A stretch of DNA of 36,418 bases from Burkholderiales bacterium (GTDB lineage: Bacteria > Pseudomonadota > Gammaproteobacteria > Burkholderiales > Burkholderiaceae_D), in NCBI GenBank assembly GCA_016200845.1, contig JACQDW010000076.1, positions 1-36,418 on the forward strand, in the 5' to 3' direction. Position 1 is the first letter of the stretch, and every line of letters starts with the position of its first letter. The notes under the pieces were generated by a model. That model was not told the origin of the DNA. It ran no database searches and was given only the letters and a program-made list of their open reading frames with translations. The position numbers and the translations under genes were made by a program. Below, one piece after another: positions 1 to 36,418 of the stretch.

Positions 1-338
1 CTCAAACCACGCGGCACAGGTAGGCATTGCGCGACAGGCGCTACGCAATATTCCGCATAGCCACCACCCTGCACCAAAGCACAGACGACGTCGCCAATTC
101 TAAAATCACTCCCGACCAAGTCACCCGCAACGATTTCACCCGCAACTTCCAAGCCGGGCAAGTCTGACGCACCTACTGGCACCGGATAATGCCCCATTCT
201 TTGCAGCACGTCAGGACGATTCACACCCGCTGCCACCACCCGAATCAGGACTTCACCCGCGGCTGGCACTGGCACAGGTCGCGCACACTGACGCAACACA
301 TCGGCCGCACCAAACTCACTAATCTCGATCGCACGCAT
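1..338 (-). CDS. NAD(P)H quinone oxidoreductase, PIG3/QOR type (3' part cut off by window edge)
   Basis: Only the N-terminal ~112 residues are present; the gene runs off the left edge. It starts at the ATG at 338-336 (MRAIEISEFG) behind a strong purine-rich ribosome site containing a run of eight G. The visible part matches the GroES-like N-terminal domain of zinc-independent medium-chain quinone oxidoreductases. The evidence is the GVNRPDVLQRMGHYP segment, the GLEVAGEIV turn and the GDVVCALVQGGGYAEY stretch. In the family this enzyme reduces quinones with NADPH in the cytoplasm. It lies downstream of pnp on the same strand beyond a terminator, as in many Burkholderiales, where tpiA-secG-nuo usually follow. 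Family assignment is firm; the substrate is not known. Confidence 0.88.
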   Translation of the reverse strand, partial: MRAIEISEFGAADVLRQCARPVPVPAAGEVLIRVVAAGVNRPDVLQRMGHYPVPVGASDLPGLEVAGEIVAGDLVGSDFRIGDVVCALVQGGGYAEYCVAPVAQCLPVPRGL

Positions 339-365
339 GAAGCCCCCCCCTCATTCAAATTTTCC

Positions 366-400
366 ATAAAAAAAACCGCTAATCCCAAGACCAGCGGTTT
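366..400 (-). terminator. Rho-independent terminator of pnp
   Basis: An 8-bp stem (AAACCGCT at 373-380 with AGCGGTTT at 393-400) encloses a 12-nt loop. On the minus strand it is followed by a U-run made from the A-run at 368-375. It sits between the pnp stop and the quinone oxidoreductase start. Confidence 0.85.
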
Positions 401-451
401 TCTTATTCCAGGCAGCGAACCAACCCTTAAGTCAATTCGCTCCGCGTACGA

Positions 452-2602
452 TTAAGCCTCAGTCGCTGCTGACGCTTCCGCCGCCACTTCTGCTGCTGGC
501 GCCGCTTCGATAGCCGCCTTCATCGACAATTTAAAACGACCGCGATCATCTGTCTCCAACACTTTCACACGCACTTGCTGACCTTCTTTCAAATAGTCAG
601 CAACTGCATTGACGCGCTCATTGGCGATTTGACTGATGTGCAGCAAGCCGTCTTTGCCCGGCATGATTTGTACGATGGCACCGAAATCCAACAACTTCAA
701 TACGGTACCTTCGTAGATCTTGCCGACTTCAACTTCTGCCGTCAATTCTTCAATGCGACGTTTCGCCTCCTGACCTGCCGCTGCATCCACAGAAGCGATA
801 GTAACGACACCTTCATCACTGATATCGATCTGTGTACCAGTCTCTTCGGTCAATGCACGAATCACCGCGCCGCCCTTACCGATCACGTCACGGATTTTTT
901 CTGGATTGATTTTCACAGTAATCAAACGCGGTGCGAAGTCAGACAATTCCACCTTACCTGCTGGAACCGCTTTTTGCATTTCACCCAGAATGTGCTCACG
1001 ACCTTCTTTAGCTTGTGCCAAAGCGACTTGCATAATTTCTTTAGTGATGCCTTGAATCTTGATATCCATCTGCAAAGCAGTAATACCTTCTGCCGTACCT
1101 GCAACTTTAAAGTCCATGTCGCCGAGATGATCCTCATCACCCAGGATGTCAGTCAACACAGCGAACTTATTGCCGTCTTTGATCAAGCCCATCGCGATAC
1201 CTGCAACATGCGCTTTCATCGGCACACCAGCATCCATCAGAGCCAGACAACCACCGCATACCGACGCCATAGAAGAAGAACCATTGGACTCAGTGATTTC
1301 AGATACCAAACGCACAGAATAGCTAAACTCTTCTGGTGATGGTAAAGCAGCTTGCAATGCACGTTTTGCCAAACGACCGTGACCAATTTCACGACGCTTA
1401 GGTGTACCAACGCGACCTGTTTCGCCCGTTGCAAACGGAGGCATATTGTAGTGCAGCATGAAGCGATCAGAATACTCACCCATCAAGGCATCAATCTTCT
1501 GCTCGTCACGCGCCGTACCCAAAGTAGCGATGACCAAAGCCTGCGTCTCACCACGAGTGAACAAAGCTGTACCGTGCGTACGTGGCAAGACACCAGTACG
1601 GATTGTGATTGGGCGCACAGTGCGTGTATCACGGCCATCAATACGTGGCTCACCATCCAAAATTTGTGAACGAACGATCTTAGATTCCAATTCGAACATG
1701 ATGTTGCCGACGTCGCCAGAATCAGGCGCATCTGTGCCAGCCGCTGCCGCTTGCTCAGCCAAAGCTGCACTCACTGCAGCACTTGCAGCCTTCAACTGCT
1801 CAGTACGTGCTTGCTTTTCTTTGATTTGATAGGCTGCGCGCAATAATGGCTCTGCTGTTGCAGTCACTGCCGCGATCAAGACTTCATTCTTAGGAGCTGG
1901 TGCCCATTGCACCTCTGGCTTACCACCGTCACGCACCAAATCATGAATCGCGTCAATCACGGCTTTCATTTGCGTATGACCATACACAACCGCGCCCAAC
2001 ATCACTTCTTCGGACAATTGTTGCGCTTCAGATTCAACCATCAACACGGCTGATTCCGTACCTGCAACGACCAAATCCATCGCTGATGTTTTCAACTGTG
2101 TGGCAGTTGGATTCAACACATATTGACCATCGATATAACCAACACGTGCCGCACCCACCGGACCACTAAATGGAATACCAGCAACGCAGATCGCAGCGGA
2201 CGCACCGATCATCGCGGCGATATCGGGATCGATCTCAGGATTCACAGATAACACATGCACGATCACTTGCACTTCATTCAAATAGCCTTCTGGGAACAGA
2301 GGGCGAATTGGTCTGTCGATCAGACGCGAAGTTAATGTTTCTTTTTCTGACGGGCGGCCTTCACGCTTGAAGAAACCACCTGGAATACGACCAGCCGCGT
2401 AACTCTTTTCCATATAATCCACAGTCAGCGGAAAGAAATCCTGACCTGGCTTTGCATCTTTTTTAGCAACCACAGTTGCCAATACAACTGTATCTTCAAT
2501 CGACACCATCACCGCGCCAGATGCCTGACGTGCGATTTCCCCTGTTTCCAATGTCACTGTATGTTGACCATATTGGAATGATTTTGTAACTTTATTAAAC
2601 AC
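452..2602 (-). CDS. pnp: Polyribonucleotide nucleotidyltransferase (PNPase)
   Basis: PNPase degrades RNA 3'-5' by phosphorolysis and is part of degradosome-type complexes in the cytoplasm. About 716 residues, the usual length. Two RNase PH-like domains flank an alpha-helical linker. A KH domain follows at about 558-623 ([17 protein letters not shown]) and an S1 domain at about 625-695 ([19 protein letters not shown]), then a short Ala/Glu-rich tail. The start chosen is GTG at 2602-2600 ([19 protein letters not shown]), the conserved family N-terminus, preceded by AAAGGA at a six-base spacing. An ATG 15 bases upstream at 2617 is in frame but would have the ribosome site inside its coding sequence. 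It lies downstream of rpsO, the conserved order. Identification is certain. Confidence 0.98.
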
Positions 2603-2766
2603 AATGTGTCCTTTCATTTTTTTCCGACAGATTTCCAGGCGCTGTCGTTCACCTCACCACAAGCGATCCTATCCGGCTCGCTTTTACTTAACGCAAAGCA
2701 CAACACAACTACGATGCACTACTAAGCTCAGACGAAGAAAGCATCAACATCCAAACTTCCAGAAGA

Positions 2767-2805
2767 CAAAAAGCCTGCGGCAGTTGCACTGACGCAGGCT
2801 TTTTG
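2767..2805 (-). terminator. Hairpin terminator between rpsO and pnp
   Basis: A 12-bp perfect stem (AAAAAGCCTGCG at 2768-2779 with CGCAGGCTTTTT at 2793-2804) has a 13-nt loop. It lies directly after rpsO on the minus strand. The U-tract is the five Us of the 3' arm followed by GUCUUCU, so read-through into pnp is plausible. The same hairpin could stabilise or be cleaved in an rpsO-pnp transcript, as known for this gene pair in E. coli; that part is inference. Confidence 0.75.
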
Positions 2806-2848
2806 CTTAATTCTTTGCTAGGCTCAGCAAAATATTCTGACGAATAAA

Positions 2849-3118
2849 TTACTTACGCAAGCCGAGTTTTTCGATCAAAGAGCGATAACGGTTCAAATCT
2901 CTGGACTTGAGGTAAGACAACAAGCTCTTACGGCGGTTAACCATCATGATCAAACCACGACGTGAGTGGTGATCTTTAGAGTGAGCTTTGAAGTGACCGT
3001 TCAAGTCATTGATACGTGCAGTCAACAAAGCAACTTGCACTTCTGGAGAACCTGTGTCGTTTTGACCACGGGCGTTATCCGCTACGATAGCGGCTTTTGC
3101 ACTTTTTTCGATAGACAT
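2849..3118 (-). CDS. rpsO: 30S ribosomal protein S15
   Basis: S15 is a primary 16S rRNA binder in the small subunit platform and helps form a bridge to the 50S subunit. The 89 residues are the normal size. The diagnostic segments are all present: the [25 protein letters not shown] region, then [22 protein letters not shown], then [12 protein letters not shown] at the C-terminus. The ATG at 3118-3116 follows AAAGGAAGATT, a good ribosome site. It stands alone between its own promoter and a terminator, with pnp downstream. S15 represses its own mRNA in several bacteria through leader structures. The roughly 100-nt leader here could host such a site, but I did not resolve one. Confidence 0.98.
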
Positions 3119-3220
3119 AATCTTCCTTTACATGCGATACCAAGAGTGAGATTAATTCCAAACACCATCGATATCGTGAAAATACATTAAATAAATCCCA
3201 TCAGACTTGATGAGACCGCG

Positions 3221-3250
3221 ACTATAGCATGAAACAAGCCACAGCCTCAA
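3221..3250 (-). promoter_or_regulatory. Likely sigma-70 promoter of rpsO
   Basis: Read on the minus strand: TTGAGG (3250-3245) as -35, an 18-bp spacer, and TATAGT (3226-3221) as -10, preceded by TGC, an extended -10 feature. Initiation would be near 3214, leaving a ~100-nt leader before rpsO. Confidence 0.6.
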
Positions 3251-3270
3251 GCCCGACCTGAGCAATTTGT

Positions 3271-4809
3271 TCAAATCTGTGGATTCAGCTTTTCCACCTT
3301 GGAATACAATTTATTCAATGCCGAAATGTACGCCTTCGCCGAAGCCACGACAATGTCAGGATCAGCACCAACGCCATTCACTATCCGCCCAGCTTTACTT
3401 AAACGTATCGTCACCTCACCTTGCGACTGCGTTCCTGCTGTAATCGCGTTGATCGAGAACAACAACAATTCCGCTTCGCTACGCACTTCGGATTCAATCG
3501 CATTGACGATGGCATCGACCGCACCATTACCTTGAGCAATACAGGATTTTTCGCGATCACCTATGGTCATCACCACGACAGCCGACGAGCGCTCTCCCGT
3601 TTCAGAATGCTGGCTAATTGACACCAAGCGATAATGATCCGCGACATGTGAATGCTCTTCTTCCGCCACCACCGCCATAATATCTTCATCAAAAATCTCT
3701 GATTTTTTATCGGCAAGATCTTTAAAACGGGCAAATGCGGCATTGATTTCTACTTCAGACTCCAAAGCAATGCCCAATTCTTGCAAACGCTGTTTAAAGG
3801 CATTGCGACCCGAGAGCTTGCCGAGCACGATTTTATTAGCACTCCAGCCCACATCTTCTGCACGCATGATTTCATAGGTATTGCGCGCCTTCAAAATACC
3901 ATCTTGGTGAATGCCAGACGCATGCGCAAAGGCATTCGCACCCACAATCGCTTTATTCGGCTGCACCGCAAAGCCGGTAATTTGCGACACCATTTTGGAC
4001 GTTGCAACGATCTGACTCGCGTCAACGCCGATATCCAAGTTGAAATGATCTTTACGGGTGCGTACCGCCATCACGATTTCTTCCAAAGCTGTATTACCTG
4101 CACGCTCACCGAGGCCATTGATCGTACACTCAACTTGGCGCGCGCCGCCTATCATCACACCCGCGAGCGAATTGGCCACCGCCATTCCCAAATCATTATG
4201 GCAATGCACAGACCAGATCGCTTTATCAGAATTAGGAATCGTTTCGCGTAAACGCTTTAAAGTCGAGCCGTACAATTCCGGCACGCCGTAACCGACCGTA
4301 TCGGCAAAATTAATCGTCGTCGCACCTTCTTTGATGACGGCTTCAATCACGCGGCACAAAAAATCAAAATCAGACCGGCTCGCGTCTTCTGGACTAAATT
4401 CAATATCATCGGTAAACCGTCGCGCAAAGCGCACCGCCTGTATCGCTTGCTCCAAGACCTGATCCGGCGACATGCGCAATTTCATTTCCATGTGCAAAGG
4501 CGATGTCGCGATGAAGGTATGAATGCGCTTGCGACGCGCTTTCTCCAAGGCTTCTGCGGCACGTGAGATATCTCGGTCATTGGCGCGCGACAAGGAGCAA
4601 ATAATCGGTTCACGCACCGCTGCTGCAATCGCTTTGATCGATTCAAAATCACCGGGTGAGGCGGCAGCAAAACCGGCCTCGATCACGTCCACCTTCAAGC
4701 GCTCCAGCTGACGCGCAATCCGCACCTTTTCGTCGCGCGTCATTGATGCCCCGGGGGATTGTTCGCCATCACGCAAAGTGGTGTCGAAGATGATGAGTTG
4801 GTCTGCCAT
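3271..4809 (-). CDS. leuA: 2-isopropylmalate synthase
   Basis: LeuA condenses acetyl-CoA with 2-oxoisovalerate to give 2-isopropylmalate, the first committed step of leucine synthesis. About 512 residues. The N-terminal TIM barrel opens with [11 protein letters not shown] (catalytic R13, metal ligand D14) and carries the H202-C-H204-ND metal motif. The C-terminal ~150 residues form the LeuA allosteric domain (for example [17 protein letters not shown] and the glycine-rich [16 protein letters not shown] end), which normally mediates leucine feedback. The start is ATG 4809-4807 because GGAGG lies five bases upstream; an in-frame TTG at 4821 overlaps that ribosome site and is rejected. It is preceded by a Leu-rich leader ORF and a long structured leader, and followed by rpsO with its own promoter. 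Confidence 0.97.
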
Positions 4810-4880
4810 GTTTGCCTCCAAAATACCTGAATAAGATAAAAAATAAAGAATGTAAAAGGATAGAAAGGGTAAAACAGTGG

Positions 4881-4939
4881 ACTTGAATAGACTTTTCCCG
4901 CCCCGTGCAAGACGCGCATGGGTGAGACACTACTCAAGT
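4881..4939 (-). promoter_or_regulatory. Candidate leader hairpin between the leuA leader ORF and leuA
   Basis: In the minus-strand transcript, ACUUGAGUAG (4939-4930) can pair over all 10 positions with CUAUUCAAGU (4890-4881), using one G-U wobble. On the plus strand that position would be an A-C mismatch, so the pairing favours a role in leuA RNA. Nested inside, CCCAUGC (4922-4916) pairs with GCACGGG (4908-4902) except for one A-C mismatch. The region after the stem is pyrimidine-rich and G-poor, with U-runs only 30-40 nt further on. It is therefore not a textbook intrinsic terminator, and Rho-dependent attenuation is possible. No folding program was run. Confidence 0.45.
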
Positions 4940-4955
4940 TGTGGGGATAAGGGAT

Positions 4956-5108
4956 TTAGCGCGCGAGCGCTAGTAGATTCGCTAGAGTTAGCGATAACAG
5001 AGAAGCTAGGATAGCAGCAACTGGCAAGACCAACGACAAAAGCAGACCGGAGCGGTCTGCTTGAGTAAGTGCATTGTGTGCACCGGATGTCGTGGAAGTG
5101 AAATTCAT
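4956..5108 (-). CDS. Leu-rich leader peptide upstream of leuA (putative attenuator ORF)
   Basis: This 50-codon ORF runs ATG 5108-5106 to TAA 4958-4956. The last 27 residues before the final two (22-48) contain 13 leucines, including SLLSLTLANLLALAR at the end. Five of these are CTA and one is TTA, and two CTA codons are adjacent at residues 45-46. A promoter places the transcription start at or next to the A of the ATG, and no Shine-Dalgarno is present, so translation would be leaderless. It ends about 147 bases before leuA. By analogy with enterobacterial leu leader peptides, ribosome stalling at Leu codons would report low charged tRNA-Leu. It could instead be a small hydrophobic membrane peptide; position and codon choice favour attenuation. 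Confidence 0.65.
   Translation of the reverse strand: MNFTSTTSGAHNALTQADRSGLLLSLVLPVAAILASLLSLTLANLLALAR
4957..4994 (-). promoter_or_regulatory. Mutually exclusive hairpins inside the Leu-codon region
   Basis: Two perfect 6-bp hairpins lie in the Leu-rich part of the leader ORF: TCGCTA-ACTC-TAGCGA (4994-4979) and TAGCGC-TCGC-GCGCTA (4972-4957), minus-strand reading. The segments share CGCTA and TAGCG cores, so segments 1, 2, 3 and 4 can also pair 1:3 or 2:4. Overlapping CTA codons with alternative pairings is what a ribosome-position sensor would need. Function is inferred. Confidence 0.45.
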
Positions 5109-5115
5109 GGGAAAG

Positions 5116-5144
5116 ACTATAAGCGGCTTTCAAAAAAAGCGCAA
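5116..5144 (-). promoter_or_regulatory. Promoter of the leuA leader transcript
   Basis: Minus-strand TTGCGC (5144-5139) as -35, a 17-bp spacer, and TATAGT (5121-5116) as -10. Seven bases then separate the -10 from the A of the leader ATG at 5108, the first purine at the normal start distance. The transcript would therefore begin with the start codon. Confidence 0.6.
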
Positions 5145-5158
5145 GTGCCGTTCCTCAA

Positions 5159-6034
5159 TTAATTTTTAATGTCGGATGAGCTCGCATTTTCAGGCTCGCC
5201 ATGCACATCATCGGACAACTGCACCAGACTCACCGGGCGGCCACTGCGCCAGCGCCATAACAGCAAAACATAACCGGACAAGGCATAAATCACGAACAAA
5301 GAAAACAAGACTTTGGGAGGATCACTGACCACAGCGACATAGCCAAGCACGATCAAAAACGGCGCGATAAAAGGTACTGAGCGCTTCAGATTCAAATCTT
5401 TAAAGCTATAAAACGGCACATTGGTCACCATCGTTAAGCCCGCAAATAAAGCCACGCTCCAGGCAAACCAACGCACATCGACGCCCGCCACGCCCAAATC
5501 ATCCATCAGCAAAATAAAACCTGCAACCAAGGCCGCTGCTGCCGGACTAGGCAAGCCTTGAAAATATCGTTTATCGACCACCGTGATATTGGCATTAAAT
5601 CGCGCCAGGCGCAGCGCAGCGCCCGCGCAGTACACAAAGGCCGCCAGCCAGCCCCATTTACCCATGCCCTTCAAGGCCCATTCATAGGCGATAAGCGCGG
5701 GAGCAACACCAAACGAAACCATATCGGACAAACTATCATACTGAGCGCCAAATTCACTCTGCGTATTGGTCATCCGCGCCACCCGGCCATCGAGACTATC
5801 CAAGACCATCGCCACAAAAATCGCCAAACCGGAATGTTCAAATTTTTGGTTCATCGCCATGACAATGGCATAAAAACCGCAAAACAAGGCGGCAGTGGTA
5901 AAAGCATTGGGGAGTAAATAAATGCCGCGCGATGGCTTGACTGCCGCGCCTTGAAGTTCGGTGCTGTTTTTTCTCGCACCACGTGGGAACAACTTAAAAC
6001 TACCCTTGGGCTTACGATTTTTTGGTGGAGTCAT
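5159..6034 (-). CDS. pssA: CDP-diacylglycerol--serine O-phosphatidyltransferase
   Basis: PssA makes phosphatidylserine from CDP-diacylglycerol and serine in the inner membrane, on the way to phosphatidylethanolamine. The CDP-alcohol phosphotransferase signature is intact: D-G-x2-A-R-x8-G-x3-D-x3-D, beginning DGRVAR and ending GAQYDSLSD. Several hydrophobic segments follow, for example WLAAFVYCAGAALRLARF, AAALVAGFILLM and FLIVLGYVAVV. The ATG at 6034 (MTPPKNRKPKG) is preferred. An in-frame GTG at 6064 would add ten residues, and neither has a good Shine-Dalgarno, so the start is uncertain. In many Burkholderiales pssA follows psd and ilvC and precedes leuA. Here acs with a terminator lies upstream instead, so the usual ilv/psd part is not in this position. 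Confidence 0.94.
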   Translation of the reverse strand: MTPPKNRKPKGSFKLFPRGARKNSTELQGAAVKPSRGIYLLPNAFTTAALFCGFYAIVMAMNQKFEHSGLAIFVAMVLDSLDGRVARMTNTQSEFGAQYDSLSDMVSFGVAPALIAYEWALKGMGKWGWLAAFVYCAGAALRLARFNANITVVDKRYFQGLPSPAAAALVAGFILLMDDLGVAGVDVRWFAWSVALFAGLTMVTNVPFYSFKDLNLKRSVPFIAPFLIVLGYVAVVSDPPKVLFSLFVIYALSGYVLLLWRWRSGRPVSLVQLSDDVHGEPENASSSDIKN

Positions 6035-6161
6035 ACTGAATCTAGAGTCTGAAATGAAGGTCACTGGCGGTTAAACATACCCTGCAAAATTACCCGCTCA
6101 AGTGAAGAATGACGCCAAGTATAACCGCGAAAGCAGCAACCGAGAATCTTTTAGGCCACAC

Positions 6162-6201
6162 AAAAAAACGGGCTTACTCCGACGCAATCGAAGTAAACCC
6201 G
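6162..6201 (-). terminator. Rho-independent terminator of acs
   Basis: A 10-bp stem (minus-strand CGGGTTTACT, 6201-6192, with AGTAAGCCCG, 6178-6169, one wobble) is followed by seven Us from the A-run at 6162-6168. It is downstream of the acs stop. Confidence 0.85.
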
Positions 6202-6224
6202 AAAACGAAACCCTCTATCTCAAA

Positions 6225-8204
6225 CTATTGCGCTTGCTTCAATTGCTCCAAGATCGCTGGATTTTCCAGAGTGGAGACATCCTGAGTAATTTCCTCGCCC
6301 TTAGCCAGTACGCGCAACAAACGCCGCATAATTTTTCCCGAGCGCGTCTTCGGCAAATTATCGCCAAAACGGATTTCCTTAGGTTTGGCAATAGGACCAA
6401 TCTCTTTGGCGACCCAATTTCGCAATTCCAGCGCAATCTGTTTCGCTTCATCGCCCATAGGACGACTGCGCTTCAAAACAACAAAGGCGCAAATTGCTTC
6501 GCCTGTCATGTCATCGGGCTTACCAACAACCGCCGCCTCTGCTACCAAGGGATTGGCGACCAAGGCCGATTCAATTTCCATCGTTCCCATGCGGTGCCCA
6601 GATACATTAAGCACGTCGTCTATGCGTCCGGTGATGGTGAAATAACCAGTGTCTTTATTGCGAATCGCGCCATCGCCAGCGAGGTAGGTTTTGCCACCCA
6701 ACTCTTCGGGGAAATAGCTCTTTTTAAATCGTTCAGTGTCACCCCAGATGTTGCGTATCATGGCAGGCCAGGGGCGCTTGACGACCAAGATGCCACCCTG
6801 CCCGTTCGGCAAATCGGCTCCCGTCTCATCGACGATCGCCGCCATAATGCCTGGCAAAGGCAAGGTGCAGGAGCCCGGTACCAAGGGAGTTGCGCCCGGC
6901 AATGGCGTAATCATGTGACCACCTGTTTCGGTCTGCCAGAAAGTATCCACGATAGGGCATTTTTCGCCACCGACATTGCGGTAATACCACATCCAGGCTT
7001 CGGGGTTAATCGGCTCACCGACCGAACCCAGTAAGCGCAAGGAACTCAAATCATATTGTTTGGGGTGAATCGTTGCATCACCATCTGCAGCCTTAATCAA
7101 TGAACGGATTGCTGTTGGCGCAGTGTAGAAAATCGAGACGCGATGACGCTGTATCATGTCCCAGAAACGGCCAGCGTTAGGATAAGTAGGGACGCCCTCA
7201 AACACCATTTCAGTTGCGCCCATCGCGAGCGGACCGTAGGCAACATAAGTGTGTCCCGTGACCCAGCCTATGTCGGCGGTACACCAGAACACATCGCTGG
7301 CTTTAATATCAAACGTCCACTTCATGGTCAACATCGCCCACAGCAAATAGCCGCCCGAGGAATGCTGCACACCTTTGGGTTTTCCGGTGGAGCCTGAGGT
7401 GTATAAGATGAACAAAGGATGCTCGGCGCTGACCCATTCTGGCTCGCAAACTTCGGATTGATTTGCGACTACATCATGCATCCACAGATCACGCTGCGTA
7501 TCAAATGGCACCGCACCTGCTGTGCGTTGATAGACAATCACTTTGCCTACATTTTCACAGCCACCGAGTGACAAGGCTTCATCGACAATCGCTTTCAAAG
7601 GAAGATGCTTGCCGCCGCGCACTTGCTCATCTGCTGTCACCACGATAGTCGCGCCGACATCGACGATGCGCTCTTGCAAAGATTTTGCCGAGAAGCCACC
7701 AAACACCACAGAATGCGTCGCACCAATACGCGCGCAAGCTTGCATCGCGACTACGCCTTCCACCGACATCGGCATGTAGATCACAACGCGATCGCCTTTT
7801 TTAACATTCAAAGAACGTAAAGCATTAGCGAAGCGGCAGACTTTTTTGTGCAACTCAGAATAAGTAACGCGATTAACCTCGCCGTTATCTGCTTCAAAAA
7901 TCAGGGCATGTTTGTCGCCTAAACCTTTTTGCAAATTCACGTCCAGGCAATTGTATGAAACATTGAGCAGACCATCTTCGAACCATTTATAAAGTGGCGC
8001 TTGGGATTCGTCCAGGGTAGTCGTAAATGGCCGATGCCAGTGCAGGTTTTCACGTGCCAATTTTGCCCAAAATCCCTCGTAGTCTTCTGCGGCATCAGCA
8101 CACATGGCGCGGTAAGTATCCATGCCCGAAATCGTCGCATTCGCAACAAAATGAGCATCAGGATGAAACACGCGTGATTCCGTTTTTACTTCTTGTTCCG
8201 ACAT
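6225..8204 (-). CDS. acs: Acetyl-coenzyme A synthetase
   Basis: Acs activates acetate with ATP and CoA to acetyl-CoA through acetyl-AMP, in the cytoplasm. 659 residues. The adenylation motif [11 protein letters not shown] is at about 268-278. WQTETGG (A5-type motif) and the hinge region before [15 protein letters not shown] are present. The C-terminal [14 protein letters not shown] carries the catalytic Lys (about 624) that is reversibly acetylated in this family. The start is ATG 8204-8202 ([15 protein letters not shown]), preceded by GGAG at six bases. A TTG at 8237 is in frame but lies in a palindromic repeat and is rejected. It is transcribed divergently from the fumarase gene. The repeat at 8226-8291 falls in its 5' leader or promoter region. 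Confidence 0.97.
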
Positions 8205-8225
8205 AATGATCTCCATGCTGGTTTG

Positions 8226-8291
8226 GGACTTACACAAAATTGTGCTGACAAGGCGAATGCCACAAGGCCAAAGTCTGTTTTGCGTAAGTCC
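8226..8291. repeat. Palindromic repeat with GGACTTAC ends, upstream of acs
   Basis: The ends are inverted: GGACTTACACAAAA (8226-8239) and TTTTGCGTAAGTCC (8278-8291), differing at one position. The family resembles the longer element at 20007-20107 (ends GGACTTATGCAAAA and TTTTGCATAAATCC). It has no coding capacity. It begins about a dozen bases upstream of the acs ribosome site. Confidence 0.7.
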
Positions 8292-8441
8292 TATGTTTAT
8301 GTTAATTTTGGAACGATTCTAAGTCTAGAAATCCAAAAAAGCTACGATTTCCGCACTGGTATCAGACATAAATACCAATCAAATACCACATCAGACGCGG
8401 CGAAGGACCGAAACTGTGAATTGGTTCTAGCAGGACAAATG

Positions 8442-8470
8442 CAGACAGGCGATAGTCAAGGGTGTAAAAT
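8442..8470 (+). promoter_or_regulatory. Candidate promoter of the fumarase gene
   Basis: CAGACA (8442-8447, four of six -35 matches), a 17-bp spacer, then TAAAAT (8465-8470, five of six). It would give a leader of about 115 nt. Confidence 0.4.
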
Positions 8471-8591
8471 GGCGCACTCTTTTTCTGGCTGTGTTAATAC
8501 GGTTGTACAGGCTTCACACCAGAAAAAACCGCCAGCTCTTTTCAAGCCTATCTAGCCAAATAGCCTTACTAGCCATTATTCGAGTGAGAAC

Positions 8592-10118
8592 ATGACTGCC
8601 AGCACAGTAATCAAATACGACGATCTCGTCGAATCCGTCGCCGCCGCATTGCAATACATCAGCTACTACCATCCTCAAGACTACATCAGCCATTTGGCGC
8701 GTGCTTATGAAATCGAGCAAAGCCCAGCTGCCAAGGACGCGATTGCACAAATTCTGACCAACTCGCGTATGTGCGCAGAAGGCAAGCGCCCGATTTGTCA
8801 GGACACCGGTATCGTCAATGTATTTTTAAAGATCGGTATGGGCGTGCGCTTTGAAGGCTTTTCTGGTTCGATTATCGATGCCGTCAATGAAGGTGTGCGC
8901 CGTGGCTATGGTTTTGCCGACAATGTCTTACGCGCCTCTATCGTCGCTGATCCACAATTTGAACGCAAAAATACCAAGGACAACACACCTGCCGTGGTGC
9001 ACATGGAATTAGTCCCAGGTAATACCGTCGATGTACAGCTCGCTGCCAAAGGTGGTGGCTCCGAAAACAAAACCAAATTCGTCATGCTCAATCCTTCCGA
9101 TTCTTTGGTGGATTGGGTCATGAAAACTGTCCCTACGATGGGCGCTGGCTGGTGCCCACCTGGCATGCTCGGCATCGGTATCGGCGGCACTGCAGAAAAA
9201 GCGATGTTGATGGCGAAAGAATCCTTGATGGAAGACATCGACATGCACGAATTAAAACTGCGTGGGCCACAAAACAAGACAGAAGAGCTGCGCATAGAAT
9301 TGTGTGACAAGATCAATGCCTTAGGCATAGGCGCACAGGGCTTGGGCGGCTTGACCACGGTGCTCGACGTTAAGATCAATATGTACCCTACCCATGCGGC
9401 GTCTAAACCAGTCGCCATGATTCCTAATTGCGCGGCAACGCGTCACGCCCACTTTGTACTCGATGGCTCTGGCCCTACGTATATGGAGCCACCATCATTG
9501 TCGAACTGGCCAGATGTGCACTGGGTGGCAGATACTGAAAAATCCAAACGCATTGATCTCAATACCTTGACCAAGGAGGAAGTAGCCTCTTGGAAACCGG
9601 GTCAGACTTTACTCTTAAACGGCAAAATGCTGACTGGCCGCGATGCTGCGCATAAGCGGATTCAAGACATGTTGGCAAAAGGCGAAACCTTGCCTGTCGA
9701 TTTCACCAATCGTGTGATTTATTACGTTGGACCAGTTGATCCTGTGCGTGATGAAGCCGTTGGCCCTGCAGGTCCGACCACAGCCACCCGCATGGACAAG
9801 TTCACTGACATGATGCTGGAAAAGACTGGTTTGATTTCTATGATTGGTAAAGCCGAGCGTGGCCCCACTGCGATCGAATCAATTAAGAATCACAAATCGG
9901 CGTATTTGATGGCAGTCGGCGGCGCGGCTTATCTGGTCTCGAAAGCGATCAAGAGTGCCAAAGTTGTAGGCTTCGCTGATCTGGGTATGGAAGCGATCTA
10001 CGAATTTGATGTCACGGATATGCCAGTCACAGTCGCCGTCGATTCCAACGGCATATCGGTGCACAATACAGGCCCTAAGGAATGGCAAGCTAAAATAGGC
10101 ATCATTCCAATTGCTTAA
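8592..10118 (+). CDS. Class I fumarate hydratase (4Fe-4S, single-chain)
   Basis: Interconverts fumarate and malate in the TCA cycle, using an oxygen-sensitive 4Fe-4S cluster. The 508 residues carry the alpha part (N-terminal) and beta part (from about 330) in one chain, as in FumA/FumB. The three cluster cysteines are visible: C69 in ICQDTG, C188 in GWCPPG and C280 in IPNCAATRH. The beta part keeps GKMLTGRDAAHKRI, the YYVGPVDP region and GPTTATRMD. The start is ATG 8592 (MTASTVIKYDD). The stop overlaps the likely TTG start of murI by 8 bases, so the two are probably co-transcribed. I give no fumA/fumB symbol because both names are used for this type. A tartrate dehydratase relative is less likely given the FumA-like single-chain layout. 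Confidence 0.94.
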   Translation: MTASTVIKYDDLVESVAAALQYISYYHPQDYISHLARAYEIEQSPAAKDAIAQILTNSRMCAEGKRPICQDTGIVNVFLKIGMGVRFEGFSGSIIDAVNEGVRRGYGFADNVLRASIVADPQFERKNTKDNTPAVVHMELVPGNTVDVQLAAKGGGSENKTKFVMLNPSDSLVDWVMKTVPTMGAGWCPPGMLGIGIGGTAEKAMLMAKESLMEDIDMHELKLRGPQNKTEELRIELCDKINALGIGAQGLGGLTTVLDVKINMYPTHAASKPVAMIPNCAATRHAHFVLDGSGPTYMEPPSLSNWPDVHWVADTEKSKRIDLNTLTKEEVASWKPGQTLLLNGKMLTGRDAAHKRIQDMLAKGETLPVDFTNRVIYYVGPVDPVRDEAVGPAGPTTATRMDKFTDMMLEKTGLISMIGKAERGPTAIESIKNHKSAYLMAVGGAAYLVSKAIKSAKVVGFADLGMEAIYEFDVTDMPVTVAVDSNGISVHNTGPKEWQAKIGIIPIA

Positions 10119-10986
10119 AGCGGACATATACACTGCAAGCGAACCCGCCAACCGTAATGCTCCGGTTGGCGTGTTTGATTCTGGCATCGGTGGTTTATCG
10201 GTGGTCAAACACTTGCGGCAGCAATTGCAGCAGGAACGATTTTTATACGTCGCTGACTCAGGCTATGCGCCTTATGGCGAACGCAGCGAACAAGAAATCA
10301 TCGCGCGCTCCATCAAGATCACCGAATTTTTCTTGCAACACCACATCAAGGCCTTGGTGGTCGCCTGCAATACCGCAACAGCTGCAGCGGTTGCCGTCTT
10401 ACGGCAGCGCTATCCTGATTTGATCATTGTTGGCATCGAGCCCGGCTTAAAACCAGCGGCCGCTGTCAGCCAAACTCAAAGGGTGGGCGTATTGGCGACG
10501 CGCTCGACCTTGAACAGTGAAAAATTCACACTCTTGCACGCACAATTGAGTGCGGAGACCAAGTCCCAATTTATCCCTCAAGCTTGCGTTGGTTTGGTCA
10601 ATCAGATTGAACAAGGCGACCTGAATGCGCCCGCCTTAATCGAGCTATTACGTGGCTATGTCACACCCTTGTTGGAACAGGATGTCGACACCTTAGTTTT
10701 GGGTTGTACGCACTACCCTTTTGTGGAGCACTTAATTCGCAAAGTGATCACGCAATATCAAGCCGCACATGCAGAGAAAAAAACTGTGCATCTGATTGAC
10801 ACCGGAGAAGCGGTGGCACGACGCTTGTTGAATCTTTTGACCGCGCGCCAGCTACTCAATGCAAATGGCACCCAAGAGTTGCAAGCATGGACAACGGGGC
10901 AAGTAACTATTTTGCGCTATGGATTGTCATTCATGATGGATCAAACGCAATTGGACAATACGCCAGCGGTATCAATTCAAATCTGA
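10111..10986 (+). CDS. murI: Glutamate racemase
   Basis: MurI supplies D-glutamate for peptidoglycan by cofactor-independent two-base racemisation in the cytoplasm. Motifs are complete: VFDSGIGGLSV near residue 21, YVADSGYAPYG, the first catalytic cysteine C86 in ACNTAT, and the second C199 in GCTHYP. The full 291-residue frame begins at TTG 10111, overlapping the fumarase stop. The conserved part starts at NAPVGVFDSG and no ATG lies between, so an alternative start codon must be used. The TTG choice is the simplest but has no clear ribosome site, and translational coupling to the fumarase gene is likely. The 3' end overlaps the convergent ATP-grasp-like gene by 15 bases. Confidence 0.95.
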   Translation: MLKADIYTASEPANRNAPVGVFDSGIGGLSVVKHLRQQLQQERFLYVADSGYAPYGERSEQEIIARSIKITEFFLQHHIKALVVACNTATAAAVAVLRQRYPDLIIVGIEPGLKPAAAVSQTQRVGVLATRSTLNSEKFTLLHAQLSAETKSQFIPQACVGLVNQIEQGDLNAPALIELLRGYVTPLLEQDVDTLVLGCTHYPFVEHLIRKVITQYQAAHAEKKTVHLIDTGEAVARRLLNLLTARQLLNANGTQELQAWTTGQVTILRYGLSFMMDQTQLDNTPAVSIQI

Positions 10987-12180
10987 CTGAGGTGGCTTGT
11001 ACAAAACGCTCAAGCCCTCACCAAAACGTCCCTGAAACCCACTCGCGGAAGCACGATCACCACGATACCAACGTAGTAATTGCATGGCGGTCCAAGGCGC
11101 TTGTCCTGACTTCATCTGTAGCATCAAACGGATCTCGGCGAACAGTGGTTCGCCATCCTCATCACGCAGCAGTGGGTAGGCTTGATAACGCGGTTGCACC
11201 AGCCAGTCTTGTGCCGACGGAAGCGCATCCAATTGCTGCGCCGTGGTATGCAAAAGCAGATCTTTACCGGCAAATGAAAAACAATTTTTCGCCACCAATT
11301 GCGAAGCGGGCAAACCTAGACTTCTCCATTGATGGGCAAACGCATTCTTGGGTTCTCCCTGCAAATGCAAGTGCGGTGCCAGGCCTTTATTCACCGCAAA
11401 ATACCAGCCCGGATGATTTTGCCATTCCACGTGCGCCTGCTGCAGTTTGGAGATCGTCGCGGTCTGTTCGGCAATTTCACTTAGTATCAGGCGATTGCAT
11501 AAACGTTCTATAGTACGGCCATCAAGACGATTTTTTATGTGCTGATCAGAGTACAGCTCCACATCTTCTGGGTCGAGCAAGGGCATATCCCATAACGCAG
11601 CACTCGCATTCAAGTCGAAACTTGTCGCACGTTGTTGATGGTCATGTTCCAGCATCGCTGTTGACTTGCCAGCGCACAGCCACTCGCGCGTTGCTTGCAA
11701 CCAGTGTTGCTGCGTTGGTAGCATTTGCCACGGCCTGAGCTGCGCCAAGGGTGGAGCGATTTCAGAATAGGCTTGATGTAATAAATAGCTGGTAGCTAAG
11801 ATCGAGGTAAAGGCTTGGAATTCCACCAAACGTATGCTCCACCCCGCCTCCGATTGCGGGTCTGCGATCACAGCATAGTCAACCGTCAGCACATCAGCAT
11901 CACAGGCGTTTCTCCACGCTGCAGGTATCGATTCGGCGGTCAAATAGGGACGTAATTGTTGGCAAAGATCGGCGCTGCGCTCTTGCAATAAGCGATCAAG
12001 ACGTTTTGACGCGACCACGGGCAGCTCTGAAATCAGGTGTTCATCCAAACTCACCGCAGCACCCGGACAGGCGGCTCGCCAAGCTTGCGCCACACTGGAT
12101 TTATCAAAGCGAAAGCGCCCCAACACCTCCAAACTCAATGGATGTAAAGGCGGATCACTGGAAGGAACGCAAGTGAGCAT
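10972..12180 (-). CDS. ATP-grasp-like protein of unknown function, partner of the YbdK-type ligase
   Basis: 402 residues, no signal peptide. I recognise no named family member, but the layout resembles uncharacterised glutathione-synthetase/ATP-grasp-like proteins. Visible anchors are LVEFQAF (118-124), LDGRTIERLCNRLI (219-232), HPGWYFAVNKG (256-266), VAKNCFSFAGKDLLLH (297-311), WLVQPRY (326-332) and DGEPLFAEIRLM (342-353). The Lys in VAKNCFSFAGK followed later by the acidic AEIRLM strand would fit ATP and metal binding. It starts at ATG 12180, nine bases after the stop of the ligase gene, so the two form one transcription unit. By analogy with GshA-GshB, it could add a second amino acid or amine to the ligase product; that is inference. 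Confidence 0.6.
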   Translation of the reverse strand: MLTCVPSSDPPLHPLSLEVLGRFRFDKSSVAQAWRAACPGAAVSLDEHLISELPVVASKRLDRLLQERSADLCQQLRPYLTAESIPAAWRNACDADVLTVDYAVIADPQSEAGWSIRLVEFQAFTSILATSYLLHQAYSEIAPPLAQLRPWQMLPTQQHWLQATREWLCAGKSTAMLEHDHQQRATSFDLNASAALWDMPLLDPEDVELYSDQHIKNRLDGRTIERLCNRLILSEIAEQTATISKLQQAHVEWQNHPGWYFAVNKGLAPHLHLQGEPKNAFAHQWRSLGLPASQLVAKNCFSFAGKDLLLHTTAQQLDALPSAQDWLVQPRYQAYPLLRDEDGEPLFAEIRLMLQMKSGQAPWTAMQLLRWYRGDRASASGFQGRFGEGLSVLYKPPQSDLN

Positions 12181-12189
12181 AGATAAGAC

Positions 12190-13326
12190 TCACATGCGGC
12201 GCGATGGATGAATATAGGTCTGCCCGGTCGCATCGACCAAATGCTGTACCAGATCGTGATAATTATGGGTCTGACTAAAAATACCGCGCTGCACATCAGC
12301 CGACACACCCGAGGAAAACAATTCATCGACCCTGCTCTTCAAGGCGTGCGCCAAGCCCAGCTCTTTCGCCGCTGGCATCAGGCGTTCCAGCCATTGTTGG
12401 AAATAAGTGCGCATGGGCATTTGCGTTTCGCTCTTCCAATCGACTAAGCTCGCCGCCAAACCACGACGCCGCACTCGCCATTTATTTTCTTCCAGGCAGG
12501 CGCGAGACAAAGGTGTGGGCAAACAATCGTTGTAATACTCATCGACTAAGGTATGCACCTCACATTGCAGCAGCGCGCAAATTAACCAAATGTGCGATAA
12601 GGAAGGCGTTGCATCGCAGATTCTGACTTCCAGAGTGCCATAAACATGGTGCAAACGCAGGTCTTCCCACATCCCGTGCTGCGCTTCTAAGGTGCCCATT
12701 TTTCTCAGTAATTGAATGTGATTCTCGTAGTCGGCCTGCGACTGCCAGATATCGGGCGTCCCCATGCGCGGCAAGCGATCTAGCATGGAATGTCGCCAGC
12801 TCAAAACACCCGTATCGCGCCCCTCATAAAAAGGTGAGCTCAAGGAAATCGCCAGCACTGCCGCCAGACTATGCCGCAGTCGATTAAAGATCGCGATGCG
12901 GGAGACATCCGCAGGCAAGCCCAAATGCACATGAAATCCATACGACACCATGCCACGCATGATGTCGGCGTATTCATCGATCAAGCGTATGTAGTGCTGA
13001 TGTTTGCTTTGATCTCGGTTGATTTCTTGCTGTTTCCAATCCGAAAAAGGATGGGCGCCCGCTGACAAGACTTTTTGTCCCTGGGCGTCAGCGCGTTGCC
13101 GTATCACTTCTCGCATGCAAAGAACAGAATCGACGATTTGATCTGGCGTCTGACAAATCGGCGTTTGCAACTCAACCACCGCCTTATGCAACTCACACGA
13201 AGAACTGCCATTTTGATCGGGAAACTCACGCTTACCCCGCTCGAAATCATGCGGCACTAACTCCAATGTGGACTGATCCACCACCTGAAGTTCTTCTTCC
13301 GCACCAAGCGTAATTGAGTAAGCCAT
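12190..13326 (-). CDS. YbdK-type carboxylate-amine ligase (glutamate-cysteine ligase family 2)
   Basis: GCS2-family enzymes form an amide between a carboxylate such as the glutamate gamma group and an amine, using ATP. YbdK of E. coli has only weak glutamate-cysteine ligase activity, so the real substrate is open. Visible family features are TLGAEEELQVVD at the N-terminus (acidic metal ligands), the CELHKAVVELQTP strand, the GFHVHLGLP segment (HVH), TLEVRICDATPSL and the C-terminal THNYHDLVQHLVD. The start is ATG 13326 (MAYSITLGAEEEL), with a weak AGAGAG ribosome site. An ATG at 13341 adds MTERP and cannot be excluded. It is the first gene of a two-gene unit with the ATP-grasp-like protein. 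Family call is firm, function is not. Confidence 0.9.
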   Translation of the reverse strand: MAYSITLGAEEELQVVDQSTLELVPHDFERGKREFPDQNGSSSCELHKAVVELQTPICQTPDQIVDSVLCMREVIRQRADAQGQKVLSAGAHPFSDWKQQEINRDQSKHQHYIRLIDEYADIMRGMVSYGFHVHLGLPADVSRIAIFNRLRHSLAAVLAISLSSPFYEGRDTGVLSWRHSMLDRLPRMGTPDIWQSQADYENHIQLLRKMGTLEAQHGMWEDLRLHHVYGTLEVRICDATPSLSHIWLICALLQCEVHTLVDEYYNDCLPTPLSRACLEENKWRVRRRGLAASLVDWKSETQMPMRTYFQQWLERLMPAAKELGLAHALKSRVDELFSSGVSADVQRGIFSQTHNYHDLVQHLVDATGQTYIHPSRRM

Positions 13327-13570
13327 CGGTCTCTCTGTCATTTAAATTAATCAAGATTACAGCGCCCAATGTAGGCGCGAACACTTGCACTCGCATAACC
13401 AGCAACATCGCTTTCATTCTACTTGACATTTTCAAATTTAGTAGACAGTTTCAAAGCAAGAACACTGCGGTAAAAACCCTTCTTTTGTGCGATTTAGAAT
13501 TATTTAACTAGACCGCTAAGAACGATTTCCACTATCCTCATCTCCGCACAAATAAAAAATGGAGACCATC

Positions 13571-14017
13571 ATGAGCGACACGAAGCACACACGAAAATTA
13601 CTGGTACTCTTAGGAAAATACGAAGAAAGCCACCGTCACCCCCACAATGAAATCATTCACTTTGTCTGCGTTCCTGTGATTGTATGGACAGTGCTAGCGC
13701 TGCTTTGGCTGCTACACCCTTTCGTCGCAATCGGCGCGGCTTGTCTGGCTCTGGTGTATTACTGGACGCTATCCAAGCCATTTGCACTAGGCATGGCTAT
13801 CATGGCGGGATGTATGTTGGGATTGACCTTCGCGCTTCCAACGACCTTACTCTTTCCGGTGGCGCTCAGTGCTTTTGTGATAGCCTGGATAGGTCAGTTT
13901 ATCGGGCATAAGATAGAAGGAAAAAAGCCGTCGTTTTTTGAAGACCTTCAATACTTATTGATAGGCCCGCTATTCGTTCTCAGCTTTCTCTATCGCCGCC
14001 TTTCAATTCGCTATTGA
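13571..14017 (+). CDS. DUF962 / Mpo1-like membrane protein
   Basis: About 148 residues. The N-terminus has the conserved YEESHRHPHNEIIHFVCVPVIVW segment. Three further hydrophobic stretches follow (around LWLLHPFVAIGAACLALVYYW, MAIMAGCMLGLTFALPTTLL and VALSAFVIAWIGQFIGH), then the conserved GHKIEGKKPSFFEDLQYLLIGPLFVL. This is the DUF962/YGL010w family. The yeast member Mpo1 is an Fe2+-dependent dioxygenase of 2-hydroxy fatty acids, and the histidines in HRHPHNEIIH and GHKIEG fit metal binding. The bacterial role is not established. The start is ATG 13571, preceded by GGAGACCATC; an ATG at 13559 overlaps that site. It appears monocistronic. Confidence 0.85.
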   Translation: MSDTKHTRKLLVLLGKYEESHRHPHNEIIHFVCVPVIVWTVLALLWLLHPFVAIGAACLALVYYWTLSKPFALGMAIMAGCMLGLTFALPTTLLFPVALSAFVIAWIGQFIGHKIEGKKPSFFEDLQYLLIGPLFVLSFLYRRLSIRY

Positions 14018-14043
14018 GTTAGCTACCGACTTAGCGACTGACG

Positions 14044-14073
14044 AAAAAAAACCTGCAAGGTCATTGCAGGTTT
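14044..14073 (-). terminator. Terminator of the small TonB-C-like gene
   Basis: A 10-bp perfect stem (AAACCTGCAA at 14049-14058, TTGCAGGTTT at 14064-14073) has a five-base loop. On the minus strand it is followed by eight Us. The plus strand has only a short U-run after the hairpin, so it serves mainly the minus-strand gene. Confidence 0.85.
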
Positions 14074-14123
14074 CTCAATAAGGGAGGTTTTGCGATCTTC
14101 ACGCAAATTGATGCTGACAACGA

Positions 14124-14456
14124 TTAAGACAAACTCCAGACGTGCTCCAGCTTTGCCCATGCTTGCTGCGCCTTGCCGTCTTTCACTGCAGGTTTGAATT
14201 TGCAGGAAGTATAAATCTTCACCGCTGCCTTATCCAAAGTCTTGGAACCACTGGATTGCTCGACTTTCGATTCGATCACATTACCATCAGGGGCAACCAA
14301 CACAGACAACAATACCGTTCCACTCTCTTCGTTGATCAATGAAGATTTTGGATAAACAGCCTTTTCGCAAGTTTGCTTATCTACAGTAGGAACATCGGCA
14401 GCATTAGCAGCACCAATAACACTTAACAACGCAACTAATAATACAAGTTTCTTCAT
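14124..14456 (-). CDS. Small exported protein with TonB C-terminal-like domain
   Basis: 110 residues. A clear signal peptide, MKKLVLLVALLSVIGAANAAD, ends in an AxA cleavage site. The mature part matches the TonB C-terminal fold: YPKSSLINEESGTVLLSVLVAPDGNVIESKVEQSSG followed by LDKAAVKIYTSCKFKPAVKDGK. It lacks the N-terminal anchor and proline-rich spacer of a true TonB, so it probably does not transduce energy itself. The start is ATG 14456 with AAGG seven bases upstream; an in-frame extension to 14516 would bury the signal peptide. It stands alone with its own terminator. Function is unknown. Confidence 0.85.
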   Translation of the reverse strand: MKKLVLLVALLSVIGAANAADVPTVDKQTCEKAVYPKSSLINEESGTVLLSVLVAPDGNVIESKVEQSSGSKTLDKAAVKIYTSCKFKPAVKDGKAQQAWAKLEHVWSLS

Positions 14457-14814
14457 AGTAAGCCTTTCGAAAAATAAAACAGAAAATTTGAAATACCGGC
14501 GCAGAACAATTTCCACATGGCAATGGTAGGTATTCTAAATTGTTTTTTGCCGTGTGGCAATAACTTTGCACAAATTTTCAGCAAAATAATTTCGATATTT
14601 TTCTGTAAGTAATTGATATGACAAGGAAATAATCAAAACGAAAACAAAAACAAGCTCTCCAAGGTTTGCCGAAGGAATTCATTAGACTTACACCATTTCA
14701 TTTCCATAAGGCAAAAAAAATGGCGTCAATTTTGTTTGGCGCCATTTTTCTCACTACTTCAATACTGTTTTCTAAGGACGCGCGAATTTATTCGATATGC
14801 GCGCTTCCCTATAA
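14457..14814. other. AT-rich intergenic region
   Basis: About 360 bases between the small TonB-C-like gene and gcvP. It holds the upstream region of the former and a terminator at 14713-14749. No convincing ORF or RNA gene was seen. Confidence 0.7.
14713..14749 (-). terminator. Terminator of the gcv operon
   Basis: A 10-bp stem (AAAAATGGCG at 14716-14725, CGCCATTTTT at 14740-14749) carries U-runs on both sides, so it could work bidirectionally. It lies downstream of the gcvP stop. Confidence 0.8.
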
Positions 14815-17694
14815 TTACTCGTAGTCGCTCATAGGTACGCAAGCACAGAACAAGTTACGGTCACCGTAGACGTTATCAGCGCGTCCGACCGGCGCCCAGT
14901 ATTTTTGCTTACGTAATGCTGGTACTGGGTAAGCGGCAACTTCGCGGCTATACGCATGATTCCACTCATTCGCCACCAGCACTTCTGCGGTGTGTGGCGC
15001 ATTCTTCAATGGATTATCTTTAGCATCAAATTCACCACTGGCGACTTTGGCGATTTCTTCGCGGATGGAAATCATCGCGTCGATGAATCGGTCCAATTCT
15101 GCCTGAGATTCACTTTCTGTCGGTTCTATCATCAGCGTGCCCGGCACTGGGAAGCTCATAGTCGGTGCATGGAAGCCGAAGTCGATGAGACGCTTGGCCA
15201 CGTCTTCATTCGAGATACCAGTTGCATCGGTCAATGGACGCAAATCCAAAATGCACTCGTGCGCAACCAGACCATCATGACCCGAGTACAGCACAGGATA
15301 ATGTGGTGCCAAACGCTTAGCGACATAGTTCGCCGCCAGCATTGCCGCTTCCGTCGCCGCCTTCAAGCCTTCTGCGCCCATCATCGCGATATACATCCAG
15401 GAGATAGGCAAAATCGAAGCGGAACCAAATGGTGCGGCACTGACAGTGGAAATACCTGTCTCACTACGCACATAGCCGTTTGAGCGCTGATTCGGCAAGA
15501 ATTTTGCCAGATGCGCACCCACTGCCACAGGACCGACACCAGGACCGCCACCACCGTGAGGAATACAGAAGGTCTTGTGCAAATTCAAGTGACTGACGTC
15601 GCCACCAAATTTGCCTGGCGCAGCTACGCCGACCAGCGCATTCATGTTGGCGCCATCGACATACACCTGACCACCATTGGCATGCACGATTTCGCACAAT
15701 TGACGGATACCTTCTTCAAACACACCGTGCGTCGATGGATAAGTCACCATCGCTGCCGCCAGATTGTCCTTATGTTTTTCTGCTTTTGCCGCCAGATCAG
15801 CCAGATCGACGTTACCGTTCGCATCGCATGCCACCACCACCACATCCAAGCCCGCCATCGATGCGGATGCTGGATTAGTACCGTGAGCGGAAGATGGAAT
15901 CAACACGATATTTCTATGCATGTCGCCACGTGACTCGTGGTATGCCTTGATGATCAGCAAACCAGCATACTCACCTTGTGAGCCTGCATTCGGTTGCAAG
16001 GAAACCGCATCGTAACCGGTGGCCGCGCACAACATCGCTTCTAACTGATCAATCATTTCGCGATAGCCGACGGTCTGATCGTTCGGTGCGAAAGGATGGA
16101 TGTTAGAGAATTCTGGCCAGGTGACAGGAATCATTTCCGATGTCGCATTCAACTTCATCGTGCATGATCCCAATGGAATCATAGTGCGATCTAAAGCCAG
16201 ATCTTTATCCGCCAAAGTACGCAAGTAACGCAACATTTCGTGTTCTGCGTGATAGCGATTGAAAGTTGGATGGGTCAGGAAAGTCGTGCTACGTGCCACA
16301 GTCGCTGGGAACGCATCGTTCACAGCGGCTTCTGTCGCCACGAAATCAGGTGTCGCTTTGCCTTGTGCAAAGAGTGACCACAACGCTTCAACATCAGTGC
16401 GAGTGGTGGTCTCATCGAGAGAAACACCAACTTGCGTAGCGCTGATCGCGCGCAGATTGTAGCCAGCCTTGACAGCGGCAGCATGCACTGCGGCAGCGTC
16501 GGCAACATTGATGGTCAAAGTATCGAAGAAACTCGCGTTGGCAATTGCCACGCCCATAGATTTCAAACCAGCCGCCAAAGTACCTGTCAAACGGTGGGTA
16601 CGTTGCGCGATTTGCTTCAAGCCAGCCGGGCCGTGATACACCGCGTACATCGACGCCATCACTGCCAACAAGACCTGGGCGGTACAGATATTGGAAGTCG
16701 CTTTTTCACGGCGAATATGCTGTTCACGTGTTTGCAAAGCCAGACGGTAAGCTTGCTTGCCTTGTGCATCGACAGTCACGCCGACCAGACGACCTGGCAT
16801 AGAGCGTTTGAACGCATCTTTAGTGCCCATGAAGCCTGCGTGTGGGCCACCAAAGCCGAGCGGCACACCAAAGCGCTGGCTGTTACCGACCACCACGTCC
16901 GCACCCCAGGTGCCCGGCGCTTCGATCAGGGTCAATGCCAGCAAATCAGCCGCTGCGATCACCATACCGCCTTTGGCGTGTACCGCTGCGGTAAATTCGC
17001 GATAGTCGCGCACTGCGCCATCTGCGCCCGGATATTGCAACAAGACGCCGAAGCAATCGTTTTCTATCGCTTCATTGCCTGTGCAAGTACGCACCTCGAT
17101 ACCGAGCGGCTTAGCGCGGGTTTCTATCACTTCGCGTGTTTGTGGCAAGACATCGTCAGCCACATAAAACACATTGGAATTCGATTTGCCAACGCGCTGC
17201 ACTAAGGTCATCGCCTCTGCAGCGGCAGTACCTTCGTCCAGCATGGAGGCATTGGCGATATCCATGCCCGTCATATCCATGATGACTTGCTGGAAGTTCA
17301 AAATCGCTTCTAAGCGACCTTGAGAAATTTCTGGCTGATACGGTGTGTATGCGGTGTACCAAGCGGGATTTTCAAAAATATTGCGCAAGATAACGCCGGG
17401 CGTATGGGTGTTGTAATAGCCCTGACCAATCAAGGACTTCAACACTTTATTCTTGCTGGCTAAGGCTTTCAAAGTCGCCAGAGCTTCTGTTTCGGATTTT
17501 GCATCGGTAAACTGCGCCAATGGCAAAACGTCGTGACGACGGATATTCGCAGGCACAATCGCATCGATCAATGCATTGCGATCGGCATAGCCCAACACTT
17601 TGAGCATCGCGGCTTGTTCCGCGTCTGATGGGCCGATATGACGGGCGATAAAGGCATCATGTGCCTCAAGTTGAGTTAGGCTGGTACGTATCAT
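14815..17694 (-). CDS. gcvP: Glycine dehydrogenase (decarboxylating), P protein
   Basis: The PLP-dependent P protein decarboxylates glycine and passes the aminomethyl group to the lipoyl arm of GcvH. About 959 residues, single-chain form with two homologous halves. The N-terminal half shows [14 protein letters not shown] and [12 protein letters not shown]. The C-terminal half shows [23 protein letters not shown] and the PLP lysine (about 707) in [18 protein letters not shown]. The start is ATG 17694 ([15 protein letters not shown]), the conserved family start, although no Shine-Dalgarno is obvious; an in-frame TTG at 17727 is rejected. It is the last gene of gcvT-gcvH-gcvP, separated from gcvH by two palindromic repeats. 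Confidence 0.97.
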
Positions 17695-17744
17695 GGTGTG
17701 TGTGGGAGGATAGAAAAATAAATTCAACGTCGAGTGGCAGACAT

Positions 17745-17814
17745 GTAGGACGGGTGCAACCCGCCATCAATCGCAAATTTGCTACCTGCGTTTGGCGGGT
17801 TGCACCCGCCCTAC
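17745..17814. repeat. REP-like palindrome with GTAGG-CGGGTGCAACCCGCC arms
   Basis: GTAGGACGGGTGCAACCCGC (17745-17764, continuing to CA) faces GGCGGGTTGCACCCGCCCTA (17794-17813) as an inverted repeat of about 22 bases each side, with an AT-rich centre. Similar CGGGTGCAACCCGCC palindromes are common extragenic repeats in proteobacterial genomes. It lies in the gcvH-gcvP spacer. Confidence 0.8.
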
Positions 17815-17830
17815 AAAACTACTACTGTTT

Positions 17831-17950
17831 GATACCCCGAGAAATTCAATTATCGGGATGCAGTGCGAGGCACAAAACGGAGCAATACGTCGGTATTGCG
17901 AGTATTTGTAACGAAGCAATGCGCCCGAGAATTGGATTTATCGGGGTATC
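17831..17950. repeat. Long palindromic repeat, copy 1 (gcvH-gcvP spacer)
   Basis: A 120-bp near-complete hairpin. Outer stem GATACCCCGA/TCGGGGTATC, then AAATTCAATT/AATTGGATTT, then TCGGG (17853-17857)/CCCGA (17924-17928). The core is a perfect 7-bp hairpin GCAATAC-GTCG-GTATTGC at 17882-17899. Copy 2 is at 18408-18532. No ORF. It ends just downstream of the gcvH stop. Confidence 0.85.
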
Positions 17951-17955
17951 AAAAT

Positions 17956-18333
17956 TTAGCCGATATTTTTTGCGTAGGCTTCTGCAGACATCAAAGCATC
18001 CACATCAGCCGCATTGGCTGGCTTCAATTTGAACAACCATGCATCAAATGCGCCGGCATTGATAGAGTCTGGTGCGTCAACCACCGCATCGTTCACGGCA
18101 ACGACTTCGCCAGCCACTGGTGCATACACATCGCCCGCTGCTTTGACAGATTCGATCACGCAGCAATCTTTACCTGCGGCCAAAGTTGCGCCGACTTTTG
18201 GCAATTCGACGAAAACGATATCGCCCAATGCATCTTGCGCGAAATCAGTGATACCGACGGAAACTGTACCGTCCGCTTCAACGCGGATCCATTCGTGGGA
18301 TTCTGTGTATTTACGATCTGCTGGAATTGTCAT
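17956..18333 (-). CDS. gcvH: Glycine cleavage system H protein
   Basis: The lipoylated carrier that shuttles the aminomethyl group between GcvP, GcvT and the L protein. 125 residues, normal size. The N-terminal [13 protein letters not shown], the [19 protein letters not shown] segment and the lipoyl lysine K64 in ESVKAAGD are present. The C-terminal [14 protein letters not shown] stretch and the final AYAKNIG are standard for a complete family member. The start is ATG 18333, preceded by GGAG at six bases; an upstream TTG at 18345 overlaps the ribosome site. Palindromic repeats lie on both sides. Confidence 0.97.
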
Positions 18334-18407
18334 GTTGTTCTCCAAAAAAATTTAAAATGAATTCGACCTAATTTCTTTTTGTACTTCGCTCTGTATTTCT
18401 CTCACTC

Positions 18408-18532
18408 TAGGGAGCGCCAGAAATTCAATTATAGAGATGCAGTCCAAGGCGTAAACCGGAGCAATACGTCGGTATTGCGAGGATTTACAACGCCGGAATG
18501 CGCTCTAGAATTGGATTTATGGTGACTCCCTA
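18408..18532. repeat. Long palindromic repeat, copy 2 (gcvT-gcvH spacer)
   Basis: Same plan as copy 1 at 17831-17950. The core hairpin is identical (18461-18478) and the AAATTCAATT/AATTGGATTT stem is identical. The inner stem has changed to TAGAG (18432-18436)/CTCTA (18503-18507), and the outer stem to TAGGGAG...CGCCA/TGGTG...CTCCCTA. Both arms changed together, so pairing is kept. The right edge reaches the apparent old stop codon region of gcvT. Confidence 0.85.
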
Positions 18533-18545
18533 CGCGACTAAAACT

Positions 18546-19568
18546 TTACCGTTGCAAGCGCGCCAGAGCAATCGCTTCTTGCATGCTTGGGCTAAAGGTG
18601 CCACTGGTGATTTCGCCCTCGCCCTGAGTGGCAATAATTTTTTGATGGGCGCGCAAGATACCGCCTTTTTCACGCAGAATCAGGCCTAAGAATTGCGCAG
18701 TCTGGCCTTGTTCTAACAAAGCTTGTTTGCCGACGAAATCACGCTCGGCAACCAGATCAATCGTCCACGCCAAACCTGCGTTCAATGGATTGACGGTTTC
18801 ATCCATATCCTGACCGTACAAATTCATACCGGCTTCCAAACGCAAAGTATCACGTGCACCGAGACCAGCAGGCTTCACGCCAGCAGCCGCTAAGGCATTC
18901 CATAAATCCGTCACACGCTCAACCGAAACGGCGATTTCAAAACCGTCTTCACCGGTGTAACCAGTACGCGCTACCATCACTTCACCGAAGCTGGTGTTTT
19001 CTACGATGACGGCGTTAAATGGTTTGATGTCAGCAGTCGCTGCTTTGGTTTCTGGCAAAACTTCCCAGGCTTTAGCGCGGGCATTCGGACCTTGTACAGC
19101 GATCAGGCCATAAGCATTCGCGCCATCGCGACGCTGCGTGATGGTGATGCCAGCATTGGTCGCTGCGTTATGCGCATTCATCCATGCCACGTCTTTTTCT
19201 GCCGTGCCGGCGTTAACCACCAGACGGAACCAGCTTTCGTTCATAAAGTAGATGATCAGATCGTCGATCACTGTGCCTTCAGGTTTTAACATGGCGGAAT
19301 ACAAAGCCTTGCCCGGCACTTGCAGTTTATCGACATTGTTAGCAACCAGACCGCGCAAGAAGCTGCGGACGTTTTCGCCTTTCAGATCGACCACGCACAT
19401 ATGGGAGACGTCGAACATGCCGACGTCGGTGCGCACGGCGTGATGTTCTTCGATTTGGGAGCCATAGTTGACTGGCATATCCCAACCGCCGAAATCAACC
19501 ATTTTTGCGCCAGCCGCACGATGGGCTGCATTTAGGGGAGTAACTTTTAAGCTAGTAGCTTGCGTCAT
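18546..19568 (-). CDS. gcvT: Aminomethyltransferase (T protein), C-terminus apparently truncated
   Basis: GcvT takes the aminomethyl group from GcvH, releases ammonia and forms 5,10-methylene-tetrahydrofolate. 340 residues are encoded. The folate-binding body looks complete: [44 protein letters not shown] and [22 protein letters not shown]. The C-terminal domain breaks off at [19 protein letters not shown]. Family members such as E. coli GcvT (364 residues) continue for about 30 more and end in FVRNGKAVA. In the +1 frame the DNA right after the break reads NGKVLVA-stop, a remnant of that end, so an internal deletion of about 80 bases with a frameshift is likely. The start ATG 19568 follows GAGG at seven bases. 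Confidence 0.9.
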
Positions 19569-19608
19569 GTGAGTGCCTCAGTACCAATAATGGACAAAAA
19601 AAGGGACG

Positions 19609-19644
19609 AAAAAAAACATACAAGAACCACGTGTTCATCGTATG
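19609..19644 (-). terminator. Expression-platform terminator of the glycine riboswitch
   Basis: On the minus strand CATAC...GAAC-ACGTG-GTTC...GTATG (19644-19617) is followed by eight Us (A-run 19616-19609). It sits between the second glycine aptamer and gcvT, the place for a glycine-controlled intrinsic terminator. Confidence 0.75.
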
Positions 19645-19658
19645 CCATCAAATCGCTA

Positions 19659-19790
19659 CCCCTCTGTCCTGGTACCTGAGAGATTACGAGAAACTGCATT
19701 AGCAATTCATTCTCGTCGCACCTTCGGTGGGTAATCGAATGTTTTAGCCATCTGCTGAAACATTATTACCGCTCTCCAGAGTAGGGGAGT
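19659..19790 (-). promoter_or_regulatory. Glycine riboswitch, aptamer 2
   Basis: Minus strand: CTCTGGAGAGCGG at the 5' side, the ACCGAAGGTGC conserved element in the middle, and AATCTCTCAGGTACCAGGAC before CAGAGGGG at the 3' side. These are the glycine-aptamer hallmarks. An inserted stem of about 35-40 nt (around ATGTTTCAGCAGATGGCTAAAACAT) makes its variable arm longer than aptamer 1's. It pairs cooperatively with aptamer 1 in the known tandem class. Confidence 0.9.
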
Positions 19791-19800
19791 TTTCACACAA

Positions 19801-19904
19801 CCCCGCTGATCGGTCCTTTTGCCTGAGAGTTTGTTGGGTATTAGCCCCTTCGGCGGCTGTCTGCTTGCTAGTGCAATGTCAGATGGCTCTCTCCCGATCA
19901 AGTG
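19801..19904 (-). promoter_or_regulatory. Glycine riboswitch, aptamer 1
   Basis: Minus strand: GATCGGGAGAGAGCC at the 5' side, GCCGCCGAAGGGGC in the middle, and CAAACTCTCAGGCAAAAGGAC then CGATC at the 3' side, all characteristic. A roughly 10-nt linker leads to aptamer 2. The 5' edge is almost at the predicted transcription start. It controls gcvT-gcvH-gcvP, probably switching the operon on with glycine. Confidence 0.93.
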
Positions 19905-19909
19905 GCGCG

Positions 19910-19915
19910 ATTATA
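19910..19915 (-). promoter_or_regulatory. -10 element of the gcv operon promoter
   Basis: A perfect minus-strand TATAAT lies about 6-7 bases before the 5' edge of aptamer 1. The -35 is weak (TTCCGA at a 16-bp spacing), so activation or a different spacer is possible. Confidence 0.6.
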
Positions 19916-20006
19916 ACCCGAATCGCTTTATCGGAATCTCACGACACCACTTTTTTCTCGCATTTTTGTGCTTTTATTGGCTCACTTTGTGTCATTTCTC
20001 TTATTA

Positions 20007-20107
20007 GGACTTATGCAAAACAGACGCTGGCGTTGTTGCGTTCGTCTCGCCGTACAATTGTACTGTCTTCGCCTCCGCGTCTAGCCAGCGCAATTTTGCA
20101 TAAATCC
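20007..20107. repeat. Palindromic repeat with GGACTTATGCAAAA ends
   Basis: 101 bp. Outer arms GGACTTATGCAAAA (20007-20020) and TTTTGCATAAATCC (20094-20107), an inner CGCTGGC/GCCAGCG pair, and a central 12-bp palindrome GTACAATTGTAC. The ends match the shorter element at 8226-8291. It lies between the M14 peptidase stop and the gcv promoter and could form a 3'-end hairpin. No coding capacity. Confidence 0.75.
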
Positions 20108-20145
20108 CAACTCAAAACAACACAAATCCCTATAAATGCACAGCA

Positions 20146-21828
20146 CTATTCTTGCACCCGCTCTGTTTTTGCCGCTGCCGCGCCAGTCGCCTGATTCGCA
20201 GCACTCTGGCCTAGTGCCAAAATCGGCTGACGTGGTGGCTCGCCCCACATCCCTTTGCCGCGGGCAAAATAGGCGTGGAAGTGTCCCCAATACACCAAGC
20301 CATCGGCGCTGCGCGGATCGAGCAAGTAGAATCCCAGTCGCCCCAACGGCTGATTCAAAGGCACATATAATGCCTTGTCCAAAGTCTGATCATTCCAGAT
20401 ATATCCAGTGCGTTTTTCTGGCAATTGCGCTTTCCACTCGCCTTTGATTTGCGCGGTGAAGATGCCTTGAAAACTGTCTTTGGCGATGTCCCGTTCTGAT
20501 TCGTGAAAGTACATCAACGCCTGATTTTTAGGGCGTTGCGAACCGGGCAAAATTATTAAGCCATGCGCCTGCAAAATCGGACGAATTTTTTCGGCATAGG
20601 CGGGATCAACCAGATAGCCTTGTGGAATGCTGATTTCATCGACCGCTTTGAATGCGACATAGGCGGGCAACTCCATAGACGACCGTGATTTTTCTCCGAC
20701 AATCTGACCATTGGCATCTTTGATAGGATCGACCACTTCAAAGCGATAAGTCTCTGCCAATGTCATCTCGGTACGCAAGGGCAAACGCGCTTGTTGGCTC
20801 TGCCATTGCGCGGCCCAGCGATGTCGCGCTGCGGCTTGTTCGCGCGTGATCTCATCTTTGTGTTGTGCCAGCCAGCGCAAGAGTTCAACCACATAACGGC
20901 GATTATCTTCTATGCGCTCTTTGAAACTTCGATAGACATAAGTCTCAACCAACACGCCCAGCGCATATTGCAAGGTCGGATAATTGCTGACCAAATTAGG
21001 TGACGAGAAAGCCGATTCCCAGCCATCGATTTGTTTCTCTTTGTTGTAGCGGAAATTACCGTAATCATAGGTCGGCATGCCGGCCTTTTCCATCACAGCG
21101 CGAACATTGGTCAGCATGGTGCGATTTAAAGCTTGCAAAGGCGCGTCGCCACCCGTCGCCCACGCTGGTTCATAGGTGATATGAAAGCCGTGATAACTGC
21201 CATTGGTGGTGTGTAAATCAAACACGGCGGCTGGCTGAAAGTCCTGATACATGGCCAACATCCAACGGGTGTTGGCCGCAGTCGCTTTCATCATGTCGCG
21301 ATTAAGATCGATGCCAAATGCATTTTCACGTGGCCCTACACCACCGATGGGATTCGGCTGATGACGACGATTGGCCGGATCTTGCGCATCGGCGCCGTCG
21401 GCATTGTATGTAGGTAGGGTGACGATCTCCAGCGCTTGTCGCAACTCAGGATATTTGCCTTGAACCAGTTCGCGCATAATCAATTGCATGGCATCTTTGC
21501 CTTCCACTTCACCTGCATGGATGCCTGCATTGATGTACACGCGCAAAGGCTGTTTTCCGCTTGATGCCAAACGCCAGGCATTTAAGGCTTGCCCAGTTTC
21601 TGTGGTGCGCGGCGCGTTTTTTGGGGCATAAGGTTTGAGTGTGGCATCGTGCTTTTGCAAGGCCGCCATAAATTGTGCGACATCGGCCACGGTGCTGGTG
21701 GACTGATAATTGTTTTGCTCAAAGCGCGTTAGCGGCCAATTGTTTTTTGCCTGCTGCGCCTGCGCGGGCAACAAGGCCAATAAGAATATTGCCGGACACA
21801 AGAGCGCGGCTAGCAGTGATTTTTTCAT
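20146..21828 (-). CDS. Exported M14-family zinc carboxypeptidase-like protein
   Basis: 560 residues with a signal peptide (MKKSLLAALLCPAIFLLALLPAQAQQA). The M14 metallocarboxypeptidase core is clear: zinc ligands H104 and E107 in IHAGEVEG and H206 in DLHTTNG. The substrate-carboxylate-binding NR is in GIDLNRDMMKA, and VLVETYVYRSFKERI probably supplies the catalytic Glu. The long C-terminal half (from about residue 340) contains MELPAYVAFKAVDEISIPQGY and looks like a beta-rich accessory domain. It acts outside the cytoplasm, probably in the periplasm; the substrate is unknown. The start is ATG 21828, with AAGGA eight bases upstream; ATG 21834 is two codons earlier. It follows the M28 peptidase by 24 bases, suggesting a two-gene peptide-degradation unit. 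Confidence 0.88.
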   Translation of the reverse strand: MKKSLLAALLCPAIFLLALLPAQAQQAKNNWPLTRFEQNNYQSTSTVADVAQFMAALQKHDATLKPYAPKNAPRTTETGQALNAWRLASSGKQPLRVYINAGIHAGEVEGKDAMQLIMRELVQGKYPELRQALEIVTLPTYNADGADAQDPANRRHQPNPIGGVGPRENAFGIDLNRDMMKATAANTRWMLAMYQDFQPAAVFDLHTTNGSYHGFHITYEPAWATGGDAPLQALNRTMLTNVRAVMEKAGMPTYDYGNFRYNKEKQIDGWESAFSSPNLVSNYPTLQYALGVLVETYVYRSFKERIEDNRRYVVELLRWLAQHKDEITREQAAARHRWAAQWQSQQARLPLRTEMTLAETYRFEVVDPIKDANGQIVGEKSRSSMELPAYVAFKAVDEISIPQGYLVDPAYAEKIRPILQAHGLIILPGSQRPKNQALMYFHESERDIAKDSFQGIFTAQIKGEWKAQLPEKRTGYIWNDQTLDKALYVPLNQPLGRLGFYLLDPRSADGLVYWGHFHAYFARGKGMWGEPPRQPILALGQSAANQATGAAAAKTERVQE

Positions 21829-21852
21829 GGACATCGTCCTTTCTAGGCGATT

Positions 21853-22947
21853 TTATTTGGCCTTGTTTTGCTTCCAGGCTTCCACGTACTTAGCCGCTTT
21901 GGGATTATTCTCATCCCATTTCGGCGCTTCGTCACGATTAGCAATCTGGGCGATGGCAAGTGCCACGGCGCGATCTACTTTTGCCATATTCTCGTAATCG
22001 ATTTTATGCGCCTCATCGCCGACGCCGTGATAATCAGGAAATCCATAAGCAACACTAATCGTATGCGCAGGAATGCCCTGATCGGCCAGCGCCTGATTGT
22101 CACTCGCGCCAAAATAACGATCACTATTCACAGGGTGTTTCCAAACGCGAATGCCAGAAGCATCACCAGCTTGCTTGATGATGGCGCCGACTTCAGAAAA
22201 ATCAAAGCCAGTCACGCCCACAGAGGCCACTTGTGCGCCTTCAGAATCGTCGGTGCGACCCACTTGCTCGATATTGATACCAGCGACTGTTTTGTTGATC
22301 GCAAACAGCGGATGTTTGCCGTAAAAGCGCGAGCCGACCAAACCTTTTTCTTCACCAAAGAAAGTCATGAACACGATGCTGCGCTTAGGCCTTTCTTTCA
22401 TGCCTGCGAAGGCTTTTGCCAGTTCTATCACCGACACTGTGCCGCTGGCATCATCATTGGCACCATTAAAAATACGGTCGCCGTCGCCACTGCTTTTCAT
22501 TCCGATGTGATCATAATGCGCGGTCACCAGCACATAGGTATCTTTCAAAACAGGGTCGGAACCGCGCAATAAACCAACGACGTTGCGAACAATCACGGGG
22601 GTTTCTGGCGCTGTCTCGGACACTGACGCTGGAGCAGCTGCACCGGGACGACGCCGAATTTCTTTTTTCAAGACATTCCAATCTGCCGTTTGAAAATAGC
22701 CCTCATTCCCCACAGGTTCTAAACCCACCGAGCGAAATTGAGCGGCGATATACTCTGCCGCCAAATCTAAACCACGCGAAGGCGTGTCGCGCCCTTCCAA
22801 TAAATCGGACGCCAAAAAATGCATGTGACCGCGCATGGCTTGCGCTGAAATCGCTTGCGCCGCTGGCGACTGTTGGGCTGAGACTTGTGTGACTGCAGAT
22901 AAACAGAGAGCTGAAACCAATAGTTTCAGACGAGTTGCGTAGTGCAT
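21853..22947 (-). CDS. Exported M28-family zinc aminopeptidase
   Basis: 364 residues with a signal peptide (MHYATRLKLLVSALCLSAVTQVSAQQ). The M28 active site is present: H144 and D146 in VTAHYDHIG, bridging D165 in GANDDASG, general base E199 and ligand E200 in FFGEEKGLVG, the acidic NIEQVGRTDD segment, and a final His in PDYHGVGDEAHKID. This is the bacterial leucyl/Xaa-aminopeptidase type with a protease-associated-like N-terminal stretch. It acts in the periplasm or outside. The start is ATG 22947 behind AAAGGG. It is first in a probable operon with the M14 peptidase, so extracellular peptides could be trimmed from both ends; that is inference. Confidence 0.9.
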   Translation of the reverse strand: MHYATRLKLLVSALCLSAVTQVSAQQSPAAQAISAQAMRGHMHFLASDLLEGRDTPSRGLDLAAEYIAAQFRSVGLEPVGNEGYFQTADWNVLKKEIRRRPGAAAPASVSETAPETPVIVRNVVGLLRGSDPVLKDTYVLVTAHYDHIGMKSSGDGDRIFNGANDDASGTVSVIELAKAFAGMKERPKRSIVFMTFFGEEKGLVGSRFYGKHPLFAINKTVAGINIEQVGRTDDSEGAQVASVGVTGFDFSEVGAIIKQAGDASGIRVWKHPVNSDRYFGASDNQALADQGIPAHTISVAYGFPDYHGVGDEAHKIDYENMAKVDRAVALAIAQIANRDEAPKWDENNPKAAKYVEAWKQNKAK

Positions 22948-23026
22948 ATTTCCCTTTCGATCCTGTTATTTTGAATGGATGAAGCGCCCATAAGAGTGCG
23001 ACTGCGGAGTTTAGTTCCCCGCCTCC

Positions 23027-23818
23027 CTACTCGCGCAACATCCATTCCTTCAAGCCATTCACCCAGACTGGCGCTTGTAATTTGTAGTTCACCCGCAGTA
23101 TCGCAGCGCGTCTATACAATTCTTCGAAATCAATTTCGGGTGCCGTTTTAAACGCAATCGCAACGACATTGGCGTCATGCACCTCGGGCAACCAGACCAC
23201 CACATCAAAGCAAGTTTGCATGGCGGCGATATTTTTTTCTCGCTGCACATCATTGGCAAACAGATTGACGGTGAGCATGCCCTCAGCATTTAGACAATCG
23301 GCGCATGCTTGATAAAATTCTGGGCTATCTAAGACCGGACCTTCTGCTTCGGCATCATATAAATCGACTTGCAAAATATCGATCTTGCCGTGCCGCGCGG
23401 GATTGCGGACGAAGTCAAACGCATCCATCTCCAACACCTGCAAACGGGCATCATCTTCAGGCAATTTAAACTGCTCGCGGCACATGCGGATGACCTTGGG
23501 ATTCAAATCAACTGCCGTCACCTGCGCATCAGGAAAGTGTCGGTAGCAAAATTTAGTTAGCGATGCTGCGCCCAAACCCAGTTGCACGATATGCTTCGGC
23601 AACATATTGAACAGCATCCAGAGATTCATTTGCTGCACATATTCCAGCTCTATCTGATCGGGCACGGCCAGCCGCATTGAGCCTTGTATCGGTGCGCAAC
23701 TGGTGTCGCTATTGACCGCGCTGGCCAGATGTAAAGAGCGCACACCACGAAACTCTGAGACAAAAACATCGGGATGTTCGCTCTCAAGTCGCTCAGATTT
23801 GACATTTTTCTTCGCCAT
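23027..23818 (-). CDS. Spermidine synthase-like protein (SAM-methyltransferase fold)
   Basis: 263 residues. A Rossmann core with HIVQLGLGAASLTKF (nucleotide-binding Gly-rich loop), VTAVDLNPKVIRMC (acidic ribose contact), VLEMDAFDFV and DILQVDLYDAEAEGP resembles SpeE-type aminopropyltransferases. The N-terminus lacks the usual GxY/Q aminopropyl-site segments that I could recognise. It may therefore be one of the SpeE-like proteins of unknown substrate and not a true spermidine synthase. It starts at ATG 23818, one base after the tag stop, so it is translationally coupled to tag. No link between the two functions is evident. Confidence 0.75.
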   Translation of the reverse strand: MAKKNVKSERLESEHPDVFVSEFRGVRSLHLASAVNSDTSCAPIQGSMRLAVPDQIELEYVQQMNLWMLFNMLPKHIVQLGLGAASLTKFCYRHFPDAQVTAVDLNPKVIRMCREQFKLPEDDARLQVLEMDAFDFVRNPARHGKIDILQVDLYDAEAEGPVLDSPEFYQACADCLNAEGMLTVNLFANDVQREKNIAAMQTCFDVVVWLPEVHDANVVAIAFKTAPEIDFEELYRRAAILRVNYKLQAPVWVNGLKEWMLRE

Positions 23819-23819
23819 C

Positions 23820-24380
23820 TTATCGTTTCACCCCATGCCGCCAGGCGCAATCGGCGGAATGATCATTGACCATGCCTATCGCCTGCATGTAGGCGTAGAT
23901 AATCGTGGTACCAACAAACTTAAATCCGCGCTTTTTCAAATCTTTAGAAATCTGATCGGACAAACTGGTGCTGATAATGCGCTCGCCCGCATTGACGATG
24001 GGCTGCCCCTGCACATAAGCCCATAAATAGGAATCCAAACTTCCACACTCCTCACAGAGACGCAGATAAGCTTGCGCATTACCGATGGTGGCGTTAATTT
24101 TGAGACGATTGCGAATAATGCCCGCGTTGCTCATCAGCACTTCTACTTTCTCAGCATCATAGTTTGCAATCTTGCGTGCATCCCAACCATCAAACGCGAG
24201 GCGATAGCTCTCACGTTTGTTCAGCACAGTCTCCCAACTCAAGCCCGCTTGCGCACCTTCCAGATTGAGCATTTCAAACAAAATCACATCATCATGACAA
24301 GGCACACCCCACTCATGATCGTGATAATGAAGATAAAGCGGATTCGCCGGGTTCGCCCAAGCGCAACGTTGTGCTGTCAT
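23820..24380 (-). CDS. tag: DNA-3-methyladenine glycosylase I
   Basis: Tag excises 3-methyladenine from alkylated DNA. 186 residues, matching E. coli Tag (187). The zinc-binding set is intact: C6 in QRCAWAN, H20 in YHDHEWG, H174 and C178 in NDHSADC. The LFEMLNLEGAQAGLSWETVLNKR segment carries the base-pocket Glu, and GFKFVGTTIIYAYMQAIGMVNDH is the conserved C-terminal helix pair. The start is ATG 24380. It follows the purM terminator on the same strand and is coupled to the downstream spermidine synthase-like gene. Confidence 0.96.
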   Translation of the reverse strand: MTAQRCAWANPANPLYLHYHDHEWGVPCHDDVILFEMLNLEGAQAGLSWETVLNKRESYRLAFDGWDARKIANYDAEKVEVLMSNAGIIRNRLKINATIGNAQAYLRLCEECGSLDSYLWAYVQGQPIVNAGERIISTSLSDQISKDLKKRGFKFVGTTIIYAYMQAIGMVNDHSADCAWRHGVKR

Positions 24381-24416
24381 ATTTTCGTCCTAAAAAATAC
24401 TCTCTCGAAAAAGTCG

Positions 24417-24446
24417 AAAAAAAAACGCACGACCTGCGTGCGTTTT
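24417..24446 (-). terminator. Terminator of purM
   Basis: A 10-bp perfect stem (AAAACGCACG at 24422-24431, CGTGCGTTTT at 24437-24446) has a five-base loop. On the minus strand a run of nine Us (A-run 24417-24425) follows. Confidence 0.9.
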
Positions 24447-24463
24447 CTCCTCATTCGCTATGC

Positions 24464-25507
24464 TTACACCACAATCGTCTGATGCTCTGCACCGTCACGG
24501 GCGCGGATTGCACCGATCTTGTAAACAGTTTCGCCAGCCGCTGTTAATTGTGCCATCGCTGCGTCGGCAACTTCGGGCGCCACGATCACGACCATACCGA
24601 TACCGCAGTTAAATACACGATGCATTTCGGCATCAGCCACACCGCCATGCTGCTGCAACCAAGTGAACAAAGGCGGCATTTCCCATGCTTTGCTATCTAA
24701 AACCGCAGTCAATGTATCGCCCAAAACACGTGGCACGTTTTCTACCAAACCACCGCCTGTGATATGCGCCATGCCTTTGACCTCCATGCTCGCCATCAAA
24801 GCCAGCAAGGGTTTGACGTAGATGCGGGTTGGCGCGATCAAGGTATCTGCCAAACTGCGTCCGTGGAAGTCTGCGTTCAGATCTGGATTGGCGACTTCGA
24901 TAATTTTGCGTACCAAAGAGAAGCCATTGGAATGAATACCGGAAGAAGCCAGACCCAAAATTACATCACCGGGAACAATCTTGCTGCCATCGATGATTTT
25001 GGATTTTTCAACAGCACCAACGGCAAAACCTGCTAAATCATATTCGCCTTCAGGATACATAGAAGGCATTTCCGCTGTTTCACCACCGATCAGGGCGCAA
25101 CCAGCTTGTTCACAACCAAATGCAACACCCTTGATGACATCAGTCGCGGTTGCCACGTCGAGTTTGCCGCATGCGAAATAATCGAGGAAGAACAGAGGCT
25201 CGGCACCTTGCACCAAAATATCATTGACGCTCATCGCCACCAGATCAACACCAACGGTGTCATGACGATTCAAATGAAAGGCTAATTTCAATTTAGTACC
25301 AACACCATCCGTACCAGAAACCAACACAGGCTCTTTATACTTTTTGCTGACTTCAAACATCGCGCCAAAACCACCGATGCCTGCCATCACACCTTCACGC
25401 ATAGTGCGCTTAGCAAATGGTTTGATGGCATCAACCAGCGCGTCGCCGGCAACCATATCGACACCAGCGTCGGCATAAGAAAGAGAAACAGGAGTATTTG
25501 TGCTCAT
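24464..25507 (-). CDS. purM: Phosphoribosylformylglycinamidine cyclo-ligase (AIR synthetase)
   Basis: PurM closes the imidazole ring of FGAM with ATP to give AIR, the fifth step of purine synthesis. 347 residues, the family length. Motifs include [62 protein letters not shown] and [13 protein letters not shown]. The start is ATG 25507 ([15 protein letters not shown]). It is divergent from the PerM-type gene, a common Burkholderiales arrangement, and ends in a strong terminator. No PurR-type operator was identified in the divergent region. Confidence 0.98.
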
Positions 25508-25689
25508 AGGATATTCGTCAGTAGGGGCTTGAGGCGGTAAAATAGCGGAATTACCAGAAACTGGACGGTGAAAGCTAATTGTTCGACAACAATTTTTGCC
25601 TTACTTTCGTCCAAAAGCGCTATTTTAACAAAACGGTCTGGGTTTTACTAACTTCCAGCAATTGTTCAACGATCATCCGCGAAAATACG

Positions 25690-26775
25690 ATGCCATTTAA
25701 TTTCAACAATCACCAAAAGCAAACGCTGATCTGGTTAGGTGTTGCCTTCGCCATCATTCTTTTGCTCTCGTCGCTGGGCCCGATTTTGATGCCTTTCATT
25801 GTTGCGGCGATCTTGGCTTACATCTTTAACCCTTGGTTGGATTTGCTTTGTCGTTGGCGTCTCAAAAAAATCAGTCTGCCGCGTAGCGTAGCAGCGAGTG
25901 TTTTGATCATCGTATTGATCGCATTGCTACTCGCCGTCGCCCTGATCATGCTGCCAATTTTGCAAAAACAAATTCCACTGCTGCGTGAACAAATTCCGCT
26001 GTTTCTCACCAAAATCAATCTGCTGGCAGCCCCATTCTTGCAAGAACTGGGTGTCCAGAACCGCATCGACAGTGAAGGCATCAAGTCTCTGCTGACCGAA
26101 CATTTGGCCAGTAGCGGCGACGTGATTGGCAAGGCAGTTTTGTCTTCCATCAAAGTCGGCGGCACCGCAGTGCTGGGCATGTTAGCTAATTTAGTGTTGA
26201 TTCCTATCGTGCTATTTTATTTGCTGGTAGATTGGCATACCTTGATGGGGCGCGTCAAAAACATGATTCCGCGCCGTTGGCTCAAAAAAACACAGACCTG
26301 GTTCGCTGAAATCGACGGTTTGCTGGCGCAATATTTGCGCGGACAAATCATGGTGATGCTGATCTTGGCGGTGTATTACTCAACAGGCTTGGCGCTTGCT
26401 GGTTTTGATTTGGCGTTGCCTGTCGGCATATTGACGGGCATTTTGGTGTTTATCCCTTATCTCGGTTATGGCCTGGGTTTGTTCTTGGCCTTGACCAGCG
26501 CAGTCTTACAATTTAACGATATGCACGGCTTAATCGCCGTCGGCGTCGTATATGGACTGGGGCAAATGTTAGAATCCTTCATTTTGACGCCGAAACTGGT
26601 GGGTGAGCGCATAGGACTGCATCCACTGACTGTGATTTTTGCCTTGATGGCGTTTGGTCAGTTGTTCGGTTTTATCGGCATTTTGATTGCGCTTCCGGCA
26701 TCGGCGGTCTTATCGGTCGCGGTCAAACATCTGCGTCACTCCTATTTAAACAGTTCCTTTTATCGTCAATCTTAG
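25690..26775 (+). CDS. PerM/AI-2E transporter-family membrane protein
   Basis: About 361 residues. Hydrophobic N-terminal helices (TLIWLGVAFAIILLLSSLGPILMPFIVAAILAYIF) are followed by a soluble segment with many charged helices. A C-terminal membrane part includes GILTGILVFIPYLGYGLGLFLAL, the conserved family core (the IPYLG motif), and KLVGERIGLHPLTVIFALMAFGQLFG. Some members export AI-2 or act as Na+/H+ antiporters; the substrate here is unknown. The start is ATG 25690 (MPFNFNNHQKQTL), chosen as the first ATG before the first helix, with a weak ribosome site. It heads the plus-strand string into hda. Confidence 0.9.
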   Translation: MPFNFNNHQKQTLIWLGVAFAIILLLSSLGPILMPFIVAAILAYIFNPWLDLLCRWRLKKISLPRSVAASVLIIVLIALLLAVALIMLPILQKQIPLLREQIPLFLTKINLLAAPFLQELGVQNRIDSEGIKSLLTEHLASSGDVIGKAVLSSIKVGGTAVLGMLANLVLIPIVLFYLLVDWHTLMGRVKNMIPRRWLKKTQTWFAEIDGLLAQYLRGQIMVMLILAVYYSTGLALAGFDLALPVGILTGILVFIPYLGYGLGLFLALTSAVLQFNDMHGLIAVGVVYGLGQMLESFILTPKLVGERIGLHPLTVIFALMAFGQLFGFIGILIALPASAVLSVAVKHLRHSYLNSSFYRQS

Positions 26776-26801
26776 ATTTTGACTGGCGATTTTTTAGCAT
26801 A

Positions 26802-27479
26802 ATGAGACAGCTTTTACTCGATTTAGACAGCGTCAAACCGCCTTCACTCGACACCTTTGTGGTGGGGCAAAACGCCGAACTAGCACAAATCCTGTGTTTA
26901 TTTTCTGAGCGCACACCTAGTCAATATGGTGAACGCTCGGTGTATCTGTGGGGCGAGGCAGGCGCGGGCAAAACCCATTTGCTACATGCGCTGGCGCAGC
27001 TTCCACATAGCCGTTACATCAGCTTTGATGCCCCTGAAGAGCATTTTTGCTTTAGTCCCGAAGTGGATCTCTATCTGCTCGACGATTGTGAGCAATTGGC
27101 TCCAGCGGCGCAGATAGATGCCTTTGCTCTATTCAATGAGGCGCGCGCCAACGGTGCTTTTTTTGTCGCTGCTGGCAATCATCCGCCCATGATTCTGAAT
27201 TTGCGCGATGACTTGCGCACCCGACTCGGCTGGGGCTTGATTTATCAAGTCATAGGCTTAAGCGATGAAGACAAAATAGACGCCTTAGAACGTGCCGCGC
27301 AGGCACAGGGAATCGGACTGGCACAAGGCGTTCTAGCGTATCTGATCACCCACTATCGACGCGACATGCGCTCACTAAGCGCGATGCTGGGAGAATTAGA
27401 TCACTACTCACTGGAAACAAAACGTCCTATCACCCTGCCGTTGCTAAGAGAGCTGTTGCAACGTAGCCCGGTAGAATGA
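26802..27479 (+). CDS. hda: DnaA regulatory inactivator Hda
   Basis: Hda, with the sliding clamp, stimulates ATP hydrolysis by DnaA to prevent re-initiation of replication. 225 residues. The N-terminal QLLLDL motif fits clamp binding. A DnaA-like AAA+ core follows: VVGQNAELAQIL, Walker A GEAGAGKTHLL, Walker B LYLLDDCEQL, sensor 1 ffVAAGNHPP, the DLRTRLGWG arginine-finger region and a sensor 2-like YRRDMRSLSAML. The start is ATG 26802. It lies 26 bases after the PerM gene, the order seen in many betaproteobacteria. Confidence 0.95.
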   Translation: MRQLLLDLDSVKPPSLDTFVVGQNAELAQILCLFSERTPSQYGERSVYLWGEAGAGKTHLLHALAQLPHSRYISFDAPEEHFCFSPEVDLYLLDDCEQLAPAAQIDAFALFNEARANGAFFVAAGNHPPMILNLRDDLRTRLGWGLIYQVIGLSDEDKIDALERAAQAQGIGLAQGVLAYLITHYRRDMRSLSAMLGELDHYSLETKRPITLPLLRELLQRSPVE

Positions 27480-27515
27480 TTTCCTCCTCAACATCTCTGA
27501 AATTACGCTTAATTT

Positions 27516-28196
27516 ATGTCTGACATTGCTCTATTTGACCTCGACCACACGCTGATCCCGATTGATTCCGACTATGAATGGGGACAGTTTTTATGTCGCA
27601 TCGGTGCCGTCGATGCCGAGGAATTTGGTCGCCGCAATGCCGACTTTTTTGCACAATATCAGGCTGGCACGCTCGATCCTGTGGAATATCTGGAATTTGC
27701 ATTAGGAACCCTGGCGCAATTTCCTAGCGCACAGTTGCACGACTACCATGCGCAATTTATGGACGAAGTAATTCGTCCAGCTCTCCTACCTGCTGCTCAC
27801 GACCTGCTCCTGCGCCACCGTGATCAGGGCGACTTACTTGCCATCATTACTGCCACCAATCGCTTCGTCACCGCCCCTATTGCCACCGCTCTGGGCGTTG
27901 AACATTTGCTGGCAGCTGAGCCTGAACGTGACGCACAAGGCACACTGACAGGAAAATTACTTGGTCTACCAAGCTCTGGCGCGGGTAAAATTACTCACTT
28001 GAACAATTGGCTAGCACAACAAGGAAAACAATTAAGCGATTTTCCCAAGAGTTACTTTTATAGCGACTCACAAAATGATATTCCTTTGCTGTCGATCGTG
28101 AGTCACCCTGTCGCCACCAATCCGAATCAACTATTACAAGCCCACGCGCAAGCACATGGCTGGCCGACCTTACACTTATTTGAACGTAATGATTAA
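27516..28196 (+). CDS. HAD-superfamily subfamily IB phosphatase
   Basis: 226 residues of the SerB-like HAD-IB hydrolase type. Motif I is FDLDHTL (nucleophile D8, acid D10), motif II the T in IITATNR, motif III the K in AGKITHL, and motif IV the acidic YSDSQNDIPLL. A helical cap lies between motifs I and II. The family removes phosphate from small molecules such as phosphoserine or histidinol phosphate; the substrate here is not identified. The gene overlaps pcnB by 8 bases at ATG 28189 and follows hda closely, so it is part of the same transcript. Confidence 0.88.
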   Translation: MSDIALFDLDHTLIPIDSDYEWGQFLCRIGAVDAEEFGRRNADFFAQYQAGTLDPVEYLEFALGTLAQFPSAQLHDYHAQFMDEVIRPALLPAAHDLLLRHRDQGDLLAIITATNRFVTAPIATALGVEHLLAAEPERDAQGTLTGKLLGLPSSGAGKITHLNNWLAQQGKQLSDFPKSYFYSDSQNDIPLLSIVSHPVATNPNQLLQAHAQAHGWPTLHLFERND

Positions 28197-29565
28197 GAAA
28201 TTTATCCGTAAAATCCTGGGCGTCAACAACAAAGACGCTGCGGCGACTAAAAACAAGCCCAAAGTCCTGGCCGCGAAAGAGCATGGCATCGACCCCAAGC
28301 TGGTCTCCAACAATGCCATCCGTGTCACCCAGACTTTGCAAGAGAACGGCTACAAGGCTTTCATCGTTGGTGGTGCCGTGCGTGATTTACTGCTGGGTGT
28401 CAAACCCAAAGATTTTGACGTCGCCACCAATGCCACGCCCGAACAAGTCAAACGTTTATTCCGCCGTGCTTTCCTGATCGGCCGTCGTTTTCAAATCGTG
28501 CACGTGATGTTTGGGCAAGACCTGATCGAAGTCACCACCTTCCGTGGCGCTGCTAAAAACGATGCCCCCAAAGATGAACATGGACGTGTGCTGCGCGACA
28601 ACACCTTCGGCGAACAACATGAAGATGCCGTCCGCCGCGACTTCACCATCAATGCCATGTATTACGATCCGGCCAGCCAGACCGTGCTCGACTATCACGG
28701 CGGCATTGCTGATATCCGCAAAAAAGTCTTACGCGTTATCGGCGTACCTGAGCAGCGCTATCGCGAAGACCCGGTACGCATGTTACGCGTGGTGCGCTTT
28801 GCCGCCAAACTGCAATTTTCCATCGACGCCGATACCCGTGAGCCTATCAAAGTCATGGCTCCCCTCATCAACAATGTCCCCAGCGCGCGCGTGTTTGATG
28901 AAATGCTCAAGCTCTTGATGAGTGGTCAGGCGATGGCATGCTTACTGCAGTTACGCAAACAGGGATTGCATCACGGCCTCATGCCCTTACTCGACGTGGT
29001 ACTGGAACAGCCTATGGGCGAGCGCTTCGTCACGCTCGCTTTAGCCAACACCGATGAACGCGTTCAACAAGGCAAGACAGTCTCACCGGGCTTTTTATTC
29101 GCGTCCCTGCTCTGGCATCAGGTTTTAGAAAAATGGGAAGCCTACAAGACCGCAGGCGAACTGGCGATCCCCGCTCTGCATCTGGCTGCCGATGATGTGT
29201 TGTCGGCGCAAACCGAAGCGCTCGCCTTGCAACGCAAAATCGGCAGCGATATGCGCGACATCTGGGCCATGCAACCACGCTTTGAAAAACGCGTAGGCAA
29301 AGCACCCTACAAATTATTAGAGAACAATCGCCTGCGTGCGGGTTACGACTTCCTTTTATTGCGTTGCGCATCAGGTGAAATCGATAGCGAAATCGGTGAG
29401 TGGTGGACTAGCTTTATCGAAGGTGACGAGGCAGAACGCGCTTACCTGCTCACAGTCAAACCAAAAACCAAAAAATCTAACTCAACAGAAGCCGAAGCTG
29501 CGCCCGCAAAAAAACGCCGTCCGCGCCGCAGCCCAAATCGCAAAACAAAACCAGCAGCTGAATAA
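28189..29565 (+). CDS. pcnB: Poly(A) polymerase I
   Basis: PcnB adds 3' poly(A) tails that destabilise RNAs. About 458 residues. The nucleotidyltransferase core has IVGGAVRDLLLG and the metal-binding DFDVATNATPEQVKRLF, then GRRFQIVHV, DAVRRDFTINAMYYD and the RYREDPVRMLRVVRFAAKL helix typical of the family. The C-terminus is Lys/Arg-rich (KKRRPRRSPNRKTKPAAE), fitting RNA binding. The start is ATG 28189 (MIKKFIRKILG), the usual betaproteobacterial N-terminus; ATG 28156 is in frame but inside the HAD gene. The 8-base overlap suggests translational coupling. A tRNA CCA-adding enzyme is less likely because of the basic tail and leader segment. Confidence 0.94.
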   Translation: MIKKFIRKILGVNNKDAAATKNKPKVLAAKEHGIDPKLVSNNAIRVTQTLQENGYKAFIVGGAVRDLLLGVKPKDFDVATNATPEQVKRLFRRAFLIGRRFQIVHVMFGQDLIEVTTFRGAAKNDAPKDEHGRVLRDNTFGEQHEDAVRRDFTINAMYYDPASQTVLDYHGGIADIRKKVLRVIGVPEQRYREDPVRMLRVVRFAAKLQFSIDADTREPIKVMAPLINNVPSARVFDEMLKLLMSGQAMACLLQLRKQGLHHGLMPLLDVVLEQPMGERFVTLALANTDERVQQGKTVSPGFLFASLLWHQVLEKWEAYKTAGELAIPALHLAADDVLSAQTEALALQRKIGSDMRDIWAMQPRFEKRVGKAPYKLLENNRLRAGYDFLLLRCASGEIDSEIGEWWTSFIEGDEAERAYLLTVKPKTKKSNSTEAEAAPAKKRRPRRSPNRKTKPAAE

Positions 29566-29568
29566 GTC

Positions 29569-30048
29569 ATGACGACCACAGCTTATATCGGCATCGGTGC
29601 GAATCTGGGAGAGGCGCGTAAGACGGTTGATTATGCGATAGCGCGTCTGGCGCAATTGCCACAAACGCGCTTGGTGCAATCGTCCTCGCTGTTTCTCACC
29701 GCCCCTATCGATTCCAGTGGTGACGATTACATCAACGCCGTCGCCGAATTGACGACCGAGCTTGATGCCCTCAGTTTGCTTGACCACTTACAAGCCTTAG
29801 AACTGGCTTGTGGACGCGAACGCCCTTATCGCAATGCGCCGCGCACTCTGGATTTAGATATTCTGTTATTCGGCAACGCCGAGATTAACAGCGAACGCCT
29901 GATTGTGCCCCATCCACGCATGTGCGAACGTGCCTTTGTCATGATCCCGCTCTTGCAGCTCAACCCTGCCATCACCATCCCGGGCAAAGGAGCGGCGCAT
30001 CAGTACATTCCCTCCCTCGCCGGACAGGGCATACAGCAACTTGACTAG
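29569..30048 (+). CDS. folK: 2-amino-4-hydroxy-6-hydroxymethyldihydropteridine pyrophosphokinase
   Basis: FolK pyrophosphorylates 6-hydroxymethyl-dihydropterin in folate synthesis. 159 residues, normal. Present are YIGIGANLG at the N-terminus, the pterin-loop FLTAPID and DYINAVAELTT, the ATP/metal segment RERPYRNAPRTLDLDILLFG (acidic pair in DLD) and LIVPHPRMCERAFVMIPLL. The start is ATG 29569, three bases after the pcnB stop, so it belongs to the hda-HAD-pcnB-folK transcript. Confidence 0.97.
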   Translation: MTTTAYIGIGANLGEARKTVDYAIARLAQLPQTRLVQSSSLFLTAPIDSSGDDYINAVAELTTELDALSLLDHLQALELACGRERPYRNAPRTLDLDILLFGNAEINSERLIVPHPRMCERAFVMIPLLQLNPAITIPGKGAAHQYIPSLAGQGIQQLD

Positions 30049-30057
30049 GAAAACCAA

Positions 30058-30405
30058 GTGCAGATTCCCGTCATTTTACAAACCACGGCGCTCTTGATTT
30101 TATCCAACGTCTTCATGACGTTCGCATGGTATGGGCACCTCAAAAACCTCCACAACAAAGCGTGGTATATTGCCGCCATCGTCAGTTGGGGCATCGCCCT
30201 GTTTGAATACTTACTCCAGGTTCCGGCCAACCGGATCGGGTACACTCAGTACAGCTTGGCACAACTGAAGATTTTGCAGGAAGTGCTGACTCTCTTAGTG
30301 TTTGTACCGTTCTCTATGATTTACATGAACCAGCCTTTTAAACTCGATTATGTGTGGGCAGGTTTGTGTTTGGTCGGTGCGGTGTATTTTATATTTCGTA
30401 GTTAA
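30058..30405 (+). CDS. DUF486 family small membrane protein
   Basis: 115 residues with four hydrophobic segments ([66 protein letters not shown] and [18 protein letters not shown]). The family is DUF486/DMT-like and has no assigned function. The conserved VPANRIGY loop and the MTFAWYGHL helix end are visible. The start is GTG 30058 with AGGA seven bases upstream. It lies between folK and panB with short spacings, so it is probably co-transcribed. Confidence 0.9.
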
Positions 30406-30418
30406 AAGGAATCACATC

Positions 30419-31237
30419 ATGGCTGGCTACTTACAAGACTCAGATCGCAAAGCGGTCACCATCACCACGCTCAATACCTTACGTGAGCAAGGCGAAAAGA
30501 TCACCATGCTGACCTGCTACGACGCCAGCTTCGCCGCCATGATGGATAGATGCGGAGTTGAGGTCTTACTCGTCGGTGATTCGCTCGGCATGGTATGTCA
30601 GGGGCACAGCTCTACTCTGCCCGTCAGCAATGCCGACGTCGCTTACCACACCGCCTGCGTCGCCCGTGGCAATCAGAAGGCTTTCCTCATTGCGGATATG
30701 CCGTTTGGCAGTTATGCCACACCTGAGTCCGCTTTCAATCATGCGGTGCAATTAATCCAAGCTGGCGCGCAAATGGTCAAAGTCGAAGGCGGCACCTGGA
30801 TCGCTCCCATCATCCAATTCCTAACCGAGCGCGCCATTCCGGTCTGCGCTCACCTCGGCTTGACGCCGCAATCAGTGCATCAATTAGGCGGCTACAAAGT
30901 GCAGGGAAAAACCGACGCGGCAGCTGATCTACTCAAAAAAGAAGCGCAGCTCTTGCAAAGCGCTGGAGCTTCACTATTAGTCTTAGAAGCGATCCCAGCA
31001 CCGCTCGCCAAAGAAGTTACCGAGCTCTTGCACATTCCCACTATAGGCATAGGCGCAGGCCCTGATTGTTCGGGACAAGTGTTGGTGATGCACGATTTGC
31101 TCGGCGTTTTCCCCGGCCGCAAAGCGCGCTTCGTTAAAAACTTCATGGAAGGTCAAAGCAATATCGACGCCGCGATTCTCGCTTATGTGACCGCCGTCAA
31201 AGACCGCAGCTTCCCCGCGCCTGAACACTGTTTTTAA
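30419..31237 (+). CDS. panB: 3-methyl-2-oxobutanoate hydroxymethyltransferase
   Basis: PanB transfers a hydroxymethyl group from 5,10-methylene-THF to 2-oxoisovalerate to make ketopantoate, the first step to pantothenate. 272 residues. The family motifs [57 protein letters not shown] and the [23 protein letters not shown] segment are present, as is the catalytic Glu region LLVLEAIP. The start is ATG 30419, with AAGGA eight bases upstream; an ORF from 30350 would overlap the DUF486 gene. It is likely in one unit with the nitrilase downstream (8-base gap). panC is not in this window. The substrate is shared with leucine synthesis (leuA). Confidence 0.97.
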
Positions 31238-31245
31238 AGCCCGCT

Positions 31246-32202
31246 ATGAAACCAGCAGACCAGATCACCATCGCCCTTGCGCAAATCGCTCCCGTCTGGC
31301 TAGACCGCATCGCGACTAGCCGCAAGATGATTGAATACGTAGTAGAGGCAGCCAGACAAGGTGCGCGGCTGGTCTGTTTTGGTGAAACCATCTTACCCGG
31401 CTATCCCTTCTGGCTAGATTTGACCGAAGGTTCACGCTTTAACGATGATATTCAAAAAGACTTGCACGCCCACTACGTTGAGCAAGCGGTCGATATTGAA
31501 GCTGGCGATTTGTCCGAGTTTTGCGCGGCTGCAAAAAACCATCGCATCGCCATCATCTTAGGCTGCCTGGAACGTCCCAAAGACCGCACTGGTTATAGCG
31601 TATATTGCTCCCGTGTGTACATCAACGACGATGGCAGCATAGGCTCGGTACATAGAAAACTTGTTCCGACTTACGAAGAAAGACTGACTTGGGCACCGGG
31701 CGACGGTCACGGCTTACGCACTCACGCCTTAGACAGCTTCACGGTCGGCAGCCTCAATTGCTGGGAAAACTGGATGCCACTATCGCGCGCCGCACTCTAT
31801 GCCCAGGGCGAAGACCTGCACGTCGGCATCTGGCCGGGCAATCTGCGCAACACAGAAGACCTGACACGCTTCATCGCCAAAGAAGGCCGCAGCTTTAGCG
31901 TCGCCGTCTCTGGCCTGATGCGCCGTCAAGATTTCCCCGCCAACACCCCGCATCTCGATCACATATTAGCGCGCTGCCCCGACATTCTCGCCAACGGCGG
32001 CTCCTGCATCGCCGCCCCCAACGGCGACTGGATCGTCACCCCAGTCATCGATCAGGAATGCCTGCTGCTAGCCACGCTAGACCGCAATCTGGTCAGGCGC
32101 GAACGCCAGAACTTCGACGTGACAGGACATTATTCGCGTCCTGATGTGACACGTTTGATCGTCAATCGTGAACGGCAGCATGTAGTGTCGTTTGAAGATT
32201 AG
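31246..32202 (+). CDS. Nitrilase-family carbon-nitrogen hydrolase
   Basis: 318 residues with the Glu-Lys-Cys triad: E47 in CFGETILPGYP, K138 in VHRKLVPTYEERLTW and C172 in LNCWENWMP. The C-W-E-N-W-M-P surroundings and the GETILPGYPFWLDL start are those of true nitrilases (branch 1), not of amidases. Such enzymes turn nitriles into carboxylic acids and ammonia in the cytoplasm; the substrate is not deducible. It starts at ATG 31246, eight bases after panB. A link to pantothenate synthesis is not known to me, and co-transcription may be incidental. Confidence 0.92.
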   Translation: MKPADQITIALAQIAPVWLDRIATSRKMIEYVVEAARQGARLVCFGETILPGYPFWLDLTEGSRFNDDIQKDLHAHYVEQAVDIEAGDLSEFCAAAKNHRIAIILGCLERPKDRTGYSVYCSRVYINDDGSIGSVHRKLVPTYEERLTWAPGDGHGLRTHALDSFTVGSLNCWENWMPLSRAALYAQGEDLHVGIWPGNLRNTEDLTRFIAKEGRSFSVAVSGLMRRQDFPANTPHLDHILARCPDILANGGSCIAAPNGDWIVTPVIDQECLLLATLDRNLVRRERQNFDVTGHYSRPDVTRLIVNRERQHVVSFED

Positions 32203-32339
32203 ACTTGTGCTGATTTCAGTCATTCACGACGACAAAAACATCAATATCTTTTCATTTATTCCGTGCAAACTTGATTCGTCCAGCAATTGGAGGAGACAAA
32301 CCGAGCTGGCGCATCAATTCAAAAAAAACGGAGAATGAA

Positions 32340-33158
32340 ATGAATAACTGGAAAAAACCACTTTATCTGCTGCTGTTACTCTTTTGCGTACATGCCGATG
32401 TCCATGCGCAAGCGGCTGCCTCAAGCTTTGGTTCACAAAACGTCACTGCGCCACCCAATTGGCTGTCACTGGATCGTACTTACTACAAAAAATATCTTGA
32501 TGCCAGCGGGGTTCCCATCGTTGCCAGCAGCACAGTCAGCGATGCGGCACTGAAGAAAATGAAATACATCGTCAATCGTATGCTGGAAAAAGACTGGTAC
32601 ACCCGTCAGGCTGTCGTCACCAATCTCAAGCGTGTATTGATTATTCCCAAAGATCAGGGCATGACCAGCTTGCCTGAGTATAAGAACTTCGATCAAACTT
32701 TTCCTATCCCCGGCTCAACCTGGAACGAAAGAGCGCAAGGCGTGGGCTGGACTACAGAAAACCCTTACGTCAGTTGTAGCGAAGCGGATCTCTTAAACTC
32801 TGGATACCCATCCGATCGCTATACCAACGAGTCCATCTGCATCCACGAATTCGCGCACACCGTCTTTGAGGCAGGCATTATGAAACGCGATAACAACGCC
32901 TATACGCGCGTGCTCAATCTTTACAATGATGCCTTACGTCGTGGTTACATCAATACGTCCATGTACGCTGGCGCGACAGTGCACGAATACTGGGCAGAAA
33001 GTGTACAGGCGTTCTTCAACTCAGCCAATTGCTATAGCCTGGCAACGACGCCAGTCTGCACGAATATGGCGCTTTACAGTCAGGATCTGAATATGTGGAG
33101 CGAAGTGGGTAAATGGTTTTATGCGCCTTACCAATTTACGCCACAGATGTACCCCTAA
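32340..33158 (+). CDS. Exported HExxH protein, putative zinc metallopeptidase
   Basis: 272 residues with a signal peptide (NWKKPLYLLLLLFCVHADVHAQA, probable cleavage after VHA). The zinc motif H-E-F-A-H is in SICIHEFAHTVFEAGI. About 55 residues later HEYWAESVQAFFN offers a third ligand (Glu of WAES), an arrangement like gluzincins. Preceding segments (NRMLEKDWYTRQAVVTNLKRVLIIPKDQGMTSLPEY) are consistent with the poorly studied conidiation-protein-like family seen in fungi and bacteria. Six or so Cys suggest disulphides in the exported protein. The start is ATG 32340, with GGAG at six bases. It is monocistronic, ended by the terminator at 33175. The substrate is unknown; protease activity is inferred from HExxH only. 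Confidence 0.78.
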   Translation: MNNWKKPLYLLLLLFCVHADVHAQAAASSFGSQNVTAPPNWLSLDRTYYKKYLDASGVPIVASSTVSDAALKKMKYIVNRMLEKDWYTRQAVVTNLKRVLIIPKDQGMTSLPEYKNFDQTFPIPGSTWNERAQGVGWTTENPYVSCSEADLLNSGYPSDRYTNESICIHEFAHTVFEAGIMKRDNNAYTRVLNLYNDALRRGYINTSMYAGATVHEYWAESVQAFFNSANCYSLATTPVCTNMALYSQDLNMWSEVGKWFYAPYQFTPQMYP

Positions 33159-33174
33159 AATTTCAACTAATAAC

Positions 33175-33215
33175 AAAAGCGCGTGCGGTACTCAACTGCA
33201 CGCGCTTTTTTATTT
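33175..33215 (+). terminator. Terminator after the HExxH protein gene
   Basis: A 12-bp stem (AAAAGCGCGTGC at 33175-33186, GCACGCGCTTTT at 33198-33209) is followed by UUUAUUUU. A-rich on the other side, so possibly bidirectional. Confidence 0.88.
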
Positions 33216-33354
33216 TCCAAAACAGCTTGTGCTGATTTCATGCGGAACACATTAAGACAGCCACATAGCCGCCAATATCGCGCTTCGATAAGATGAAATG
33301 AATCGAGTATTTAGTTTTTCCGATTCATTTACCTCACTCTCAAAGGAGCTTCAC

Positions 33355-34242
33355 ATGGACATCTCAGGTCTTATCGTCCCCGTTGTCACACCGTTCGACA
33401 CCCACAATCAGATTGACCTCGGCGCACTTGAGCAATTGTTAGAGCACTTTATTGCAGAAGGTGTGCAAGGCGTCGTGGCTTGCGGCACCACAGGCGAATA
33501 TTACGCGCTCAATGATAGCGAACGCTTGTTGGTCTTATCCAAGATCGCTGAAATCGCCAAAGGCAGAATGAAATTAGTCGCAGGCGTCAATGATCTTTCC
33601 ACACGTGGTGCGATCGCCAAAGCAAAACAAGCGGCTGAACTCGGTTATGAAGCCTTGATGATGGCACCTCCCGCCTATAGTTTGCCAAGTCAGGAAGAAA
33701 TCGTCGCGCACTATATCGAAGTCGCAGAAAATAGTCCGCTGCCCATCATCATGTACAACTTTCCGGCACGTGCTGGCGTCACGATAGAGCTCGAAACCGT
33801 TGCCCAACTCAGCCGCCATCCTAAGATCATCGCCATCAAAGAAAGCAGTGGCGACTTTAGTCGTGCCCTCGCTTTAATTCAGGCCGACTTACCGAATTTT
33901 GAAATCGTCTGTGGCTGCGACGATCAAGCTGCGGAATTTTTATTTTGGGGCGTCGATAGCTGGATTAGCGGCACAGCCAACGTCTTCCCCAAAGAACAAG
34001 TTGCCATGCTCGCGGCCGCACAACAGCAAAATTGGAAACTGGTCAAAACCCACATGAATGCAATGTATCCCAGTATCCGATCGATGGAATCAGAGGCCTA
34101 CAATTCAAAAGCAAAAATCGGATGTGAACGTCATGGCATTGCAGTCGGTGAAGTTCGGCAACCATTAAGACCCATCAGCAGCGAAAAAGCCCAAGAGTTC
34201 CGGCAATTACTCGCGCAATTTACCTCTCCTATTAAGGCTTAA
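33355..34242 (+). CDS. DapA/N-acetylneuraminate lyase-family protein
   Basis: 295 residues. A Class I aldolase-type TIM barrel with the Schiff-base lysine K162 in IAIKESSGD, Tyr Y134 in IMYNFPARAG, the T45-T46 pair in CGTTGEYYAL and R139 in the FPARAG segment, matching DapA numbering. The start is ATG 33355 with AAGGAG at six bases. Because it is followed one base later by an aldehyde dehydrogenase, I think of a catabolic dehydratase or deaminase (for example a ketodeoxysugar or hydroxyproline pathway). A biosynthetic DapA is less likely. No sugar dehydrogenase or transporter is in view to settle it. The GEYYAL (not GEFYLL/GESATL) sequence is a family variant. Confidence 0.85.
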   Translation: MDISGLIVPVVTPFDTHNQIDLGALEQLLEHFIAEGVQGVVACGTTGEYYALNDSERLLVLSKIAEIAKGRMKLVAGVNDLSTRGAIAKAKQAAELGYEALMMAPPAYSLPSQEEIVAHYIEVAENSPLPIIMYNFPARAGVTIELETVAQLSRHPKIIAIKESSGDFSRALALIQADLPNFEIVCGCDDQAAEFLFWGVDSWISGTANVFPKEQVAMLAAAQQQNWKLVKTHMNAMYPSIRSMESEAYNSKAKIGCERHGIAVGEVRQPLRPISSEKAQEFRQLLAQFTSPIKA

Positions 34243-34243
34243 T

Positions 34244-35734
34244 ATGGTCAAGCATCCAGCAATTAAACAAGTTTTCCAACAGGCCAAAGACGGTATGCTG
34301 TGGGCAGGCAACATCATTCCCACTCAGACCAATCCGGGCAAAACAATCCGCAATGTCACGCCTATCGACAACACCCGTATTGGTGATATTGAAGTTGGCA
34401 CGAAAGCGGATGTCGATGCTGCCGTCAACGCAGCACGATTAGATTTTGAAGCCGGAACCTGGTCTAAACGCGCTCCCGCTGAGCGCAAAAAAATCATGCT
34501 CGCCTGGGTCGATTTACTACAAGAGCATGCCGAAGAATTAGCTGCGCTCGATTGTATCGATGCGGGCAAACCGATCAGCGAATGCGTGAACACCGACATA
34601 CCCGCAACGATTTCCACCATCGCATGGTATGCCGAAGCCATCGATAAATGCTATGGCAAACTAGCGCCCACCGACGACAAGGCCTGCGGCATCATCTGCA
34701 AAGAAGCGATAGGCGTCGTCGGTGTCGTGCTGCCTTGGAATTTCCCGGCGCAGATGTTCGCGTGGAAAGTCGCGCCCGCACTGGCCTGCGGTAATTCAGT
34801 CATCGTCAAGCCCTCAGAATTAAGCTCCCTCAGTGCCTTTAAAATGGTCACACTAGCACATCAAGCTGGCATACCGGAAGCGGCACTCAGTCTGGTCACC
34901 GGACTCGGTGAAGAAGTCGGCGCAACGATAGGCTTACATCCCGATATCGATATGGTGTCGTTCACTGGTTCCAGCGAAGTCGGGCGTTTGTTTTTGCACT
35001 ATTCCGCCAATAGCAATCTCAAAGAAATCGTACTTGAATGCGGCGGAAAAAGCCCACAAATCGTGTTTGAAGATGCGCCCTTAGATGACATCATCAACGA
35101 CGTTTTGGCGGCAGCATTTTGGAACATGGGAGAGAACTGCAGTTGCGGTTCACGACTGTTGGTGCAGGCCAGCGTTAAAGATCAGCTCCTGAATAAACTC
35201 ATCGCCCGACTTCAAGTCGACTGGCAACCAGGCTTACCGACCGATCCCAAGGTGAAGATCGGTGCGCTGATTGAGCAAGCGCACTTTGAAAAAGTGTGTA
35301 GCTTCCTCAGCTCTGCACCAGAAGAAGGAGCCAAGCTAATCTATGGCGGCAAAGTGTATAGTGACATCGGCAGCGGTTGGTATATAGAACCGACCATCTT
35401 TGATGAAGTTAAACCCGACATGCGCTTATTTCAGGAAGAAGTATTCGGCCCCGTGTTAGCGGTGACGAGTTTTGACACCGAAGAACAAGCACTTGCCTTA
35501 GCCAATGACAGCCAATACGGTTTAGCCGCATCGCTCTACACCTTAGACATCAAACGCGCACATCGCATAGCACGTGGCTTACGAGCAGGCACGGTTTCCA
35601 TCAACGGCTTCTCCGAAGGCGATATCACAACGCCATTCGGTGGTTACAAGCTATCGGGATTTGGTGGTCGCGACAAAGGCTTAGAAGCCTTCGATCAATA
35701 TCAACAAACGAAGACGATCTGGACTGTTTACTAA
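34244..35734 (+). CDS. Aldehyde dehydrogenase, PuuC/KGSADH-like
   Basis: 496 residues. A NAD(P)-dependent aldehyde dehydrogenase with N166 in LPWNFPAQ, general base E265 in LECGGKSP, the nucleophilic C299 in NMGENCSCGSR, FTGSSEVG and the C-terminal EEVFGPVLAV and PFGGYKLSGFGGRDKG. The GENCS signature is common in gamma-glutamyl-gamma-aminobutyraldehyde dehydrogenases, but the DapA-like neighbour points to oxidising a semialdehyde made by that pathway, such as 2-oxoglutarate semialdehyde. It starts at ATG 34244, one base after the lyase stop. No regulator or transporter follows before the repeat at 35787. Confidence 0.9.
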   Translation: MVKHPAIKQVFQQAKDGMLWAGNIIPTQTNPGKTIRNVTPIDNTRIGDIEVGTKADVDAAVNAARLDFEAGTWSKRAPAERKKIMLAWVDLLQEHAEELAALDCIDAGKPISECVNTDIPATISTIAWYAEAIDKCYGKLAPTDDKACGIICKEAIGVVGVVLPWNFPAQMFAWKVAPALACGNSVIVKPSELSSLSAFKMVTLAHQAGIPEAALSLVTGLGEEVGATIGLHPDIDMVSFTGSSEVGRLFLHYSANSNLKEIVLECGGKSPQIVFEDAPLDDIINDVLAAAFWNMGENCSCGSRLLVQASVKDQLLNKLIARLQVDWQPGLPTDPKVKIGALIEQAHFEKVCSFLSSAPEEGAKLIYGGKVYSDIGSGWYIEPTIFDEVKPDMRLFQEEVFGPVLAVTSFDTEEQALALANDSQYGLAASLYTLDIKRAHRIARGLRAGTVSINGFSEGDITTPFGGYKLSGFGGRDKGLEAFDQYQQTKTIWTVY

Positions 35735-35786
35735 AGCCTATCCTGATTAGTTACTAAGCGCAGACAGATTCAAAATTCGGAGAATT

Positions 35787-35862
35787 CGTCATTCCCGCGA
35801 AGGCGGGAATCTAGTGACTTTCGCTGGTACGATACTGGATTCCCGCCTTCGCGGGAATGACG
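35787..35862. repeat. Inverted pair of ATTCCCGCGAAGGCGGGAAT repeats
   Basis: CGTCATTCCCGCGAAGGCGG at 35787-35806 and its inverted partner GATTCCCGCCTTCGCGGGAA at 35838-35857 (then TGACG) lie about 30 bp apart. Each arm is itself a palindrome around GCGAAGGC. This is a widespread proteobacterial extragenic repeat type. It sits after the aldehyde dehydrogenase. Confidence 0.8.
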
Positions 35863-35927
35863 CGAATTTGTTGAACGAAGTTTCATCTGAGGTTCGTAAC
35901 GAATCAGGAAGTCTATTGATCCAACGG

Positions 35928-35953
35928 GCGATGCCAGATTTGTCTGGCATCGC
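35928..35953. terminator. Perfect hairpin downstream of the partial minus-strand gene
   Basis: GCGATGCCAGA-TTTG-TCTGGCATCGC, an 11-bp perfect stem with a four-base loop, lies just past the stop of the unknown gene at 35960. There is no U-run on either strand, so it is at best a non-canonical terminator or an RNA 3'-end stabiliser. Confidence 0.4.
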
Positions 35954-35959
35954 TTGCCG

Positions 35960-36418
35960 TTACTTACAGGCTTGTAATGCGACCGGTGCTGCTGCCGCAA
36001 AGTACATCGTTTCTTTGATTGATAAACGCAGCACCCCACCACCAAGCACGCCCGGCTTCAATTGCAATCGCAAACGCTTATCCTCCAAGTTCATCGACTC
36101 AATCTCCTGTTCAGAATTCAACCAGCGTGTCGCTCGTTTCAATGCAAAGTCACGCGCTACTAAACGCGTTAAAGGAATCTCTTGCAGCACACTCTTAGGC
36201 CCTTCGGTTCCATCGCCAACGATGGTGACCAGACTACGCGGTGAGCGGTTCAAAGTGATGTCCAGCTCGGTTTCGTTCCTGATACAAGCGTTCACAATAG
36301 ACAGAACGGGCTTCACCGCTTTCGGCAAATTCCTCGTGGCTGTCACAACTATACGCGCTGAATTTTCCACAGGATTTTCTGCATTCAACATCAGCTGATC
36401 GATGCCTATGCGCACACC
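35960..36418 (-). CDS. Unknown protein, C-terminal part (gene enters from the right edge)
   Basis: At least 151 residues are readable. The reading frame is open to the window edge, so the true start is probably outside and the GTG near 36415 is only the first possible start inside. I do not recognise the family. The segment contains SARIVVTATRNLPKAVKPVLSIV, a basic ALKRATRWLN stretch, LRLQLKPGVLGGGVLRLSI and ends AAAAPVALQACK. No signal peptide can be judged. It lies opposite to the lyase/dehydrogenase pair, with repeats and a hairpin in between. Confidence 0.6.
   Translation of the reverse strand, partial: GVRIGIDQLMLNAENPVENSARIVVTATRNLPKAVKPVLSIVNACIRNETELDITLNRSPRSLVTIVGDGTEGPKSVLQEIPLTRLVARDFALKRATRWLNSEQEIESMNLEDKRLRLQLKPGVLGGGVLRLSIKETMYFAAAAPVALQACK

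Follow-up and report, generated by a model that had tools for sequence, protein, structure and literature searches.

The window analysed here is a stretch of 36,418 nucleotides from a Burkholderiales bacterium, and it carries a short leucine-rich reading frame upstream of leuA (Table 1). A first-pass annotation had taken this frame for a probable attenuation peptide of an unusual type. The locus raises the question of whether the frame senses leucine on behalf of leuA and, if it does, by what means leuA would be controlled.

Table 1. Features of the leader locus, with positions in the window
Feature	Coordinates	Strand	Remarks
pssA-like gene, CDP-alcohol phosphatidyltransferase, upstream of leader	5159..6064	minus	
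-35 element TTGCGC	5139..5144	minus	over 85 leaders, TTGC conserved at 99-100% per position; spacer of 17 bp in 84/85
-10 element TATAGT	5116..5121	minus	seven bases upstream of the A of ATG; 17 bp from TTGCGC
Leader ORF, Leu-rich, putatively leaderless	4956..5108	minus (5108..4956)	50 codons, 14 Leu, 5 CTA; between pssA-like gene and leuA
Hairpin H1 inside the ORF	5040..5062	minus	3' arm = first Leu codons of the run
Hairpin H2, last CTA codon to stop codon	4957..4972	minus	TAGCGC-TCGC-GCGCTA
C-rich box CCCCACAACTTGAGTAGT (CCCACAA-like)	4929..4946	minus	candidate rut or protein site
Stem-loop H3	4881..4939	minus	ACTTGAGTAG..CACCC-loop-GGGCGGG..CTATTCAAGT; not followed by a T tract
leuA Shine-Dalgarno GGAGG	4815..4819	minus	
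leuA, 2-isopropylmalate synthase, 512 aa	3271..4809	minus	Pfam HMGL-like + LeuA_dimer

The leader frame and its relatives

The frame was found largely as the first-pass annotation had described it, and it lies on the minus strand. Thirteen of the fourteen leucines fall within residues 22-48 of the 50-codon frame, the five CTA codons are codons 34, 40, 42, 45 and 46 with the last two adjacent to each other, and 146 bases separate the leader stop from the leuA ATG at 4809, where about 147 had been stated. When the 349-nt intergenic sequence was dinucleotide-shuffled 2000 times and read on one strand, an ATG-initiated frame with 13 leucines per 27 residues never arose, and a frame with at least ten arose in 17 of the 2000. 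The peptide has a hydrophobic C-terminal half and no match in Pfam.

Relatives were taken from the best 80 of 584 confirmed loci of a leuA search, in which 43 leaders were picked first, nine of the window's type and 34 of another type; the latter, Burkholderia-like and Comamonadaceae-like, were selected by eye. Two further leaders (L069 and L072) and a doubtful one (L016) were recognised later, which brings the total to 45 or 46, and these are absent from the scoring of the 43. By our own count, 45 of the best 80 leuA loci have a Leu-rich leader whose ATG stands near a promoter-like box, and a clear leader was not seen in the other 35 of the best 80 (584 confirmed). In many of these 35, fewer than 90 nt separate the end of a pssA-like frame from leuA; in some, leuA comes after another gene, and one locus is incomplete. 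The Paraburkholderia locus L023 has the promoter and the ATG, followed by an 11-codon frame that stops before any Leu run, and may represent a degenerate leader.

A covariance model (R1) of the ORF end and the downstream RNA, trained on ten aligned window-type leaders including that of the window, gave 95 matches in 94 of 392 genomes of the family, covering 17 of 44 genera. Of these matches, 94 lie upstream of leuA (the window's own genome included), the exception being a second, weak match in genome G276. The set of 85 window-type leaders used throughout consists of the window and 84 of the 94 fetched R1 loci, namely those with an automatically matched leuA start; nine leuA-linked R1 loci (L163, L190, L192, L193, L194, L196, L198, L199 and L202) were recognised afterwards and are not counted among the 85. 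An additional short frame lies between leader and leuA in L190. In L198 and L199, by reading of the sequence, the leader element precedes a long, different LeuA type, and it appears that either the element moved or it stayed while the gene was replaced. At the level of the order, R1 matched 25 of 300 genomes. Nineteen of the 21 matches outside four already-seen genomes were fetched, together with one genome from a search with a 17-base box pattern, and 19 of the 20 fetched loci are at leuA and represent eight families other than that of the window. Endings such as LLLRPAR are frequent in these order-level leaders.

Leucine makes up 27.6% of the residues of the 85 window-type leaders, and CTA accounts for 259 of their 724 Leu codons (36%) as compared with 20 of 816 (2.5%) in the 5' parts of leuA. 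The 34 other-type leaders have CTA at 81 of 189 Leu codons, against 0 of 35 in the available leuA 5' parts. The 84 relatives of the window leader range in length from 21 to 66 aa. Relatives in group g5 keep hardly anything besides the Leu run and the peptide end, while the N-terminus is partly kept within group g24 and within the long-leader group; recurrent C-termini after the Leu run are of the form ..LLALAR, LLVR or LLR. The Leu codons and the frame, whose conservation in relatives the annotation had made its test, were found to recur, together with the CTA enrichment, the ATG and its spacing from the promoter. The length, which the annotation had found to exceed that of the enterobacterial leuL peptides, is a trait of a subset, as 68 of the 84 relatives have only 24-33 codons.

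Judged by this comparison of sequences, the frame is very probably a leucine leader peptide, and the CTA enrichment, being a signal at the level of codons, suggests that it serves regulation and not a protein function. The leu leader of Salmonella, too, makes regulatory use of CUA. We infer that charged tRNA-Leu would be sensed through ribosome stalling, for which the CTA enrichment provides indirect support.

Promoter spacing and the leader start

The leader promoter was not listed by a sigma-70 scan of the window, and TTGCGC has three of the six consensus bases. The promoter is nevertheless credible because it is conserved, with TTGC and the 17-bp spacer recurring in the relatives. When 41 offsets were scanned, the best TATAAT-like hexamer was found 6-9 nt before the ATG in all 85 window-type leaders, a scoring bonus having favoured leader starts close to a -10 box; in the 57 of the 85 that have a single in-frame ATG, the best hexamer lies at 6-8 nt in every case. 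Before the leuA genes of the window-type and other-type loci, the best hexamer is scattered over 0 to 40 nt. Shine-Dalgarno runs of at least 4 nt precede none of the 85 window-type leader ATGs as compared with all 85 of their leuA genes. Both the distance of seven bases between TATAGT and the A of the ATG and the lack of a Shine-Dalgarno sequence had been pointed out in the first-pass annotation, and both hold.

A similar arrangement is present in the 34 other-type leaders, where the hexamer lies at 6-8 nt in 32, at 10 nt in one and at 22 nt in one, and a Shine-Dalgarno run of 4 occurs in five. At the order level, 18 of 19 leuA-linked loci gave a start preceded at 6-9 nt by a -10-like hexamer, in a search designed to find this very spacing; the hexamers of L214 and L218 are weak, and in L224 the close promoter-ATG arrangement is visible by eye. 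The leader transcript is very likely leaderless, its start at the A of the ATG being suggested by the promoter spacing.

RNA elements and terminators

H2, the box and H3 recur in the window-type leaders, and a further hairpin, H1, lies inside the frame. H1 was predicted in all four groups that were folded (two of the window's genus, g5 and g24; one consensus fold per group), with some compensatory changes and some sequences unpaired. A scan called H1 (5062-5040) a strong, terminator-like site; its place is within the frame, where the Leu run begins, and it was rejected as a terminator. H2 is nearly invariant and shows little covariation, its three modelled pairs being formed in 97.9% of cells over 79 distinct sequences.

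The motif CC[AC]CAA occurs between the stop codon and leuA in 80 of the 85 window-type leaders as compared with 10.5% of shuffled gaps and two of the 34 other-type leaders, and its recurrence among R1 matches, those of the order level included, is partly by construction as R1 contains the box. In 77 of the 80 box-bearing leaders, the box starts 14-24 nt past the first base of the stop codon. A 17-base box pattern allowing at most one mismatch gave 13 matches in 31 genomes, compared with 15 for a backward control; all 13 are at leuA, twelve of them coinciding with R1 matches and the other being in genome G400.

The support for H3 comes from changes on both sides of its stem, which were observed in all ten modelled apical pairs, the lower stem being variable outside the genus. 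In H2 and H3 together, both partners had changed in 88 cells, where shuffles gave 26. Over the 79 distinct sequences, 92.5% of the cells of the modelled structure are paired, as compared with 82.2% for shuffles and 36-46% for slid controls; the underlying alignment (A3) was fitted to the model, which favours high pairing, and relatedness alone can exceed such shuffles. A3 combines the window with 79 of the 94 loci, 80 sources in all; the 15 omitted loci are mostly near-duplicates and include L163 and L203. The 80 nt that follow the box have weak energy z-scores (a mean of -1.3 and a median of -1.0 over 88 of 94 loci, the set omitting five loci with no box match and L203, which is not at leuA). 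The case for H3 as a conserved stem-loop rests on covariation in the aligned sequences and not on stability. A pairing of GTAGT after the box with Leu codons, noticed by eye, is possible in the window (CTACT/AGTAG) and absent in g5, and was dropped.

No Rfam family matched the window leader at the gathering threshold or at E values up to 5. Among 12 relatives searched at gathering, the only match was the ilvH RNA (RF02993), at two loci and away from the leader (L060:19-86 and L036:228-295); it lies about 3 kb upstream of a leader-bearing leuA, and these two loci hold two different cis-regulatory RNAs a few kilobases apart. Elsewhere in the window, tandem glycine riboswitch aptamers (RF00504, 19906-19654 on the minus strand) are located upstream of a gcvT-like ORF (19568..18546), which is followed by a gcvP-like ORF, both names being given by eye; this arrangement is ordinary.

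No intrinsic terminator was found in the 85 window-type leaders by a strict scan, where 2.2 were expected from shuffles, nor by a relaxed scan run without a shuffled control, and the relaxed scan found one in the 19 order-level loci. Other-type leaders have a terminator in 18 of 34 cases by the strict scan (3.6 expected by chance) and in 21 of 34 by the relaxed one, mostly in the Comamonadaceae-like leaders. In several of the latter, the terminator 5' arm GCCCGT is complementary, by eye, to ACGGGC of the last leader codons, and these terminator-bearing leaders would be cases of classical attenuation. Of the 43 leaders scored first, nine have the box only, 21 a terminator only, 13 neither, and none has both. 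An intrinsic terminator in the window was rejected as the scans were negative and the terminator-like site at 4666-4650 falls within leuA. The attenuation peptide of the first-pass annotation is upheld by comparison as a leucine leader; the window sequence gives no sign of attenuation by an intrinsic terminator. A third architecture was observed in five Burkholderia, Paraburkholderia and Caballeronia loci (L028, L030, L034, L054 and L067), which have a promoter near the ATG and a GC-rich stem, and neither a CCC[AC]CAA box nor a T-tract terminator.

Proposed control of leuA and known systems

Sequence comparison establishes the leader with its Leu and CTA content, the promoter-ATG spacing without a Shine-Dalgarno sequence, the lack of a terminator-like site, the box and H3. 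Our overall explanation, to which we give a somewhat better than even chance, is that a leucine-responsive leader controls leuA, with Rho being held off by a stalled ribosome. The RNA would begin at the A of the leader ATG, so that ribosomes would load on its 5' end in the absence of a Shine-Dalgarno sequence. When charged tRNA-Leu is scarce, the ribosome would stall on the Leu run, above all at its rare CUA codons; with ample leucine, it would reach the stop codon and depart. Its release would expose the CCCACAA box, a candidate rut site 3' of the stop codon, H3 would delay RNA polymerase, and Rho would terminate transcription before leuA. A stalled ribosome would shield the RNA or the polymerase from Rho, and leuA would be transcribed. 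The gene is probably switched on when leucine is short. The Rho step itself, which we prefer, stands at about an even chance.

C exceeds G between the stop codon and leuA in 84 of the 85 window-type leaders, and the first 30 nt past the stop contain 41% C and 12% G. This C-richness is unspecific because it is shared by the other-type leaders (42% C and 20% G past the stop, C exceeding G in 30 of 34), of which 21 carry a terminator. Compared with all stretches of the 36-kb window, the best 78-nt stretch of the leader region reaches the 88th percentile for C minus G, the 91st for C/G and the 94th for YC steps, and is thus not extreme even as the best of many placements. The position of the box also counts against our explanation, since a box that begins 14-24 nt past the stop would lie outside the RNA covered by a ribosome stalled in the Leu run, as do the 13 of 43 leaders with neither box nor terminator and the 35 of the best 80 loci with no clear leader. 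The leuA Shine-Dalgarno sequence is predicted to be mostly paired in every state, which leaves room for translational control. Whether the locus is a leucine switch in which the leaderless CUA-rich leader, the fixed CCCACAA box and the covarying hairpin replace an intrinsic terminator in a Rho- or protein-dependent manner, with the Comamonadaceae-like terminator being an alternative solution on the same leader, and whether such a switch is undescribed, we regard as an evenly balanced proposition.

The terminators of the Comamonadaceae-like relatives raise the alternative that classical ribosome-mediated attenuation operates in the window as well, H3 being a terminator that the scans overlooked. 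A GC hairpin with a T tract is present in 21 of the 34 other-type leaders, the GCCCGT/ACGGGC complementarity recurs in several, and the apical ATGC..GCA/GGG element of H3 resembles, by eye, the Comamonadaceae-like terminator. However, a hairpin with a T tract was found in none of the 85 window-type leaders and in one of 19 order-level loci, and H3 of the window is followed by CCACTG rather than a T run, which leaves this alternative very unlikely. Control might also be exerted on translation, with the leuA ribosome-binding site becoming more or less exposed as the leader ribosome changes position. Such control has been proposed for the actinobacterial LEU element, in which the Leu codon run is described as pairing with the leuA Shine-Dalgarno sequence (PMC1262725). 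The leader pairs with the Shine-Dalgarno region in two of four group folds (g5 and the long-leader group), and this sequence is mostly paired in all predicted states (mean unpaired 0.28-0.37). On the other hand, its predicted exposure in the 85 window-type leaders is 0.37 with the ribosome at the stop codon against 0.35 and 0.36 with the ribosome stalled, and a strong switch in either direction was seen in none of them and in two of 33 other-type leaders. As a stalled ribosome and one at the stop codon give the same predicted exposure, a ribosome-driven switch is not supported, and we consider it quite unlikely.

The box and H3 could instead form the site of a dedicated protein or a DNA-binding regulator, with the leader peptide merely modulating access. 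The frequency of CC[AC]CAA in window-type leaders (80 of 85, compared with 10.5% of shuffled gaps) beside a covarying hairpin would fit such a site, but its recurrence is in part by construction, and the 13 matches of the 17-base pattern in 31 genomes all lie at leuA and reveal no regulon; this explanation seems unlikely. That the frame encodes a functional small membrane protein, with its Leu richness reflecting a transmembrane helix, is extremely improbable: the hydrophobic C-terminal half and the partly kept N-terminal residues within g24 and the long-leader group agree with it, whereas the range of 21-66 aa, the little that g5 keeps besides the Leu run and the end, the missing Pfam match and the position of 94 of 95 R1 matches before leuA speak against it, and the CTA enrichment is a signal at the codon and not the protein level.

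If this reading is true, leaderless translation would be a long-standing means of ribosome loading on betaproteobacterial leucine leaders. Natural pairs of related leaders, one member having an intrinsic terminator and the other none, can be used to test whether Rho or another factor is able to replace the terminator in amino-acid attenuation. The leader also adds a conserved cis-regulatory element with no match in Rfam.

The enterobacterial leu leader has an intrinsic terminator and a ribosome site. Window-type leaders share with enterobacterial leuL a leader with Leu codons before leuA, and have neither its terminator nor its ribosome site. In E. coli, leuL encodes a 28-aa peptide with four Leu (PMC6123439). 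Closer in design is leuL1 of Streptomyces lividans, described as a leaderless, Leu-rich leader of 15 aa before leuA that has no typical Rho-independent terminator (PMC8079986), and the LEU element of actinobacteria is described as a pseudoknot with a base stem that pairs the Leu run with the leuA Shine-Dalgarno sequence (PMC1262725). The window-type leaders resemble both in being Leu-rich, putatively leaderless and upstream of leuA with no typical terminator, as far as these two systems are described. Unlike the LEU element, they occur in another phylum and have the CCCACAA box and H3, and no ribosome-dependent Shine-Dalgarno switch is predicted for them by a model that excludes pseudoknots. 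In Corynebacterium glutamicum, the 5' end of the ilvB leader RNA is reported one nucleotide from the start codon (PMC11857589) and a leader containing a run of four Leu codons has been predicted for leuA (PMC4046766); the ilvB leader differs in its reported terminator hairpin and competing hairpins and belongs to another phylum.

Among proteobacteria, Sinorhizobium meliloti trpL is an attenuator whose RNA is reported to start with the leader peptide's own ATG (PMC7298713). It has the leaderless design that is predicted for the window-type leaders and differs, by the same account, in responding to tryptophan, in preceding trpE(G), in its 14-aa peptide and in belonging to an alphaproteobacterium. 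A betaproteobacterial precedent for the Rho step is CruR of Bordetella pertussis, where a ribosome stalled on an upstream ORF is reported to prevent Rho-dependent termination before the next gene (PMC9426467); there, a nascent protein with a RAPP motif is described as sensing copper, and no codon-based sensing of an amino acid is involved. Leaderless mRNAs have been mapped in Burkholderia cenocepacia and Cupriavidus metallidurans (PMC4603805, PMC7563307), and in term searches 'leuA' and 'leader peptide' were absent from the main texts of both reports. Our literature search recognised no leaderless leucine leader in betaproteobacteria, and a published description may exist. The unusual type claimed by the first-pass annotation stands in part: leaderless leader peptides are already known elsewhere, and the 50-codon length is found in a subset of the leaders.
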